Source: Sulfurospirillum arcachonense DSM 9755 (GTDB taxonomy: Bacteria; Campylobacterota; Campylobacteria; Campylobacterales; Sulfurospirillaceae). Taken from it: 64,000 bases of DNA. The position numbers and the translations under genes were made by a program. The stretch covers positions 1 through 64,000 of the forward strand of contig NZ_JFBL01000009.1 of assembly GCF_000597725.1 (NCBI RefSeq), written 5' to 3'. Below, in pieces: positions 1 to 64,000 of the stretch (its first letter is position 1; every line of letters begins with the position of its first letter). Under the pieces are notes generated by a model. The model saw only the letters and a list, made by a program, of their open reading frames with translations, did not search any database and was not told the DNA's origin.

Positions 1-184
1 AATAAACATCACTTCCTTGTTAAGCATAAAAATTTAATGCTCGTAAAAACTGAACAAAGTCCAGTTATTACTCAAGCACTAAAGCTATTGCTTCGCAAAG
101 AAAGTAGTTTTTACTTCTTTGACAATCAAGATAATTCTTAAACGCACTAGAAGCGTGAAGTAAGTATATAATGTATATTTACTT
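1..184 (+). other. Probable 23S-5S spacer of an rRNA operon
   Basis: No coding region is visible here, and the stretch runs directly into the 5S rRNA gene. In bacteria this position is normally the spacer between 23S and 5S, so the 23S gene probably ends just before the window. I could not recognise 23S sequence itself, so this is inferred from position only. Confidence 0.4.
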
Positions 185-313
185 AACGCTTTCCGGTGGC
201 TATAGAGAAGAGGAAACGCCCTGTCCCATTTCGAACCAGGAAGCTAAGCTCTTCATCGCCGATGATACTCTCCCTTACTGGGACGGAAACGTAGGTCGCC
301 GCCGGTTCGCGTT
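185..313 (+). rRNA. rrf: 5S ribosomal RNA
   Basis: The sequence has the universally conserved 5S core: a CCCATTTCGAACC-like loop at 225-240, AAGCTAAGCTCTTCATCGCC at about 240-260 and a GTAGGTCGCCGCCGG 3' arm at about 291-305. The two ends pair as helix I (AACGC with GCGTT, and CCGGTGGC with GCCGCCGG), which sets the boundaries to within a few bases. It is the last gene of an rRNA operon transcribed into the window from the left. A 60-codon open frame overlapping it is spurious. Confidence 0.93.
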
Positions 314-791
314 ATTTCTTCTTCTTTATACATATTTATTCAATACAAACTAATATTCGTTCACAATTCCTTTATTTACTTATTAATATCAATCATAAAT
401 TACTATTATTTATTTCTTTACATGTTACTCTTAGTACATACTTTTCTTTCTATTAATATTTTTGTTATATTTTAAGCTTTTTTAAAAATTTAATTTATTT
501 TTTGACTATAAAAGTAAATATTTATTTACATTTTGTTCTTTTAAATTTTCTTTTATTGTGAAATATACGTTATTTTTTCAAAAAGGTTAAATTATATTGA
601 CGGTTTTATTTTGATTTAAATTTAAATTTATTTAAATTTGGCTACTATTTATTAATTAGAGAAATTTGAGGCTGATTTAAATTGTGATAAGTTTAAATTT
701 TGTATACAAATGAATTATTAATTTTATTAATAAATAATTAGTCGTTGTGAATTCGACTTTAAATACAACAAATATTTTCGGAGGAGATATG
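314..791. other. Long AT-rich intergenic region upstream of the porin
   Basis: About 475 bases between 5S rRNA and the porin gene. It is extremely AT-rich with repeated ATTTAAAT blocks near 617-650. It carries a partial copy of the TTTACATGTAAA motif near 417. It must hold the porin promoter, but many AT-rich candidates exist and I cannot choose one. I found no clear stem-loop terminator for the rRNA operon and no small gene. Confidence 0.5.
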
Positions 792-2309
792 ATGAAGAAG
801 TTTATTATACCAATGTTAGTTGGGGCAACACTAGCAACAACTGCAATGGCAGAGGATTCGCTAAGAGCTGAGATAGCTGCTTTAAAAGCGCAAATGGCAG
901 AGCTTAAAGAAGCTCAATCAAAGATAAATATAGATGCGCTTAAATCTCAACTTTCAGAGGTTAAGGCACATAGTGCTGGTGATAATATTAAATGGAGTGT
1001 TGATTTTAGAACAGCATATGATATGTTGGACTATAAAATTGATGGTGCAAATGATGTTAGTAATGAATTATGGACTAATAAACTAACATTAGGCATGGCA
1101 GCACAACCAATCGATAATTTGGTTTTTAAAGGTGCTTTGGGAATGTATAAAGCTTATGGACAAAATGCCGCTCCTTCTAATAATGGTTTTCAAAACATGG
1201 ATTGGTTTTCAAGTCAAACGCCTAGTGGAGATAGTAATATTCGTTTAAAAGAAGCATATTTTTTATATTTTGGCAATATGGGTGATATGGCTTATACTGC
1301 TAGTTTTGGTCGTCGTCCATCTACGGATGGTTTTATGACAAATTTAAGAGCTGATAATCCTTACCCTTCATCTCCTGTAGGACACAATATTAATATGGAA
1401 TTTGATGGAGCTAGTTTTAAGTTTGATTTTGATAAATTAACTGGTATATCGGGAATGTATTTTAAAATATGTTTAGGTAGAGGTAATTCTAATGCGAATG
1501 CAAAATATCCAACTTTTACAGGTTTCCCAGTTCTTAATTCAGTAAGTCCTAGTACTACTTATACACCATATGCTCAAAGTAACTATGATTCAGCTAATAT
1601 GGACTTAGCAGGATTGTTAGTACAGTTTTATGATGATGGACAATATAAAGTTATGGGTAATTATTTTCAAGGTTATAGTATGATGGGTGCAAATTTTGCA
1701 TATACAAATGGTACTAGTCCAGCTGCTGGATATAATGTTAATTTAACAGATGTTGGTGATTTATCAGGAGGTTCATTATCTGTTCAGGTTAATGGTATCG
1801 GTGATGAAATTTCAGACTTTTTAGATGATACAATTTTCTTTGCATCTTATGCATTTAGTAAAACTGATCCAGAAGCAGGTTCAGCACATAATGTAATTGT
1901 TGATAATGTAGGAACAATTGGATCAATGAAAGAAATGTTAGGTTCAACAAAATCAGAAACAGGATCATCTTACTATGTTGGTGTTAATATGCCTGGTTTT
2001 ATGGATAGTGATAGATTTGGTATAGAGTATAATCATGGTAGCAAATATTGGAGAAGTTTCACTTATGGTGAAGATACTTTAGCTGGTTCTAAATTAGCAA
2101 CTCGTGGTGATGCCTATGAAATTTATTACAATTTTCCTATTGTAAGTAAATTCCTAACAGGACAAATCAGATATACTCGTATGGATTATGATTATACTGG
2201 TAGTGATATGTTCTTTGGCTCAACAGGTACACCTATGGATGTTAAAGTGACTCCTGGTGCTGTTGAAACTGCACAAAACATTCGTTTATCTCTAAGATAC
2301 AGATACTAA
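792..2309 (+). CDS. Outer-membrane porin-like protein, DUF3373 family
   Basis: A predicted beta-barrel outer-membrane protein of about 505 residues. It begins with a Sec signal peptide (MKKFIIPMLVGATLATTAMA, cut before E-D). A short coiled coil rich in A-L-K-A-Q repeats follows at about residues 22-55. The rest is a long Gly/Asn/Tyr-rich stretch of alternating strands, ending in the aromatic terminus RLSLRYRY expected of BAM substrates. The length and the K-W-S-V-D-F-R motif after the coiled coil fit the DUF3373 family common in epsilonproteobacteria. An upstream in-frame ATG exists at 747. However, a strong GGAGGAG at 780-786 points to 789 or, with better spacing, 792. It probably acts as a general or specific porin; no substrate is evident. 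Confidence 0.8.
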   Translation: MKKFIIPMLVGATLATTAMAEDSLRAEIAALKAQMAELKEAQSKINIDALKSQLSEVKAHSAGDNIKWSVDFRTAYDMLDYKIDGANDVSNELWTNKLTLGMAAQPIDNLVFKGALGMYKAYGQNAAPSNNGFQNMDWFSSQTPSGDSNIRLKEAYFLYFGNMGDMAYTASFGRRPSTDGFMTNLRADNPYPSSPVGHNINMEFDGASFKFDFDKLTGISGMYFKICLGRGNSNANAKYPTFTGFPVLNSVSPSTTYTPYAQSNYDSANMDLAGLLVQFYDDGQYKVMGNYFQGYSMMGANFAYTNGTSPAAGYNVNLTDVGDLSGGSLSVQVNGIGDEISDFLDDTIFFASYAFSKTDPEAGSAHNVIVDNVGTIGSMKEMLGSTKSETGSSYYVGVNMPGFMDSDRFGIEYNHGSKYWRSFTYGEDTLAGSKLATRGDAYEIYYNFPIVSKFLTGQIRYTRMDYDYTGSDMFFGSTGTPMDVKVTPGAVETAQNIRLSLRYRY

Positions 2310-2322
2310 TTCTCATTTAAAC

Positions 2323-2347
2323 TAGAAGAGGTTTTAAACCTCTTCTA
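2323..2347. terminator. Bidirectional hairpin between porin and mrp-like gene
   Basis: A perfect 9-bp stem, TAGAAGAGG with CCTCTTCTA, encloses a 7-base AT loop. It lies between two convergent genes and overlaps the last codons of the mrp-like gene. T-runs are weak on both sides, so termination strength is uncertain. Confidence 0.6.
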
Positions 2348-3140
2348 ATATCTTTGTCACAATATTTTTATAATTCTCTTTTATTTTATCATTGGCTAAG
2401 GCAATAGGAATTTTTCCATTGTCGCTCATCTCTCTTATAGTCATTTCTAGAGGTATTTGTCCTAGTAGATTGAGATTATATTTTTTGCAAATATTTTTTG
2501 CACCATCTTTTCCGAAAATATTATACCGTTTATGAGTATCAGGGGTTATAAAATAACTCATATTTTCTACTATGCCTAATATCTTTACATGTACATCTTT
2601 AAACATCATTACAGCACGGCTTACATCGTCACAGGAGATAGTTTGTGGTGTGGTTACTAAAATAGCTCCAAAAAGAGGTAATTCTTCAGCCATACTTAGC
2701 TGTATGTCGCCTGTGCCTGGTGGCATATCTATAATTAAAAAGTCTAATTCTCCCCACTCTACATCCTCTAAAAATTGCATGAGCGCAGATACTGCAACGG
2801 AGCTTCTCCATACTAAAGGAGTGTCGTAAGAGGGTGTTGTAAGACCAACACTCATGATTTTTACACCAAAGTTTTCACTTGGGATAATTTTGTTTTTTTC
2901 ATTCCATTGTAATTTCTCATTTTCTATACCAAAAAGTCTAGGAATGCTTGGTCCATAAACATCAGCATCCAGTAATCCTACTTTATAACCTTTTTGTGCA
3001 AGAGCAACTGAAACATTAGCACTTATCGTACTTTTCCCTACACCACCTTTTCCACTGCTTATTGCAATAACTTTTTTAGCATAAGGAGCTTTGTTATTTG
3101 GATGTTTTGTTGATCCAAACTCAACTTTCTTTTTATCCAT
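2334..3140 (-). CDS. mrp: Mrp/NBP35-family P-loop ATPase, short form lacking the CxxC motif
   Basis: A 268-residue ATPase of the Mrp/ApbC/NBP35 family, which normally carries or transfers iron-sulfur clusters. Seen: the deviant Walker A SSGKGGVGKST near residue 30, the LLDADVYGPSIPRLFG block and the Walker B-like IIDMPPGTGD. Two things are odd. The N-terminal MIP18/DUF59 domain usual in bacterial Mrp (about 90-100 residues) is absent. The cluster-binding CxxC that normally follows ENMSYF is replaced by ITPDT, so no cysteine pair remains there. An AAGGAG ribosome site places the start at ATG 3140 rather than the TTG six bases upstream. The gene overlaps the upstream 112-codon gene by 8 bases. 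It could be a paralogue with a regulatory or MinD-like role rather than a scaffold. Confidence 0.85.
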   Translation of the reverse strand: MDKKKVEFGSTKHPNNKAPYAKKVIAISSGKGGVGKSTISANVSVALAQKGYKVGLLDADVYGPSIPRLFGIENEKLQWNEKNKIIPSENFGVKIMSVGLTTPSYDTPLVWRSSVAVSALMQFLEDVEWGELDFLIIDMPPGTGDIQLSMAEELPLFGAILVTTPQTISCDDVSRAVMMFKDVHVKILGIVENMSYFITPDTHKRYNIFGKDGAKNICKKYNLNLLGQIPLEMTIREMSDNGKIPIALANDKIKENYKNIVTKILEEV

Positions 3141-3471
3141 AAACAACTCCTTTTTGAATGAGCATTTTTGTGGAATGTATTTTTTGTATCCATTGACCTA
3201 TAATAGTTGCACTATTTTTATAGTTTTTTGCCAATGTATTGTAAGTTTCTTCTTTTTTATCTAATAAGGTAAGTATTTTGTTAGTAAGTCTTTTTTCTTG
3301 ATTTGTATTTCTTGCTTGTATAAATAATGTTTGCAAAATGAGTGACCTTTTTTTATGAGCTAATTCTATATCAAGAGGTTCTCCTAATTTTACTATTTCA
3401 TATGTACTTAGATAATTTCCACTTACGATAATAGAGAGAAGAGATTTTTCGATGATTTGACTATTATTCAT
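3133..3471 (-). CDS. Small protein of unknown function, coupled to the mrp-like gene
   Basis: A 112-residue, mostly helical, lysine- and isoleucine-rich cytoplasmic protein with no signal peptide, membrane segment or cysteines. I do not recognise the family. Its 3' end overlaps the mrp-like start, so the two are translated together and it may be a partner of that ATPase. The ATG at 3471 is preceded by a modest AGGT ribosome site. It is divergently oriented from the rhodanese/molybdoenzyme cluster across a 180-bp gap that must hold promoters for both directions. Confidence 0.65.
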   Translation of the reverse strand: MNNSQIIEKSLLSIIVSGNYLSTYEIVKLGEPLDIELAHKKRSLILQTLFIQARNTNQEKRLTNKILTLLDKKEETYNTLAKNYKNSATIIGQWIQKIHSTKMLIQKGVVYG

Positions 3472-3651
3472 CTTGTACCTTTTATTGTTTTGTTTATATT
3501 ATCAAATTTTTTTGTGTTTGCATATAATAATAAATAAATTTAGTTTAAATATGTAATCACAAAGTAACTTTTTAATAAGAATGAAAGAGTTTTAAGATAA
3601 CTAAAGCTTATAAGTTTTAAAATAAATACTATAGTCATTAAAGGAGGCAAT

Positions 3652-4686
3652 ATGTCAAAGTGGTACAAAATAATATTTATAGCTATTTTAAGTGTCAACT
3701 TATCCTTTGCAGGAGATATCCTTATATCTGCAAAAGAAGCCATAAAGTTGATTAATAAGCAAGATGTGATGTTTGTTTCTGGTGATGGTGCAGATATATT
3801 TAAAACAGGTCATATAAAAGGTTCTGTTGAAATGTTTGCACATCATTTGCATCATTCTGACTCTACTGGGCATATGCATTGTGCACCTCTTTTTATGTGC
3901 CCAGATGAAGCTGAAAAATACATAAGTTCAAAAGGTATTAGTAATGATACTTTAGTGATTGCCTATGATAACTTTAGAGGACCAAATGCCACAGGAGTAT
4001 ATGCATTTTTTAAAAGTTGGGGACATAAAAATATAAAAATTCTTGATGGTGGTAGAAGTGCTATTATGGCAATTGACCCTCAACAAAGAGTATATGATAA
4101 ATTAAAAAATGAGTTAAAAGCATTACAAAAATCAAAAGCACCAAAAATGTTGATAGATGAAACAAAAGATAAAATGAAAAAACAGGCAAAAAAACTTTTA
4201 GTAATCAAAGGAGCTGAGCCAAAACAAAAAAATGGTCATTATAAAATTGATACCAAAAAAATAAATTATGATTACATTGCTAGTAAGCATGAAGTTTTAG
4301 ATGCAGTGAAAGATATATTAAAAAATGGAAAAGACTCTGAGTATAAGATTATAGATACCAGAGGTTTTACAGAAGTCATGGGTGAGCGAAAACTTGATAA
4401 TGTAGCCAGAGGTGGTCATATACCAGGGGCTGTTTTTATAGAGTGGAAAAACATAACAGATTTTGATAAAGAGTTATCTTTTCAAGAGTTAGATAGGCTT
4501 CAAAAAGTTTTTGATAAATATGGTATTACAAAAGATAAAAAAATATATGCCTATTGTCATGTTGGAGCAGGTAGAAGTTCTCATATCATCACAGCTTTAG
4601 AGCTTTTAGGCTATCCTAATGCTAAAGTTTATACAGGTAGTTGGGATGAGTGGGGCAATGATATGAATTTACCGATAAGGAGATAA
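3652..4686 (+). CDS. Periplasmic tandem-rhodanese sulfurtransferase
   Basis: A 344-residue exported protein with two rhodanese domains. A signal peptide (about residues 1-21, ending SFAGD) sends it to the periplasm. Domain 1 (about 25-140) has the fold motifs (DGGRSAI) but D in place of the catalytic Cys (AYDNFRGPN), so it is inactive. A Lys-rich linker at about 145-215 joins it to domain 2 (about 220-344). Domain 2 keeps the active-site loop YCHVGAGRSS and the GGHIPGA motif. A strong AAAGGAGG precedes ATG 3652. Only two bases separate it from the molybdoenzyme alpha gene, whose ribosome site lies in its last codons, so the two form one operon. It may handle sulfane sulfur for the enzyme or its substrate. 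That role is inferred only from position. Confidence 0.87.
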   Translation: MSKWYKIIFIAILSVNLSFAGDILISAKEAIKLINKQDVMFVSGDGADIFKTGHIKGSVEMFAHHLHHSDSTGHMHCAPLFMCPDEAEKYISSKGISNDTLVIAYDNFRGPNATGVYAFFKSWGHKNIKILDGGRSAIMAIDPQQRVYDKLKNELKALQKSKAPKMLIDETKDKMKKQAKKLLVIKGAEPKQKNGHYKIDTKKINYDYIASKHEVLDAVKDILKNGKDSEYKIIDTRGFTEVMGERKLDNVARGGHIPGAVFIEWKNITDFDKELSFQELDRLQKVFDKYGITKDKKIYAYCHVGAGRSSHIITALELLGYPNAKVYTGSWDEWGNDMNLPIRR

Positions 4687-4688
4687 AA

Positions 4689-7559
4689 ATGAGGGATGAG
4701 AAAAGAAGAGATTTTTTAAAGTTATCGGGAGCTACTGCAGCTATAGTTGCTTCACAAGGGAATTTATTTGCTAAGACTACTATAAATTCAATAGAAAATG
4801 CAAAAGAGAATTATCCTAATACAACTTATACAGAAAATATGTATAGAAATGAATTTGATTTTTCTTATGGCAAAAAAGAAGAGCATGGTTATGCGTATCA
4901 TTGTGTCAATTGTCAAGGAAACTGTGCTTGGGAAGTTTGGTCAAATAATGGCGTAGTAACAAGAGAAAACCAATCTGCAAAATACCCATCTATCAATGCA
5001 CAAATCCCTGATTTTAATCCAAGAGGATGTAACAAAGGGGTGCAGCACTCTCAAATAATGTATGAAAAAGATAGAATTTTATACCCTATGAAAAGAGTAG
5101 GTGAGAGGGGTGCTGGAGAGTGGGAAAGAATTAGCTGGGATGAAGCGGCAACTGAAGTAGCACAAAATATATGGGATGTGATGGTAGATGAAGATAAGGG
5201 TCCTAGTAAATTGATGGTACATGCAGGAACAGGTCTTTTAACAGAAGGTCGTCGTGCAGCGCCTCTTCGTTTCTCAACTCAACTTGGAGCGGTGAGAATT
5301 TACCCTGCTTCTTATTTAGGAGATATGTTCAGTGGGGCTGCTATTGCTTATGGAGAAGGAAACCTTGGTTGTACCTATGATTTTATGTACACAGTAAACA
5401 CTGCAGTTTTTTGGGGAGGAAATCCGAGTGTCTCAAGAATTCCTGATGCCCATTTTGTATGGGAAGGGAAATACAACGGGGCAAAGGTTATTGTAATAAC
5501 TCCAGAGTTTAATGCAAGTGCAAAGTCAGCGGATCTTTGGATACCTTTAAAAGCAGGGAGTGATAATATCTTGGCTATGAGCATTATTTATGAGATACTC
5601 CATAAAAAGATGTTTAAACCAGCATTTATGAAACACTATACAGACTTAACATTTTTAGTTCGCAAAGACAACATGAAAATGTTAAGGCGTAGTGATATAG
5701 AACATGCAAAAGATGAACATGAGCATGAGAAGTATGAAGAACAATTTTACTGTTGGAATGAAAAAGAGAATAAACCAGCACTCATGCCAGGAAGTGAAGG
5801 AAGTGATGTTAAGACACTAAGATTGAGTGATTTTAATATAGAGCCTGCCTTAGAGGGTGAGTGGGAGATAGAGATAGAGGGTGAAAAAGTCTTTGTGACA
5901 ACAGCCTTTGAGATTTTCAAAAAAAGTTCAGAAAAATTTAGCCCTGAAATGACACAAGAAGATACGGGAGTTCATCCTGATACTGTAGCGCAACTTGCAC
6001 GAGATATTGCCCTTCCAAAAGTAGTCGAAATCACGACGGGATTTAGTTTAAATAAGTATTTCAATGGCATGATGTCTATCTGGAATATAGCTTCTATTTG
6101 TGGAATTACTGGTCGTATGGGCCCTTATGGAGGACTCAATACGGAAAATGAGTTTCAGTTAAGTGGTATGGGGCAACTTGGTGGTTTTGCTGGAAAATAT
6201 AATCCTCGTTTTGGTTCAGGTTTTGTTGGAGAGTTTATCTTTGGTGATGGAATGAATACTTTTGATAAGTATTTTAAAGATGAAGATGTAAAACGTGCAC
6301 AAAATGGCATGAGTAAAGATGAGTATATGCAAGTAGTCAATGCTCTGCTTGAAGAAGGGGAAGATGGCAAAGTAAAAGGCGTTAAACCCCACTGGTCACC
6401 AGAAGTTGCTTTAATAGTTGCTGATTCTAAGTTTAGAAGAAACAAAGGGAGTGATTATAGAGAAGCATTTTTGAGGAAGATGAAATATTTTGCTTATGTA
6501 GATACTCGTATGAGTGAAACGGCAATCTACGCAGATATTCTACTTCCTGCAAAATCTCACTATGAGGTATGGGATTTGAGAACTTCTCCTGGTTATCATA
6601 GGTTTACAAATTTAGCCCAACCTTCAGCGAATCTCAAAAGAGTTGGTGAAGCGATGGATGAGTGGAGTATGTTTAGCCTCTTGGCTAAAAAACTCGAAGA
6701 GATAGCCAATAAGCCAGAAAATATAGAGTACGCAAAAGTACCAGATGATAAAAATTATGCGAGAGATGGTTTTCATGACCTTTCTATCTTTCATAAAGAG
6801 TATACAAATACTGATGAAGAGAGTGAATCAGAGATGGAGCCGTATTTAGGAACTGATAAACAAGCAGTTGTTGCAGCTCTTGAAAATGTTGAACAGTATG
6901 AGCCTTGGACGATTGAAAAGATGTATAAGGGTGGAGGTTTTTTACAGCTTAATGAAAAAGCAGCAAAAACTTCACCTCTGTACGCTGATCGTCCTTTTAA
7001 TTCCAATGAAGACCATTTGTATAAGTTTGTACCTTTTGAGACTCTTAGTGGACGTCAAACATTTTATGTAGACCATGAATTGTATATCAAAATGGGAGCG
7101 ATGACAAATACGGGTATGAAAGGAATTCGTCCTGATACTGCTTCTCATCCATTTGTGATGATGACGCCACATGCAAGATGGTCGATTCACTCAAATTATA
7201 AAGCAAGTAGAACACTTCAAAGACTTCAGCGCGGGAAACCATATATTCAAGTAAACCGTAAAGTTGCGGCTATCAAAGGCATACAAGATGGTGAAGAGAT
7301 AAGAGTATTTAACCAGCTTGGGGAGTTCTTTGCTATGGCTAAAGTAAGCTCATCCTGTCCTCCTGATGGATTGGTTATGGAGCATGGCTGGGAGCCTTAC
7401 ATGTACAGAAATAAAAAGGGTCATAATGAAGTGGTACCAACAGGTTTAAATCTTTTAGAGATGGCAGATGGTTGGGGTCATTTGAAGTTTGGTGGCTTAT
7501 GGGATGGAAATCAGTATGCTTATGATGGAGCAGTCAATTTTGAAAAGGCTATTGTATAA
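4689..7559 (+). CDS. Type II DMSO-reductase-family molybdoenzyme, catalytic alpha subunit
   Basis: A 956-residue periplasmic Mo-bisMGD oxidoreductase. The Tat signal (KRRDFLKLSG, residues 5-14) shows folded export. The N-terminal H-x3-C-x3-C (HCVNCQGNC, about residue 75) with a distal PRGCNKG is the FS0 [4Fe-4S] pattern of type II enzymes (nitrate, chlorate and selenate reductases, dimethylsulfide and ethylbenzene dehydrogenases). An SYLGDMFSG segment near residue 210 offers the likely Asp Mo ligand. The C-terminal dinucleotide-binding domain has HARWSIHSNY near residue 830. Partners downstream are the beta and gamma subunits and a TorD chaperone, the ddh/ebd/ser/clr-type set. The substrate cannot be assigned. 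Direction (oxidase or reductase) is open, although the cytochrome-c gamma fusion suggests electron exchange with the c-type pool. Confidence 0.92.
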   Translation: MRDEKRRDFLKLSGATAAIVASQGNLFAKTTINSIENAKENYPNTTYTENMYRNEFDFSYGKKEEHGYAYHCVNCQGNCAWEVWSNNGVVTRENQSAKYPSINAQIPDFNPRGCNKGVQHSQIMYEKDRILYPMKRVGERGAGEWERISWDEAATEVAQNIWDVMVDEDKGPSKLMVHAGTGLLTEGRRAAPLRFSTQLGAVRIYPASYLGDMFSGAAIAYGEGNLGCTYDFMYTVNTAVFWGGNPSVSRIPDAHFVWEGKYNGAKVIVITPEFNASAKSADLWIPLKAGSDNILAMSIIYEILHKKMFKPAFMKHYTDLTFLVRKDNMKMLRRSDIEHAKDEHEHEKYEEQFYCWNEKENKPALMPGSEGSDVKTLRLSDFNIEPALEGEWEIEIEGEKVFVTTAFEIFKKSSEKFSPEMTQEDTGVHPDTVAQLARDIALPKVVEITTGFSLNKYFNGMMSIWNIASICGITGRMGPYGGLNTENEFQLSGMGQLGGFAGKYNPRFGSGFVGEFIFGDGMNTFDKYFKDEDVKRAQNGMSKDEYMQVVNALLEEGEDGKVKGVKPHWSPEVALIVADSKFRRNKGSDYREAFLRKMKYFAYVDTRMSETAIYADILLPAKSHYEVWDLRTSPGYHRFTNLAQPSANLKRVGEAMDEWSMFSLLAKKLEEIANKPENIEYAKVPDDKNYARDGFHDLSIFHKEYTNTDEESESEMEPYLGTDKQAVVAALENVEQYEPWTIEKMYKGGGFLQLNEKAAKTSPLYADRPFNSNEDHLYKFVPFETLSGRQTFYVDHELYIKMGAMTNTGMKGIRPDTASHPFVMMTPHARWSIHSNYKASRTLQRLQRGKPYIQVNRKVAAIKGIQDGEEIRVFNQLGEFFAMAKVSSSCPPDGLVMEHGWEPYMYRNKKGHNEVVPTGLNLLEMADGWGHLKFGGLWDGNQYAYDGAVNFEKAIV

Positions 7560-7645
7560 TGAAATATACAGAAATATTATTTCGTGCTTTAATCACGAGG
7601 AATTTTTTCTGGGCTTTGCTCAGTAAAAAGGAGGCAGTAAGATGA
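7559..7645 (+). CDS. Possible 28-codon ORF filling the alpha-beta gap
   Basis: A short frame starts with an ATG overlapping the alpha stop (TAATG) and ends with a TGA overlapping the beta start (ATGA). It begins MKYTEILFRAL and has a Phe/Trp-Ala-Leu middle and a basic end (LLSKKEAVR). It has no Shine-Dalgarno of its own, so it could only be read by coupling from alpha. The same 82 bases also form two small hairpins (CGTG/CACG and CTGGGC/GCTCAG). It may be a real micropeptide, a translation-coupling device or chance. Confidence 0.25.
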   Translation: MKYTEILFRALITRNFFWALLSKKEAVR

Positions 7646-8757
7646 GTCAGCGTCAGTTAGCAATGGTAATGGATTTAAACAAATGTATTGGCTGTCAAAC
7701 TTGTACAGTTTCTTGTAAAACACAATGGACAAATAGAAACGGCAGAGAGTATATGTACTGGAATAATGTCGAAACCTATCCAGGCGTTGGGTACCCTAAA
7801 AAATGGCAAGAATTAGGTGGTGGATTTGACTCTGCTGGTGATTTACAGCCAGGAAGAGTTCCTTCTATCGAGGGAAATTATGGAGTTCCTTGGGACTATA
7901 ACCATGATGAGCTTGCAAGTGGGGCTGAATTTAAACCAAATATTGAGCCTACATGGGGTCCAAATTGGGATGAAGATGAGGGTGCTGGAGATTTTCCTCA
8001 AGATAATTATTTCTTTTATATTCCTCGGATATGTAATCACTGTACAAATCCAGGATGCTTAAGTGCCTGTCCAAGAGATGCTATTTTTAAAAGAGATCAA
8101 GATGGTGTTGTTTTGGTAGATTTGGATAGATGTCAGGGGTATAGATACTGTATAGCAGGATGTCCTTATAAAAAAATCTATTTTAATCCAAAAATTTCAA
8201 AAAGTGAAAAATGTATCTTGTGTTTTCCTAGAGTCGAGCAAGGATTACCTCCTGCTTGTGCACAACAGTGTGTAGGTCGTATCCGTTTTGTAGGTTTTTT
8301 AGATGATGAAGAGGGGCAAGTTCATAAACTTGTTCATAAGTATAAAGTAGCTCTTCCTTTAAGAAGTGATAAGGGGACAGAGCCTAATGTGTACTATGTT
8401 CCTCCAACTGAAGCACCTCCAAAATTTGATGCGCATGGGAAAATAATAGAGGGAAGTAATAGAATCCCTACTGAAGAGTTAGAAAAACTTTTTGGCTCAG
8501 AAGTACACCAAGCTATCAAAACAGTAAAAACAGAAATGCAAAAACGCAAAGATACTGGTAAAAGCGAATTGATGGATTTGTTAATCGCTTATAATCACGA
8601 AGATATGTTTAGACTCGATAGTGGGTATTATAAAGAGTATGCCAAAAAGCACAGCTTAACTCCCAAAAAACTATTAGATGAGCGTTATAGTGCAGGAAAG
8701 AATAGCAATACAATGAAGTTTTTTATGCCTTCAAATGCTAAAGGGGGAGACTCATGA
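7642..8757 (+). CDS. Molybdoenzyme beta subunit, four-cluster iron-sulfur protein
   Basis: A 371-residue electron-transfer subunit of the NarH/DdhB/EbdB/SerB type. It has four Cys groups: CIGCQTCTVSC near residue 17, CNHCTNPGCLSAC near 133, CQGYRYCIAGC near 166, and CILCFPRVEQ followed by CAQQC near 193-215. In the third group a Tyr replaces the second Cys, as Trp or Tyr does in relatives that bind [3Fe-4S]. Expected content is therefore three [4Fe-4S] and one [3Fe-4S]. It has no signal peptide, so it should be exported bound to alpha through the Tat signal. AAGGAGG precedes ATG 7642. The stop overlaps the gamma start (ATGA). Confidence 0.93.
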   Translation: MSQRQLAMVMDLNKCIGCQTCTVSCKTQWTNRNGREYMYWNNVETYPGVGYPKKWQELGGGFDSAGDLQPGRVPSIEGNYGVPWDYNHDELASGAEFKPNIEPTWGPNWDEDEGAGDFPQDNYFFYIPRICNHCTNPGCLSACPRDAIFKRDQDGVVLVDLDRCQGYRYCIAGCPYKKIYFNPKISKSEKCILCFPRVEQGLPPACAQQCVGRIRFVGFLDDEEGQVHKLVHKYKVALPLRSDKGTEPNVYYVPPTEAPPKFDAHGKIIEGSNRIPTEELEKLFGSEVHQAIKTVKTEMQKRKDTGKSELMDLLIAYNHEDMFRLDSGYYKEYAKKHSLTPKKLLDERYSAGKNSNTMKFFMPSNAKGGDS

Positions 8758-9959
8758 AAAATTTACTTAAAGTACTTATAACACTCAGTTTTATAGGTAG
8801 TTCACTTATAGCAAGTAACAGTATAAAAGCGATGAAAATACCAGGAAATGTATCAGACATTGGGCCGACATCAAAAGCTTGGTTGAGTACGAGTTATCAA
8901 GATGTGATTGTTTACCCTCAAACGACAATAAAACTCAATGATCTTGATGCAAATGCGATGAATGCGGATAATAGTGCAAAAAAACTTAGAGTAAAAGCTA
9001 TTACAGATGGTAAAAATATCTCTTTTTTAATCAAATGGAAAGATGAAAGTAAAAGTATTCAAGAAGGATATAGCACAACTTCTTATGGTGATGGTTTTGC
9101 CGTACAGTTTCCAACTTCGTATAAAGATAGCAAAAAATTACCATATATTGGTATGGGAAGTGTTGGAAGAAGTGTAGTTGTTCATCTTCAAAAAGCCACA
9201 GGATTTACCTATGAGCCTAATGGCAATAACGATGTATATCATCAGGTAAATGAAAACAATCAAAATGCTTTTCATGAAGATATACAAAAGTATAGAATTA
9301 AAGTAAAAGAGACTGCTATTAGTGATTATCAAAGGGTTTTTATCTCGGAAGGTTTTCGCTCAATGACTCAGATTAAAGATGGCAGTGAATCTAGTAAAAT
9401 GCAGATGGTTTATAAAAATGGTTACTGGAAAGGTAGCTTGTCTTTACCATTAAAATCCTCTTATCTCAATCTTAATAAAGGGGCTTTTCCTATAGCATTT
9501 GCTATATGGGATGGAGATAAAAAAAATAGAGATGGTTTAAAACTACTGAGTTCTTGGATAGGGGTTAAGGTAGTTGGAAAAAGTGGTGGTGAAAAACTGA
9601 TTGATTTGCTCAATGAAAAGTCAAAAGGTGATGTGAATAATGGTGAAAAATTAGCACTTGAAAATTGTGCTGCTTGTCATAGATATAAAAATGTAAATAT
9701 GGCACCTGATTTTATGGCCCCGAACCTTTCTAATATAGGTGGATATTCAACAAAAGAGTATTTGATGGAGTCTATAGTAGAGCCAAGTGCAGTAGTGGTG
9801 GCTGGATACAATAGAAATGCACATAAAAACTTTACTTGGTATGATGTTGATGAGAAGGGTATAAGAACTTCGACAATGCCAAGTTATGAGTGGTTGGATG
9901 AGAAGAGTCGAAATGACTTAGTTGTTTATTTGCAAAGCTTGAAAGCGGAGGTGAAATAA
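8754..9959 (+). CDS. Molybdoenzyme gamma subunit fused to cytochrome c
   Basis: A 401-residue periplasmic protein with a Sec signal (about residues 1-21). Residues about 30-275 match the heme-b gamma subunit fold of ethylbenzene and dimethylsulfide dehydrogenases (EB_dh type): a beta-rich domain with paired segments such as ISFLIKWKDES. Residues about 285-401 form a class I cytochrome c domain with the heme site CAACH and candidate Met ligands in NMAPDF and STMPSYEW. Known gamma subunits of this family end after the heme-b domain, so the fusion builds the electron partner into the complex. The gene overlaps beta by 4 bases and its stop overlaps the next start (TAATG). Confidence 0.87.
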   Translation: MKNLLKVLITLSFIGSSLIASNSIKAMKIPGNVSDIGPTSKAWLSTSYQDVIVYPQTTIKLNDLDANAMNADNSAKKLRVKAITDGKNISFLIKWKDESKSIQEGYSTTSYGDGFAVQFPTSYKDSKKLPYIGMGSVGRSVVVHLQKATGFTYEPNGNNDVYHQVNENNQNAFHEDIQKYRIKVKETAISDYQRVFISEGFRSMTQIKDGSESSKMQMVYKNGYWKGSLSLPLKSSYLNLNKGAFPIAFAIWDGDKKNRDGLKLLSSWIGVKVVGKSGGEKLIDLLNEKSKGDVNNGEKLALENCAACHRYKNVNMAPDFMAPNLSNIGGYSTKEYLMESIVEPSAVVVAGYNRNAHKNFTWYDVDEKGIRTSTMPSYEWLDEKSRNDLVVYLQSLKAEVK

Positions 9960-10351
9960 TGAAAAAGTTACTTTTGGTTTTAACAGTTGTTTTATTTGCT
10001 TCATCTTTAGTTGCGCAAGATAGTAAAAAGGGTTTTTTAACTTCAAAATGGTGTGCAAATAGTGGTCTTTTTACTGATTGTCGTTTGGAGAGTAGTGTAT
10101 GTGGAGAAGGAGATTGCTTTAAGAAGTGGGATTTTGGTGATAAGGTTATAGATGAATTAGTGCTTTTTGTTCATGATGAAGGGAAGTATTATGATATCAA
10201 ACTTGATGGTCTTCAAAGATATAAATTAGATGTAGCCATTAATAGAAATGAAGTAGAGATTATTGGCAAGCTTGATGGAGACACAATCTTAGCAACAGAT
10301 TTTAAATCACCACCACCACCTAAAAAAAGCTTCTTTAAAGGGTGTTTATAA
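9959..10351 (+). CDS. Secreted Cys-rich protein of the molybdoenzyme cluster, function unknown
   Basis: A 130-residue protein with a clear signal peptide (MKKLLLVLTVVLFASSLVAQ). Five cysteines follow in the mature part: W-C-A-N, D-C-R, V-C-G, D-C-F and a penultimate G-C-L. They suggest disulfides or metal/heme contacts, but there is no CxxCH. A proline run (SPPPPKK) precedes the C-terminal Cys. I do not recognise a family. It is translationally coupled to the gamma gene and sits before the TorD-like chaperone, so it is probably an accessory or fourth component of the periplasmic complex. Confidence 0.75.
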   Translation: MKKLLLVLTVVLFASSLVAQDSKKGFLTSKWCANSGLFTDCRLESSVCGEGDCFKKWDFGDKVIDELVLFVHDEGKYYDIKLDGLQRYKLDVAINRNEVEIIGKLDGDTILATDFKSPPPPKKSFFKGCL

Positions 10352-10352
10352 G

Positions 10353-10916
10353 GTGGAAGATAGACAAAGAGAGTATATATATGCTTTTCTTTCTTTGGTA
10401 TTTACAGATATTATGGAAGAGCAATTTATAGAAGAGTTAAAAGAAAATACAGAGTTTTTAGAGATGATATCTGTAGAAGCTCTTGAGTGGTTTCAAAAGA
10501 CTTCTCAAGAGGAGTTGACACAACTATTAAATAGAGATTTTAGCTCTTTGTTTTTGATGAATTCAATTCCAGTAGAATCGTTTGTTATGGATGATAAAGA
10601 TGAGGTACAAGTAGGTCTTCAAAATCCAGTGATGCAGTTTTACTTTTCACATGGGTATGAGTTAAATCTTTTACCTTCTAAAATAAATGCTCCAGATCAC
10701 ATAGCTTTAGAGTGTGCTTTTATGCAAAATTTGGTGCAAAGAAATGAAAAAAAAGTACAAATTAGATTTTTAGAAGAGCACCTTTTAAAATGGGCACCTA
10801 TCTACTTTTTAGGTATCAAAGATATGGCTAAAACACCTTTTTATAGAGATTTATGTGATTTTAGTGCAGAATTTTTGATAGCAGACTATGATTATTTGAA
10901 GAGTGAAGATGTCTAA
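10353..10916 (+). CDS. TorD/DmsD-family molybdoenzyme maturation chaperone
   Basis: A 187-residue cytoplasmic all-helical protein. It shows the TorD-family hallmarks P-D-H-I-A-L-E near residue 115 (usual form P-D-H) and a later E-H-L-L-K-W-A-P motif (usual H-L-x-x-W-x-P). Such chaperones bind the Tat signal of the cognate alpha subunit and hold it until Mo-bisMGD is inserted. Its place in the operon, like DdhD/EbdD/SerD, supports this. The start is GTG 10353, two bases after the previous stop. Its end overlaps the start of the ferredoxin gene. Confidence 0.82.
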   Translation: MEDRQREYIYAFLSLVFTDIMEEQFIEELKENTEFLEMISVEALEWFQKTSQEELTQLLNRDFSSLFLMNSIPVESFVMDDKDEVQVGLQNPVMQFYFSHGYELNLLPSKINAPDHIALECAFMQNLVQRNEKKVQIRFLEEHLLKWAPIYFLGIKDMAKTPFYRDLCDFSAEFLIADYDYLKSEDV

Positions 10917-11949
10917 AGAAGAGTATATACAAAGAGCAGGATTTTTTACTTATGACAGGTTGAGTTGTTTAAGAAATGAGTATGCTCATAATGACTGTAA
11001 AAAATGTTTAGAGATTTGTCCTGAAAATGCTTTTGTCTTTGTTAGAAAAAAATTAACATTAGAAACCAAAAAGTGTACTAGCTGTGGGGTTTGTATTGGT
11101 TCGTGTCCGACAGGTTCTTTGTTTTTAGTAGGACAGAGTGTAGTAAAACCTATACAAAAAATGCTTTATGAAGATAATCCCATGCTTAGTTGTGAAAATC
11201 AGCAATCGTGCCTTGCAAAATATACTCAGTTTGATTATATCACTATGGCACTTGAATCTCAAAAAAGCTTTACATGTAATCTGTTTACATGTAAAGATTG
11301 TGAAATAAATACAAATCAAAAAGTACAGAGTTTTATAGAAAAAAATATAGATGAAGCAAATGTTGTTTTAGAAAAGATTTCAGCGTTAAAAGTGAAAAAA
11401 AGTTTTGAGATAGAAACTAAGCCTTTATTGGCTAGAAGAGCATTTTTTAGAAGTCTAATAAAACCTTTACATGTAAAGGATGAAATAGATTTACATGTAA
11501 AGAGTTTAGATAGAGTCAAAAAGAGTTTAAAAGAGAACCTTTTAGATGTAAATGAAACCGTAATAAATCAAATACTGAGTTTTTCACATCAAAAAAAGAT
11601 TGATGAGAGCTGTACTAATTGTGGGGAGTGTGTAACATTTTGTCCTAGTGAAGCGTTGAATTATGATAAGAAAAAAACAAAAATATTTTTTCAAATGGGT
11701 AAGTGCATAGGGTGTGGGATATGTGAAGATATCTGCAAAACTCAATCGATAAAAAGCCAAAATGTAAAGTTTGATTTGATAGATTTTGCATATGATAAGA
11801 TTGAGGTACTTTGTGAACATGAATTAAGAGTTTGCAAAGTGTGTAAATGTGCTTTTTCTTATAAAAGTGGTGAAGAAATTTGTCAAAGATGTTCAAATTT
11901 TGAGGTAAAAAACTCAAATATGTTGGCTTTGGCTTCTAATATAAAGTAA
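10909..11949 (+). CDS. Cytoplasmic polyferredoxin with extra Cys clusters
   Basis: A 346-residue iron-sulfur protein. Near residues 18-70 lie Cys groups ending in CTSCGVCIGSCPTG. Residues about 225-290 hold two typical 4Fe-4S motifs, CTNCGECVTFCPS and CIGCGICEDIC. The middle (about 92-125) and the C-terminus (CKVCKC, then CQRC) add further Cys pairs resembling zinc ribbons. It has no signal peptide, so it acts inside the cell, perhaps in electron supply for cofactor insertion or enzyme maturation. ATG 10909 has GAAGAG upstream; a GTG at 10903 is the alternative. Odd: it contains three exact and one near copy of TTTACATGTAAA, read as F-T-C-N, F-T-C-K and L-H-V-K. One copy adds Cys residues to the middle section. 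Confidence 0.8.
   Translation: MSKEEYIQRAGFFTYDRLSCLRNEYAHNDCKKCLEICPENAFVFVRKKLTLETKKCTSCGVCIGSCPTGSLFLVGQSVVKPIQKMLYEDNPMLSCENQQSCLAKYTQFDYITMALESQKSFTCNLFTCKDCEINTNQKVQSFIEKNIDEANVVLEKISALKVKKSFEIETKPLLARRAFFRSLIKPLHVKDEIDLHVKSLDRVKKSLKENLLDVNETVINQILSFSHQKKIDESCTNCGECVTFCPSEALNYDKKKTKIFFQMGKCIGCGICEDICKTQSIKSQNVKFDLIDFAYDKIEVLCEHELRVCKVCKCAFSYKSGEEICQRCSNFEVKNSNMLALASNIK
11269..11501. repeat. Cluster of four TTTACATGTAAA motif copies
   Basis: Copies at 11284-11295, 11466-11477 and 11490-11501 are exact; 11269-11280 has one mismatch. All lie inside the polyferredoxin gene in two reading frames. This is the densest cluster in the window. Confidence 0.9.
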
Positions 11950-12027
11950 GATATATACTTAACTTTTAAAAACATTTCATTTTTTACTTACTCTAGGTAT
12001 ATAGGGTTACTTTAGTTCTAGAAAAGA

Positions 12028-12033
12028 TATAAT
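12028..12033 (+). promoter_or_regulatory. Candidate promoter (-10 TATAAT) for the MFS gene
   Basis: TATAAT in the context GATATAATACG lies 20 bases before ATG 12053. Epsilonproteobacterial sigma-70 promoters typically show a strong -10 with little -35, as here. The 103-bp gap has no hairpin terminator, so read-through from the enzyme operon is also possible. Confidence 0.5.
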
Positions 12034-12052
12034 ACGTGAAAAACGGAAATTT

Positions 12053-13246
12053 ATGACAAAAGACTTTTTTAAATCACGTACAGCTTTACTTTATATCTTA
12101 TCTATATCTATGGTGTTCTCTTTTTCTGCTTGGGCATCGCTTTTAAATAACTTTGTTATAGAAGTAGCAGCTTTTGATGGTAGTCAAATAGGCTTGCTGC
12201 AGAGTATTCGAGAAATTCCTGGATTTTTGTCTTTTGGCATTATTCTTGTTCTCATATTTATTCAACAACAACGATTAGCATATCTCTCTATGATGTTATT
12301 AGGTCTTGGTGTAGCATTCACTGGTATGTATCCTAGTGCACTTGGTCTTTATGTAACGACTGTTATTATGTCCATAGGATTTCACTATCAAGCAACACTG
12401 AACCAATCTTTATCTTTACAGTGGTTGGAAAAAAGAAAAGCTCCAATTATCCTAGGCAAAATCACTGCTGCAAGGTCATTGACCAGTTTAGTAGTATATG
12501 CTCTTATATTTATGATGATGAAGTTTTATAGTGTTGATTATAAACATGTTTATTTGTTTTTTGGTGGAGTTAGTTTTGTAATCGCTATTTTTGCTTGGAT
12601 ATTTTTTGAACATTTTAAAGACGATGTTATTCAAGAAAACAAAATTAAATTAAAAAAAGAGTATTGGCTTTTTTATGTGCTGACTTTTTTAGCAGGAGCG
12701 AGAAGGCAAATATTTATGGTTTTTGCTAGTTTCTTGTTGGTTGAAAAATTTGGTGTAGATATACATCACATGGTTTCACTTCTTTTTGTCAATTCAATCT
12801 TAAATATATTTTTTGCTCCTCAAATTGGGAAGTTTATATCAAAGTTTGGAGAAAGACGGACATTAAGATTGGAATATCTCGGACTTGTACTGGTATTTGT
12901 TTCTTATGCTTTTGTAGATAATTTGTATGTTGCATATGGTTTATATGTTGTAGATCATCTGCTTTTTTCTATGGCTATTGCTTTAAAAACATATTTTCAA
13001 AAGATTGCAGACCCAAAAGATTTATCAAGTGCTAGTGCTGTGAGTTTTACTATCAATCATATTGCCGCAGTTATTTTACCTGCATTGTTAGGGATTATTT
13101 GGTTATATTCTCACTCTTTAGTGTTTACTATTGGGGCTATTATTGCTCTGTTCTCTTTTGGTTTATCTTTTTTAATTCCTTTAAATCCATCTAAAGGTTA
13201 TGAAACAACTTTAAAAAAAGAGGATATAGCTTTTAAAGCTATTTAA
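12053..13246 (+). CDS. Major facilitator superfamily transporter
   Basis: A 397-residue inner-membrane protein with about 12 hydrophobic helices. A central charged loop (near residues 185-205, EHFKDD then KLKKEYW) divides two six-helix halves. The motif FGERRTLR after helix 8 is the usual conserved inter-helix turn of the second half. It lies between the molybdoenzyme operon and its presumed two-component regulator, so it may carry a substrate or product of that enzyme. That is inference only; the specificity is unknown. A weak GGA lies upstream of the start. Confidence 0.8.
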   Translation: MTKDFFKSRTALLYILSISMVFSFSAWASLLNNFVIEVAAFDGSQIGLLQSIREIPGFLSFGIILVLIFIQQQRLAYLSMMLLGLGVAFTGMYPSALGLYVTTVIMSIGFHYQATLNQSLSLQWLEKRKAPIILGKITAARSLTSLVVYALIFMMMKFYSVDYKHVYLFFGGVSFVIAIFAWIFFEHFKDDVIQENKIKLKKEYWLFYVLTFLAGARRQIFMVFASFLLVEKFGVDIHHMVSLLFVNSILNIFFAPQIGKFISKFGERRTLRLEYLGLVLVFVSYAFVDNLYVAYGLYVVDHLLFSMAIALKTYFQKIADPKDLSSASAVSFTINHIAAVILPALLGIIWLYSHSLVFTIGAIIALFSFGLSFLIPLNPSKGYETTLKKEDIAFKAI

Positions 13247-13258
13247 TCACTCATAGAT

Positions 13259-13264
13259 TATAAT
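13259..13264 (+). promoter_or_regulatory. Candidate promoter immediately upstream of the kinase start
   Basis: TATAAT ends six bases before ATG 13270. If used, transcription would begin at or within a base or two of the start codon and give a leaderless mRNA. This fits the lack of any ribosome site before that ATG. The gene may instead be read from the MFS promoter. Confidence 0.35.
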
Positions 13265-13269
13265 GCTAT

Positions 13270-14868
13270 ATGTTTAATGAAAAAGATTTACCACGGCTTA
13301 TAATAGCAACACCGATTATTGCTGTATCTTTATTTGCACTTTTGATTATTTATTTTTTTGTAAACACACAATATAGCAACTTTCATGAAGAAAGTATTGA
13401 ACTTGAAAAAGAGTATATTTTACGACAAAAAAATATTTTAAAAAATGAAAATAAAAAAGTTTTAGATTATATAAATTATCACCGAGAGATAGAGTTAAAA
13501 CGAGCCTATGATAAGTTTCGTGCACTCTCAAAAAGTGGTGTGAAAATAAGTAATGAAACTATTGATAAGTATGAAGAAGAGATTTTAGAAAAATTAAAAA
13601 TACAAGTAATAGACTGGATAGAGAGTGTTCGTTATGAAACCAATGGATATGTTTGGGTTCACGATACTTCTCATCATCTCGTAGCCCATCCTTTTAGAAG
13701 ATCTAGTATTGGACATGATGATACTAATAATACCGATGCTACTGGTGCAAAAATATTTCAAAAGTTTATCAATATAGCAAAACAAAATGAAGAGGGTGGT
13801 TTTCTTGAATACTATTGGGCAAAACCTGAGTTTGAGGCACCTAGAAAAAAAATTGGTTTTTTAGCTTTAGACAAAGAGTGGGGTTGGGTGATAGGAACAG
13901 GTCTTTATGTTGATGATATCGAGTCATCAATTTATGAGAAAAAACTGAAATTAGAACGTAAAATTGATAAATATGTACGGATTATTTTGCTCATTGCTTT
14001 TTCTTTAATGATTCTTGTTGGATTGGTGAGTTACTTGATTTCTAAAAATATTGTTAGAGTATTTACAAGTTACAGAGAAAATGTTTCAAAAAAAGAAGAG
14101 GCCCTCAAAGATTTTAACAAAATACTTAGAATCAGAATCAATGAAGCCTTACGTGAAGCAAAGAAAAAAGACCAAGCACTTCTTCATCAATCACGACTAG
14201 CTCAAATGGGAGAGATGATAAGTATGATTGCTCACCAGTGGAGACAGCCATTGTGTGAAATATCGGGTATATTTATGGAACTTGAAACTGCTGCAAAATT
14301 TGATAAGGCAGATAAGGATTTTATACAAAGAGAATCAAAAGATGGCAATAAACTTATCTCTTATATGTCTAAAACAATAGATGATTTTAGAGATTTTTTC
14401 AAACCTGCCAAAACAAAAAAAGTTTTCTCTTTGAAGGAGGCTTGTGAAGAAGCGATTAGTTTAGCAAGTGCTAGTTTAAAAAGTGAAAATATCATTTTGG
14501 ATTTACATGTAAAAGAAGAGTTGCACACAAGTGGATATAAATCAGAGTTTGCACAAGTTGTTTTGAATTTGATTTTAAATGCAAAAGATGTTTTGATACA
14601 AAGAGCTATTTTAAAACCTACTATTGTTGTAATTATTGATGCAGAAGATGATAAAGCAGTAGTTATCGTGAGTGATAATGGTGGTGGAATTAAAGAAGAT
14701 ATTATACAAAAGATATATGATCCATACTTTAGCACTAAAAAGTCAGCAGGAACGGGACTTGGATTATATATGTCAAAAATGATAATAGAAGAAAAAATGA
14801 GTGGTGAGTTGTCTGTAAGTAATAAAAATGGTGGCGCAAGGTTTGTAGTGAGGGTTTTACATGTATAA
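13270..14868 (+). CDS. Cache-domain sensor histidine kinase
   Basis: A 532-residue membrane kinase. TM1 is at about residues 12-32. A periplasmic single-cache sensor follows (about 33-235) with the motif NGYVWVHDTSHHLVAHP. TM2 is at about 238-260, then a coiled coil. The dimerisation/phosphorylation helix has MIAHQWRQPL (His near 321), and the HATPase domain has N (LNLILNAKD), DNGGGI and GTGLGLYMS. It overlaps the response-regulator gene by 8 bases, a standard pair. Its position after the molybdoenzyme cluster suggests it senses the substrate in the periplasm. No Shine-Dalgarno precedes the ATG. One exact TTTACATGTAAA copy lies at 14502. Confidence 0.9.
   Translation: MFNEKDLPRLIIATPIIAVSLFALLIIYFFVNTQYSNFHEESIELEKEYILRQKNILKNENKKVLDYINYHREIELKRAYDKFRALSKSGVKISNETIDKYEEEILEKLKIQVIDWIESVRYETNGYVWVHDTSHHLVAHPFRRSSIGHDDTNNTDATGAKIFQKFINIAKQNEEGGFLEYYWAKPEFEAPRKKIGFLALDKEWGWVIGTGLYVDDIESSIYEKKLKLERKIDKYVRIILLIAFSLMILVGLVSYLISKNIVRVFTSYRENVSKKEEALKDFNKILRIRINEALREAKKKDQALLHQSRLAQMGEMISMIAHQWRQPLCEISGIFMELETAAKFDKADKDFIQRESKDGNKLISYMSKTIDDFRDFFKPAKTKKVFSLKEACEEAISLASASLKSENIILDLHVKEELHTSGYKSEFAQVVLNLILNAKDVLIQRAILKPTIVVIIDAEDDKAVVIVSDNGGGIKEDIIQKIYDPYFSTKKSAGTGLGLYMSKMIIEEKMSGELSVSNKNGGARFVVRVLHV
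14502..14513. repeat. TTTACATGTAAA motif copy
   Basis: Exact copy inside the kinase gene, read D-L-H-V-K-E. A one-mismatch copy at 14856-14867 spans the start codon of the next gene. Confidence 0.9.
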
Positions 14869-15511
14869 AGATTTGAGTGTTCTGTGTGTGGAAGATGAAA
14901 GTGGTGTTCGAAAGCATATTGTAAATACCTTGAAATTCTATTTTAAAGAGGTGTACGAAGCTAGTAATGGAGAAGAGGGTTTAGATACTTATTATGAGCA
15001 TAGACCAGATATTATCCTTTGTGATATAGAGATGCCATTAATGGACGGAATTGAGCTTATTAAGAAGATAAGAAAAGAAGATATTATAACCCCAATAGTC
15101 CTTCTTACAGCTCATAATAGCGAAGAGTATTTGATGCAACTTATCAATCTTCATGTACAACACTTTATCTTAAAACCTATTAGTTCACAGAGTTTAGAAG
15201 AGGGTCTTCATAATGCTTTACATGGAAAGTATACGGGTCTGATACGTTTAGGAGAGCACACTTTTTTGGATATTGATAATTTAAATTTGAAATTCTACAA
15301 CCAAGAGACTTCGCTGAGTTTAAGAGAAGTAAAGTTTTTAACACAACTTAGCAGTGGAAATGTTGTTCATTATAATACTATAGAAGAAGAATTATGGGGA
15401 GATAAACCTATGAGTATGGATGCTCTTAAAAGTTTTATTAGAGATTTGAGGAAAAAACTTCCTTTAGAGATTATAGAAAATGTTCCTCAAGTGGGTTATA
15501 AACTAATTTAA
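14861..15511 (+). CDS. OmpR-type response regulator
   Basis: A 216-residue two-domain regulator. The receiver (about residues 1-120) has the acidic pair E-D near residue 11, phospho-acceptor Asp in ILCDIEMPLMDGIEL and the K-P near 106. The C-terminal half (about 130-216) is a winged-helix DNA-binding domain with SLREVKFLTQL and KSFIRDLRKKLP. It is the partner of the kinase it overlaps. The ATG sits inside a one-mismatch TTTACATGTAAA copy. The 3' end overlaps the convergent arginine kinase gene by 9 bases. Confidence 0.9.
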   Translation: MYKDLSVLCVEDESGVRKHIVNTLKFYFKEVYEASNGEEGLDTYYEHRPDIILCDIEMPLMDGIELIKKIRKEDIITPIVLLTAHNSEEYLMQLINLHVQHFILKPISSQSLEEGLHNALHGKYTGLIRLGEHTFLDIDNLNLKFYNQETSLSLREVKFLTQLSSGNVVHYNTIEEELWGDKPMSMDALKSFIRDLRKKLPLEIIENVPQVGYKLI

Positions 15512-16621
15512 CTCTTTTTCTTGCTGAATAAGAGCTTTGACCCCATCATACATATTTTGCACACACTCTACCTCAGTTATACCTAATCGTCTTTTGTTAC
15601 TAATGTCATATATGCCATTTTCACTTTGTGAATGTTCTCCATGAAGGCCTCTTATTTGTAAGTGGTAGTTATCTGTTATATTTTTAAATAACTCCATATT
15701 TGATGAAAGTTTTGGGAGTTTTATATGTACACTTGCTCGCATTGCTGTACCTAGATTTGTCGGACAGCTTGTGATGTATCCTAGGTGAGTATTGTAAGAG
15801 AAAGAGATACTTTTTTCTATTTGTTGTATAGCATCAACTAAACGTGAAAATACAGCTTGAATATCTCCACCTTTTTGCATAGAGATGATTCGTAGTTGGT
15901 CTTCTTCATTGACCCAAACAAGAAAGTTTTTTTCATCGTTATGATAAATTCCTCTTCCTTCTGGCCAATCTCTATTGAGTCCTGCTGCTTCTAAAAATCT
16001 ATCGCCAGCTTTAAATAAAAAGTGATTTTCTGTAAGCTCTTTTTGTTCTTTTGTACTTAGAGAGTTTAAGTGATAATACTTTCCTTGAAGGGAGCCTTGT
16101 AACTCAAGCAAGGCATCAGATACTTTTTGTTCTACCATGTATCTTTGTTCTTTTGATATAGCCGTACCCAAAGGCATATCTTTGAGATTACGTCCAACTC
16201 TAATACGTGTTGAGAGTATAAACTCATTTTTGGGGTCTAAATCAGGTGCATTTAAATTATCTATATTGAGATTACTTTTATGTTTATCATCTGCTTCAAA
16301 ATGATGGTAATCACTAATAATAGGATTAAATAAAGGAGCAAATAAAGAGTAAGATTCTTCATCTCCTGCGTATATTCCTATGCCACTGTCTAAGTTTTGT
16401 ACACCAGAATTGATAGCGTTACTTAGGGTGAAATTATGAGATGTTTTTTTATCTTTTAATTTTTCAAAAATATCTTCATTAAGATATTTACAAAGGAGTG
16501 ACTTACAAGAACTTGGTAGTATAGGCATTATATTTTTCATAAAAGAATAATAGCAAAATAGTGTATTAAAAAGTAACAAATGAAGAGATTTTTTTTGAAT
16601 TTTAATCCTTTTTTTCATCAT
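15503..16621 (-). CDS. Bacterial arginine kinase (ATP:guanido phosphotransferase)
   Basis: A 372-residue phosphagen kinase, which reversibly moves phosphate from ATP to a guanidino compound, most likely L-arginine, as an energy buffer. Seen: STRIRVGRN (ATP-site arginines), RGIYHN, NEEDQLRIISMQ (catalytic Glu), the active-site Cys in CPTNLGT, MRASVHIKLP and RGLHGEHS (second catalytic Glu). All catalytic residues are present and CPTNLGT is the arginine-kinase form. Animals are the main owners; only scattered bacteria carry it. The start at 16621 has a strong AGGAGGGG site and gives a basic, hydrophobic 27-residue extension before MKNIMPIL at 16540. The internal ATG may be used instead from a nearby TATTAT box. 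Divergent from the TRAP operon. Confidence 0.92.
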   Translation of the reverse strand: MMKKRIKIQKKSLHLLLFNTLFCYYSFMKNIMPILPSSCKSLLCKYLNEDIFEKLKDKKTSHNFTLSNAINSGVQNLDSGIGIYAGDEESYSLFAPLFNPIISDYHHFEADDKHKSNLNIDNLNAPDLDPKNEFILSTRIRVGRNLKDMPLGTAISKEQRYMVEQKVSDALLELQGSLQGKYYHLNSLSTKEQKELTENHFLFKAGDRFLEAAGLNRDWPEGRGIYHNDEKNFLVWVNEEDQLRIISMQKGGDIQAVFSRLVDAIQQIEKSISFSYNTHLGYITSCPTNLGTAMRASVHIKLPKLSSNMELFKNITDNYHLQIRGLHGEHSQSENGIYDISNKRRLGITEVECVQNMYDGVKALIQQEKELN

Positions 16622-16681
16622 TTCCCCTCCTATTCCCTACTTGGATGTATTAATATGTAAAAAACTAACCAAGGAGAAATA

Positions 16682-17635
16682 ATGTTAAAAAAAGCGATTT
16701 TACTTGCTGGATTAGGTGCAGTGCTTGTTGCAGGAAATGTAAAGCTAGATTTAAATGCAAAGTATGGAGCAAATAACTTTCATACAAAAGGTGCTCAAAA
16801 GTTTGCAAGTCTAGTAAGTCAATACACTGATGGTAGCGTAAAAATCACGGTACATCCAGGAAGTTCTTTAGTAAAAGGAAATCCTTTAAAAGCAGTTAAA
16901 GATGGAACAGCTCCTATGACAGATATGTTTATACCTTTTACAAGTGGTGGAGGTAAAGTGTTCGGGATTTCAGCACTTCCTTTTATTGCATCTAGTTATG
17001 AGGATGCTTATAAATTGTATCAAATTTCAAAACCAGCTTATGATATGGTAGCAAAAAAGTGGAATCAAAAAATGCTTTACGCAGTAACTTGGCCACCAAG
17101 TGGGATTTATACTAATAAAGCGATTGCTTCAACAAAAGACTTTTCAGATGTAAAAGCAAGAACGTATGATAAAAACTCAGCAAATTTTGTAAAAATGGCT
17201 GGTGGAAATGCTGTTGCTCTTCCATGGGGTGAGGTTTATTCAGCACTACAAACAGGAATGGTAAATGGTGTTGTAACATCTTCAGCTTCTGGTAAAGATG
17301 GAAAATTATGGGAAGTTTTAAAGAATTTTACAAAAATTGGTTATGCATATCCTCTTCAAGCTGTAACAATTAACTTGGACTATTGGAATTCTTTAGATAA
17401 AAATCAACAAAATGCAGTATTAAAAGCAGCAAAAGAGATAGAAAAAATACAATGGAAAGCAAGCAAACAAGAAGATGCAATAGCACTTAAAATGCTTTCA
17501 GATAATGGTATGGTGGTAAATGAACCAAGTGCTCAGCTTAAAAAAGAGTTAGATGCTATTGGTAAAAAACTATTAGCTACATATTTAAAAGGTGCAAATT
17601 CATCAATCAAAAAGATTTTTGACGAGTACAAGTAA
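16682..17635 (+). CDS. dctP: TRAP transporter substrate-binding protein, DctP type
   Basis: A 317-residue periplasmic binding protein with a signal peptide (about residues 1-19, LVAGNVK after cleavage). It has the DctP-fold hallmarks: the A-x-x-F-H-x-K-G opening, LPFIASSYEDAYKLY, and the conserved substrate-carboxylate arginine region near DVKARTYDKNSANF. AAGGAG precedes the ATG. It heads an operon whose enzymes act on D-glutamate and 5-oxoproline, so the likely ligand is one of these or a related carboxylate. The stop overlaps dctQ (TAATG). Confidence 0.9.
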   Translation: MLKKAILLAGLGAVLVAGNVKLDLNAKYGANNFHTKGAQKFASLVSQYTDGSVKITVHPGSSLVKGNPLKAVKDGTAPMTDMFIPFTSGGGKVFGISALPFIASSYEDAYKLYQISKPAYDMVAKKWNQKMLYAVTWPPSGIYTNKAIASTKDFSDVKARTYDKNSANFVKMAGGNAVALPWGEVYSALQTGMVNGVVTSSASGKDGKLWEVLKNFTKIGYAYPLQAVTINLDYWNSLDKNQQNAVLKAAKEIEKIQWKASKQEDAIALKMLSDNGMVVNEPSAQLKKELDAIGKKLLATYLKGANSSIKKIFDEYK

Positions 17636-18123
17636 TGTTAGAGTGGTTAGAAACCGTAAATAGTAAGCTCTCCCGCTGGGGAGCTTACATCTCTTCTACG
17701 CTATTTGTTTTACTTGTTATTTTGATAATGACAGAAATTATAGGACGCTCTTTTTTTGATTATTCGACAATGCTTGCTGATGAATATAGTGGATATTTTT
17801 ACTTAGCAGCTGTTTTTTTTGGTTTGGCTTTTACTTTTAATGAAGAGGGGCATATCAGGATAAACATTATAACTGCTAGGTTGAGTGATGAGAAAAGAAG
17901 ATATGTAGATATATTTGCTGGGATTCTAAATACCTTTGTATTAGTATTTGTTTTATACTACTGTTGGTTATTCATGGTAGATTCAAAAGAGATGGAAATG
18001 TTATCAGAAAATGTTTCAGAAACACCTCTTTATCTTACACAAATTCCTATGCCAATAGGTATTACCTTATTTATTATTGCAGCTTGTGTTTTTACATATA
18101 AAAGGATTTGTGATGATAGCTGA
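17635..18123 (+). CDS. dctQ: TRAP transporter small permease, DctQ type
   Basis: A 162-residue inner-membrane protein with four hydrophobic helices (about residues 17-35, 50-68, 88-108, 128-150). It carries the conserved DctQ signature near helix 2 (MTEIIGRSFFDYSTMLADE). It joins DctM to form the Na+-driven transporter. Translation is coupled to dctP, and its 3' end overlaps dctM by 11 bases. Confidence 0.88.
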   Translation: MLEWLETVNSKLSRWGAYISSTLFVLLVILIMTEIIGRSFFDYSTMLADEYSGYFYLAAVFFGLAFTFNEEGHIRINIITARLSDEKRRYVDIFAGILNTFVLVFVLYYCWLFMVDSKEMEMLSENVSETPLYLTQIPMPIGITLFIIAACVFTYKRICDDS

Positions 18124-19447
18124 TCCGCTTATTTTATCTGTTGTTTTGATAGGCATAATGTTCTTTTTCCTGTTGAGTTCAATTTGGATTGGCTCAGCTC
18201 TTATGCTTACAGGACTTGCGGGAATGTTTTTGTTTGAACATAACCTTCCACCTACTATAAGTCTTTTTCAAAAAGCAGGAGATTTATTGGCTGGGAGTTT
18301 GTATGACTCTTTAAACTCATGGTCATTAGCCGCACTTCCTATGTTTATTTTGATGGGGGAGATATTGTACCGCTCTTCTATATCCAATAAACTGCTCAAT
18401 GGTCTTATGCCATGGCTTTCAAAAGTCCCTGGGCGTCTTTTACATGTAAATGTTGCGGCTTGTTCACTTTTTGCTGCAGTTTCAGGCTCTTCAGCGGCTA
18501 CTACAGCAACTGTTGGAAAGATAACTCTAGGAGAACTTAAAGCTCGTGGATATAGTAAAAAACTAGCACTAGGTTCACTTGCAGGTAGTGGAACATTGGG
18601 ATTTTTAATTCCTCCTAGTTTGATTATGATTATTTATGGTGTTTTATCAGATGTTTCTATTGGAAAACTTTTTATAGCTGGAGTTTTTCCAGGGCTTTTA
18701 TTGGCAACTTCATACTCAGTGTATATCATGATAGTCTCTTATTTTGATAAAACGACAGTTCCAGCACAAGAGGAAGTTTTTACTTTAAAAGAGAAACTTT
18801 TATCTATTAAAGATTTATTACCTATATTTTCTTTAATTGGTTTAGTTCTTGGAAGTATTTATGGAGGATTTGCTACACCAACTGAAGCTGCTGCTTTAGG
18901 AGTATTAGGTTCTATTGTTTTGGCTATTTATTTTAAAAGTTTTAACTTAGAGATTTTTCAAGAGGCTCTTTTTAATTCAGTGAAAACTACAGTTATGATT
19001 AGTTTTATTATTGCTGGTGCTGGATTTTTATCTCAAGTTGTTGGTTTTTTAGGGATTGCAAGAGCAATTAGTGAGTTTATTGGTGGGCTTGGGCTTTCTC
19101 CATATGTACTTATTTTTGTAATTGGACTGATGTATATAGTTTTAGGAATGATACTTGATGGAATTTCAATTGTAGTTATGACTTTGCCTATTGTATTGCC
19201 TATTATTACTATGGCTGGTTTTGATGCTTTATGGTTTGGTATATTTTTAGTGTTTATGGTGGAGCTTTCACAAATAACACCGCCTGTTGGATTTTCTCTG
19301 TTTGTCATACAAAGTATTTCTGGTGAAAAAATAAGTTATATTTTAAAAGCAACTTTCCCATTTTTCATTATTATGATTTTTATTGTTATGATTGTAACTA
19401 TATTCCCTGAAGTAGCTACATATTTACCTGCTAAAATGGTGGAATAA
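18113..19447 (+). CDS. dctM: TRAP transporter large permease, DctM type
   Basis: A 444-residue polytopic inner-membrane protein, the ion-coupled translocation subunit. Motifs: GSSAATTATVGKITL near residue 125, LAGSGTLGFLIPPSL and GMILDGISIVVMTLPIVLP near 345. ATG 18113 is chosen because AAAGGA lies seven bases upstream; an ATG 36 bases earlier lies deep inside dctQ. An exact TTTACATGTAAA copy at 18439 encodes the conserved L-H-V-N of this family, showing that the motif can sit where the protein already allows it. Confidence 0.92.
   Translation: MIADPLILSVVLIGIMFFFLLSSIWIGSALMLTGLAGMFLFEHNLPPTISLFQKAGDLLAGSLYDSLNSWSLAALPMFILMGEILYRSSISNKLLNGLMPWLSKVPGRLLHVNVAACSLFAAVSGSSAATTATVGKITLGELKARGYSKKLALGSLAGSGTLGFLIPPSLIMIIYGVLSDVSIGKLFIAGVFPGLLLATSYSVYIMIVSYFDKTTVPAQEEVFTLKEKLLSIKDLLPIFSLIGLVLGSIYGGFATPTEAAALGVLGSIVLAIYFKSFNLEIFQEALFNSVKTTVMISFIIAGAGFLSQVVGFLGIARAISEFIGGLGLSPYVLIFVIGLMYIVLGMILDGISIVVMTLPIVLPIITMAGFDALWFGIFLVFMVELSQITPPVGFSLFVIQSISGEKISYILKATFPFFIIMIFIVMIVTIFPEVATYLPAKMVE
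18439..18450. repeat. TTTACATGTAAA motif copy
   Basis: Exact copy inside dctM, reading L-L-H-V-N. A one-mismatch form (TTTACATATAAA) lies at 18091-18102 near the end of dctQ. Confidence 0.9.
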
Positions 19448-19452
19448 TAAGA

Positions 19453-19458
19453 TATAAT
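19453..19458 (+). promoter_or_regulatory. Candidate internal promoter before the D-glutamate cyclase genes
   Basis: TATAAT within AGATATAATACC lies directly after the dctM stop and 33 bases before ATG 19491. This is the only gap of note inside the operon. It could let the enzyme genes be expressed apart from the transporter. Confidence 0.45.
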
Positions 19459-19490
19459 ACCATTACAATTAAACACTGTAAAGGGTTCTG

Positions 19491-20258
19491 ATGACAGTAA
19501 AAGAGTTTAGAGAGAAAATAGCAAAAGGTGAGTTTGATAAACCCACTGCAGGATATTGCAGTGGGCACGTTCAAGCTAATATGGTTGTTTTACCAAAAGA
19601 GTATGCCGACTCATTTGAAGAGTTTGCAAAGAAAAATTCAAAAGCTATCCCTGTTTTAGAAGTAGTAAAAGGTTCTCATTTTTCACAAACTTTAGCAAAA
19701 GGTGCAAACCTTTTAAATGAACTTCCTTCATATGATATTATCGAAAATGGCGAAAAAGTAAAGAGTGTGAAAAGTATAGAAGAGTACTATAAAGACGATT
19801 TTGTATTTTTCTTAATAGGGTGTAGTTTTACTTTTGAAACATCACTTTTACAAAATGGTATCTCTTTACGCCATGTAGATTTAAAAACAAATGTAACGAT
19901 GTATGATACTAATATAGAATTAGAACCAGTAGATATGTTTAAAGGCAATATGGTAGTTTCTATGAGACCTATAAAAAAAGAGAGAGTAGCTGATGCTTGT
20001 GTTGTAACGAGCCATTTTCCAAATATGCATGGAACTCCTATCCAAGTAGGGTATCCTGAAATGATAGGCATAAAAGATGTGCAAAATCCTGATTATGGTG
20101 ATGCTGTAGAAATTAAAGATGATGAGATTCCTCTTTTTTGGCCTTGTGGTGTGACTCCTCAAAATGTTCTTAGAGAAGTAAAACTTCCTTTTGCTATTAC
20201 TCATAGTCCAGGACATATGTTTGTATCAGATAAAAAGGATAGTGATTATTATGTATAA
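19491..20258 (+). CDS. DUF1445 protein, N-terminal-type half of D-glutamate cyclase
   Basis: A 255-residue cytoplasmic protein of the DUF1445 family, often named putative hydro-lyase (B. subtilis YcsI type). Hallmarks: GYCSGHVQANMVVLP near residue 21, FLIGCSFTFE near 108, MRPI, HGTPIQVGYPE near 184, FWPCGVTPQN near 216 and ITHSPGHMFV near 236. In mammals a DUF1445 domain is fused to DUF4392 in D-glutamate cyclase, which turns D-glutamate into 5-oxo-D-proline. Here the next gene is DUF4392 and the 5-oxoprolinase genes follow, so the same reaction is likely, though not proven for the separated bacterial genes. Its stop overlaps the next start. Confidence 0.87.
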   Translation: MTVKEFREKIAKGEFDKPTAGYCSGHVQANMVVLPKEYADSFEEFAKKNSKAIPVLEVVKGSHFSQTLAKGANLLNELPSYDIIENGEKVKSVKSIEEYYKDDFVFFLIGCSFTFETSLLQNGISLRHVDLKTNVTMYDTNIELEPVDMFKGNMVVSMRPIKKERVADACVVTSHFPNMHGTPIQVGYPEMIGIKDVQNPDYGDAVEIKDDEIPLFWPCGVTPQNVLREVKLPFAITHSPGHMFVSDKKDSDYYV

Positions 20259-21072
20259 AAGTGTAGATGAAGTAATCCTCCAACACTCCACAAGAGGCAT
20301 GGATATACTTCAAGAAAAACATCCTAAAGAGCATTGTAAAGAGGCTGTAGAAAATTTTGTAAAATTAGAAAAAGGAACTGTATTTTTATATACAGGTTTT
20401 TATGTCAAAGGTTTTGCTGAAACAGATGGTCCTATAGGAACTTACTTTTTAGCAAGAGCTTTAAATGCTTTAGGGTATAAAGCAATAATCATAACAGATG
20501 AGTATTGTAAAGATTTTTTTAAAGAGATTGAAACTATTTATGTTCCTATAGAAGGGCATAGCGAAAAAGAGTATTTAGAACTGCTTGAGGTACATAAACC
20601 AATTTGTCATATTTCTATTGAGAGATGTGGAAGAAACAGTAACAATAAATATGAAAATGCAAGAAGCATAGATATAAAAGAGTTTACTGCTCCTCTTGAT
20701 GCATTATTTGAACTTGCAGGAAAAAATAAACCTACTTTTGCAATAGGTGATGGTGGCAATGAAGTTGGAATGGGGAATTTTAAAGAGTCTGTAAAAGAGT
20801 TTTTATCACTAGTTCCTTGTGAAGTTTGTTGTGATTTTCCTATTATAGCGACAGTATCAAACTGGGGAAGTTATGGTTTTATAGCTTATCTTGAAAAGCA
20901 TTATAAAAAAGATATTTTGCCCTCTTTTAAAGACGTAGATGCGTATTTGACATATATAGTATCTTTGGGCTCAGTTGATGGCATAAAAGGTGTTCAAGCA
21001 CACTCTGTTGATGGGAAAGAGTGGCATATAGAAGAAGATATTTTAAGAGAGTTAAAACAAGCAATAGTTTAG
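20251..21072 (+). CDS. DUF4392 protein, C-terminal-type half of D-glutamate cyclase
   Basis: A 273-residue cytoplasmic protein of the DUF4392 (glutamate cyclase-like C-terminal) family. Seen: LYTGFYVKGFAETDGPIGT near residue 48, RALNALGYKA, ISIERCGRN near 125, IGDGGNEVGMGN near 168 and ATVSNWGSYG near 205. The start at 20251 has AAAAAGGA upstream; a longer frame beginning at 20191 lies inside DUF1445 and is unlikely. It overlaps that gene by 8 bases, so the two are made in equal amounts. They probably form one complex equal to the fused animal enzyme. Confidence 0.87.
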   Translation: MYKSVDEVILQHSTRGMDILQEKHPKEHCKEAVENFVKLEKGTVFLYTGFYVKGFAETDGPIGTYFLARALNALGYKAIIITDEYCKDFFKEIETIYVPIEGHSEKEYLELLEVHKPICHISIERCGRNSNNKYENARSIDIKEFTAPLDALFELAGKNKPTFAIGDGGNEVGMGNFKESVKEFLSLVPCEVCCDFPIIATVSNWGSYGFIAYLEKHYKKDILPSFKDVDAYLTYIVSLGSVDGIKGVQAHSVDGKEWHIEEDILRELKQAIV

Positions 21073-21085
21073 AGAGAGGAATCTT

Positions 21086-21820
21086 ATGAAAATACAATTA
21101 AATTGCGATTTAGGTGAGAGTTTTGGTTCATGGAAAATGGGTATGGATGATGCTATCATGCCTTTTATTGATAGTGCAAATATAGCGTGTGGATTTCATG
21201 CATCTGATCCTGTTATTATGCAGTATACCGTAGAGCTTGCTATAAAAAATGGTGTTAGTATTGGAGCGCATCCTGGATATCCTGATTTGGTTGGTTTTGG
21301 TAGAAGAAGCATGAAATGTTCATCTTTAGAAATAGAAGCTATGGTTATATATCAATGTGGAGCATTAGAAGCTATATGTAAATCAAACAATACAAAAATA
21401 GAGTATGTGAAACCTCATGGTGCTTTATACAACGATATGATGAAAGATGAAGATATTTTTATCGCTCTTGTAAAAGCATTATCAAAATACAATAAAAACT
21501 TAAAACTCATGATACTCTCAACAAATAACAATGCCCATTATGAAAAGATAGCCAAATCTTATGGTGTTGGACTTATTTATGAAGTATTTGCAGATCGTGC
21601 GTATACAAATGAAGGTTTACTTGTTCCTCGTGTTGAAAAAGGTTCAGTTATTGAATCAAAAGATGAAATTATAGAGCGTATTAAAATGCTTCAAGAAGAG
21701 AAAAAATTAAAGACTATTAGTGGAGAGATTATTGCTATGCAAGCAGACTCTATGTGTGTACATGGAGATAATCAAAAAGCAGTTGATTTAGTGAAAGCTT
21801 TAAGAGAATATATAAGTTAG
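21086..21820 (+). CDS. pxpA: 5-oxoprolinase subunit A (LamB/YcsF family)
   Basis: A 244-residue cytoplasmic protein, one of three subunits of the ATP-dependent bacterial 5-oxoprolinase, which opens 5-oxoproline to glutamate. Family motifs: L-N-C-D-L-G-E at residues 4-10, ANIACGFHASDP near 32, GAHPGYPDLVGFGRR near 59, VKPHGALYNDM near 112 and FADRAYTNEGLLVPR near 170. Full length. AGAGG lies before the ATG, 13 bases after the cyclase gene. Confidence 0.95.
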   Translation: MKIQLNCDLGESFGSWKMGMDDAIMPFIDSANIACGFHASDPVIMQYTVELAIKNGVSIGAHPGYPDLVGFGRRSMKCSSLEIEAMVIYQCGALEAICKSNNTKIEYVKPHGALYNDMMKDEDIFIALVKALSKYNKNLKLMILSTNNNAHYEKIAKSYGVGLIYEVFADRAYTNEGLLVPRVEKGSVIESKDEIIERIKMLQEEKKLKTISGEIIAMQADSMCVHGDNQKAVDLVKALREYIS

Positions 21821-21828
21821 GAGTAGGT

Positions 21829-22509
21829 ATGAGATTTGAAGTTGCTTCTGTTGATTCCTTGATAATTTATTTTGGTAAAACAATAGACGCTGATACAGCA
21901 AAAGATGTACGTAGAGTGTTTTTTACTCTTAAAGAGGCGAATTTACCTGGTATTACAGAACTTATACCATCATATACATCACTATTGATCTCTTATGATT
22001 TTATAAATTTTTCGTATGAGCAAATTTGTAAAGAGATACAAGTTGCATTAGAAATTGTTTCATACTTAGACACAGAGATGTCTACAAGAGACATGCTATT
22101 GCCAGTTTATTATGGAAGTGATGTTGGTTTAGATTTAGAAGAGTTAGCAATAAGTAAAAATTTAAGTGTACAAGATGTTATTGATATACATTCACAGCGA
22201 ACTTACTTTGTATATGCAATAGGATTTGCCCCAGGTTTTCCTTATATGGGAGAGGTAGATGAGAGAATTGCTTCTGCCAGACTTGCAAATCCCAGAGCCA
22301 AAGTTCCAAAAGGAAGTGTAGGCATTGCAGATACTCAAACAGCAGTTTATCCAAGATTGAGTCCAGGAGGTTGGCAAATCATAGGCAGAACTCCAGTTCT
22401 TATGTTTGATACTTCTTATGAAGGTTTTTCTTATTTTAGAGTTGGAGATAAAGTGAAGTTTGAGCCAATCTCAAAAGAAGAGTTTTTAAAACTGGGTGGT
22501 GAGTTATGA
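21829..22509 (+). CDS. pxpB: 5-oxoprolinase subunit B (KipI family)
   Basis: A 226-residue protein homologous to B. subtilis KipI, now known as a 5-oxoprolinase subunit. Seen: ELIPSYTSLLI near residue 44, FAPGFPYMGEVD near 128, PRAKVPKGSVGIADTQTAVY near 148 and SPGGWQIIGRTP near 173. GGAG precedes the start, and its TGA overlaps the pxpC ATG (ATGA). With PxpA and PxpC it completes the enzyme. Confidence 0.95.
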   Translation: MRFEVASVDSLIIYFGKTIDADTAKDVRRVFFTLKEANLPGITELIPSYTSLLISYDFINFSYEQICKEIQVALEIVSYLDTEMSTRDMLLPVYYGSDVGLDLEELAISKNLSVQDVIDIHSQRTYFVYAIGFAPGFPYMGEVDERIASARLANPRAKVPKGSVGIADTQTAVYPRLSPGGWQIIGRTPVLMFDTSYEGFSYFRVGDKVKFEPISKEEFLKLGGEL

Positions 22510-23426
22510 CAGGTTTTGAAGTACTTAACGCTGGGATATTAGCTACAGTTCAAGATACTGGAAGAAAAGGTCTTGGAAGTATTGGGGTTACTGAATCTGG
22601 AGTTATGGATGAGTTTTCTTACCATTGGTTAAATAGATTACTTGGTAATGATTATGGGACAAATGCTTTAGAGATTGTTTTTGGTGGAGTGAAACTAAAA
22701 GCCAATGGAAATACTACTTTTGCTTTAAGTGGAGCGAAGGTAGATGCCTCAATCAATAATCAGCCTATAGAGATATGGAAAACTTATGAGATAAAAGATG
22801 GAGATATCTTAAATTTAGGCTTTGCATCAAGTGGTGCGAGAATTTATCTTGGAGTTGTGGGAGGTTTTGATATAATTCCACAATTTGGAAGTACGAGTGT
22901 TTGTTTAAAAGAAGGAATTGGTGGAAAACCTTTACATGTAAAGGAGTTTTTGCCATACCAGAGTAAGGTTTTTAAGGACAATAAAAAATTAGCATTGAAA
23001 AATCAACCAGATTATGATGAGGTTTTAACGTTAAGAGTTGTTGCTGGGTACCAATGGGATTTATTTGATGAGGTAGAGCGTGATAAGTTCTTCTCTTCGG
23101 AGTATAAAGTAACGTCACAAAATGATAGAATGGGTTATAGACTTAGTGGTGAGAAAGTATTGTCTACATGTAAAGGGATTATATCAGAAGCTATTGCTTA
23201 TGGTGCAATTCAGATACCAAGTCATGGAGAACCAATAGTGCTTTTAAAAGAGCGACAAACGATAGGTGGTTATCCGAAAATTGGTTCGGTTATACCAGTA
23301 GATTGTTTTAAACTTTCTCAAATGAAGCAAGATAGTATTGTAAAATTTGAACATATTAGTTTGGATGAAGCAAGAAGAAAATGTAGAAAATTTTATAAGT
23401 TTTTTCAAGAAAATAAGGAGTTATAA
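22506..23426 (+). CDS. pxpC: 5-oxoprolinase subunit C (KipA family)
   Basis: A 306-residue biotin-independent-carboxyltransferase-like (KipA/allophanate hydrolase subunit 2) protein. Family motifs: ATVQDTGRKGLGSIGV near residue 13, SGVMDEFSYHWLNRLLGN near 31, YLGVVGGFD near 116 and ISEAIAYGAIQIPSHGEPIVL near 220. An exact TTTACATGTAAA copy at 22931 reads P-L-H-V-K-E, and a near copy lies at 23163. Its stop overlaps the next start (TAATG). Confidence 0.95.
   Translation: MTGFEVLNAGILATVQDTGRKGLGSIGVTESGVMDEFSYHWLNRLLGNDYGTNALEIVFGGVKLKANGNTTFALSGAKVDASINNQPIEIWKTYEIKDGDILNLGFASSGARIYLGVVGGFDIIPQFGSTSVCLKEGIGGKPLHVKEFLPYQSKVFKDNKKLALKNQPDYDEVLTLRVVAGYQWDLFDEVERDKFFSSEYKVTSQNDRMGYRLSGEKVLSTCKGIISEAIAYGAIQIPSHGEPIVLLKERQTIGGYPKIGSVIPVDCFKLSQMKQDSIVKFEHISLDEARRKCRKFYKFFQENKEL
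22931..22942. repeat. TTTACATGTAAA motif copy
   Basis: Exact copy inside pxpC, reading P-L-H-V-K-E. A one-mismatch copy (TCTACATGTAAA) lies at 23163-23174 in the same gene. Confidence 0.9.
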
Positions 23427-24277
23427 TGGTAGCAAAAAAAATGTTTTTCCCTGTAGGTGGTGGAAAAGAGTTAGAAGAGAGAATATATGGTGCTTTATTG
23501 GTATCAAAATATTTTAATACACATTTAGAAATATTAGTATCACAAGCTAGTATAAATCATTTAATTCCTAAGGGAGTAGGACTTTCTTCAATCGTTTTAG
23601 AGCGTTTAGAAGATATTAGTGCTGAAAATATGGAAGAAGAGATTAATAAACATAAAGTTATTTTTAATCAATGTTGTAAAGAATTAGATATACAAATTAA
23701 TGAGTTACCACTAGAAGGTAAATCTACAGCACATGTGAGTGTAGGTATAGGGGTGAGAAGTACTTTAGTGGCACAACAATCAAAGTTTTGTGATATGGTT
23801 ATAGCTGCAGCTCCTCCTAAGGGTGTTTCAACAGCAACTTTTGAAGCAAGTGTAAGAGAAAGTGGTAAACCTGTAATGGTTATACCAAGAAAAATGAAAG
23901 AGTTTAAAACCGAAGCTATTATGATTGCTTGGAATAATTCTCCTGAAGCTTCTCGCGCAGTATCTGAAGCGATTCCTTTACTAAAAAAAGCTAAAAGAGT
24001 TCATATTGTATCTTCTTCAGCTTTTACAACAAAAACACTTTCACGTATTAAAGATTTACAAAGTTATTTAGAACTGCATGATATAGATACAACGTTTGAG
24101 CTTGTTAAAACAACATTGATTCCTGGTGAAGCATTAGTAAAAAATGCACAAAAAGGCAATTTTGATTTAATAGTTGCTGGAGGATATGGACATAAAGGCA
24201 TCAAAGAGATGATGCTTGGAGGTTCTGCAAAATATTTATTGGAACATACAACGATTCCAACTTTGATATCGCATTAA
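23426..24277 (+). CDS. Tandem universal stress protein of the TRAP operon
   Basis: A 283-residue cytoplasmic protein with two Usp folds (about residues 1-150 and 150-283). The second half keeps the ATP-loop pattern G-x2-G-x9-G (GGYGHKGIKEMMLGG), with Gly before Ser instead of the usual Ser or Thr. The first half has diverged. Usp proteins are known beside TRAP transporters, for example TeaD in the ectoine system, where they modulate uptake. Coupling to pxpC and the position as last gene support a regulatory role in this operon. Confidence 0.85.
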   Translation: MVAKKMFFPVGGGKELEERIYGALLVSKYFNTHLEILVSQASINHLIPKGVGLSSIVLERLEDISAENMEEEINKHKVIFNQCCKELDIQINELPLEGKSTAHVSVGIGVRSTLVAQQSKFCDMVIAAAPPKGVSTATFEASVRESGKPVMVIPRKMKEFKTEAIMIAWNNSPEASRAVSEAIPLLKKAKRVHIVSSSAFTTKTLSRIKDLQSYLELHDIDTTFELVKTTLIPGEALVKNAQKGNFDLIVAGGYGHKGIKEMMLGGSAKYLLEHTTIPTLISH

Positions 24278-24310
24278 AATAAAGAGTGTGCTTAAGCACA
24301 CTCTTTATTT
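24277..24310. terminator. Bidirectional rho-independent terminator
   Basis: A perfect 15-bp stem (AAATAAAGAGTGTGC with its complement) and TTAA loop ends in A- and T-runs on either side. It lies between the convergent oxoprolinase operon and the helical-protein gene. Confidence 0.9.
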
Positions 24311-24312
24311 CA

Positions 24313-25539
24313 TTATTTATCTTTATTTATAGCGTCTTTGGCACCTTTAAAAGCACCGTCAAGAACATTTTTAGCAACTGACCATGCATGATTTCCTAGT
24401 CTTTTTGCTTCTTTTGTAGCATTTTTTGCTTTTTCATTTTCAAATTCAAAGTTTTTAAGAGAATTGACTTTTTGACTTGCAACTTTTTCAAGTTCTTCAA
24501 TTTTCTTTTCAGCTTTTTTTACAAAACCATTTTCCAAGTAAGGCCTATTTTTTAACTCTTCTATTTTTTCACTTAAAGTTTCTCTAGCTTCTGCTGTGAC
24601 CCTTTTTATTTTTGCAAAAGAGTTGTTAAACTCAGAATCTAAAATTTCATTAATAATTTTTTTTGAAGGACCAGTAGAAGTTTCTTTGTCATCTTCTAGC
24701 ATTTTGATGAAATCTTCTTCAATATTTATGAGTGTTTTTTTAATAGTAGATAAATCATTTTCGAAAACTTCGGAAAGCTCTTCTGGTGCAAATTTTAAAT
24801 CATTTTTAAATTTATCAATTGCTTTTGCCATACCTTCTTTAGTTCCATGAATAGAACCATTGAGTAATTCTTTTGCATTTCCATGGTCTTCATCGGCTAT
24901 TTCTATAGCTATTTTTATAATATTACTTGATATATCTAAAAAACGACTTTTTGTAAAATCACCTTCGTTGATAGTTTGATATGTGATATTTTTTGTGATT
25001 TCAAAAATAGTATCTTCAATATCATGTGCTTTTTCTAAAGTCGTTAAAAATGCTTCACTTGTAGTCTCTTTTAAAATACCAAGCATTTCCACTCCACGTA
25101 GTTTTGCATCATGAAGGGCAGTTAAAGAGTCTTTGGATATATCTTCTTCCATATTTTCAATGTGAGATTCAAGTATGTTAAAAGTGCTAATTATATTGTT
25201 TCTAATATTTTCTTTTTGCTCAATGATAGATTTTTCTAACTGTTCTTTTTCATAAATAGTTTTATATAAGAACTCTTCTTTATCATAACTTGCAGCTTTT
25301 ATAAGACCTTCTATCACGGCATCTATATTGTGTGCATTTTTAAGCTCTTGAGTTTGTAATGCTCTTGTGTAGAGTTCAAAAAGTTCCCCTAAACGAACTT
25401 GTATGTGAGTATCATCTTTGAGTCTTTGAATTTTCTTTTTTGAAAGTTCAAAACTTAATTCACTTATAATCGAAAAAAGATTAGGTTTGTCACTATTCTC
25501 TTTAAGTGTTGCACTAAAAATATTTTGTATTGATTCCAT
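24313..25539 (-). CDS. Large helical protein of unknown function
   Basis: A 408-residue, highly charged and nearly all-helical protein with no signal peptide, cysteine or membrane segment. Repeated Glu/Lys heptads suggest coiled coils throughout, notably about residues 95-150 and 320-375. A short Gly/Ala amphipathic tail ends it (LDGAFKGAKDAINKDK), which might touch a membrane. I recognise no catalytic motif; it may belong to an epsilonproteobacterial uncharacterised family. It is 11 bases downstream of the DUF493 gene, so it probably shares the moaC transcript. Confidence 0.75.
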   Translation of the reverse strand: MESIQNIFSATLKENSDKPNLFSIISELSFELSKKKIQRLKDDTHIQVRLGELFELYTRALQTQELKNAHNIDAVIEGLIKAASYDKEEFLYKTIYEKEQLEKSIIEQKENIRNNIISTFNILESHIENMEEDISKDSLTALHDAKLRGVEMLGILKETTSEAFLTTLEKAHDIEDTIFEITKNITYQTINEGDFTKSRFLDISSNIIKIAIEIADEDHGNAKELLNGSIHGTKEGMAKAIDKFKNDLKFAPEELSEVFENDLSTIKKTLINIEEDFIKMLEDDKETSTGPSKKIINEILDSEFNNSFAKIKRVTAEARETLSEKIEELKNRPYLENGFVKKAEKKIEELEKVASQKVNSLKNFEFENEKAKNATKEAKRLGNHAWSVAKNVLDGAFKGAKDAINKDK

Positions 25540-25550
25540 AATAAACCTTT

Positions 25551-25820
25551 TTATAACACAAATTTAATTGATTGGTGTTGTTTTAATTCTTCAAAAACGC
25601 TTTTTCTATCATCATCATTATGCACTAGAGTTTTGATAGTATAGCTAACGTATTTCCCTTTTTTACTATTTTGCGATTTTTTTATAGAGTGTTCTCTCTC
25701 ATTAAGTACACTTTTTACAATCTCTTTTATATCATGTTGTGTTTCAAGTATAGCTTTATATTCCCAATGACAAGGGTAAGTTAATTTAAGTTCTTGTAAA
25801 TTGTCCACTTTTTCCACCAC
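25551..25820 (-). CDS. DUF493 (YbeD-like) small protein
   Basis: An 89-residue cytoplasmic protein of the DUF493/YbeD family. It has the family opening [10 protein letters not shown] and a ferredoxin-like alpha/beta pattern ending in a V-L-type strand. The function of the family is unknown; a regulatory ACT-like fold has been noted for E. coli YbeD. The start is GTG at 25820, inside the moaC 3' end (35-base overlap). Another GTG at 25811 is possible. Confidence 0.8.
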
Positions 25821-26259
25821 TTTTTGATTCTAATCGTACGTTTGAGATAACCATAGATTTGTCGATTGCTTTTGCCATATCATAGATAGTTAAAAGTCCT
25901 ATGCTTGTTCCTGTGAGCGCTTCCATCTCAACGCCAGTTTGTCCTTTGAGTTTAGCTGTAACACTGAGTTTAAAGCCAGGAAGATCTGGTAATTCATCAA
26001 CATCGCAGTTTACTCCAGTTAGCATTAAAGGGTGGCACATTGGAATTAAGTCACTTGTTTTTTTTGTTCCTAAAATCGCTGCGATTACAGCAGTTTGGAT
26101 GACAGGCCCTTTTTTTGTCTTTTCACTTACGATCATATTGTAAGCTTCTTGACTCATCTGTATTTGACCACTTGCGACAGCTATTCTTGTTGTATCTTCT
26201 TTGTTAGATACATCAACCATTTTTGGTCTGTCTTTTTCATCTAAATGTGTTAAATTCAT
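25786..26259 (-). CDS. moaC: Cyclic pyranopterin monophosphate synthase MoaC
   Basis: A 157-residue enzyme of molybdenum-cofactor synthesis, which makes cyclic pyranopterin monophosphate from the MoaA product. Motifs: [14 protein letters not shown] near residue 14, [13 protein letters not shown] near 71, [12 protein letters not shown] near 104, [11 protein letters not shown] and the C-terminal SGGKSG. Full length. It supports the molybdoenzyme elsewhere in the window. A TATAAT box lies 33 bases upstream. Confidence 0.96.
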
Positions 26260-26291
26260 GTGGAGTTTTTCCCTCTATATATCTTTGCTGT

Positions 26292-26297
26292 ATTATA
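26292..26297 (-). promoter_or_regulatory. Candidate moaC promoter (-10 TATAAT)
   Basis: Reading the minus strand, GATATAATACAGC lies 33 bases before the moaC ATG, with a GAGGG ribosome site between. The box is within the 50-bp gap to the upstream permease gene. Confidence 0.5.
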
Positions 26298-26309
26298 TCA
26301 ATTTTTCTC

Positions 26310-27215
26310 TTAAGGGGTATTTTGTTTTTTTCTCTTATAATGTGGCATTTTGATATTGTTTAATAATGAAACAGCAATGATAGTCATGATGGTTCCTATA
26401 ACAACATGAGCATTTAGGGATTCTTTTAAAAACACTATGCTTAGCCCTATAGCAAAAAATGGCACTAAAAATATAAAAGAGCTTACTTCATTTGTTCCTA
26501 GTCTTTCAATACCAATAAAATAAATAGAGGTTGCAAAAGTAGTTCCTACAATCGAAATAGATAAAATATTTAACCAAAATATATTGTCATATTTTATGTG
26601 TTGTACAAAAGAGAAATCAATAAAAAATATACCAGAGAGTATGGTCGTACAAAGATACATGTAAAAAATAAAAACTAAGGGAGAAATATTAGTAGCTTTT
26701 GAACTTATGATAGTAAGTACTGGCCAAAGAAGAGAGGCTAGAATAAAATATAAGTTATATTTTGTAAGCACTTGAGAAATATCTAGTGTCCAAACTCCTA
26801 GTATCATTAAAACTCCAAAAGCACCTAAAAGTAAAGCTAATAAGTCTTTTGTTGTTGTTTTCCTTTTGAAAAAAAGTGCCATTATAATAAAGGTATTAAT
26901 AGGAATAAGTGTCGTAACAAATGCTCCACCAAGCCCAGCTGTTCCAAATTTTGTTCCTAAAAAAAAGTATTTCATATAAAATATGTTTGTTATGGAAGCT
27001 AATAGTACAAGTAGAGCAGTTTTTTTATCGAGTTGGAAAGATTTTCTTAGATAGAGAATTACTGGGGCAATGGTAATTGATGTTATAGCAAATCTTAAAA
27101 ACATCATCTGATATTCATTAATATAGAGACTTAAAACTTTTACGTTAACCCAAGAGGCTCCCCAGCCTAGCATAGCCAAAGTAAGTAAGAAAAAAAATAG
27201 TTTTTTGTTTTGCAT
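26310..27215 (-). CDS. EamA-family (DMT) permease
   Basis: A 301-residue inner-membrane protein with ten hydrophobic helices in two EamA repeats (about residues 5-135 and 148-290). It is one of three such permeases in the window and a metabolite exporter of unknown specificity. AAAGG precedes ATG 27215. It ends in a basic tail (MPHYKRKKQ), which places the C-terminus in the cytoplasm. Confidence 0.85.
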   Translation of the reverse strand: MQNKKLFFFLLTLAMLGWGASWVNVKVLSLYINEYQMMFLRFAITSITIAPVILYLRKSFQLDKKTALLVLLASITNIFYMKYFFLGTKFGTAGLGGAFVTTLIPINTFIIMALFFKRKTTTKDLLALLLGAFGVLMILGVWTLDISQVLTKYNLYFILASLLWPVLTIISSKATNISPLVFIFYMYLCTTILSGIFFIDFSFVQHIKYDNIFWLNILSISIVGTTFATSIYFIGIERLGTNEVSSFIFLVPFFAIGLSIVFLKESLNAHVVIGTIMTIIAVSLLNNIKMPHYKRKKQNTP

Positions 27216-27222
27216 AGATAAC

Positions 27223-27376
27223 CTTTATTATTGAAAATAGATTATATTATAAATTCAAATAAATGAATAGAACAAAATTGACATGAAGTTTAAATCAATA
27301 ATTATTGAAAATATTGTTTTTATGTAATTTTTGTAGTAGAATAATGGAATTTAAAAAAACACTTTCAATAATAAAG
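27223..27376. repeat. 14-bp inverted repeat flanking a divergent promoter region
   Basis: CTTTATTATTGAAA at 27223-27236 is exactly reverse-complemented at 27363-27376. A third partial copy (ATTATTGAAAATA) lies near 27300. All sit between the divergent permease and chemoreceptor genes, so they may be operators. In such AT-rich sequence chance cannot be excluded. Confidence 0.5.
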
Positions 27377-27424
27377 AGTTTTATCTTATTATTAAATAAA
27401 TAATACAATTTGAAAAGGTAGTAT

Positions 27425-28879
27425 ATGTCCAATTTAGCTTCTGTTGTTCAAAAAAGTTCCTCGTTATCTAAAGTACAATATGCAAATATAATTTCTTTAG
27501 CAGCATTTACTATTGCATTTACTTTAGAGGTAATATCAAATGGTTTTCATTGGATACAGATTATAAATTTTTTAAATTTTGCATTAGCATGGTTTATGTT
27601 TATTAACATTAGAAAAGCACAAGCAACTATACATACTATAGCAGCTATTGTAAAAGATAGTGAGCATGGAAAATTAAATGGTCGTATTGTTAATTTGAAA
27701 GAGGGCGGAGAGTTAAAACTACTTTGTTCAAATATGAATTCACTTTTAGATAACTTTGAATTAGTGACAAAAGAGACAAAAGAGACTATTCTTGCGGCTT
27801 CAAATGAAAATTTTGATCGTAAAATTTTACATAAAGATATGCATGGTGAATTTAAAGAACAAGTAAAAATGGTGAATAAAGCTGTTGAAACTATGAAAGC
27901 AACACATGCAAATGTTTCGAGAAACACTTTAAATGCAAAGTTAGCGGAAGTTGCTGGCTCATCAAATGATTTTGTTACAGTACAAAATGATTTAGTGTCT
28001 ATAGTTACTCAACTCAAGGAAATGGCAATTGAAGGGGAAACATCTGCAAAAGAAGCTAGAGGAAGTTATGCAAATATACAAGTAACTATTGATAAAATAA
28101 GTTCTCTTATAGAGATTGTAACACAAAATGAGGGTAGTATCCAAGAATTGACTCATAGAATTGAAGAGATTTCTAATGTAGTGAGTATTATTAATGATAT
28201 AGCAGATAAAACAAATCTACTTGCACTGAATGCAGCTATTGAAGCAGCACGTGCAGGTGAACATGGGCGTGGTTTTGCAGTAGTTGCAGAAGAGGTACGA
28301 AAGCTTGCAGAGACAACACAAAAAGCAACAGCAGAGATAGAAGTATCGATTAATCTTTTACAAAAAGAGACTTATGACATAGCTCAAAGTGCTGAACAAA
28401 TGAAAGAAGATGCAGATGAGTCTAGTCAAACTATGGGTGTTTTAGGTACAACATTCAATGATCTTTTAGAACATGCTGATAAATCATCAAAAGGTATTGG
28501 AAATATTAGCTCAACCGTCTTTATAACATTGGCAAAAATCGATCATGCTATTTATAAATCAAATGCGTATAGTGCTATATATTCAGATGATAAAGAGAAA
28601 GTATTTGCAGATCATACGAGTTGTAGGATAGGAAAATGGTATGAAGGTGAAGGTAAAGAAATTTTTGGAGATACAAAAGGGTATATAGATTTTGCATTAC
28701 CACATAAAAATCTTCATGATAAAGTGCTTTTATCTATGACATATCTTAAAGATTCCCAAACTAACTTATTAGAAGAAAAAGATAAATTACTCAATAGTTT
28801 TCAAAGTATAGAAGAAAATAGTAAAATAGTATTTAAAACTTTAAATGATATGTTAGTGGAGCGATTAGAAAGAAAGTAA
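27425..28879 (+). CDS. Methyl-accepting chemotaxis protein with CZB zinc domain
   Basis: A 484-residue chemoreceptor. Two closely spaced helices (about residues 18-36 and 42-60) anchor it with almost no periplasmic part, so sensing is cytoplasmic. The signalling hairpin (about 150-350) has the conserved tip [19 protein letters not shown]. The C-terminus (about 375-450) is a chemoreceptor zinc-binding domain with [19 protein letters not shown] and PHKNLHDKV, giving the expected His/Cys ligands. CZB domains respond to zinc or to hypochlorite through the zinc-bound Cys. Confidence 0.93.
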
Positions 28880-28886
28880 AGAAAAC

Positions 28887-28917
28887 AAAGGGTAATGTTC
28901 TTACCCTTTTTATTTTT
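28887..28917 (+). terminator. Rho-independent terminator of the chemoreceptor gene
   Basis: Stem AAAGGGTAA / TTACCCTTT, loop TGTTC, then TTATTTTT. It also serves as the border with the convergent LUD gene. Confidence 0.85.
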
Positions 28918-29512
28918 AATAGCCTAATTCTTCGTTGATGAGAACAATAGTTGTTCTTCCTGGTTCATCTGCATTTATATAAGCAAATTTATTGCCAATA
29001 TTGTCTAGATTATATTTAGGCTCTTTACCTAGTTCCAAGGCTTTTTTATTCATTCTATTTATATTTTTAACACTTGCAACTTCTTTGATTCTTTTAAAGC
29101 CATCCTTTAGAGTATCTACTATTTTATTTTTACCTACCAGTAAAAGTACTTTTTTAGGACCAAATATTTGAGCAGCTACTCGATTTCCACTACCATCGGC
29201 ATTTACAAGTTCACCATTTCTAGTAATGGCATTACATCCAGTGACATATAAATCACTTAAAATTCCTTCACGTCTACGCTTAAGATTTTCAGCCATATCA
29301 ATACCAGATTCATACTGATTAAATAAAGTTATATTTTTTAAATTAACAAGATATTCTAAAAGTCCAGTTTCTAAAACTGTAGTAGAACCACCAAGTCCAA
29401 TTTTCATATCTTTTTTAACAAAATTTTTAGCTACATGTAAAGCTTCGTCTTTTGTATCTACAATAATCACTTCAAAACCATTTTTTTCTAGTTTGTTTTT
29501 AATTGATTGCAT
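28916..29512 (-). CDS. LUD-domain protein (LutC/YkgG-like)
   Basis: A 198-residue protein with the LUD fold: GLGGSTTVLETGLLEYL near residue 39, DLYVTGCNAITRNGELVNAD near 87, RVAAQIFGPKKVLLLVGKNK and a final TTIVLINEELGY. LUD proteins such as LutC take part in lactate oxidation complexes, but no LutA/LutB partner is here. It overlaps the TAXI-TRAP permease gene by 25 bases, so its role is probably in metabolism of the imported acid. GGAG is placed seven bases before the ATG. Confidence 0.87.
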   Translation of the reverse strand: MQSIKNKLEKNGFEVIIVDTKDEALHVAKNFVKKDMKIGLGGSTTVLETGLLEYLVNLKNITLFNQYESGIDMAENLKRRREGILSDLYVTGCNAITRNGELVNADGSGNRVAAQIFGPKKVLLLVGKNKIVDTLKDGFKRIKEVASVKNINRMNKKALELGKEPKYNLDNIGNKFAYINADEPGRTTIVLINEELGY

Positions 29513-31449
29513 GGAAGAGCTCCTTTTAATTTATGAAAGCTCATTATACATGTAAATAGTATAAATCCTAATATATGAGTATTTGGTACTATTTCAAAAT
29601 AACTTTCTAAATTAAACAGTGTATCTTGAGAGAGTAAAAGTAAACTACTAAGAGCAAATATTAAGCGTTCCCAAAGAAAGAGTTTTCTATCCCAAAATCC
29701 TTCAACAATTATAGTAAAAGCTAAAAAACCAAGCATACTAAAACCAAATACCTCAAATCTTTGCAGCCAATCCCCAGTAATAAGAGGTGAAAAAGCAAAA
29801 AGAAGAGGAACTATGTAAAGGCCTTTCCCTAAAATCCAAGATTGAAGTCCTGTTTTCATAGGATGTGTTCCTGCAATTGCAGCTGCTGCAAATGCTGCTA
29901 AACAAACAGGAGGTGTTAAATTTGAGTCTTGAGATAACCAAAAGATTATGAGGTGTGCAGCAAGAAGATATTTTGTAACTTCTGGTAAAATAACTCCTGC
30001 AGATGCAAGAGCTGCCATCTCTGGAGAAAGCATAAGACCTACGAGTGCTGGAGCACAAAGTACTGCAAGGACGACATAAGAAGCAGTTACAGGAAGACCC
30101 ATTCCTAAGACTAAAGAAGCAATAGCAATTAAAACAAATGCAATAATAAGTTGGTTTTGTGACCACTCCATGATGAGTTGTGAAAAAGTTATACCAATTC
30201 CAGAGATATTAATAGCACCAACAACAATACCAACACCAACAAGTAAAACACCAGTGACAATCATATTTTGTGCACCAAGAGCTAATGCTTCAAGTATTTG
30301 TTTTATACCCATTTTTTTGTGTTTTGTTAAATGAGAAGCAGCAATAATAGCTACTATTGAGATACCTGCAGCATATGTAGGTGTAAATCCATATACAAGT
30401 AATCCAATGAGTGTTGAGAGTGGAATCAAAAAGTGAAAACCTTCTCTTAATGTTTTAAATAAAGCGACATCACTTTTTTGTACTTCTATATTATTTTTTT
30501 TCGCATGAATATGTATGTAAAAAGCTATCGAAGAAAAATAGAGTATTGCTGGAAGAATAGAAACTAAAATTATAGTAACAAAAGGAATTTGGGTGATTTG
30601 TGCCATGATAAAAGCACCCGCACCCATAATTGGAGGCATTATTTGGCCACCAGTTGAGGCGGCTGTTTCAACTCCTGCAGCAAAGATAGGTTTAAAGCCA
30701 TTTCTTTTCATCATAGGAATGGTAATAGAACCAGTTGATACAGTATTAGCAACAGCACTTCCTGAAATGGTCCCCATAAGAGCAGAAGAAAATACAGCTA
30801 CATGTCCTGCTCCCCCTTTAAATCTAGAGGTAACAGCACTTGATAAATCTACTATAAAATCGCCAGCACCACTTTTAAGTAAAAATGCAGCAAAGAGGAT
30901 AAACATAAAAACATACGTAGAAGATATAGTAGCGATTGAGCCAAAAAGACCTTCTCCTGTAAAGTAAATTCTATAAAGAAATCTCTCTGGAGTCATTCCT
31001 GCAAAAGCAAATACACCTGTTAAAAGTTTGCCAAAGTATAAAATATATCCTATACATGTAAGCATTATAAAGGGGATAATTAAACCCGTTGTTCTTCTTG
31101 TAATCTCAATAGATAAAATTATTGTAATCACAGCAACAACTAAATCCCAAAATCTCATAGTTCCATTTGCTACTTGGTACAAAGACTCTTCAAATCCTAT
31201 CATATAAACAAAAGGAACTATAGCTAAAATAGCTAAAATGATATCTATAATAGAGATGTATTCTGCATCTGATTTTTTTGAAAATCTAAAAGTTAAAAAG
31301 CCTAAAGATGCTAAAAGAGAAAAGTGAGCAGCATTAAACCATAAGTCACTCAAACCTCCTCTTATGTTTATATAAAAATGAAAAATAGAAATTGCTATAG
31401 CATAGATAAAAATAAATTTTTCCATACTTTCGTTACTGATTTTTAACAT
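29488..31449 (-). CDS. TRAP transporter fused permease (TAXI type)
   Basis: A 653-residue inner-membrane protein joining the small (four-helix, about residues 10-150) and large (about 150-560) TRAP permease parts. About 60-90 residues with extra helices follow. Motifs: GGAGHVAVFSSALMGTISGS near 210 and AASTGGQIMPPIMGAGAF near 265. This fusion is typical of TAXI systems. The preceding gene on this strand is the TAXI binding protein, so together they import an unknown carboxylate or amino acid such as glutamate. Confidence 0.92.
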   Translation of the reverse strand: MLKISNESMEKFIFIYAIAISIFHFYINIRGGLSDLWFNAAHFSLLASLGFLTFRFSKKSDAEYISIIDIILAILAIVPFVYMIGFEESLYQVANGTMRFWDLVVAVITIILSIEITRRTTGLIIPFIMLTCIGYILYFGKLLTGVFAFAGMTPERFLYRIYFTGEGLFGSIATISSTYVFMFILFAAFLLKSGAGDFIVDLSSAVTSRFKGGAGHVAVFSSALMGTISGSAVANTVSTGSITIPMMKRNGFKPIFAAGVETAASTGGQIMPPIMGAGAFIMAQITQIPFVTIILVSILPAILYFSSIAFYIHIHAKKNNIEVQKSDVALFKTLREGFHFLIPLSTLIGLLVYGFTPTYAAGISIVAIIAASHLTKHKKMGIKQILEALALGAQNMIVTGVLLVGVGIVVGAINISGIGITFSQLIMEWSQNQLIIAFVLIAIASLVLGMGLPVTASYVVLAVLCAPALVGLMLSPEMAALASAGVILPEVTKYLLAAHLIIFWLSQDSNLTPPVCLAAFAAAAIAGTHPMKTGLQSWILGKGLYIVPLLFAFSPLITGDWLQRFEVFGFSMLGFLAFTIIVEGFWDRKLFLWERLIFALSSLLLLSQDTLFNLESYFEIVPNTHILGFILFTCIMSFHKLKGALPCNQLKTN

Positions 31450-31570
31450 AATATTGCCTGCCTATTTTGGTAGTTTTATAAGGTATTGGGAATTTATGTA
31501 ATAGCTTATAAAACTATCAAAACCATCAGATAAAAAAGAGTTTATCTGATGATTGATAGTCCGATATAAG

Positions 31571-32590
31571 TTATTTAGCTATTAGTCTTGCTGGGATTTC
31601 TATACCTTGTTCTTTATAGTACTTTGCAGCACCTGGATGAAGAGGTACTGGTAAGCCAGAAATTGCTTTTTTAAGGCTCATAGCTTTTGTTGCTTTATGA
31701 ACAGTATTTAAAAAAGGAAGGTTTTCATACATAGTCTTTGTTAGCAGATAAACTGTTTCATCAGGAGTATCTTTAGTAACTACAAGTAGGTTTGGTTGAG
31801 CTATAGTATTGATAGCTTTGTCTTGACCTGGATAAGTCTCTTTTGGGATTATAAATCTCGTCCAAACTGGATATGCAGCTTGAATTTTTTTAATGTCCTC
31901 ATCTGTAAATTCTAAATGTCTTATGTTTTTTGCACCAATTGTTGCATAGGCATTTGTGATGGCACTTGTTGGAGTTCCTGATGGGATATTCATACCATCA
32001 ACTTTTCCATCTTGCATAGCAGTAGCACTTGGTCCATATCCTAAAAATTGTAAATCCATTTTTGAAAAATCTATATCTAAAGCACTTAAAATAGTTTCAC
32101 CGGATACTCTTGTACCAGAATTTCTCTTACCTATGGAGAATTTTTTTCCGTATAAATCTTTCATATCTTTAATATTTCCAGTTTTTGAAACTTTGTTATA
32201 TACAACAAACTGTTCCACATTTTCCCATAGCATACTTACTGAGCGAAGGTTTTTTCTAGGTTTTCCTTCATATTTAGCTTTACCTTGCCATGCCATAGAT
32301 CCAAAAAGTCCTTGTAAAATAGCAAAGTCAACTTCACCTTTATCAATCATATCAACATTTTCACCACTCCCAGCAGATGTTATAGCTGAAAATGTTATTT
32401 TATTTTTCTTTGCAAGTTTTAGACTAGCAATAGTCGCAATACCAACGCCAACAGGGTAAAAAGTACCACCAGTACTTGCAGTAGCAATTATATATTTCTT
32501 TTCTTTACTTGCAGCATTTACACCTGATATTAGTGCAGCTGAGAGAGCTGAAGTAACTAAAACTTTTTTTAACAAACTAGTTGTTTTCAT
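31571..32590 (-). CDS. TAXI-family TRAP substrate-binding protein
   Basis: A 339-residue periplasmic protein with a signal peptide ending SGVNAAS. Hallmarks of TAXI proteins: IATASTGGTFYPVGVGIA near residue 33, TSAGSGENVDMI near 64 and KKFSIGKRNSGTRVSGE near 135. An AAGGAG site five bases before ATG 32590 sets the start; a GTG six bases earlier is less likely. It is downstream of a two-component system on the same strand, the probable regulator. Confidence 0.92.
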   Translation of the reverse strand: MKTTSLLKKVLVTSALSAALISGVNAASKEKKYIIATASTGGTFYPVGVGIATIASLKLAKKNKITFSAITSAGSGENVDMIDKGEVDFAILQGLFGSMAWQGKAKYEGKPRKNLRSVSMLWENVEQFVVYNKVSKTGNIKDMKDLYGKKFSIGKRNSGTRVSGETILSALDIDFSKMDLQFLGYGPSATAMQDGKVDGMNIPSGTPTSAITNAYATIGAKNIRHLEFTDEDIKKIQAAYPVWTRFIIPKETYPGQDKAINTIAQPNLLVVTKDTPDETVYLLTKTMYENLPFLNTVHKATKAMSLKKAISGLPVPLHPGAAKYYKEQGIEIPARLIAK

Positions 32591-32694
32591 ATTCACTCCT
32601 TGTATTTAGTCTTAGAATGATTATAAAATAAAGTTTCAATAAAGTTTCAAAAAAGTTTGTTAAAAGTAGATTTATATTTTAGTATGTAACTTTT

Positions 32695-33390
32695 TTACTC
32701 GATTATGTAACCTTGACCTTTTCTTGATACAATAAAATCCTGCACTTTTATTTTATCTTTGAGTCGTTTCATTACAGTTCTAAATGTACTATCTAAAGTT
32801 ACTACATCACCCCATATCTGTTTTTTTAAAGTAGAGGTGTCGGTGATTTTCCCTCTATTTTGGATTAAAGTTTCTAAAGCCTGGGTCTCTTTTTTTGAAA
32901 GTTTGACCAACGAATGATTCTCATAAAGTAGTTTATTTGGCACATTATAAGTATAAATAGAATTTAGTTTTATAATGCCTTCATCTTTTCTTTTATCTTC
33001 AAGGACTTCATCTTTTGCTTTTATGAGTAATTTCATGACATTGTCTATATTTAAGGGTTTTAGGAAGTATGAAAGTACTTTTAAATCAATAGATTTTAGA
33101 AGTTTTTCTTCATCTTTATAAGCAGATACTATGATGAATTTTTGATTTTGATTGATTTTATATATATTTTCTAGCATTTCTATGCCATCCATATTAGGCA
33201 TTTTTATATCGGTTAAAACGAGGTCTATTCTTTTGTTTGAAGAAAAAGAATCTTTATATATATTTAAACCTTCAATACCATCTTTTGCTACTATAACTTC
33301 ATCAAAAATAGTGTTTAAATAAAAACTTAGTATTTCTCTAGCAACAGATTCATCTTCTACTAAAAGGACTTTTGTGAAAAATTGTAACAT
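32695..33390 (-). CDS. OmpR-type response regulator, TAXI-TRAP locus
   Basis: A 231-residue regulator. The receiver (about residues 5-125) has the acidic pair V-E-D-E near 12, phospho-Asp in LVLTDIKMPNMDGIEML and K-P near 113. A winged-helix DNA-binding domain follows (about 150-231; KKETQALETLI, then TFRTVMKRLKDKI). It follows the kinase gene by 37 bases and precedes the TAXI binding-protein gene, so it probably controls uptake of the ligand sensed by the kinase. Confidence 0.9.
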   Translation of the reverse strand: MLQFFTKVLLVEDESVAREILSFYLNTIFDEVIVAKDGIEGLNIYKDSFSSNKRIDLVLTDIKMPNMDGIEMLENIYKINQNQKFIIVSAYKDEEKLLKSIDLKVLSYFLKPLNIDNVMKLLIKAKDEVLEDKRKDEGIIKLNSIYTYNVPNKLLYENHSLVKLSKKETQALETLIQNRGKITDTSTLKKQIWGDVVTLDSTFRTVMKRLKDKIKVQDFIVSRKGQGYIIE

Positions 33391-33427
33391 ATTTTATCAA
33401 CCTAAATTTTTTGTAAAATTATTATAT

Positions 33428-35560
33428 CTAAATTACTAGCGTAAAAATGACTCCACCATTGGAATTTTTAGCATTTATAGTACCCTTCATATTCGTTTCT
33501 ATAATGGTTTTAGTCATGTATAAACCAATGCCTGTACCTTGGTTCTCAAATTTTGTAGTGTAATAAGGCTCAAACATGCGTTCAAGTACTTCTTGGCTTG
33601 CTTCTGCACCATTGTTAGAAATAGTTATTATGTTTTTATTATCTTGTTTGAAAATATTAATGAGTATTTCCCCAAGTAGTGAAGGATTTTTTTCTTTTTG
33701 GCTTACTATGGCATCTTTTGCATTGGAAATGATATTTAAAATAGCTTGTTTAAATTCATTTTCATAGCCATATATAGCTAAAGATGTTCCTGATATTTTT
33801 ACATGAATACTGTTTTTTTCAAGTTGTGTTTGCATAATATTTATTGTAGAAGTGATGGCTATTTTGATATCAAACAGTTCTATATTTTTTGAAGGTTTAT
33901 AAAAATCTCTAAAATCATCAATTGTCTCAGACATATAAGTTATTTGCTCTTTTGCTTTGTTTACAAAAGTATTTAATTGTTCTTCTTTAAAATTTTTATT
34001 ATTTATATTATCTCTAATAAAATGAATAATTAAAGAGATGTTATTAAGAGGTTGTCTCCATTGATGTGCAATTGAGCCTATCATCTCTCCCATTGCGGCT
34101 AGTTTATTTTGTTGGATAAGAAGTTTTTGTTTTTCTTCATTTTTTGCAACTTCTTTTTTAACCAATGCTTTTAAATGTTTTGTAGCTTCCTTTTTTGCAT
34201 CTATATCCATACTCATCATTAAAAGTCTTTCCGCATTTCCTTCTGTATCCATAAAGATTTTACCTCGAGCTAGCATCCATTTAAAAGAGCCATCTTTAGT
34301 TTTTAGTCTGTATTCACAGATGAGATGATTCTCTTTTTTATCCTTTACATGTAGCTGTATCATCTCTTCAATATTTTTTCTATCCTTTGCATGTAAGAGA
34401 TTGAGCCACTGTTTATAAGTAGTTATTTCTCCTGTTTTATATCCCAAAATGTCAAGCCATTTTTTTGAAAAAAATGTGGTACCTGTTTTAAAATTTGTAT
34501 CCCAAAGTCCATCATTTGAAGCAATAACGGCTAATTCATATCTTTGTTTTAGCCGTTTTAATTGTCTATTTTTACTTGCAAATCTTCTGTTATAGGAAGA
34601 GAAAATATTTTTTATAAAAGAGGAGAAAATTATAGTAAATGAAACGAGTATCATGGTAAATATTACAATAATAAAAACATTAAAAAGATGTTTGTTTTTG
34701 TACTGCATTTTAATTTTTTTTATATTTTGCATGAGTGCTTGTTTATTTGGAGCTATACCTATATATAGTTGATACTTTTCAAAATCTTGATAAATACTCT
34801 CTTTATTTATACTATTTATAATTTGCCATTTTTTTTGATTGTTTAAATTAAATACATTTTTTTTTGCATAATCATACAACCAAAAATAAGGTTCATGAGA
34901 GTCTTTTTTATGTTTCCTAATAGAACTTAAATAAGATTTTATGAGAAGATTTTCTTGACTATCAAGTGAAGAGAATGCTCCTATCATATAATTACCATCA
35001 ATACTTTTTTCAAAATAACTCAATTGTATTGTGTTGCGAAAATCATCTTTCCATGACAAAGAAGAGTTTTCCCCTTGAGAGATGATATAAAGAAGTGTTA
35101 AATCAAGATAGTTTTTATTGTTTTTGTGATTAAAGATAAGTTGTTGGATATTTGTAAGTGTATTAAGTCCATGGTATATATGAAACTCTTTATCAAAAAC
35201 AACAAAGTTTATATTATTTTTTTGTTCAATATTTTTTATATGGTTTTGTATCTTTTTGTAATCACTAGAAAAACCAATTTGGATACCTTTAAGAGTATGC
35301 ACACTTTTTTTTAATTCTTGGTCGCTTTGTGCAAGTTGCATTTTTATTGTTTTGTTAATAGAACTTATATACTCATCTAAAATATTTTGATTTATAAATT
35401 TTTGTTTTTGATTTAAAAGTTGAATGTCGCTTTTTTGTTTATACTGCGTGATAAAATAAGAAGTTATTACAAAAATAGTAGCAAGTAGAAGAAGAAAGAT
35501 AGGCGGAATATATGTGAGTAATTTGCCTATGTCATTAAGACTATAGAGTTTTTTTTGCAT
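33428..35560 (-). CDS. Cache/PAS sensor histidine kinase, TAXI-TRAP locus
   Basis: A 710-residue membrane kinase. TM1 is at about residues 15-35, a large periplasmic cache-like sensor at about 40-290, and TM2 at about 292-318. A PAS domain with PAC motif lies at about 340-460 (GLWDTNFKTGTTFFSKKW, then EYRLKTKDGSFKWMLARG). A coiled coil leads to the H-box GSIAHQWRQPLNNIS (His near 500), and the HATPase follows with NIISNAKDA and GTGIGLYMTK. It is divergent from the aminotransferase. The operon order kinase, regulator, binding protein, permease, LUD links sensing to import. Confidence 0.9.
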   Translation of the reverse strand: MQKKLYSLNDIGKLLTYIPPIFLLLLATIFVITSYFITQYKQKSDIQLLNQKQKFINQNILDEYISSINKTIKMQLAQSDQELKKSVHTLKGIQIGFSSDYKKIQNHIKNIEQKNNINFVVFDKEFHIYHGLNTLTNIQQLIFNHKNNKNYLDLTLLYIISQGENSSLSWKDDFRNTIQLSYFEKSIDGNYMIGAFSSLDSQENLLIKSYLSSIRKHKKDSHEPYFWLYDYAKKNVFNLNNQKKWQIINSINKESIYQDFEKYQLYIGIAPNKQALMQNIKKIKMQYKNKHLFNVFIIVIFTMILVSFTIIFSSFIKNIFSSYNRRFASKNRQLKRLKQRYELAVIASNDGLWDTNFKTGTTFFSKKWLDILGYKTGEITTYKQWLNLLHAKDRKNIEEMIQLHVKDKKENHLICEYRLKTKDGSFKWMLARGKIFMDTEGNAERLLMMSMDIDAKKEATKHLKALVKKEVAKNEEKQKLLIQQNKLAAMGEMIGSIAHQWRQPLNNISLIIHFIRDNINNKNFKEEQLNTFVNKAKEQITYMSETIDDFRDFYKPSKNIELFDIKIAITSTINIMQTQLEKNSIHVKISGTSLAIYGYENEFKQAILNIISNAKDAIVSQKEKNPSLLGEILINIFKQDNKNIITISNNGAEASQEVLERMFEPYYTTKFENQGTGIGLYMTKTIIETNMKGTINAKNSNGGVIFTLVI

Positions 35561-35582
35561 CTTACAGCGATCCTCTTTTTGA

Positions 35583-35588
35583 TATAAT
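35583..35588 (+). promoter_or_regulatory. Candidate promoter for the aminotransferase (-10 TATAAT)
   Basis: GATATAATAATTG lies 30 bases before ATG 35619, in the 58-bp gap between divergent genes. No -35 consensus is seen, as usual in this group. Confidence 0.5.
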
Positions 35589-35618
35589 AATTGTATCTAA
35601 AAAAAATCAGGAACATTC

Positions 35619-36731
35619 ATGCGCTCACAAAATATGACTTCTTTTATTGTAATGGATATAGTAAGAGAGGCTAAAAAGTACGAAGATAGTATACATTTTG
35701 AAATAGGACAGCCAGATCTTCCTCCTTCAACTCGCGTGAAAAAAGCTTTACATGTAGCTATCGATGAAGATAGGTTTTCTTATACAGAGAGTCATGGTTT
35801 GTATGAGTTAAGAGAAAAGATTGCTAAACATTATCATGATACTTATAAGGTCAAAGTTGAGCCTTCTCAGATATTTTTAACACCTGGAACGAGTGGGGCA
35901 TTTTTGATTGCTTATGGGCTTACTTTAAAACACGCTTCTTCTCTTGGTCTTTCCGATCCATCGTATCCTTGTTATAAAAACTTTGCACATATGATGGATA
36001 TAAAACCAGTTTTTATGCCTATTGGCAAAGAGGATAAATACCAGTTACATGTAAAGGATTTAAAACAGCATACACTTGATGCCGTACAAATCTCATCTCC
36101 AGCAAATCCTACAGGCAATATATATGAGAGTGAGAATTTAAAAGAGATTATAGAGTATTGTGATAAACAGAATGTATCTTTTATCTCTGATGAGCTTTAT
36201 CATGGTCTTACTTATGAAAGTGATGCACATTGTGCTTTGGAGTATAGCTCAAACGTATATGTAATAAACGGATTTTCAAAGTTTTTTTGTATGCCTGGAA
36301 GTCGTCTGGGTTGGATAATAGTGCCAAAAGAGAAAGTAAGAGCTGCAGAAAAAATAGCGCAAAACCTTTTTATATCTGCACCAACTTTAAGTCAATATGG
36401 GGCACTTGAAGCTTTTGATAAAAAACATTTAGAAGAGGTAAAAGAGGAGTTTAAAAAAAGACGTGATTATCTGTTTACTGAACTTGGCCAAGTATTTGAG
36501 ATAGATGCAAAACCGCAGGGTGCTTTTTATCTTTGGGCAAATGTTTCAAAGTATACAGATGATAGTTTTGAGTTTGCAAAAGAGCTTTTGGAAAATATTC
36601 ACGTTGCAACTACTCCAGGGGTTGATTTTGGCTCAAACCACACAGAGCAATATCTTCGGTTTGCTTATACAAGAGATATTACTCATATGAGAGAAGGCAT
36701 AGAACGCCTCAAAAAGTATCTTAAGGCATAA
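35619..36731 (+). CDS. PLP-dependent class I/II aminotransferase
   Basis: A 370-residue cytoplasmic enzyme. Motifs: FEIGQPDLPP near residue 27, TPGTSGAFL near 88, SSPANPTGN near 160 (substrate-carboxylate Asn), ISDELYHG near 190 (PLP Asp/Tyr), the Schiff-base Lys in NGFSKFFCMPGSRLGW near 220, and YLRFAYTR near 350 (carboxylate Arg). This is the aspartate/aromatic aminotransferase superfamily; the exact amino acid is not clear. A near copy of TTTACATGTAAA at 36044 reads Q-L-H-V-K-D. It overlaps the convergent AEC gene by 11 bases. Confidence 0.9.
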   Translation: MRSQNMTSFIVMDIVREAKKYEDSIHFEIGQPDLPPSTRVKKALHVAIDEDRFSYTESHGLYELREKIAKHYHDTYKVKVEPSQIFLTPGTSGAFLIAYGLTLKHASSLGLSDPSYPCYKNFAHMMDIKPVFMPIGKEDKYQLHVKDLKQHTLDAVQISSPANPTGNIYESENLKEIIEYCDKQNVSFISDELYHGLTYESDAHCALEYSSNVYVINGFSKFFCMPGSRLGWIIVPKEKVRAAEKIAQNLFISAPTLSQYGALEAFDKKHLEEVKEEFKKRRDYLFTELGQVFEIDAKPQGAFYLWANVSKYTDDSFEFAKELLENIHVATTPGVDFGSNHTEQYLRFAYTRDITHMREGIERLKKYLKA

Positions 36732-37644
36732 ACCAAGCAATCATAAATGGAATAGTAAATATAGAGAAAATATTACTGATAATAACAGCCAATGATGCTT
36801 TTTGTGGATGAACATTTAATAAAGAGGCCATTGTTACAGTATTTGCGGCCATTGGTACAATGGCATAAATGAACATAACTTTATACAAATCGGTAGTGAA
36901 AAAATTAAAAAATGTTGCATCAAGCCAAATAATTAAAAGAGTGATAAGCGGATAAATTATAAATTTTATGCCAAAAGCATATCCCATAAATACAGTATCA
37001 ATTTTTATTTGTGATAAACCTTGTAATCCCATACCAATCATCATCATACCTAAAATTGCATACGCTCCTTTAAAATAATTAAGATAATTTACTAAATCGT
37101 GGCTTAATTCTAGTTCAAAAATATTACAAAGTAAGCCTAAACTTAGAGCATAAATAGAAGGAAGTTTTGCAACTTTCATAAGACTTTGTTTGATACTATA
37201 GTTGCCTTTTGCTACAATAAAAAAGCCAACGGTACTTCCATAAATAAAAGAGCCTAAAACAGCAAAAATATAGATGTTAGCCAAGTCTTCACTTAAAAGC
37301 ATAATAGCCAATGGAATACCAAAGTAACCAGTATTACCAGTACCTGCAGAAAAAGCTAAAATATTTTTTGTATTGTCTTGAAATATATGTTTTCCAAAAA
37401 TAAGTGTAGATATAGCTAAGGCACTACTGAGAATAAAAAGAAGTATAGGTAGGGTTATAACAGCAAGATTGAGATGTACTTTATATGCTGCCATAAAAAT
37501 GACAACAGGTCCTATAATATAAATTAGTAAAGAAGCCATACCCTCTCGTCTAGCTTGAAAAAAATGTACCATGATATAACCTAAAAATATAGTTATATAA
37601 AGCGGTAAAATCTTTAATCCTAATGTCATAGTTAAAGCAAGCAC
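36721..37644 (-). CDS. AEC-family permease
   Basis: A 307-residue inner-membrane protein with about ten helices. It carries the AEC signature AGTGNTGYFGIPLA near residue 95 and a C-terminal-half AIVPMAANTVTMASLL near 262. Members move malate, malonate or other carboxylates, or auxin in plants; specificity is unknown here. The start is GTG 37644 with AAGGGA upstream; ATG 37629 is the alternative. Confidence 0.87.
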   Translation of the reverse strand: MLALTMTLGLKILPLYITIFLGYIMVHFFQARREGMASLLIYIIGPVVIFMAAYKVHLNLAVITLPILLFILSSALAISTLIFGKHIFQDNTKNILAFSAGTGNTGYFGIPLAIMLLSEDLANIYIFAVLGSFIYGSTVGFFIVAKGNYSIKQSLMKVAKLPSIYALSLGLLCNIFELELSHDLVNYLNYFKGAYAILGMMMIGMGLQGLSQIKIDTVFMGYAFGIKFIIYPLITLLIIWLDATFFNFFTTDLYKVMFIYAIVPMAANTVTMASLLNVHPQKASLAVIISNIFSIFTIPFMIAWFMP

Positions 37645-37723
37645 TAGTGTCCCTTTTTGTTACATAAAATAATTCACAAGTCGTATTTTACCCATAAAAA
37701 TACAAAAAGCATAATTTTTATGA

Positions 37724-37729
37724 TATAAT
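37724..37729 (+). promoter_or_regulatory. Candidate promoter for the RRM gene (-10 TATAAT)
   Basis: TGATATAATCAAC lies 84 bases before the ATG and leaves a leader of about 75 nt. Leaders of RRM/cold-shock-type genes can be regulatory; no clear stem is obvious here. Confidence 0.5.
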
Positions 37730-37812
37730 CAACACTTAGAAATTCCTTTGTATCGTTAAGCATTTTTTGTGTGGTGATTATCATTGGTTTTGAAAATTTA
37801 AGGAGAAAGTAA

Positions 37813-38085
37813 ATGAATATTTACGTAGGTAATGTTTCTTACCAAACAGACGATAGCAGATTAGTAGAGCTATTTTCAGAATTCGGCGAAGTTGCTAGTG
37901 CAAGAGTTATAAATGATAGAGAGACTGGAAGATCAAAAGGTTTTGGTTTTGTAGAAATGGCTAATGATACAGAAGCTGCTGCAGCAATTGAAGCATTAAA
38001 TGAAAAAGAAATTGATGGTAGAACTTTAAGAGTTAATGAAGCTAGACCTAGAGAAGAGCGTCCAAGACGTGCTCCTAGATACTAA
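37813..38085 (+). CDS. RRM-domain RNA-binding protein
   Basis: A 90-residue single RNA-recognition-motif protein. RNP2 is IYVGNV (residues 2-7) and RNP1 is KGFGFVEM (near 43-50). An Arg/Pro tail (ARPREERPRRAPRY) helps RNA binding. It resembles the small glycine-poor RRM proteins of cyanobacteria and epsilonproteobacteria, which bind mRNA, often in cold or stress. AAGGAG precedes the ATG and a strong terminator follows, so it is a single-gene unit. Confidence 0.94.
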   Translation: MNIYVGNVSYQTDDSRLVELFSEFGEVASARVINDRETGRSKGFGFVEMANDTEAAAAIEALNEKEIDGRTLRVNEARPREERPRRAPRY

Positions 38086-38105
38086 TAATAAGTAACTAAT
38101 AATAT

Positions 38106-38142
38106 AAAGGGGAAGCTAGTCAAACTAGCTTCCCCTTTTTTT
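38106..38142 (+). terminator. Strong rho-independent terminator after the RRM gene
   Basis: Perfect 15-bp stem (AAAGGGGAAGCTAGT with its complement), loop CAA, then seven T. It also works in reverse for the convergent phospholipase gene. Confidence 0.92.
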
Positions 38143-38153
38143 ATGCTTAGATT

Positions 38154-39152
38154 TTATCTAGTTAGGCTAAAACCTAAACCAATCCTATCATTTGACTTGT
38201 CATAATCAATCAAACTTTCACCATACCCACTAAAGATTTGAACATAACCATAAGCATCATTTATCCAAGGAATAGGAAAAGTCCAGTCAAATTGAATGGC
38301 ACCCTTATTCTCATCATCAAATCTTAGATTATTTCTAAGAAGCACTGAAAAGAGATGTTTTTTATAGGGATAAGATACTTTTAAATCTCCATATCCAAGG
38401 AAGTTATGAATATCTGGATTGTCATCACCATCATGGGTATTTGTTTTTTCACTTTCTTCAAATCTATACCAAGCACGAGGTTCAAAGAATATACCACTGT
38501 ATTGAAAGATACCAGTTAAGTAAACTCTATTCCAAGAACGAGATTTTATACTATCTTGTCCATTAGACTGATGAACCAAGCCAATTTTATAGGCTTTAAG
38601 GGCAGTTTTGGCATTTTTGTAAGGGAAAATCATAAACAATTCGGGTTCATAATTGGTCTCTCTAAATGGGGATGATGTTTGAGATGTTTGCCACCAAGAA
38701 GTTTGAGTATATGCAAGGTAAAGTTTCTCATCCATTCCTAAAAGATTGGTAGCGAGGTTCTTTTTAAAGCTCAGTTGGAATTTTGTTTCAAAATTTTCTC
38801 TTCCTTCATGGTCTGTATAGTTGTAAGTAACAGGAAGGAGATAATTTAATTTATATGCTTCTATATCAAATGCAGAAAATATTATTTGCTTTACTGTCTC
38901 ATCCGTTTCTTTATCGCCATAACTATCAATTTCATTTTTACCATATTTTACAATAGTAGGCTGTTTTGTTTGAGGTGTTATTATTTTTGGCTCAATAGCT
39001 AAAAACGCAGCTTTTTTATAAAATAGCATGGCTTTTTTTAAATCACCATTTTGCTCATATATTTTTGCAGTATTGAAAGCATCGGTAGCTTCATTAGCAA
39101 AAAGTATATTTGCAAATAATGCTATAATAATTAATGATATTTTTTTATTCAA
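38154..39152 (-). CDS. pldA: Outer-membrane phospholipase A1 (OMPLA)
   Basis: A 332-residue protein with a signal peptide (to NILFANE). A short helical, TPR-like stretch (about residues 22-55) is followed by a 12-strand barrel. The catalytic motif is HQSNGQ (His and Ser two apart, near residue 195), followed by RSWNRVYL with the supporting Asn. YTQTSWWQTS, near 150, is another family hallmark. It hydrolyses phospholipids in the outer leaflet when the outer membrane is disturbed. The last residues (LGFSLTR) end in Arg rather than the usual aromatic residue. Confidence 0.9.
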   Translation of the reverse strand: MNKKISLIIIALFANILFANEATDAFNTAKIYEQNGDLKKAMLFYKKAAFLAIEPKIITPQTKQPTIVKYGKNEIDSYGDKETDETVKQIIFSAFDIEAYKLNYLLPVTYNYTDHEGRENFETKFQLSFKKNLATNLLGMDEKLYLAYTQTSWWQTSQTSSPFRETNYEPELFMIFPYKNAKTALKAYKIGLVHQSNGQDSIKSRSWNRVYLTGIFQYSGIFFEPRAWYRFEESEKTNTHDGDDNPDIHNFLGYGDLKVSYPYKKHLFSVLLRNNLRFDDENKGAIQFDWTFPIPWINDAYGYVQIFSGYGESLIDYDKSNDRIGLGFSLTR

Positions 39153-39195
39153 TTTAATTCCTATTTCTTTTAATTTTAGCAGATTTGGAGGCTAT

Positions 39196-40080
39196 ATGCA
39201 ACGTGGAAATTTATTTGGTATTGTTGCAATTTTACTTTGGGCAACATTAGCAAGCTTTAGTGTCCTAGCTAAAAATATACCACCATTTGAGCTTACTTCA
39301 ATGTCCTTTTTTGTAGCCTTTTTGATTGGAGTTATTTTGTGGAAAAAAGAAGGTAAAGGAGTACTAGTTCATATAACATGGCCACTTAAAGTTTGGATAG
39401 TAGGGGTATCTGGTCTTTTAGGGTATCAATTTTTTTATTTTTTAGCTATTCAAAATGCACCAGCTATTGAAGCTAATCTTATCAATTATTTATGGCCACT
39501 TTTTATAGTTTTAGTGAGCTCTTTTTTGCCAAATGAGAAGTTAAAATGGTATCATATTATAGGAGTTACTTTAGGTCTTATAGGCGTTGTTTTTTTAGTA
39601 AGTAAAGGTGGTAGTTTTAACTTTGAAGTTCAATACTTAAAAGGGTATATATATGCTTTTATTTGTGCGGTTATTTGGGCTTCGTATTCAGTGCTATCAC
39701 GTCTTTTAGGTAAAGTACCAACAAGTGCAGTTGGAGGATTTTGCGGGCTTACTGCTGTTCTTTCGTTAGCTTGTCATTTAATTTTCGAAATAACAGTCAT
39801 ACCTAATTTTATGGAATTAATAGCGATTTTAGCTTTAGGGTTAGGACCTGTTGGTGGAGCATTTTTTGTTTGGGATTATGGGGTAAAAAATGGAGACATT
39901 CAGTTTTTAGGAACTTTGTCTTATTCTATACCTCTTTTATCAACATTGCTTCTTATAGTTTTAGGATTTTCCAAGCCATCTAGTTCAATTTGGCTGGCAT
40001 GTTTTTTTATTGTTTCTGGCTCAATTATATCTTCATTGCCACAGTTTAAAATGTTATATAATAAACTAAAAAAGGGGTAG
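39196..40080 (+). CDS. EamA-family (DMT) permease
   Basis: A 294-residue inner-membrane protein with ten helices. The first half has AILLWATLASFSVLAK and the QNAPAIEANLINYLWPLFIVL stretch (split here at about residues 88-108). The second half has AVIWASYSVLSRLLGK near 155. This type is close to YddG-like aromatic amino-acid exporters, judging from the N-Y-L-W-P-L motif, but that is only a likeness. The start is ATG 39196 because GGAG lies just upstream; an open frame extends back to 39028 across the divergent gene. Confidence 0.87.
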   Translation: MQRGNLFGIVAILLWATLASFSVLAKNIPPFELTSMSFFVAFLIGVILWKKEGKGVLVHITWPLKVWIVGVSGLLGYQFFYFLAIQNAPAIEANLINYLWPLFIVLVSSFLPNEKLKWYHIIGVTLGLIGVVFLVSKGGSFNFEVQYLKGYIYAFICAVIWASYSVLSRLLGKVPTSAVGGFCGLTAVLSLACHLIFEITVIPNFMELIAILALGLGPVGGAFFVWDYGVKNGDIQFLGTLSYSIPLLSTLLLIVLGFSKPSSSIWLACFFIVSGSIISSLPQFKMLYNKLKKG

Positions 40081-40084
40081 TTAT

Positions 40085-40510
40085 ATGCAAATATTTAAAA
40101 TTTTAGTAGTAAGTGTTTTTTTAGTATTAGGTTTTGTTGGTTGCAATTCTTCATCTCCAAGTCCTGCACAAATAAATTTAAAAAGTGGGAAAGGTGCTAT
40201 TGTTGTGTATAGACCACATAATAAGATATGGAGACATAAAAGATTTAATATTTATATAAATGATAAGTATGAAGATACTTTGATAAACAGAAGTCATCAT
40301 GTTTTTGATAAAAAACCTGGTGAGTATATCATAGAATTGAGAGAAGATATAGAAATAAATCCAGAAATTTTTAAAGTTAAAGTACATCTAAATCTCAATA
40401 AAATAAAGTATATTCGACTTGGAACCCAATCTATTGAGGACCATTTAAAGTTAAAAGTTGTCAAAAAATTTATTGCTATTGATGACTCATGGTATCAAAA
40501 AAGGTACTAG
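40085..40510 (+). CDS. Small lipoprotein, DUF2846-like
   Basis: A 141-residue lipoprotein. A hydrophobic signal ends in the lipobox L-G-F-V-G-C (Cys 20). The mature part has a beta-rich domain with GAIVVYRPHN near residue 37 and FNIYINDKYEDTLINRS near 53, similar in pattern to DUF2846 proteins. Its function is unknown. It starts four bases after the permease with AAGGGG upstream and shares the transcript. A convergent hairpin covers its stop. Confidence 0.72.
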   Translation: MQIFKILVVSVFLVLGFVGCNSSSPSPAQINLKSGKGAIVVYRPHNKIWRHKRFNIYINDKYEDTLINRSHHVFDKKPGEYIIELREDIEINPEIFKVKVHLNLNKIKYIRLGTQSIEDHLKLKVVKKFIAIDDSWYQKRY

Positions 40511-40526
40511 GAAGTTATCCTAGTAC
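40504..40526. terminator. Hairpin shared by two convergent genes
   Basis: Stem GTACTAGGA / TCCTAGTAC with loop AGTTA contains the ends of both the lipoprotein gene and the Dabb gene. No strong T-run follows, so it may act more to protect mRNA ends than to terminate. Confidence 0.55.
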
Positions 40527-40807
40527 TCGTAATCTACTACTTTAGTAATAGTGTTTTTAGATTTTACATAGTTTACAAATTCTACATGTACAGGATGTAT
40601 AGCATAAGCTTGTAAGTCTTCTTTAGATTCAAAATCACATAGAAGTGCCAAGTCATATGCTCTATCTTCCGTTGCAAAGTTTAAGCCAACTTCGGTGCTT
40701 TTTAAAACTTCTATTTTATCTTGTAAAGAGAGGAGTTTATCTTTAATAATTTGTTTGTGCTCTTGCGAGTTGTCTTCTAATTTAAAAAATACGATATGCT
40801 TTATCAT
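40520..40807 (-). CDS. Dabb-family (stress-responsive A/B barrel) protein
   Basis: A 95-residue dimeric alpha/beta-barrel protein. It opens with the family motif M-I-K-H-I-V-F-F-K-L and has DLALLCDFESKEDLQAYAIH near residue 52 followed by HPVHVEFVNYV. The family has mixed roles (plant stress proteins, small cyclases), and no catalytic function can be assigned. AAAGGA precedes the start. Confidence 0.88.
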   Translation of the reverse strand: MIKHIVFFKLEDNSQEHKQIIKDKLLSLQDKIEVLKSTEVGLNFATEDRAYDLALLCDFESKEDLQAYAIHPVHVEFVNYVKSKNTITKVVDYEY

Positions 40808-40910
40808 GAGTTTCCTTTGAAATTTATCTTTGTATTATACAAGGCATTATGTAATTAATCAAACATTTTATTTTTTTTGATTACAATACAGAGAAATTTA
40901 AGGAGATAGT

Positions 40911-41975
40911 ATGAGATTTACAAAGATTATGGTAGCATCATTTTTAGCTATGATTTTAGCTTCAAATATGATAGCTGGAGGAAAAGTATACCACTTAAAA
41001 CTTGCCACTTCGTGGAAAAAGACAGTACCTATTCTTGGAGAGGCTCCATTTGAATTGAAAAAGATGGTAGAAACAATGTCAAATGGTAGATTAAAACTAC
41101 GTGTAGATGACCCTACGAAGCATAAAGCAGGATTAGCTGTAATGGACTTGGTTAAAGCAAAACAGTATGATATCGGTTACACTGCATCTTATTACTATAA
41201 AGGTAAAGATTTCAAACTTATTTTCTTTACAACTGTTCCTTTTGGATTACTTCCAGCAGAACAACATGCTTGGTTTGAGTATGGTGGAGGAAAAGAGTTA
41301 GCAAAAAAAGTTTATGATAAACATGGCTTAATGCATTTTCAAGGTGGAAACACTGGAATGCAAATGGGTGGATGGTTTAGAAAAGAGATTAAATCACTTG
41401 AAGATTTAAAAGGCTTAAAAGTTAGAATTCCTGGTATGGGTGGAGAAGTTATGTCTAAATTAGGTGTTCTTGCTGTTACTGTACCTTTAGGAGAATTATA
41501 CACTTCACTTGATAGAGGAACAATTGATGCAGTTGAGTGGATAAGCCCAGTATATGACATGAATATGGGATTTCAAAAAATTGCAAAATACTACTACACT
41601 GGATGGCAAGAGCCTGCTAGTGAAACTCAATTTTTGGTAAATAAAAAATCATATGCAAAATTGCCTAAAGATTTACAACTTATACTAGAGACTGCTATGA
41701 GTAAAGTGGCAAATAGAGTTTTAGAAAAATCAGTGTATAGAAATGCGCTTGCTTGGGAAAAAATCAAAACTGAGCATCCAGATGTTAAAGTGTCAACTTT
41801 CCCTAAAGAAGTTTTAGCAGCACTTTCAAAAGCAAATGATGAAATTCTTAACGAACAAGCAGCAAAAGATCCTGTGTTTAAAGAACTTTTAGATTCTCAA
41901 AGAGCATTTATTGGAAAAGCAAGAGCTTGGACAAAAATGGGTGATTATTCATATATCAATAACACTTCAAAATAA
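40911..41975 (+). CDS. Orphan TRAP substrate-binding protein, DctP family
   Basis: A 354-residue periplasmic binding protein with a signal peptide ending NMIAGG. It resembles the TakP/alpha-keto-acid branch: LATSWKKTVPILGEAPF near residue 32, the conserved Arg region KGLKVRIPGMGGEVMSKLG near 165, and TVPLGELYTSLDRGTIDAVE near 190. No DctQ or DctM gene is next to it, so it must share a permease encoded elsewhere or act as a chemosensory binding protein. AAGGAG precedes the ATG, and a hairpin follows the gene. Confidence 0.9.
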   Translation: MRFTKIMVASFLAMILASNMIAGGKVYHLKLATSWKKTVPILGEAPFELKKMVETMSNGRLKLRVDDPTKHKAGLAVMDLVKAKQYDIGYTASYYYKGKDFKLIFFTTVPFGLLPAEQHAWFEYGGGKELAKKVYDKHGLMHFQGGNTGMQMGGWFRKEIKSLEDLKGLKVRIPGMGGEVMSKLGVLAVTVPLGELYTSLDRGTIDAVEWISPVYDMNMGFQKIAKYYYTGWQEPASETQFLVNKKSYAKLPKDLQLILETAMSKVANRVLEKSVYRNALAWEKIKTEHPDVKVSTFPKEVLAALSKANDEILNEQAAKDPVFKELLDSQRAFIGKARAWTKMGDYSYINNTSK

Positions 41976-41983
41976 ATAATAAA

Positions 41984-42015
41984 AAAGGAGTAGAGGTGAA
42001 AGCCTTTACTCCTTT
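41984..42015 (+). terminator. Hairpin terminator after the orphan binding protein
   Basis: Outer stem AAAGGAGTA / TACTCCTTT, inner AGG/CCT pair and loop TGAAAG. The following bases are only moderately T-rich, so it may leak into the next permease gene. Confidence 0.65.
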
Positions 42016-42036
42016 AGAGTTGTATAAAGGTAGGCA

Positions 42037-42915
42037 ATGCAAAAAAATCAATCTCTTGCTTACAAGTATGCTTTGATTTCTGTCTTTTTATGGTCTACTG
42101 TAGCGACTGCATTTAAAATTACATTAGTTTATCTAAGTCCTCTTGAACTTCTTTTTTACTCTTCTCTTAGTTCACTATTTATTTTAGGAACTCTCATAGC
42201 GTATCAAAAAAAATTAGGTGAAGTTTTTTTACATGTAAAGCAACAACCTTTTTTAGTTCTTGTTTTAGGTGCTATTAATCCTTTTATATATTATCTTGTT
42301 CTTTTTAAAGCGTATGACATACTTCCCGCTCAAGAAGCTCAGGCTATTAATTATACTTGGGCATTGATGTTTGCTTATCTCTCAGTTGTTTTTTTAAAAC
42401 AAAAATTAACTTTTGCAGATATAGTGGCTGGCTTGATTTGTTATTTTGGAGTTCTCATAATTTCTACAAGAGGTGAGCCTTTTTCATTGAATTTTTCTGA
42501 TTTATATGGAGTACTTTTAGCCCTTTTTAGTACACTTCTTTGGTCTCTTTATTGGATATTCAATACAAAATCAAAAGCCGATGCAACAGTAGGGTTGTTT
42601 TGTAATTTTTTAGTAGGTGTTGTTATGATAGGACTCTATATAATTTTTACTGGTGGGATAAAACTTCCAAGTGTTGAAGCATGTTTTGGGGCTATATATG
42701 TTGGGTTTTTTGAGATGGGAATTACTTTTGTATTTTGGTTAAAAGCAGTGAGGCTTACACATAATATATCAAAAATATCAAATTTGATTTTTTTATCACC
42801 TTTTTTATCTTTAGTTTTTATTCATTTTTTTATAGGAGAAGAGATACTTTTATCTACGATAATAGCACTCTTTCTAATTATAAGTGGTCTGATTATTCAG
42901 CAAAAGTGGAAGTAG
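42037..42915 (+). CDS. EamA-family (DMT) permease
   Basis: A 292-residue protein with ten membrane helices in two EamA halves. Motifs: ALISVFLWSTVATAFKI near residue 12, LPAQEAQAINYTWALMFAYL near 90 and LLWSLYWIFN near 165. An exact TTTACATGTAAA copy at 42228 reads F-L-H-V-K-Q in the loop after helix 2. The gene may be transcribed with the TRAP binding protein before it. Its end overlaps the convergent GGDEF/EAL gene by 23 bases. Confidence 0.86.
   Translation: MQKNQSLAYKYALISVFLWSTVATAFKITLVYLSPLELLFYSSLSSLFILGTLIAYQKKLGEVFLHVKQQPFLVLVLGAINPFIYYLVLFKAYDILPAQEAQAINYTWALMFAYLSVVFLKQKLTFADIVAGLICYFGVLIISTRGEPFSLNFSDLYGVLLALFSTLLWSLYWIFNTKSKADATVGLFCNFLVGVVMIGLYIIFTGGIKLPSVEACFGAIYVGFFEMGITFVFWLKAVRLTHNISKISNLIFLSPFLSLVFIHFFIGEEILLSTIIALFLIISGLIIQQKWK
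42228..42239. repeat. TTTACATGTAAA motif copy
   Basis: Exact copy inside the permease gene at a cytoplasmic or periplasmic loop, read F-L-H-V-K-Q. Confidence 0.9.
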
Positions 42916-44056
42916 GTTTTCCTAAAAAATATCCTTGAAAGTAATCAAAGTTTAATTCTTTTACTTCTTTTAAAGCATTATCTGAGTTTATGTGTGAAGC
43001 TATTGTTTTGATATTTAATTCTTTACATGTAAAAAGAATCTCTTTACATGTAGACTTTGCATCTGGGCTTAAACTAAGTAAGCGGATTAAATTGCCACAC
43101 ACCTTTACAAAATCAATATGTTCTTTATTAAAAGAAGATAGTTCAGAATTTGAAGTTATATTATCAAGACATATTTGAATGTTGTTTTGTTTTATAATTT
43201 CAAGTTTTTCATCTAAGTTATCTGCTTGTAAATACTCATTGTTTTGCAGCTCAAATATAGTATTAGTATTTTTAAAAATTTCAATTAAAAAGCTAAATAG
43301 TTCTTCATCAAAGAAGTCATGACAAGATAAATTTATAGCTTTACTATTTTTATGTGCTATCATTTTTTTTGCTACAAGTTGTACTATATCGTTATAAAAA
43401 CCTCTATCATGTGCAATTGTAAGAAAAAGTTTTGGTGATTGAATTGATTTTTTATTTTCATTTCTTAATAACATTTCGTTATATACGATATTTTGGTTCC
43501 TATCTATAACTTTTTGATAATAAGGGATTATGGTACCATCATCTAAAGCCTGTTGTAAAACTTTACAAATTTTTTCTTCATTTTCTTCTAGAAGTCTGTT
43601 TACAAACTCTGAGTAAGTAACAAAAGGCATATCTTCTTTTTTTGCAACATTAAGAGCTGACTTTGCTTTTTTTAGATGATTTTTTTGGTCTAAACAAATT
43701 CCTATATGAGCATTTATATTTATCTCATTGTTATTAAAAGTATATTTTTGTTCTTTTATAAAATCTGCCAATGAAAAGATTAGTTTTTCCATGTGTTGTA
43801 ATTCAAAAGGCATATCTTTTATAAGAGCAAATGAATCTTCCTCTACTCTAAAACAAAACATTTCATTTTTATTTGCATAAGATTCTAAAGCTTTTGCAAA
43901 TTCACATAAAATAAAGTCCCCACCTTCATCAGAGTATTTCAAGTTTATTTTTTTAAATTCTTTTAAATCTATTAACATAAGTTTTGGATGACTTGTTTCT
44001 TGAAGTGTTTTATTTAAACTTTCTAAAGAAGGAATCTGTGTTAGAGTATCAATCAA
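42893..44056 (-). CDS. Degenerate GGDEF-EAL protein, probably non-catalytic
   Basis: A 387-residue soluble protein. Residues about 1-135 have the GGDEF fold, but the signature is replaced by R-V-E-E-D-S-F. Residues about 150-387 have the EAL fold with E-M-L for E-A-L, no D-D-F-G-x-G motif (DNITSNSELS instead) and no catalytic Glu loop (ASHINSDN), yet the FQGYFLGKP end is kept. It should neither make nor cleave c-di-GMP and may bind it or a protein partner. Motif copies at 43022 and 43043 give the residues F-T-C-K-E-L and S-T-C-K-E. It overlaps mobA by 4 bases. Confidence 0.85.
   Translation of the reverse strand: MIDTLTQIPSLESLNKTLQETSHPKLMLIDLKEFKKINLKYSDEGGDFILCEFAKALESYANKNEMFCFRVEEDSFALIKDMPFELQHMEKLIFSLADFIKEQKYTFNNNEININAHIGICLDQKNHLKKAKSALNVAKKEDMPFVTYSEFVNRLLEENEEKICKVLQQALDDGTIIPYYQKVIDRNQNIVYNEMLLRNENKKSIQSPKLFLTIAHDRGFYNDIVQLVAKKMIAHKNSKAINLSCHDFFDEELFSFLIEIFKNTNTIFELQNNEYLQADNLDEKLEIIKQNNIQICLDNITSNSELSSFNKEHIDFVKVCGNLIRLLSLSPDAKSTCKEILFTCKELNIKTIASHINSDNALKEVKELNFDYFQGYFLGKPTSTFAE
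43022..43054. repeat. Pair of TTTACATGTAAA motif copies
   Basis: 43022-43033 is exact and 43043-43054 has one mismatch (TTTACATGTAGA). They are 21 bases apart inside the degenerate GGDEF/EAL gene, in the same reading frame. Confidence 0.9.
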
Positions 44057-44619
44057 ACTTTATCCTTTGCTTCTTTATAGTCTTGAGGATGATTTAAGTT
44101 AGAAAAGGGCTCATCACTTTGAAAATCAACATAAGTTGTTTTTACAAGATTTAGGAAGTTTTTTATTTTATGATTATTTTCTAAAATTTGCTGTTTTAAA
44201 ATAGGTAAAATTGATGGAGAATAGATAGCACACAGTTGATGAGAACCATAAGGTGAACGAGCTATAACAACATCATTTTTTTCTTTACATGCAAAGAGTT
44301 TTTCATACATTACAATATCTACAAAAGGAGTATCTACACTTAAAATACACACTGGTGTATCAAACTGTTTTAGAATACTGTATAGAGCAATGAGAGGTGA
44401 GTACTCACTGAACTCTTTTACATCTTCTATAAAATTAGCTTCAAAGTCAAACTTATCTTTGGTTTTACAACTTACATGTAAAGAGCTAAAGTTCTTAGCA
44501 TGTTTTGCTAATTGGTATTGTGTAAGGGTTTTAAAGTTCCCAAAAGGAAGTAACGCTTTGTCACTTCCCATACGAGAACTTTTTCCCCCAGCGACTATCA
44601 CACAAGGTAGATTTAACAT
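44053..44619 (-). CDS. mobA: Molybdenum cofactor guanylyltransferase MobA
   Basis: A 188-residue cytoplasmic enzyme that joins GMP to Mo-molybdopterin, the step needed for the bisMGD cofactor of the window's molybdoenzyme. Motifs: VIVAGGKSSRMGSDKALLPF near residue 7 (GTP site), LSVDTPFVD near 95 (metal Asp) and the GSHQLCAIY block. Its ATG overlaps the leuC stop. Two one-mismatch motif copies (44284, 44471) lie inside, the latter read S-L-H-V-S. Confidence 0.93.
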   Translation of the reverse strand: MLNLPCVIVAGGKSSRMGSDKALLPFGNFKTLTQYQLAKHAKNFSSLHVSCKTKDKFDFEANFIEDVKEFSEYSPLIALYSILKQFDTPVCILSVDTPFVDIVMYEKLFACKEKNDVVIARSPYGSHQLCAIYSPSILPILKQQILENNHKIKNFLNLVKTTYVDFQSDEPFSNLNHPQDYKEAKDKV

Positions 44620-45878
44620 TACCTTGGGTCTGTTATTTTTCCAGTTATAGCACTCGCAGCTGCGACAGCTGAGTTTGCTAAATAGATTTCACTACTTCTA
44701 TCACCCATACGTCCAACAAAATTTCTATTTGTTGTTGCTACACATCTTTCATCTTTTCCAATGATTCCCATGTAACCACCTAAACAGGCTCCACAAGTTG
44801 GATTTGAAAAAACAGCTCCTGCATTTATAAAAATTTCAACTAAACCCTCTTTTTGAGCTTGTAATGAGATTTTTTGAGTAGCTGGTGTGATGATAAGTCT
44901 TGTTTTTTGTGCAACTTTTTTACCATCTAAAATTTTAGCAGCAATTCTTAAATCTTCTAAACGTCCATTTGTACAACTTCCGATAAATACTTGGTCAACT
45001 TCTAAATCATCTGTAACTGCTTGTGTTACTGATTTTCCATTTGATGGAAGATGAGGATAAGCAATAACAGGATCTAGTTTAGACACATCAATATTTAGTG
45101 TTTGAACATACGTTGCATCTTCATCTGAGTAAAATTCTTTTGATGGTCTTGCTAAGTCTTTATCTGCTAAAAATTCTCTTGTGACATCATCAACTGCAAC
45201 GATACCATTTTTTGCACCAGCTTCTATAGCCATGTTGCAAAGTGAAAATCTATCGTCCATACTTAGGTGGGCTATTGTATCACCTGTAAATTCTAAGGTT
45301 TTATAAAGTGCACCATCAACACCAATAAGGCGAATAACTTCTAAAATAAGATCTTTCCCATAAATATGTTTGCCAGGTTTACCAGTAAAAACAACTTTGA
45401 TAGCTTCAGGAACTTTAAACCAGTTTCCCCCAGTTATCATAGCAAATGATAAATCTGTACTTCCCATACCAGTTGAGAATGCACCAAGTGCTCCATGTGT
45501 ACAAGTATGGCTATCCGCACCTATAATAACATCACCAGGAACTACAAGTCCTTTTTCAGGAAGAAGTGCATGTTCAATTCCCATGTCTTTTTCGTCAAAA
45601 TAGTTTTTTAAGTTGTGTTTATATGCAAAGTCACGGCTTATTTTAGCTTGGTTTGCACTTGCAATATCTTTTGCAGGTATAAAGTGATCCATTACTAGAG
45701 CAAAACCATCGGGATTTGCCAGCTTTTCTACGCCACTGTCTTCAAATGCTTTAATACTTATAGGGGTTGTTATATCGTTTCCTATTACCATATCGATGTT
45801 GCATTGTATAATCTCACCAGCTTTTACTTCATGACCTACATGGTCACTAAATATTTTTTCTGTTATCGTTTGACCCAT
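44619..45878 (-). CDS. leuC: 3-isopropylmalate dehydratase large subunit
   Basis: A 419-residue [4Fe-4S] aconitase-superfamily enzyme of leucine synthesis. Cluster ligands lie in IGSCTNGR near residue 295 and NPTCGACLGGYMG near 357. IIGADSHTCTHGALGAF near 118 and GNWFKVPEAI near 150 are further hallmarks. The length fits the archaeal-type/epsilon LeuC. No leuD is adjacent. A methylmalate/citramalate role cannot be excluded, because this branch includes such isomerases, and a C5-acid operon lies 3 kb away. Confidence 0.9.
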   Translation of the reverse strand: MGQTITEKIFSDHVGHEVKAGEIIQCNIDMVIGNDITTPISIKAFEDSGVEKLANPDGFALVMDHFIPAKDIASANQAKISRDFAYKHNLKNYFDEKDMGIEHALLPEKGLVVPGDVIIGADSHTCTHGALGAFSTGMGSTDLSFAMITGGNWFKVPEAIKVVFTGKPGKHIYGKDLILEVIRLIGVDGALYKTLEFTGDTIAHLSMDDRFSLCNMAIEAGAKNGIVAVDDVTREFLADKDLARPSKEFYSDEDATYVQTLNIDVSKLDPVIAYPHLPSNGKSVTQAVTDDLEVDQVFIGSCTNGRLEDLRIAAKILDGKKVAQKTRLIITPATQKISLQAQKEGLVEIFINAGAVFSNPTCGACLGGYMGIIGKDERCVATTNRNFVGRMGDRSSEIYLANSAVAAASAITGKITDPR

Positions 45879-45949
45879 CTATTAGCCTTTTTTTTATTTA
45901 ATATTAGCTAAATTAAGCTAAAAAATTGATTTTATGCTATTATTTGTTA

Positions 45950-48211
45950 ATGAAAAATTTTTTAAAACTAATAATTATTTTTGTATTATCACTCAATTTA
46001 TACTCAAGTGAATCATTAGAAGAAGTAAGTATTCAATTAGATTGGAAATATCAGTTTGAACATGCTGGATTTATAGTAGCTAAAGAAAAAGGTTTTTATA
46101 AAGAAGCTGGTTTGGATGTAACACTTTTAGAATATTCAGATGGAGTGGATATACAAAAAGATGTTATATCTAAAAAAGTAGATTTTGGTATATCCAATGC
46201 GCCTTTAATGATTAAAAATAATATCCTTCAACCAGTAGTTGTTTTAGCTACATATTTACAACGCTCACCTCTAGTTCTTGTTACCCAGCCTGAGATAAAA
46301 AAACCTTCAGAGCTTGAAGGGAAAAAGATTATGGTTACTGAAGAGGAGTATAGAAGTAGTTCATTATCTCTTCTATTAGAGCACTTTTTTATAAAAAGTA
46401 TTCATGTTCCTCATACGTATGGAATAGAAGCGTTTAAAAATAAAGAGATAGATGCTATGAGTGCATTTACATCAAATGAACTCTATGAACTTGATAAACA
46501 AAATATTCCTTATAACGTAATGGACCCACTTCAATATGGATTTGTAACGAATGCAATAAACCTTTTTACTTCTCTTGAAGTAGCTAAGAATAAAACTCAA
46601 ATGACAATAAATCTTTTAGCTGCTACTAAAAAGGGTTGGGAGTATGCTTTAAAAAACACAGATGAAGCAGTAAAAATAATACATAAATATAATCAAAAAA
46701 AGTCTTTATCATCGCTTCGTTATGAAGCAAAAGAGATAAAAAATTTGATGCTTTTAAGTCTTTATGATATAGGTGAAACAAGTAAAGAGTTGTTAATACG
46801 TGCATATAAACAGTTAGTTAGAAGCAATAGAGCTTTTTCTCATCAAGAAGATAAAATAAAAACTTTTGGAGATATTCTAAAAAATAGAGTTAATACAAAT
46901 ATTATATTTAGTAAAAAAGAGAAAGCATATTTAGAGAAAAAAGGCATATTAAAACTTTGTGTTGATCCTGACTGGATGCCTTTTGAAGGTATTAGGGAAG
47001 GTCAATATGTGGGTATGATTGCTGATTATTTTGAATTGATAAGAAAAAAATCTGGGTTAAAAATAGAAGTGTATCCTACAAAAAACTGGGATGAGAGTAT
47101 ATCTGCTATGAAGAGTAGAAAATGTGATATTATTGGTTCTGCAACACCAACAACCGATCGTTTATCCTATATGAATTTTACTGATGTTTATATGAAGTTT
47201 CCTATTGTATTGGCTACAAAAGTAGATAAACCATTTATTGATGATATGGGAGATATAGTTACAAAAACTTTTGGTGCTTCAAAGGGTAATTCAATAATTG
47301 AAATTCTTAAAGATAAGTACCCTAAGATAAATATTGTCGAGGTAGAAAATATTCAAGATGGTTTACGAAAAGTAGAGCGTGGAAAAATCTATGGTTATCT
47401 TGATAATCTAAGTGTAACTGTAACCAATATTCAGCAATCCTTTCATGGTGTACTAAAAGTATCAGCAAGACTCAAAGAAAGTGATGATTTGACAATAGCT
47501 TCAAGAAATGATGAACCTCTGTTAAATAGTATATTCCAAAAAATAATTTATAGTATTGATCAAATAAAAGTAAGAAAAATATTAAATAATTGGATTGCCG
47601 TAGAGGAGAGTGGAAGAGTAGATTATACATTTGTAGGGGAAATAATTCTTGTAGGACTTTTACTTCTTATAATAATCTCTTTTTATAGCTATAAGTTAAA
47701 AGTACAAAATAGAAAGTTAGCTCAAGTTTCTAGAGAAGATGCTTTAACGAAGATAGGAAATAGACTCAAAATCAATGAAGTCTTGGCTGAGGAATATAGG
47801 TATACACGTAGATATGAAGTTCCTTGTGGCATTATTCTTTTAGATATTGATAATTTTAAAGAAATTAATGATAAGTATGGACATCTCAAAGGAGATGATA
47901 TTCTTCAAAAGTTTGCTGTCATTTTATCACAAAATATTAGAGCGACAGATAAGTTGGGTAGATGGGGTGGCGAAGAGTTTTTGATAGTTTGTCCTAATAC
48001 AAAAAGAGAAGATTTGCTAAAAGTAGTAGAAGGATTGAGAAAAGATATAGAAAATTATGACTTTGGGGATGGCGTGAGTAAAATTACTGCTTCATTTGGT
48101 ATAAGTTCTTTTGATGGCGTAAAAACAATAGATAAAGTAGTAGATGAAGCAGATAGAGGATTGTACCATGCTAAAAGTAGTGGAAAAAATAAATTAGGAA
48201 TAATTGAGTAG
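45950..48211 (+). CDS. Two periplasmic binding domains fused to an active-type diguanylate cyclase
   Basis: A 753-residue receptor. A signal anchor (about 1-18) leads to an NMT1/THI5-like binding domain (about 25-300; IQLDWKYQFEHAGFIVAKEK). A second SBP family 3 domain follows (about 320-560; LCVDPDWMPFEG). One TM helix lies at about 575-595. The GGDEF domain (about 610-753) has the intact R-W-G-G-E-E-F site and the R-x-x-D inhibitory site (RATD) five residues before it. It should make c-di-GMP in response to periplasmic amino-acid- or pyrimidine-like ligands. ATG 45950 is preferred over 45926, which would add eight residues before the signal; ribosome sites are weak. Confidence 0.9.
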   Translation: MKNFLKLIIIFVLSLNLYSSESLEEVSIQLDWKYQFEHAGFIVAKEKGFYKEAGLDVTLLEYSDGVDIQKDVISKKVDFGISNAPLMIKNNILQPVVVLATYLQRSPLVLVTQPEIKKPSELEGKKIMVTEEEYRSSSLSLLLEHFFIKSIHVPHTYGIEAFKNKEIDAMSAFTSNELYELDKQNIPYNVMDPLQYGFVTNAINLFTSLEVAKNKTQMTINLLAATKKGWEYALKNTDEAVKIIHKYNQKKSLSSLRYEAKEIKNLMLLSLYDIGETSKELLIRAYKQLVRSNRAFSHQEDKIKTFGDILKNRVNTNIIFSKKEKAYLEKKGILKLCVDPDWMPFEGIREGQYVGMIADYFELIRKKSGLKIEVYPTKNWDESISAMKSRKCDIIGSATPTTDRLSYMNFTDVYMKFPIVLATKVDKPFIDDMGDIVTKTFGASKGNSIIEILKDKYPKINIVEVENIQDGLRKVERGKIYGYLDNLSVTVTNIQQSFHGVLKVSARLKESDDLTIASRNDEPLLNSIFQKIIYSIDQIKVRKILNNWIAVEESGRVDYTFVGEIILVGLLLLIIISFYSYKLKVQNRKLAQVSREDALTKIGNRLKINEVLAEEYRYTRRYEVPCGIILLDIDNFKEINDKYGHLKGDDILQKFAVILSQNIRATDKLGRWGGEEFLIVCPNTKREDLLKVVEGLRKDIENYDFGDGVSKITASFGISSFDGVKTIDKVVDEADRGLYHAKSSGKNKLGIIE

Positions 48212-48913
48212 TTTAAAGATTTCTTCACCAAATTTCTTTAAAGTATGTTCATCTAATCTTACAGATAGCCCAGAAATACCAACAGCTCCAACAAACTCTT
48301 TTTTCTTATTCAAATAAGCAACTCCTAGAGATTTTAAACCAAATTCATGTTCTTCATTACCTATAGCATAACCTGTTTGTTTTACTATCTCTATCTCCTT
48401 TTGAAGCCTACTAATACTAGTAATAGTATTGCTTGTATATTTTGTCAATTGTAGTTGGGACAAATCAATATCGCAATAACTTAGAATTATTTTGCCAAAA
48501 CCATTTGTATGAAGTGGAGCGTGTTTTCCTATAGAATCTCTTGTCTTTAAAACTCTTTTAGATTTATCGACTTGATTAAGATATAAAACGGAATTATTGT
48601 CGAGTATGCCTATATAGGAGCATTCATTGGTCATATAAAATATTTTGTCTAATAATTCTTGAGTATTTTGTACAATTTTTTCTCTATTATCTTTTTGAGT
48701 AAGCTTTCTCATCAAATCACTTAGTATAATCTCTTTTGAATTGTTCAGATATTCTATAAAGTTTTCTTGCATTAAAGTAGTAACCAATCGTGACATAGTA
48801 CTTTTATCTATGTCTAATTTTTGACATAAAATATTTGCTGTAAGAGGTTTATCGCTTAACATTACTTCTTTTAAAACAGATAATCCCTTAGTGAGTGACT
48901 TGCTTTGATTCAT
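48194..48913 (-). CDS. IclR-family transcriptional regulator
   Basis: A 239-residue regulator. The N-terminal winged helix (about residues 1-65) has LCQKLDIDKSTMSRLVTTLM. The C-terminal effector domain (about 80-239) has YIGILDNNSVLYLNQ, GKHAPLHTNGFGK near 128 and the AVGISGLSVRL end. IclR proteins bind small carboxylates. It is divergent from the CoA-lyase operon across a 337-bp gap with a 13-base direct repeat, so it is its probable regulator. It overlaps the convergent cyclase gene by 18 bases. Confidence 0.9.
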   Translation of the reverse strand: MNQSKSLTKGLSVLKEVMLSDKPLTANILCQKLDIDKSTMSRLVTTLMQENFIEYLNNSKEIILSDLMRKLTQKDNREKIVQNTQELLDKIFYMTNECSYIGILDNNSVLYLNQVDKSKRVLKTRDSIGKHAPLHTNGFGKIILSYCDIDLSQLQLTKYTSNTITSISRLQKEIEIVKQTGYAIGNEEHEFGLKSLGVAYLNKKKEFVGAVGISGLSVRLDEHTLKKFGEEIFKLLNYS

Positions 48914-49250
48914 GTTATACCAATAATTTTTATTAATAATAACATTATTATGTTACAAATCTACATAAATTTATATTTTATATATATTTTTCTTTCACTA
49001 TTTAAGAAGTTTATATTTTTTTTTCTCACTATATGAAACTTCTTTTTATAATGTCTTCTTAAACCCCTATATACCAATAATTATAGCTATTATAAATTTA
49101 ATATTAATAATATTTTTATAACTAATTATTACGTTTTGATTTATTTTATCTATGGACTAATAGTACAAATAAATTAAAGTTTTAGATGATAAAAATTGGA
49201 TTTGAACTTCTTTAAATTCAAGAAAAAATTAAATTAAAAAGGTAAAAAGT
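48914..49250. promoter_or_regulatory. Intergenic control region with TATACCAATAATT direct repeats
   Basis: 337 bases without a gene between iclR and the CoA-lyase operon. TATACCAATAATT occurs at 48916-48928, just before the iclR start, and again at 49070-49082, 154 bases away. Both are followed by ATTAATAAT-rich sequence. They could be two binding sites of the IclR protein, giving autoregulation and operon control. No other structure or small gene is visible. Confidence 0.45.
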
Positions 49251-50384
49251 ATGACTTCATCTTTTATGGATTTGTCAAAATTGACAGCTAACGATGACTT
49301 AACACCAGTACTTGGTGGGTACTGGCCTGGAATTCAAATATATTATCCACCTATTAAGTTTAATCCTCTTGATGGGAGTTATGAAAATATTGAACAAGCA
49401 AAATATAGACTACAAAAACATGCTTATAAAACCAAAGCACATACTCTTTTATTTGATCTTGAAGATGGGTGTCGAATGAAAGAGATGTCAAGAGCTCTTT
49501 TACTTGAAGAGTTACCAAAATTCCCAGAAAGAGATTTTCAAATAGCTATTAGAATAAATCCTTTTAGAACATTGGAATACGAAGCAGATTTAAAATTGAT
49601 AAAACAGATTCATAAATATATAGATGTGATTGTTTTAGCAAAAGCAGGGGAAGTTTATGGGGATGCTGAAATCAGAGATTTGTCTTCTTGGTTGGTTTCT
49701 ATTGGAAGTAACTTAACTATACAGCCTATTATTGAACACCCAAGGTCACTTCAAATTGCAGATAAGCTTATGACTCACTCTACTGTAAAACATGTTGTTT
49801 TTGGTATCCATGATTTTTCAAAAGCAATGGCATATAAAATTACCCCAGAGGGTTGGATTGATGAGCTTGAAACATTTTTTAATATCTTAACAATGGAAGC
49901 AAGAATAAAAGGTCGAGGAGTTATAGGCGGGGTTGAAGTTTTATTAACACCAAATTCACTTCCTGATAGCTGTGTTGAAAAAAAAGATATTAGAAGATGG
50001 TTAGATTTACATGGAGATGATGCAAGTAGGCATGTTTATTCCCATGCAAAAAGAGAAACTGCTATGGGACTTACCGGGAAACAAGTCATCACTCCAAATC
50101 ATATCAATATTTGTAAAGTGGCTTTTACTCCATCTCCTTTAGCTATAGAAAATGATATCAATATCTTAAGGCAAGCCATCAAAGCAGAAGCACTTTTAGG
50201 GGGTGCAATAAGGTATAACGGTGAGATGTTAGATCCTCCTATGTTTGGGAAGTCTTTACAAAATATTTTAAGAGCTTATGCACTTAAAAGTTTAGATAAA
50301 GAGGATCAAAACTTTGCTTTAGAAGTTTTAAACAAAATGCCAATTCATACTATTCAAGAAAATTGGCCATTTGGGCAAATATAG
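49251..50384 (+). CDS. CitE/HpcH-family CoA-ester lyase-like protein
   Basis: A 377-residue cytoplasmic protein of the HpcH/HpaI aldolase-citrate lyase superfamily (TIM barrel, Mg2+ dependent). Seen: HTLLFDLEDGCR near residue 64 (acidic metal site), IAIRINPFRT near 95, IVLAKAGE near 125, IIEHPRSLQIADKL near 160 (catalytic/metal Glu) and VVFGIHDFSKAM near 182. The barrel is longer than classical CitE (about 290) by N- and C-terminal additions. It heads an operon with two more such domains. The substrate is unknown, but a C4-C5 hydroxyacyl-CoA is likely. AAAAAGG precedes the ATG. Confidence 0.82.
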   Translation: MTSSFMDLSKLTANDDLTPVLGGYWPGIQIYYPPIKFNPLDGSYENIEQAKYRLQKHAYKTKAHTLLFDLEDGCRMKEMSRALLLEELPKFPERDFQIAIRINPFRTLEYEADLKLIKQIHKYIDVIVLAKAGEVYGDAEIRDLSSWLVSIGSNLTIQPIIEHPRSLQIADKLMTHSTVKHVVFGIHDFSKAMAYKITPEGWIDELETFFNILTMEARIKGRGVIGGVEVLLTPNSLPDSCVEKKDIRRWLDLHGDDASRHVYSHAKRETAMGLTGKQVITPNHINICKVAFTPSPLAIENDINILRQAIKAEALLGGAIRYNGEMLDPPMFGKSLQNILRAYALKSLDKEDQNFALEVLNKMPIHTIQENWPFGQI

Positions 50385-50434
50385 GTAATAAATATTTTTA
50401 CTGGAGCTTGGCTTTAGAAAAAGGAGATAATAAA

Positions 50435-52945
50435 ATGAAAGAATATCCACAATTAGAAATAGAAGTTCCTGAGTTCTTAAACATTGGAGTTTCTTGCACA
50501 TCAAAACACTTAGGAACGATAAAAGAAAATTCGATTGCTATGATTATTGAAGATACCAATCTTGGTACAAGTCAAATAACTTATAAAGATTTAGCAAACA
50601 AATCAGATAGACTTGCAAACTTTCTAAAATCTATACATGTAGATGTGAGAGATAGAGTTTTGATATGTCTGAAAAACTCTTTAGCTTATCCTATTTCCTT
50701 TTTTGGAACGATGAAAGCAGGGATAATCGCTGTACCTACTTCGACACTTTTAAGTGGCTCTGAAGTAAAATATCTTGCAACAGATTCGCAAGCAAAAGTG
50801 ATGATACTCTCAGCGGTAATGTATGAAAATCTTCTTCCTTATTTAGAAAACTTAGATAATCTAAACCATATACTTATAGCAGGTATACCAAATGTTGATG
50901 CTATACAAAAACCTAAAAGTATTCAAATTTATGCTTTAGATGAGATTTTAGAAAATTTTAGTGATGCAGTAAATCACTATAATTCAAAATCAGGAGAACC
51001 CGCATATCTTGTATATACTTCAGGCACGACAGGTTTTCCTAAAGGGGTACTTCACTCTCATCGCTCACTCGTAGGACGTGAACCTGCAAGTGAATTTTGG
51101 TTTGACTTTAAAGAGAATGATAGGATTATGCATTCGGGAAAATTTAATTGGACTTATGTTTTAGGTTCAGCTTTGATGGACCCCTTATATAGAGGATATA
51201 CAGTAATTGCACATGAAGGAGAAAACGATGCAAAAAGTTGGATTAAGCTTATTAAAAAGCATAAATGTACTATTTTTATTGGTGTTCCCACAATATACAG
51301 ACAGATTATTCAAAAAACAGATTTTAGTATTGAAGATTGCCCAAGTTTAAGACACTGCATGAGTGCAGGAGAACACCTCTCTTCTGAAATGGTAACACTT
51401 TGGCAAGAACGCTTTAAACAAAATATATATGAAGCGATTGGCATGAGTGAGTTTTCTTACTATATTTCTCACTCTAAATTTAAACCAATTCGTCCAGGAA
51501 GTGCAGGGTTTGTACAACCAGGACATAATGTAAAACTTTTAGACCCAAATACATTAGAAGAAGTTGATGTTGAAGAAGAGGGTATGATTTGTATTGGAGA
51601 GGATGATCCAGGATTGTTTTTAGAGTATTGGCACTTAGAAGAAGATACTGCAAAAGCAAGACACAACGGTTATTTTTTTACAGGAGATTATGCAAAAAAA
51701 GATAAAGATGGATACATCTGGTTTTTAGGAAGAAAAGATGACATCATTAATACTTTTGGTTTTCGAGTAAGTCCTCATGAAATAGAAAGAGTGATAAAAA
51801 CACATCCAAAAGTTGCTGATTGTGTAGCTTTAGGGATTGATATAGATGTATATAAAACACTTGTTGCTATTGCTATTATCCCAAGAGGGAATATAAGTGA
51901 ACAAGAAGAAGCAGAAATACTAAAATATGGACAAAATAACTTAGCAAAGTATAAAGCTCCTAAACAAATCTATGTTGTTAAAGACTATCCAAAAACAAAG
52001 AATGGAAAAGTTTTAAGAAAAGAGTTAGTAAAACAGCTTACTAGTGAAAAACCTGTTGAAAGTGAGAAAGTTGAAGTGTATAGAGCAAGACGCTCTATGC
52101 TTTTTGTTCCACCATACAATGAAAGATATATAGACAAATCAAGGACCCTTTTAGCGGATGCAGTTATCTTTGATTTAGAGGGTATTTTAGAAGAGCAAAG
52201 AGTAGTAGCTCGTAGAATAATAGAAAAACAGTTTAATAAAAGTAGTGATTTTGGAACAAGTGAGAGAATTTTAAGAGTTAATAAACTCAATAGCCCAGAT
52301 TTATTAGCAGATATAGAACTAGCAAAAAAAATAGATATTGATGCGATTCTTTTTTCTTGTATTCAAAGTGCGGGTGATGTGATGAAAGCAGATGAAATTT
52401 TAGAGGCAATTGATCCAAAATTAGGGTTGATGATAACTATAGAATCACCTTTAGGAGTACTTAATATCCAAGATATTTGTTCTGCTGGAACATCTCTTCG
52501 TTGTGTGATGATAGGTTCAAACACTTTAGCTCAAAGATTGCAGATAAATTTGAAAAAAAATTCAAAGGCTATTTTTAATTATATGGCACAAATAGTACTT
52601 GCTGCTAGAGCGTATGGAAAAATAGTTATAGATGGCCCCCATTTTGATGTAAATGATGAGTTTTCTTGTGAAGCAAGTTCAAAAGATGCATATTATCTAG
52701 GATGTGATGGAAAAGCAGCTATCCATCCTATACAACTTGAGTATGTAAATGACATTTTTACACCTAAAAAACAAGAAGTTGAAGATGCAAAAGAGATGAT
52801 AAGTGAGTTTGAACGTGCACAAAAAAGTGGAAGAGAAGTAATACAGTTTAAAGATGAACTTATAGATAGAACAAGAATAGAATGGGCACAAAGGATTATA
52901 ACATTGTATGATAGATACCGAGAAATTGGTAAAGAATTATTTTAA
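50435..52945 (+). CDS. Acyl-CoA ligase fused to a CitE-type lyase domain
   Basis: An 836-residue fusion. Residues about 1-535 form an AMP-dependent acyl-CoA synthetase of the benzoate/acetate-ligase type: VYTSGTTGFPKGVLHSH near 190, EAIGMSE near 325, FTGDYAKKDKDGY near 405, GRKDDIINTFGFRVSP, and the catalytic Lys in KTKNGKVLRKEL near 522. Residues about 545-836 form an HpcH/CitE domain: RRSMLFVPPYNE, AVIFDLEG, LMITIESPLGVLNI and IDGPHFDVNDE. Natural fusion of the activating and cleaving enzymes suggests channelling from a free acid to its CoA ester and on to cleavage. The start is ATG 50435 with AAAGGAG; a longer frame from 50363 overlaps the previous gene. Confidence 0.87.
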   Translation: MKEYPQLEIEVPEFLNIGVSCTSKHLGTIKENSIAMIIEDTNLGTSQITYKDLANKSDRLANFLKSIHVDVRDRVLICLKNSLAYPISFFGTMKAGIIAVPTSTLLSGSEVKYLATDSQAKVMILSAVMYENLLPYLENLDNLNHILIAGIPNVDAIQKPKSIQIYALDEILENFSDAVNHYNSKSGEPAYLVYTSGTTGFPKGVLHSHRSLVGREPASEFWFDFKENDRIMHSGKFNWTYVLGSALMDPLYRGYTVIAHEGENDAKSWIKLIKKHKCTIFIGVPTIYRQIIQKTDFSIEDCPSLRHCMSAGEHLSSEMVTLWQERFKQNIYEAIGMSEFSYYISHSKFKPIRPGSAGFVQPGHNVKLLDPNTLEEVDVEEEGMICIGEDDPGLFLEYWHLEEDTAKARHNGYFFTGDYAKKDKDGYIWFLGRKDDIINTFGFRVSPHEIERVIKTHPKVADCVALGIDIDVYKTLVAIAIIPRGNISEQEEAEILKYGQNNLAKYKAPKQIYVVKDYPKTKNGKVLRKELVKQLTSEKPVESEKVEVYRARRSMLFVPPYNERYIDKSRTLLADAVIFDLEGILEEQRVVARRIIEKQFNKSSDFGTSERILRVNKLNSPDLLADIELAKKIDIDAILFSCIQSAGDVMKADEILEAIDPKLGLMITIESPLGVLNIQDICSAGTSLRCVMIGSNTLAQRLQINLKKNSKAIFNYMAQIVLAARAYGKIVIDGPHFDVNDEFSCEASSKDAYYLGCDGKAAIHPIQLEYVNDIFTPKKQEVEDAKEMISEFERAQKSGREVIQFKDELIDRTRIEWAQRIITLYDRYREIGKELF

Positions 52946-52955
52946 GGAGTTAATT

Positions 52956-54020
52956 TTGAAAATAAGCAATAAAATTAACAAAGGAAATTATTTTGAAGAT
53001 TTTGAAATAGATCAAAAGATAATCCATCCACTACCAAGAACTATAAGTGATGGAGATGTTTCTTTTTATATTGGGCTTACTGGAAGTAGGTTTGCCCTTC
53101 ACTCTTCTGATGAGTTTGCAAAAGAGTTGGGTTACGCACATAGACCAATTGATGATATGTTGATGTTTCATCTTACTTTTGGAAAGTCAGTACAAGATAT
53201 ATCTCTTAATGCTATTGCAAATCTTGGTTATGCTGAAGTGGTATTTAAAAATCCTGTTTTTGTAGGAGATACTGTAAGTATGGAGTCTACTATTATTGGA
53301 TTAAAAGAGAATTCTAATGGTAAAAGTGGCGTTGTTTATGTTCATTCGATTGGGCATAATCAATATGGTGATGAGGTGTTAAACTTAAAAAGATGGGTTA
53401 TGGTGCATAAGAGGGAGCAAGGGATTATGCGAGGTATAAATATTGTACCAGAGCTCAAAAAAATAGCACCTATATCAGAAAATATTAGTATTCCTAGACT
53501 TTTTAGATTTGATACACAAGTGACTGGAGGAGAGTACTTTTTTGATGATTATGAAGTAGGAGAGAGACTCAATCATCTAGAAGGAATAACAATAGACAAT
53601 AGCGATCATACACTAGCAACAAAGCTTTACCAAAACAATGCAAAAGTACATTTTGATGATTTTATGATGAAAAGTACTCCTATGGGAGAGAGACTTATGT
53701 ATGGGGGACATGTAATTTCTATAGCAAGAACTATCTCTTTTAATGGTTTACAAAATGCTCTTTGGATATATGCTATAAATGCTGGAGTTCACGCAAATCC
53801 AACGTATGGAGGAGATACAATCTACGCATATAGTGAAATTATAGAAAAGATAGAGCATAACAGAGAAGATATAGGATTACTTAGAGTAAGAACTGTTGGG
53901 CTTAAAAATATGAGACCTGAGGACGTAGAAAATCCAAAAGGTGAAGATGGAAAATACCTTAAAAACGTTGTACTAGATTTAGATTATACAATCGTAATAC
54001 CAAAAAATAAAAATTTATAA
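52956..54020 (+). CDS. MaoC-type double-hotdog hydratase (mesaconyl-CoA hydratase-like)
   Basis: A 354-residue cytoplasmic protein with two hotdog domains (about residues 10-165 and 185-350). Size and order match bacterial mesaconyl-CoA (2-methylfumaryl-CoA) hydratases: N-terminal FEDFEIDQKIIHPLPRTIS, GYAHRPIDDMLMFHLTFGKS near 68, NLGYAEVVFKNPVFVGDTV near 90 and HVISIARTISFNGL near 250. The start is TTG 52956, chosen because AAGGAG overlaps the previous stop at the right distance; the first upstream ATG at 52908 lies inside the ligase gene. It would add or remove water at a branched unsaturated CoA ester between the ligase and lyase steps. Confidence 0.83.
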   Translation: MKISNKINKGNYFEDFEIDQKIIHPLPRTISDGDVSFYIGLTGSRFALHSSDEFAKELGYAHRPIDDMLMFHLTFGKSVQDISLNAIANLGYAEVVFKNPVFVGDTVSMESTIIGLKENSNGKSGVVYVHSIGHNQYGDEVLNLKRWVMVHKREQGIMRGINIVPELKKIAPISENISIPRLFRFDTQVTGGEYFFDDYEVGERLNHLEGITIDNSDHTLATKLYQNNAKVHFDDFMMKSTPMGERLMYGGHVISIARTISFNGLQNALWIYAINAGVHANPTYGGDTIYAYSEIIEKIEHNREDIGLLRVRTVGLKNMRPEDVENPKGEDGKYLKNVVLDLDYTIVIPKNKNL

Positions 54021-54033
54021 CAAGGACGAGATT

Positions 54034-55017
54034 ATGACACACCCTAATGTTGAACTATTTGAATCAGGAAAATCTTTACCGATTATTCCTTCATGTGAGC
54101 ATTTTACTGGCAGTGAAAAGCTTATTGGAAAAGCATATGAATTACAAAAAAAACTAGGACCAATTTTTGATATAACTTGTGATTGTGAAGATGGTGCACA
54201 AGTTGGTGCAGAAGAACAACACGCTAGGATGGTTGTTCGTATGATAAATTCTGAGGCTAATCTGTATGGGATGGCTGGAGTGCGTATACATGATTATTCA
54301 AATATAAATTGGAAACAAGATGTTGATATCTTGGTTCCTGGTGCTGGTGAAAAACTCTCATATATAACTCTTCCAAAAGCGACAGCTTATGAAGAAGCAA
54401 AAGAACAAATAGAGTATATCCAGACAATATGTAAAAAAGAAGGTATAGCAAGAGAAATACCAATCCATATTTTGATAGAAACACATGGGGCACTAAGAGA
54501 TGTTGAGCAGCTTGCAACTCTTCCTTGGCTTCAAGTACTTGATTTTGGTTTGATGGATTTTGTCTCAGGCTACCAAGGGGCAATCCCTGCTGGTAATATG
54601 AGAAGTCCAGGACAGTTTGAGCATAAGTTAATAAGTAGTGCAAAAGCAAAAGTCACGCAAGCCGCACTCTCAAATCATGTTATCCCAGCTCATAATGTAA
54701 CACTTGATTTAAAAAATGCATATCAAACTTATGAAGATGCATACAGAGCAAAAAATGAGTTTGGTTTTATGAGAATGTGGAGTATATACCCAACACAAAT
54801 CACCGCTATAGTAGATGCCATGAAACCAGATTTTACTGAAGTAGAAGATGCAGGTAATATACTCATAGCAGCACAAAATGCAGCATGGGGACCAATCCAA
54901 TATGCCGGAGAACTACATGATCGCGCAACTTATAGATACTTTTGGGAGTTAGTACAGCGCGCCCACTTTAGTGGACAAAAACTTAGTGAAGAGGTAAATA
55001 AGAGGTTTTTTGCTTAG
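54034..55017 (+). CDS. CoA-ester lyase, malyl-/methylmalyl-CoA lyase-like
   Basis: A 327-residue HpcH/HpaI-superfamily enzyme. Motifs: DITCDCEDGAQVGAEEQHAR near residue 48 (Mg site), GVRIHDYSN near 84, YITLPKATAYEEA near 108, ILIETHGALRDVEQLATLP near 146 (catalytic Glu/Asp) and LDFGLMDFVSGYQGAIPAGN near 168. This is the lyase type that accompanies mesaconyl-CoA hydratase in other proteobacteria. It cleaves malyl- or methylmalyl-CoA to glyoxylate plus acetyl- or propionyl-CoA; citramalyl-CoA to pyruvate and acetyl-CoA is an alternative. AGGA precedes the ATG, and a terminator hairpin follows. Confidence 0.86.
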   Translation: MTHPNVELFESGKSLPIIPSCEHFTGSEKLIGKAYELQKKLGPIFDITCDCEDGAQVGAEEQHARMVVRMINSEANLYGMAGVRIHDYSNINWKQDVDILVPGAGEKLSYITLPKATAYEEAKEQIEYIQTICKKEGIAREIPIHILIETHGALRDVEQLATLPWLQVLDFGLMDFVSGYQGAIPAGNMRSPGQFEHKLISSAKAKVTQAALSNHVIPAHNVTLDLKNAYQTYEDAYRAKNEFGFMRMWSIYPTQITAIVDAMKPDFTEVEDAGNILIAAQNAAWGPIQYAGELHDRATYRYFWELVQRAHFSGQKLSEEVNKRFFA

Positions 55018-55021
55018 ATTC

Positions 55022-55059
55022 TTTACATGTAAGGCTGTAGGGTATTTACAGTCTTACAT
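55022..55059. terminator. Terminator hairpin containing a TTTACATGTAAA-type motif
   Basis: ATGTAAGGCTGTA (55027-55039) pairs with TACAGTCTTACAT (55047-55059) as 13 bp with one G-U, followed by a T/G-rich run. The left arm is the end of a one-mismatch motif copy at 55022-55033. It lies between the lyase operon and a convergent small gene. Confidence 0.75.
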
Positions 55060-55084
55060 AAGTTGTTGTTTTAGGTGTATAAAT

Positions 55085-55309
55085 TTATCTCCAACAACAT
55101 CCATCTTTATCCCAAAGGATATTTTCGCCTTTTACTTTATTGAATTCTCTTATAACTTTTCTGTCTATAGTAAGAGTTCCATGCGTAGTTTCAAAAACAA
55201 ATTCATCTCCAAATTTTTCTTTAATAATATCCACTAATCCTACCTGATTTAAAACACCTTTTTTCTTTAATTCGTTTAGCATAAATTGTGCAACGTCTTT
55301 TACATTCAT
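55085..55309 (-). CDS. Small conserved-looking protein of unknown function
   Basis: A 74-residue cytoplasmic protein. It has an N-terminal helical half that reads like a small winged-helix (VAQFMLNELKKKGVLNQVGL), a beta-rich middle (FETTHGTLTIDRKV) and a C-terminal W-D-K-D-G-C-C-W. I cannot name a family with confidence. The ATG has a poor AGGAAA-type ribosome site. It stands alone. Confidence 0.65.
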   Translation of the reverse strand: MNVKDVAQFMLNELKKKGVLNQVGLVDIIKEKFGDEFVFETTHGTLTIDRKVIREFNKVKGENILWDKDGCCWR

Positions 55310-55457
55310 TATAATTTCCTTTTTACCCTTAGGGTAAGTATATTACATAATACACGAAATATCATTAAATAGGGGTTTTTAAAGAGAAGAGTTTAACGTA
55401 AAACAAAGTTTTTAGAGACAATTTGTTAGTATATTGTAAAAATTATAGGAATAAATC

Positions 55458-55568
55458 ATGGATGAATTGGTTTTTACGGTTATATTTACAATTGTCTCTA
55501 TTGTTATCCTTGTTGTTAGTGTGCTGTATGCAGCCAAGACATGGAAAAAAATCAATAATAAACTTTAA
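55458..55568 (+). CDS. 36-residue single-helix membrane microprotein
   Basis: ATG 55458 follows an AGGA ribosome site (55447-55450) at good spacing. The product opens M-D-E-L-V-F-T-V. It has one long helix of I/V/L residues (about 5-25) and a basic end (KTWKKINNKL) that predicts N-out/C-in. It overlaps the convergent methyltransferase gene by four bases. Its size and charge pattern match regulatory or oxidase-associated small membrane proteins, but the family is not recognised. Confidence 0.55.
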   Translation: MDELVFTVIFTIVSIVILVVSVLYAAKTWKKINNKL

Positions 55569-56500
55569 TCTTCCCTTACCCATTTTGCTATTTGCTCGAT
55601 ATCTGTTGGGGTAGTTTGACAACATCCTCCAATAAGAGTGGCACCTTTTTCATACCATAGCTCGGCTTTTGCTTTATAAGAAGATATCTCTTCTTTTGTA
55701 TTCCATGTTTTTGTTATAGCATCATAACTTCCACCAGCATTTGGATAGACGATGATAGGCTTAGTAGATACTTCTTTGATTTGTGAAATAAGAGATGCGA
55801 TGTATTGTGGAGCAGTGCAGTTAATCCCTATGGCTATGATCTGTTTTTGCTTATCAAGCCACTGTGCACACTCTTTGATTGGGGTTCCATCGTTTATATG
55901 TTTTTCATCTTTAGCACTAAAAGTTAACCATGCATGAGCATTTGGAAAGTCTTTTAAAAGCTCACACAGTGCTTTTGCTTCTTTGAAAGATGGTAAAGTT
56001 TCTAGTGCAAGTAAATCAGGATTTGTTTCAAGGATAGTTTGCATACGCTCTTTATGAAAATCAATGAGTTCTTGCTCGCTTACTTTATAATTTCCTCTAA
56101 ATTCTGAACCATCAGCTAAAAATGCTCCATATGGACCAATAGAAGCAGCTACTAAAGGTTTTACTCTAGACTTATTTGTATTGTTTTGAACAAAATTATC
56201 TCTAGTTTTTTTTGCTAGTTCGATAGAGTTTTTAAGAAGCTCTTTGGCTTCTTGTTTACTCAAACCTTTTTTCATAAAACCTTCAAAACTTGCCTGATAG
56301 CTTGCAGTTGTTATACAATCAGCCCCAGCTTCAAGATAGTCTTGATGCACTTGTGCTATAGCCATAGGGTTTTGCATTAAAAATTTAGCTGACCAAATAG
56401 GATCATTGAGCTCATACCCTTTTCTTTCTAACTCTGTTCCTAAGGCACCATCAATAACAACAGCTTTTTGTTTTTTCAATATTTTTTCAATTGGGTTCAT
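55565..56500 (-). CDS. mmuM: Homocysteine S-methyltransferase family protein
   Basis: A 311-residue cytoplasmic Zn enzyme that transfers methyl from S-methylmethionine or similar donors to homocysteine. Seen: VIDGALGTELERKGYELND near residue 17, ADCITTASYQAS near 61, VAASIGPYGAFLADGSE near 115, the Zn ligands GINCTAP near 225 and LIGGCCQTTP near 293, and VYPNAGG. All three Zn cysteines are present. Start ATG 56500 is preferred over 56509, where the GAGG site would touch the codon. Confidence 0.92.
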   Translation of the reverse strand: MNPIEKILKKQKAVVIDGALGTELERKGYELNDPIWSAKFLMQNPMAIAQVHQDYLEAGADCITTASYQASFEGFMKKGLSKQEAKELLKNSIELAKKTRDNFVQNNTNKSRVKPLVAASIGPYGAFLADGSEFRGNYKVSEQELIDFHKERMQTILETNPDLLALETLPSFKEAKALCELLKDFPNAHAWLTFSAKDEKHINDGTPIKECAQWLDKQKQIIAIGINCTAPQYIASLISQIKEVSTKPIIVYPNAGGSYDAITKTWNTKEEISSYKAKAELWYEKGATLIGGCCQTTPTDIEQIAKWVRED

Positions 56501-56565
56501 TATATACATCCTCGAAGTAAATATAACGGATATTATAGCTAAAGATAGACCAATATATTTCTTGA

Positions 56566-56571
56566 TATAAT
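56566..56571 (+). promoter_or_regulatory. Candidate promoter for the phosphatase-like gene (-10 TATAAT)
   Basis: TTGATATAATGC lies 26 bases before ATG 56598 and leaves a short leader with AAAGGAG. Confidence 0.5.
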
Positions 56572-56597
56572 GCTGTATTTATTACAAAGGAGAAAAG

Positions 56598-57023
56598 ATG
56601 GAATCAATTTTAAATTATATAAAATTTAATGAAAATATATCTACAGCAGGACAACCTAACTCAAAAGAGTTTAAAAAAATTGCTAAAAAAGGATTTGATG
56701 TTGTTATAAATCTTGCTCTTAGTGAAAGTACAAATGCTCTTAAGAATGAAGGGAAGGTTGTAACAAAAAATAAAATGTCTTATATACATATCCCTATAAG
56801 TTGGAAAAAACCAGAAAAAGAAAAGTTACAACTATTTTTGAAGATATTAAAAGTTTTGCAAAAAGAGAATAAAAAAGTTTTTATTCATTGTGCAAAAAAC
56901 TATAGAGTAAGTGTTTTTATGTATCATTATAAAAAGCAAATTGTAAAAGAGAAAGAGCCCAAGTTATTAGCCCCCAAAGATTTTCGTATTAACAAAACTT
57001 GGAAAAAATTCCTTCTTTCTTAA
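56598..57023 (+). CDS. Protein-tyrosine-phosphatase-like protein (DUF442/COG3453 type)
   Basis: A 141-residue cytoplasmic protein with the dual-specificity phosphatase fold. The nucleophile loop is IHCAKNYRVS near residue 96, a C-x4-R as in the DUF442 group rather than the classical C-x5-R. The opening ISTAGQPNSKEFKKIAKKGF (residues 15-34) is the family hallmark. The usual general-acid Asp loop is not obvious. The substrate is unknown; in other bacteria relatives sit with sulfide or stress genes. Its Lys-rich C-terminus is long. Confidence 0.8.
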   Translation: MESILNYIKFNENISTAGQPNSKEFKKIAKKGFDVVINLALSESTNALKNEGKVVTKNKMSYIHIPISWKKPEKEKLQLFLKILKVLQKENKKVFIHCAKNYRVSVFMYHYKKQIVKEKEPKLLAPKDFRINKTWKKFLLS

Positions 57024-57083
57024 ATAAAAATATTACATAAAATAGATAAACTTTTAATTATCAATTAATAATATATTTGATAA

Positions 57084-57089
57084 TATAAT
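57084..57089 (+). promoter_or_regulatory. Candidate promoter of the FMN-riboswitch/ribB transcript
   Basis: GATAATATAATC with a -10 TATAAT would start transcription near 57096, just before the first base pair of the riboswitch. Confidence 0.6.
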
Positions 57090-57098
57090 CAAAATTTA

Positions 57099-57234
57099 TT
57101 TCTCAGGGCAAGGTGAAATTCCTTACTGGTGGTAACTACTTAAAAGTAGAAGTCCACGAGCGCTTCATAGTATGAAGGTCAGCAGATTTGGTGTAAATCC
57201 AAAACCAACAGTTAAAGTCTGGATGGAAGAGAAA
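57099..57234 (+). ncRNA. FMN riboswitch (RFN element)
   Basis: All conserved RFN blocks are present in order: CAGGGCAAGGTGAAATTCC near 57104, ACTGGTGGTAA near 57124, AGTCCACGAGCG near 57150, AGCAGATTTGGTG near 57181, CAACAGTTAAAGTCTGGATG near 57208. The closing P1 helix pairs TTTCTC (57099-57104) with GAGAAA (57229-57234). It binds flavin mononucleotide and controls the ribB gene 95 bases downstream. A 7-base segment, GCCCTGA at 57288-57294, is complementary to TCAGGGC at 57103-57109. It could form the alternative structure. There is no strong terminator, so control of translation seems more likely. Confidence 0.96.
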
Positions 57235-57329
57235 ATAATATGTCTTTTTATTGTTTAATAATTAGGATAATATTGCTTTTAGCATTAGCCCTGATTCAAT
57301 AAGTTTACTTTAATATAAAGGTATACCTA

Positions 57330-57959
57330 ATGAATCAAAATACAATGAGTCGTGATTCTAAATCACGATTATATGGAGCACTTAAAACCTTGCAAAAAGG
57401 TAATGGTGTGATTGTTATGGATGATTATAACAGAGAAAATGAAGCTGATATAATCTTTTCTGCCCAAAGTCTAACAAAAGAACAAATGGCACTTCTTATA
57501 AGGGAGTGTAGTGGTATAGTTTGTTTGTGTCTTCCTCATGAAAAAGTTGATGAACTCCAACTCCCAATGATGGTTCAAAATAACAACTCAAAATACGAAA
57601 CACCTTTTACTGTTTCAATCGAATCAAAAGATAATGTTACAACAGGAGTATCAGCTCAAGATAGAGTAACTACAATACAATCTGCGATTTCTGCTGATGG
57701 TGTTTCTAAAATTGTTTCTCCTGGACATGTATTTCCTTTAAGAGCCAATAAAGATGGGGTATTAGGAAGAGCAGGGCATACGGAATCTGGTATTGATTTG
57801 ATGAAATTAGCCAATTTAGAGCCTTATGCAGTATTGTGTGAAATAACAAATCCTGATGGAACAATGGCAAAAGCAAATGAGATTAAAGTATTTGCACAAA
57901 AACATTCTATGCCAATTATCAGTGTTCAAGATATCATAGAGTATAGAAAAGGACAATAA
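57330..57959 (+). CDS. ribB: 3,4-dihydroxy-2-butanone 4-phosphate synthase
   Basis: A 209-residue enzyme that makes the four-carbon precursor of riboflavin from ribulose 5-phosphate. Seen: VIVMDDYNRENEADIIFSAQ near residue 28 (acidic Mg site), RECSGIVCLCLP near 61, TTGVSAQDRVTTI near 107, SPGHVFPLRA near 132 and GRAGHTESGIDLMKLA near 147. It stands alone, not fused to a RibA domain. The FMN riboswitch upstream gives feedback by FMN. The ribosome site AAAGG is close to the ATG. Confidence 0.96.
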   Translation: MNQNTMSRDSKSRLYGALKTLQKGNGVIVMDDYNRENEADIIFSAQSLTKEQMALLIRECSGIVCLCLPHEKVDELQLPMMVQNNNSKYETPFTVSIESKDNVTTGVSAQDRVTTIQSAISADGVSKIVSPGHVFPLRANKDGVLGRAGHTESGIDLMKLANLEPYAVLCEITNPDGTMAKANEIKVFAQKHSMPIISVQDIIEYRKGQ

Positions 57960-57966
57960 AACAGTT

Positions 57967-58000
57967 TTTACATGTAAAGCAAAAAAGCTTTACATGTAAA
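57967..58000 (+). terminator. Terminator made of two facing TTTACATGTAAA copies
   Basis: TTTACATGTAAAGC (57967-57980) and GCTTTACATGTAAA (57987-58000) pair perfectly over 14 bp around an AAAAAA loop, followed by TGTTTTC. Both arms are exact motif copies. It ends the ribB transcript 7 bases after the stop codon. Confidence 0.85.
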
Positions 58001-58025
58001 TGTTTTCATATGCTATACTAGCAGG

Positions 58026-58511
58026 ATGAAACAAAAACAACTTTTATTTACTGATGGTAGTGTTAATCCTCAACAAAATATAGGTTTTGGGGCGTATTTA
58101 CATGTAAGAGAAAATGATATTTACAATGAGTCTTTAAAACACGATATAAAGCTTAAAAAATTTGAAAATACTTCTTCAACGAAATTAGAATTAGAAACTT
58201 TATTGTGGGCTTTAAATGAGATAAGTATAGAAGAATCTGAGTTGATTGTTTTTACTGATTGTCAAAATATTTTAGGTTTACCAGCCAGACGTGAAAAGTT
58301 TGAAAAAAACAGTTATTTAAGTGCTAAAAACAAAAAAATATCTAACCATGAACTCTATAAAGAATTCTATAAAATTACAGATTTATTGCAATGTCAATTT
58401 ATTAAAATCAAAGGACATAAGCCCAAAAAGGATAAAGATAATAGAGATAAGTTTTTTACACTTGTGGATAGGGCATCAAGAAATGCACTAAGAGAGGAAC
58501 TTAAAACATAA
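58026..58511 (+). CDS. RNase H-like protein
   Basis: A 161-residue protein with the RNase HI fold. The four acidic catalytic residues are visible: T-D-G-S near residue 9, the Glu in KLELETLLWAL near 53, F-T-D-C-Q near 80, and V-D-R-A-S-R-N-A near 149. The R-K-rich handle region is short. It may cleave RNA in RNA-DNA hybrids, but it differs enough from RnhA that a paralogue role is possible. A one-mismatch motif copy at 58097 reads Y-L-H-V-R-E. AGCAGG lies just before the ATG. Confidence 0.85.
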   Translation: MKQKQLLFTDGSVNPQQNIGFGAYLHVRENDIYNESLKHDIKLKKFENTSSTKLELETLLWALNEISIEESELIVFTDCQNILGLPARREKFEKNSYLSAKNKKISNHELYKEFYKITDLLQCQFIKIKGHKPKKDKDNRDKFFTLVDRASRNALREELKT

Positions 58512-58531
58512 GCTTCTCAAAAGATAATTTT

Positions 58532-60520
58532 TTACTTTTTATTTAATATATCAAGTGTTTTTTCATATACTGATAATTTCTCAAGTTCATTATTGAGTTC
58601 ATCAGTTAGTAGTGATTGTGATTGTAACTCTTTTGAAATAGTTTTACTTTTACTAGAAAGCTCATTCATCTCACCAGATAAATTTGAGCTACTTGTTGAC
58701 ATCTCTGTAATACCATCGCTTATCTCTTTCATAGTGCCACTAATATTTTCAACAGCTTGAACAACAGTGCTTACAGATACGTTTGTGTCAAGAAGACTTT
58801 TTTGTGTTCTCTCTGCAAGTTTTCGTACTTCATCGGCTACAACAGCAAAACCACGTCCATGTTCTCCTGCACGTGCCGCTTCAATTGCTGCATTCAGTGC
58901 TAGTAGATTTGTCTGGTCTGCAATATCTGAAATGATTCCTAGAACAGAACGAATATCATGAACATAGGTAGTGAGATTTTCTGACTCTACTATAAGTTGA
59001 GCATTTTTTTCACTACTTTCTTCCATATCAGTTGAAAAATTACTAAATTGTTGTTTGACTGATGAGAGTTGGTTTTCGATTTGATTAATAGCATCAACGG
59101 CATGAGAGAGAGTAGTTCCTATGCTTTGGATAACCGGCATACTTTCTTTCATTTGAACAAGCATTGCATTATTGATATTTTCAACCATCATTTGACGATT
59201 GATTTTTCTCAGAAGAAAATAGCTTTTAAACCCAGCATATTTTTGAACAAAATCACTAAGATACTCCCCTTCTATAAATTCATCTTTATCTTTTTTATAA
59301 AAAAAGATAGCAGTAAGTGTTTGGTTAATATTGATTCCCAAAAGTTCTCCAAAAGTAGAAAAACCAACGACAGGGACATCTTTAAAAGTGTGAAGATTGT
59401 TAAGTGAAGTGGCATTAAAAAGACGCCTTAAAATACAGTCATTAAATATGGCTCCAATAGCTTTTGGTTTGTTTTTACTAAATTGTGCATAGTCACCTTG
59501 TATTGTATTTACAAAATCTGTTTTTTCTAAAAGAAAAAGCTCTTCTCCTGCTTCAATATCACAATAAAAATGTACAGTGCTATCATCTACTGATGCAACT
59601 GAACGTATATAAAGTTCATCATCTATTTCTATAGCAAAAGTAAAATTAGCTAGTTTTGCATCAAGTTCATTTACTGAACAAGAAAAGTGGGAACACAAAG
59701 CTTCTACGAAGCTAATATGTTTATTTGTTTGAGTATCTAAGATACCAGTAACTGTACGTTTAATAGAGTTGGCTTCAAGAATGGTAAATTTTGTAGAAGT
59801 TTTTCTAAAATTTTGACTTTTAAAAATACTAAAACGGTATTGTGGTTTAAATTTAATAAATGTAACTATTGCATGATGACGCAAAATTCGTTTGCCATCA
59901 TAGATATAAGTTGCTTGAAAATCGAGTTTACCACCAGCACTTCCTCCTACAAGTAAACAAGGAAAATTACCTACATTGTATACTGCTTCCATAAAAAAAC
60001 TTTCACTTGCAGAAAGACCATCTATGAGGGTATATCCAATGGTATCTTCGTGATTTATTTTAAAAGGAACTTTAATTTTTTTGATCTCTTTTGCGATATT
60101 GTCAATTCTTTGGTTTGCACTTAAAGAACTTGTAGCCATATCCTCACTCTCAAGAGGAATCGTTGCAACAAAAACATCACTTATCATAGTTGAATCAAAT
60201 AACATGAGAACTATATTTTCAGTGTTATCTTCTGAGTAGAGATTATCTAAAGGGATTGTTTTATCAAAACTACAAAGTTCGCCAGCCGTTGAAGAAAGTA
60301 TGAGAGTCGTTTCAGAAGGCAAGGCACTTTTAATTTGTGATGAAATTTCTGAAAAATCAAGTAATGGTGAGATAAAGCCCATAACAAGTTTTGGTGTTAT
60401 TGAGAGGTTCTTTAGCTTAGCACTATTGATTTCAGATTTTTTCAAAAGAAGGGTGACAATAGGATTTTGACACTCTTCTTCAATGTTCTTTTTCGTTGTG
60501 TTTTTTAAAAAGCTAAGCAT
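58532..60520 (-). CDS. FIST-domain chemoreceptor-like protein
   Basis: A 662-residue cytoplasmic protein with no membrane segment. Residues about 35-240 and 250-400 form FIST N and C sensory domains ([36 protein letters not shown]). Residues about 430-660 are an MCP signalling hairpin with the tip [23 protein letters not shown] domains are thought to bind small ligands such as amino acids; here they drive a soluble chemoreceptor. AAGGGAG precedes the ATG. Convergent with the RNase H-like gene. Confidence 0.92.
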
Positions 60521-60659
60521 ATAGCTCTCCCTTGATTTTTGGATGTTAGATAGTATCTTTTAAATATCATGCGAAAAAATTATAACATAGATTGCGTAAA
60601 AATAGCTATTTATTAAAAAAATATTTAAATTTTATACTAATAAAATAAATTAATTTTTA
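60521..60659. other. AT-rich gap without visible feature
   Basis: 139 bases between two minus-strand genes. It must hold the chemoreceptor promoter and perhaps the end of the flavin reductase transcript. No hairpin or ORF is evident. Confidence 0.4.
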
Positions 60660-61223
60660 TTAAATTTTAACCATAGCAGAAAAAAATGCTCCACATCTTC
60701 CTACATTTTCTACATGTATATGAGAATTTTCATCTATTCTATTGTCTTCTATAAACTGTTTTTTGATTTCTAAAATAATAGGGGTAGTTTTACCTGGGAG
60801 TTGTACTGTACTATAATAGTTACAAAACAATGCACTCTGAGAAGAACTTATCATTGGTGGGAAATCTTTTAAGAGTTTTTGTGTCTCTATGTGGTATTGT
60901 ATAACTTCACTTTGTTCTTTACTAAGTGGGGTTGCAGATAATTTTAGTTTTTCAAGGTTGTCTTTGTTTGGAAAACAAATAGTAGCTTTTTTATTTTTTT
61001 GTATATTGGCTAAAGTATCTTTTGGGACACCTGGAGTTTTCTCTCCAATTGCCACTATCAGAGTTGCTGGATTACTTGAAAGTGGTATAAAGTATGAAAA
61101 TGGTGCGGCATTGATAATACCATCATCTTCAGTTACTATCCATGCGATAGGTCTTGGTACTACTGTATCAGACATAACTTTATATCTGTCTAATTCATTA
61201 ATCTTTTCATAATCTAAAATCAT
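60660..61223 (-). CDS. Flavin reductase-family FMN-binding protein
   Basis: A 187-residue cytoplasmic split-barrel protein. It has the family opening Y-K-V-M-S-D-T-V-V-P-R-P-I-A-W, then NAAPFSYFIPLSSNPATLIV near residue 38 and KDTLANIQKNKKATI near 68. It binds FMN and probably reduces flavin or another small molecule with NAD(P)H. It lies divergent from fumarase. AGGTAAC precedes the ATG. Confidence 0.9.
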   Translation of the reverse strand: MILDYEKINELDRYKVMSDTVVPRPIAWIVTEDDGIINAAPFSYFIPLSSNPATLIVAIGEKTPGVPKDTLANIQKNKKATICFPNKDNLEKLKLSATPLSKEQSEVIQYHIETQKLLKDFPPMISSSQSALFCNYYSTVQLPGKTTPIILEIKKQFIEDNRIDENSHIHVENVGRCGAFFSAMVKI

Positions 61224-61308
61224 AGAGTTACCTTTTTTTTATAAATTATATCCTAAAAATATCCCCTATGTACTGATACAATTGACAAAATTTAACACGG
61301 AGAGGTCA

Positions 61309-62799
61309 ATGGGAAAAATTACACAAAATGACATAAAACAAAGTATTGCTGACGCAGTTCAGTATATTTCTTACTATCATCCAGAGGATTTTGTAAAAGG
61401 TATGGTTCAGGCTTATGAAGTAGAAAAGTCTGAAGCAGCTAAAAATGCAATTGGTCAGATTCTTATAAACTCAAAAATGTGTGCTATGGGACATCGTCCA
61501 ATCTGTCAAGATACTGGTTCTGTAAATGTTTTTATTAAAGTAGGAACAAAAGCAAATCTAGAAATTACAGATGAATTAACAGATATTATTAATGAAGGTG
61601 TTGCTTTAGGTTACCAAGATCCATCTAATACTCTTAGATACTCTATCGTAGCTGATCCAGCAGGTGCAAGAACAAATACAAAAAACAATACTCCTGCAGT
61701 AATTCATTATACTGTGGATAATTCAGATGAGATTGAAATCACAGTTGCTGCAAAAGGTGGCGGTAGTGAAAATAAATCTAAATTTACTGTTTTAAATCCA
61801 AGTGATTCTGTATATGATTGGGTTATGGATAATGTAAGACAAATGGGTGCTGGCTGGTGTCCTCCTGGAATACTAGGAATTGGTATTGGTGGAAATCCTG
61901 AAAAATCTATGCTAATGGCAAAAGAATCTTTAATGGGTCAAGTAGATATTCATGAACTTAAAGCAAGAGGTCCTCAAAATGCTTTAGAAGAATTAAGACT
62001 AAAATTATATGAAGATATCAATAAAATTGGTACGGGTGCACAAGGATTAGGTGGTATTACTACAGTTTTAGATGTTAAAATCTTAGACTACCCATGTCAC
62101 GCTGCTTCTTTACCAGTTGCTATGATTCCAAACTGTGCGGCAACAAGACACATTCACTTTAAATTAAAAGGTGATGGACCAGCAGTATTTAAAAAACCAG
62201 ATTTAGATATTTGGCCAGATCTTGAATTGCCAATGGATACTATTAAAAAAGTAAATATCGAAGATTTAACAAAAGAGAATTTATCTCAATTTAAATCAGG
62301 TGACACTCTACTTCTTTCAGGAAAAATTTTAACTGCACGTGATGCTGCGCATAAGAAAATTGTTGAGTACAAAAATGCAAATAAACCTCTTCCAAATGGT
62401 GTTGAGCTAAAAGATAGATTTATTTATTATGTTGGACCTGTTGATCCTGTAAGAGATGAAAAAGTTGGACCTGCGGGACCTACAACTTCAACAAGAATGG
62501 ATAAATTTACTAAAGACATGATGGAAATTGGTATTATGGGAATGATTGGTAAGGCTGAAAGAAAGCAACCAACTATTGACCTAATTAAAGAATACAAATC
62601 AATGTATCTAATCGCAACTGGTGGTGCAGCATACTTGATTTCACAATCAATTAAAGATGCTAAAGTAGTTGCATTTGAAGAACTTGGTATGGAAGCTATT
62701 TACGAATTTGAAGTAAAAGACATGCCTGTTACTGTTGCTGTTGATACAGAGGGTGTTTCTATTCACACTACTGGGCCAGCAGAGTGGAACTGTATCTAA
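61309..62799 (+). CDS. fumA: Class I fumarate hydratase
   Basis: A 496-residue [4Fe-4S] fumarase of the TCA cycle with alpha (about residues 1-290) and beta (about 310-496) parts in one chain. Cluster Cys candidates lie in RPICQDTGSVNVF near residue 65, LDYPCHAAS and NCAATRHIHF near 265-280. Others: GGSENKSKF near 155, GIGIGGNPEKSM near 195, VGPAGPTTSTRMDKF near 385 and TGGAAYL. The start is ATG 61309 with GGAGAGG just before; a frame from 61282 adds nine unlikely residues. A terminator follows. Confidence 0.94.
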   Translation: MGKITQNDIKQSIADAVQYISYYHPEDFVKGMVQAYEVEKSEAAKNAIGQILINSKMCAMGHRPICQDTGSVNVFIKVGTKANLEITDELTDIINEGVALGYQDPSNTLRYSIVADPAGARTNTKNNTPAVIHYTVDNSDEIEITVAAKGGGSENKSKFTVLNPSDSVYDWVMDNVRQMGAGWCPPGILGIGIGGNPEKSMLMAKESLMGQVDIHELKARGPQNALEELRLKLYEDINKIGTGAQGLGGITTVLDVKILDYPCHAASLPVAMIPNCAATRHIHFKLKGDGPAVFKKPDLDIWPDLELPMDTIKKVNIEDLTKENLSQFKSGDTLLLSGKILTARDAAHKKIVEYKNANKPLPNGVELKDRFIYYVGPVDPVRDEKVGPAGPTTSTRMDKFTKDMMEIGIMGMIGKAERKQPTIDLIKEYKSMYLIATGGAAYLISQSIKDAKVVAFEELGMEAIYEFEVKDMPVTVAVDTEGVSIHTTGPAEWNCI

Positions 62800-62809
62800 A
62801 ATATATATG

Positions 62810-62842
62810 ATAAAGAAGGAAAGCAATTTCCTTCTTTATTTA
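62810..62842 (+). terminator. Rho-independent terminator after fumarase
   Basis: A perfect 13-bp stem (ATAAAGAAGGAAA with its complement) with a GCAA tetraloop, followed by TTA. It works in both directions before the convergent DUF2892 gene. Confidence 0.87.
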
Positions 62843-62873
62843 TCATCAAAAAATATCTAAGGTATTTAGACAT

Positions 62874-63083
62874 TTATAGTTCGCAGTCTTTACCGCTATT
62901 TTTACTTTTACAAGAATCCAATCCTATTAGAGTATAAAGTCCACACCAGCCTAGAGCTCCTGTGATAAAGATAACTGCACCTACAACTAATAGAATAATA
63001 GAATGAAAAAAACCATAAACCATAATAGGAATACCAATCATCAACCTTAAAAATCTATCTAATGTTCCAACATTTCTTTTCAT
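62874..63083 (-). CDS. DUF2892 small membrane protein
   Basis: A 69-residue inner-membrane protein with two helices (about residues 12-28 and 30-45). It carries the DUF2892 opening N-V-G-x-x-D-R-x-x-R and GALGWCGLYTLIG. The C-terminus adds two Cys (SCKSKNSGKDCEL). In other bacteria this domain is fused to rhodaneses (YgaP) or stands alone; the role is unknown. AAGGGG precedes the ATG. Confidence 0.88.
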   Translation of the reverse strand: MKRNVGTLDRFLRLMIGIPIMVYGFFHSIILLVVGAVIFITGALGWCGLYTLIGLDSCKSKNSGKDCEL

Positions 63084-63153
63084 GATATACCCCTTATAAA
63101 ATCATATATTTTTATTATATAGTAATAATGTGTAGTTTTTGTTTAGTTAATGA

Positions 63154-63159
63154 TATAAT
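63154..63159 (+). promoter_or_regulatory. Candidate promoter upstream of the 78-bp repeats
   Basis: TGATATAATCCC carries a TATAAT box. A start near 63166 would place all three tandem repeats in a leader of about 250 nt before the NFACT gene. Confidence 0.55.
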
Positions 63160-63192
63160 CCCAAATAAAAAAAGAAATAAGATACAAATATT

Positions 63193-63405
63193 CTCAACAA
63201 AGTTGAAGCTTTAGTGAAAGGAATTTTGTCTGGACTTGTTCAGATAAAGAAGAAGTAAGGTAAAGAAAATCTCAACAAAGTTGAAGCTTTAGTGAAAGGA
63301 ATTTTGTCTGGACTTGTTCAGATAAAGAAGAAGTAAGGTAAAGAAAATCTCAACAAAGTTGAAGCTTTAGTGAAAGGAATTTTGTCTGGACTTGTTCAGA
63401 TAAAA
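63193..63405 (+). repeat. Three tandem 78-bp repeats in the NFACT leader
   Basis: Units begin at 63193, 63271 and 63349 with exact 78-base spacing and no differences seen over the shared part; the third is cut after about 55 bases by the ribosome-site region. Each unit can fold into three small hairpins: UCAAC/GUUGA, CUUU/AAAG, and UCUGGA/UUCAGA with a CUUG tetraloop. 78 is 26 codons. In one frame each full unit encodes L-N-K-V-E-A-L-V-K-G-I-L-S-G-L-V-Q-I before a TAA. The third copy is in frame with the downstream gene without a stop. There is no ATG in the unit. Confidence 0.93.
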
Positions 63406-63417
63406 GGAGAAAGAAAA

Positions 63418-64000
63418 ATGAAAAGAAATGAATTAATCCAAGTAACCCAATATTTAAAAAAATTTAAAGCAGTCTCTTCTATTGGTAGAGTTGACGATAG
63501 CATTATAAAAATAGTATTTGACAAAGGAGAAGTACTTTTTTTTGATATGAAAAGGGGAGATTCTCATATTTTTAAAAAAGATGAATATAGACGTGCCAAA
63601 GTTTATAATGCTCCTTTTGATGTAGTTTTGTATAAAAGATTTAATAGAAGTAGTATTATCTCTTTGGACGTAAGTGAGGGGAATCGGATTTTACGTATGA
63701 GCGTAAATTCTAATTCAAGTTATAAAGCACAAACAACAACTTTGCAATTTGAATTTACAGGACGTAATACTAATGCTATTGTTTTAGACGATAATGATAT
63801 TGTTTTAGAAGCACTAAGACACATTGACTCTAGTGTTTCATATCGCTCGATTAAAGTTGGAGAGCATTTAGAAGAGTTACCTGTACGGGAGTTTGAAGAA
63901 AAACCTTCAAATATAGGCGAAGATATAGAAGTTTACTTACATAATGAGTATACAAAACGTGCACAAATTAAACTCAATCAAATCAAAAATCAAAGATTGA
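63418..64000 (+). CDS. NFACT/RqcH-family protein, N-terminal part (cut by window end)
   Basis: The first 194 codons of a longer gene that runs off the window. The sequence matches the N-terminal NFACT domain of Rqc2/RqcH (FbpA-type) proteins: V-L-F-F-D-M-K near residue 40, TTTLQFEFTGRNTNAIVLDD near 104 and LRHIDSSVSYRSIKVGE near 133. Epsilon members also fall here. RqcH binds stalled 50S subunits and directs Ala-tailing in ribosome rescue. ATG 63418 has AAGGAG eight bases upstream. The open frame continues back through the third 78-bp repeat, with GTG 63370 and TTG 63382 as other possible starts. Confidence 0.82.
   Translation, partial: MKRNELIQVTQYLKKFKAVSSIGRVDDSIIKIVFDKGEVLFFDMKRGDSHIFKKDEYRRAKVYNAPFDVVLYKRFNRSSIISLDVSEGNRILRMSVNSNSSYKAQTTTLQFEFTGRNTNAIVLDDNDIVLEALRHIDSSVSYRSIKVGEHLEELPVREFEEKPSNIGEDIEVYLHNEYTKRAQIKLNQIKNQRL

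Follow-up and report, generated by a model that had tools for sequence, protein, structure and literature searches.

The closest described counterparts of the repeated DNA word analyzed here are the uptake sequences (DUS) of the Neisseriaceae (GCCGTCTGAA / ATGCCGTCTGAA), which have a strict core of 10-12 bases with softer flanks, occur in hundreds to thousands of copies, are enriched between genes, differ as dialects within the family and, as close pairs, form hairpins past stop codons (PMC1852404, PMC2397512, PMC12616744). Uptake words were reported in terminators at a level of ~55% in Neisseria, and paired copies at 17-29% in Pasteurellaceae (Kingsford et al., PMC1852404). The USS of the Pasteurellaceae (AAGTGCGGT) has been described as not palindromic (PMC12616744). 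The closest palindromic repeated word is that of cyanobacteria, HIP1 (GCGATCGC), which is over-represented genome-wide (PMC4390886). In the same order as Sulfurospirillum, C. jejuni discriminates self DNA by sequence during T2SS/T4P-ComEC uptake, relying on a short and common motif, RAATTY, that is methylated by CtsM (PMC8468864). In our searches, the few papers containing the string of the 12-mer TTTACATGTAAA or of its 10-base core TTACATGTAA were on unrelated subjects, and neither string was presented in their titles and abstracts as a word repeated in bacteria. The searches also yielded no paper dealing with transformation, or with uptake words, in Sulfurospirillum and no report of a DUS/USS-like self-recognition word for the Campylobacterota. 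All DUS and USS known to us are asymmetric, and we know of uptake words from two proteobacterial families only.

The Sulfurospirillum word resembles the DUS in each of the features listed above, and it resembles the USS in its paired copies in probable terminators and in its copy number, which is near that of the USS in word-rich Sulfurospirillum genomes. Unlike the DUS, it is palindromic, so that a single copy has no orientation and can be the apex of a hairpin; it also belongs to another phylum, its pairs make up only a minor part of the terminators, and its role in uptake is a candidate one. The asymmetric USS carries an extended A/T-rich flank, whereas the word here lacks an extended periodic one; HIP1 is a methylase-linked octamer, whereas the word here is 10-14 bp long and shows no enrichment of its inner hexamer on its own; and the C. 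jejuni system, in contrast to an amplified long word, uses its short methylated motif.

Anatomy of the hairpin after ribB

The window is the whole stretch of DNA that was analyzed, 64,000 nucleotides from Sulfurospirillum arcachonense DSM 9755. Within it, the ribB gene for 3,4-dihydroxy-2-butanone 4-phosphate synthase (57330-57959, plus strand; 209 aa; Pfam PF00926, E=2.9e-74) has its TAA stop codon at 57957-57959 and ends at a hairpin whose stem begins 8 nt past that stop. One copy of the palindrome TTTACATGTAAA (57967-57978) lies in the 5' arm and a second (57989-58000) in the 3' arm, and the spacer between them consists of GC (57979-57980), a loop of AAAAAA (57981-57986) and GC (57987-57988). 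In the resulting stem, 57967-57980 pairs without mismatch to 57987-58000 over 14 bp, four of them G-C, around a 6-nt loop, and the original prediction of two exact, GC-extended copies around six A after the ribB stop was exact in both the sequence and the folds. The outer AACA (57960-57963) is also able to pair with TGTT (58001-58004). In RNA folds the element reached -17.6 kcal/mol (z = -7.3), with 0 of 200 shuffles equally stable, and -23.6 kcal/mol (z = -5.9) when its flanks were included. Only four of the 14 pairs are G-C, in a genome of 31% GC, and this stability comes from the length of the stem. A G-C-rich stem is typical of intrinsic terminators, although it is not obligatory. Because the word is a palindrome, two copies will always "face" each other and their orientation is uninformative, a caution that had accompanied the prediction and that holds for this word, its own reverse complement. 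The inner G...C extension of the stem is explained in part by the flank consensus of the word itself, given that ~63% of copies have C before and G after.

The stem is followed by TGTTTT (58001-58006, plus strand), an imperfect U-tract that is short and interrupted (TGTTTTCAT). Further downstream, TGcTATACT (58011-58019, plus strand) can be read by eye as a putative extended -10-like element of an RNase H gene, and the promoter scan made no call there; the RNase H-domain ORF itself (58026-58511, plus strand; 161 aa; PF00075, E=6e-14) contains the near-word TTTACATGTAAG at 58097-58108. The hairpin thus lies between the ribB stop and the TGcTATACT element. An intrinsic terminator calls for a stable hairpin close behind the stop codon, as is present here, and the terminator-like scan of both strands, together with the folds, places a predicted intrinsic terminator of ribB at 57967-58000 on the plus strand. 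The feature is probably an intrinsic (Rho-independent-type) terminator.

In the nearest relative by ribB (L016, 82% identity), the gene is followed by another pair, TTTACATGTAAG-gctttta-CTTACATGTAAA. Here the last base pair of the word, A-T in S. arcachonense, has become G-C through a change in each arm, which leaves a stem of 13 bp. This compensated change is weak evidence alone because the pairs in the two genomes could be of independent origin. Several Sulfurospirillum ribB genes (L022, L024 and L025) are followed by unrelated strong hairpins. Taken with the pair of L016, these suggest that the gene-end hairpin itself has been retained after ribB, and that the word is one means of making it. 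Arcobacteraceae relatives with similar ribB have two word copies.

Copy number, consensus and placement of the word

The genome of S. arcachonense (2.66 Mb) contains 283 exact copies of TTTACATGTAAA and none of the reversed control word, and 567 copies of the core TTACATGTAA; across genomes, the reversed controls for the 12-mer and the core gave 0-9 copies. In the window there are 24 sites with at most one mismatch to the 12-mer, relative to 1.0 expected. We also sampled 16 stretches of at most 20 kb plus the window, in which genes were called simply as longest ORFs. Most of these stretches had been selected for the word copies or pairs in them, and word densities were therefore taken from whole-genome counts only. 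Among all 12-mers in the 381 kb sampled, the word ranked first in frequency, and the aligned copies gave the full consensus yCTTTACATGTAAAGr, beyond which, ~2 bases outside the 12-mer, no clear conservation was found in those copies. The word can therefore be described as a strict core with soft flanks. The amplified unit is the long word, based on the logic that its inner hexamer ACATGT is not in excess outside TACATGTA (51 versus 93 for the reversed control in this genome, and 24 versus 26 in another Sulfurospirillum genome, G031). In S. diekertiae, the gaps between words in the first 424 kb (CV 1.2) showed no greater regularity than random placement.

In the sampled stretches, 44 of 65 exact copies were inside genes, confined to the two stop-free frames (34 reading L-H-V-K, 10 reading F-T-C-K and 0 in the frame that reads TAA). 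A further 20 of the 65 (~31%) were intergenic, versus only ~6% of the sequence called non-coding by the simple ORF caller. Intergenic enrichment is ~4- to 5-fold, and most copies (60-75%) are still in genes. Examples in the window include a copy at 11284-11295 in a ferredoxin-domain ORF (10903-11949), which has more exact copies at 11466 and 11490, another at 14502-14513 in a histidine-kinase ORF, and others within genes at 18439, 22931, 42228 and 43022. The densest cluster of the window, at 11269-11552 in the ferredoxin-domain ORF, has three exact and two one-mismatch copies in 284 bases.

These data support the 12-mer as a real signal and a functional genome-wide word. The original prediction that the ribB pair strengthens this view is supported as regards the word, but the main support comes from the genome-wide counts and not from that pair.

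Close pairs at gene ends

To relate the word to gene ends, a close pair was defined as two copies within 30 nt, and such pairs were listed genome-wide relative to stop codons. Seven pairs of the exact 12-mer were identified, versus ~1 expected from random placement of the 283 copies (hand calculation); five of these were intergenic, all directly after a stop codon, and two were in genes. For the 10-mer core there were 29 pairs, versus ~3.4 expected for 567 randomly placed copies (hand calculation), and 20 of the 29 were intergenic. Eighteen of these 20 started at most 15 nt past a stop, compared with 18.2% of random non-coding placements (binomial ~1e-11, hand calculation), and 11 of the 20 were between convergent genes. 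A similar distribution was apparent in a second Sulfurospirillum genome, G032, in which 35 of 45 pairs were intergenic and 27 of those 35 were at most 15 nt past a stop, versus 17.3% expected from a null derived from G031. The expected link between motif pairs and gene ends was therefore found in both genomes.

The pairs at gene ends also differ in structure from those in genes. A loop of 3-9 nt with a stem of at least 12 was present in 17 of 20 intergenic versus one of nine in-gene pairs in S. arcachonense, and in 23 of 35 versus one of 10 in G032. Mean folding energies were -15.4 kcal/mol for gene-end and -9.7 kcal/mol for in-gene pairs in this genome, and -13.8 and -11.1 kcal/mol, respectively, in G032. 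As a class, gene-end pairs are followed by T at a frequency of 0.5-0.6 at 4-8 nt past the core, and a recurrent pair design is TTACATGTAAGGATTTTTCCTTACATGTAA. Short loops, stable stems and T-rich tails bear out the terminator anatomy that had been proposed.

In a less biased sample, consisting of the sequences after 221 gene ends, word pairs accounted for two of 31 terminator-like hairpins, and they are therefore a minor terminator class here. The likeness to the paired uptake words of Neisseria and Haemophilus, which had been invoked for the ribB site, agrees with published work (PMC1852404, PMC12616744), but it goes only part of the way: 2/31 compares with 55% in Neisseria, and a palindromic word differs in kind from the asymmetric DUS and USS. 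The window has a second word-based hairpin (55022-55059, plus strand), identified by the word and terminator-like scans, in which the near-word TTTACATGTAAG pairs with a degenerate partner (...CAGTCTTACAT) ~5 nt past the stop of an HpcH/HpaI-domain ORF (54034-55017), with a T-rich tail. This is possibly a half-decayed or half-formed word pair.

In G031, single copies of the word were also observed at the tip of hairpins that have G-C arms and directly follow stops (L182, which is G031:C1:800001-820000, at ~2954, 5391 and 9716, and L180 at ~18410), for example GGAGCTTTACATGTAAAGCTCC, an arrangement that is impossible for an asymmetric uptake word. Such single-word hairpins with extended G-C arms were clear in G031 (p = 0.001), with no clear signal in S. 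arcachonense or G032, and as such we do not claim them as general.

Distribution among relatives and replicons

The word is unevenly distributed within the Sulfurospirillaceae (f1), the family that includes Sulfurospirillum and the S. arcachonense genome. The exact 12-mer is present in up to 792 copies per genome in Sulfurospirillum and in 283-310 in S. arcachonense and its nearest relative, and it is no more frequent than expected by chance in one genus, g5, and in a handful of scattered species; the core reaches 1,496 copies per genome in Sulfurospirillum. In two other families of the order there are isolated word-rich genomes, with 1,059 core copies in G393 (f11) and 380, 367, 354 and 340 in G422, G195, G412 and G205 (f17), and most relatives of these genomes have 0-10. 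The flank dialect CTTACATGTAAG is preferred in G195. A word-poor Sulfurospirillum, G016, has 49 core copies in 2.6 Mb, nine of which are within 60 kb sampled (L186-L188), and its remaining words look clustered, as if in imported or relic stretches.

Plasmids provided a comparison with DNA of foreign type. The S. diekertiae plasmid NZ_CP059996.1 (39.9 kb), which is the second contig of G007 (first 20 kb identical at 100%), had no copies of the 12-mer versus ~11 expected (Poisson 1e-5). The same plasmid (L193 and L194) had 14 copies of the inner octamer TACATGTA versus two of the reversed control, and it may carry a looser form of the word. In pSulSP (NZ_CP118374.1; L219 and L220), a 45-kb backbone stretch of replication and mobile functions had no words, and the cobalamin/reductive-dehalogenase cluster had eight; words in the cluster and none in the backbone suggest that the cluster came from a chromosome. 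In the few replicons tested, the word is depleted in recently acquired DNA.

ComEC was identified in 37 of 38 good genomes of the family and T2SSF, the T2SS/T4P platform protein, in all 38. Both were equally present in word-rich and word-poor genomes; competence genes therefore do not predict the word and were rejected as discriminators between the two groups.

Discussion

We favor the view that the ribB feature is an intrinsic terminator built from two copies of a genome-wide palindromic word that acts like a DNA uptake sequence, and we consider this reading of the whole locus reasonably likely. That the word is related to uptake at all, a claim made by analogy, may be put at about even chances. 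When RNA polymerase moves past the ribB stop, the RNA would fold into the 14-bp hairpin and transcription would stop at the U-rich tail TGTTTT that follows, which would insulate the RNase H gene, whose TGcTATACT-like promoter would start downstream. The word itself would exist for another reason: it would label chromosomal DNA as the cell's own, for import through the type IV pilus/ComEC competence machinery, in the manner of the DUS and USS, and would accumulate wherever it is tolerated. Where two copies happened to land beside a stop, they would be recruited and kept as a terminator.

An uptake word for self-recognition is the best reading of a profile that comprises DUS/USS-like copy number, a strict core with soft flanks, dialects, gene-end pairs that form hairpins and absence from foreign-type DNA. 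The over-represented short words of the DUS/USS type, with hundreds to thousands of copies, are matched here, whereas their asymmetry is not found in the palindromic TTTACATGTAAA. Other points that speak against the favored view are the A-T-rich stem and the short, interrupted U-tract after ribB, the small part that word pairs play among the terminator-like hairpins sampled, and the presence of ComEC and T2SSF in word-poor as well as word-rich genomes. Since the asymmetry is missing and the uptake role is only a candidate one, we describe the feature as a DUS-pair-like terminator and do not file it as a DUS.

The alternative that survives best, although we regard it as unlikely, is that the word is the site of a homodimeric DNA-binding protein (a nucleoid, repair or segregation factor or a global regulator) and that the gene-end pairs are operators with two sites, or hairpins that form incidentally. 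Sites for homodimers usually take the shape of a palindrome like this one of 14 bp; the perfect 14-bp dyad with its strict core and soft flanks fits, and patchy phyletic presence could track a protein that was gained or lost. However, hundreds to ~1,500 copies, 60-75% of them in genes, are too many for a classical operator, and the pairs cluster past stops with hairpin-type loops and T-tails, not upstream of starts. The contrast on pSulSP between a backbone without words and a native cluster with them also points away from a binding site and toward a mark acquired in the chromosome.

Less likely again is a HIP1-like iterated palindrome that an orphan DNA methyltransferase would maintain by acting on an inner part, for example ACATGT or CATG, with a role in repair, recombination or epigenetics and with hairpins that are incidental. 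Like HIP1, the word is an over-represented palindrome in and between genes. HIP1 is palindromic, massively repeated and tied to a methyltransferase (PMC4390886), and the CtsM-methylated motif of C. jejuni has a part in uptake (PMC8468864), such that methylation and uptake could be combined here. Nevertheless, the lack of excess of ACATGT outside TACATGTA led us to reject a methylase hexamer as the driver, and the amplified word is longer than usual methylase targets. Moreover, HIP1 is not known to us as pairs forming gene-end hairpins.

It is also improbable, by a small margin more so, that the hairpin does not terminate transcription and is instead a 3'-end stabilizer or RNA-processing signal, or that the second copy supplies the -35 element of an RNase H promoter (TTTACA at 57989-57994, 19 nt before TATACT). 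The extended -10-like TGcTATACT, close to the ORF start at 58026, would suit a promoter, but a 19-nt spacing is long and the scan made no call; a promoter would be needless for the 11 of 20 pairs between convergent genes, and the stems have T-rich tails. A dispersed mobile repeat (REP- or MITE-like) with inverted copies past genes by chance would account for the high copy number and intergenic enrichment, but is disfavored as very improbable because conservation ends ~2 bases outside the 12-mer and the in-gene copies use only stop-free frames (34 LHVK, 10 FTCK), from which it follows that the words arose in place by point change and drift and not by insertion.

Returning to the uptake reading, we suggest tentatively, and at somewhat less than even odds, that a so far unreported palindromic uptake word, with the core TTACATGTAA and flank dialects, is carried by the Sulfurospirillaceae and, in a patchy manner, by other Campylobacterales; the word would be read by a dimeric or otherwise symmetric receptor and reused pairwise in gene-end terminators. 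To our knowledge, it would be the first word of the DUS/USS type outside the Neisseriaceae and Pasteurellaceae and the first palindromic one. If this is true, an independent palindromic uptake word in the Campylobacterota, with word-rich beside word-poor species and dialects between families, would bear on the origin and loss of such words and of their receptors, and the reuse of a self-marking word as terminators would have arisen separately from the known cases. It would also offer a possible route for the genetic transformation of dehalogenating Sulfurospirillum.
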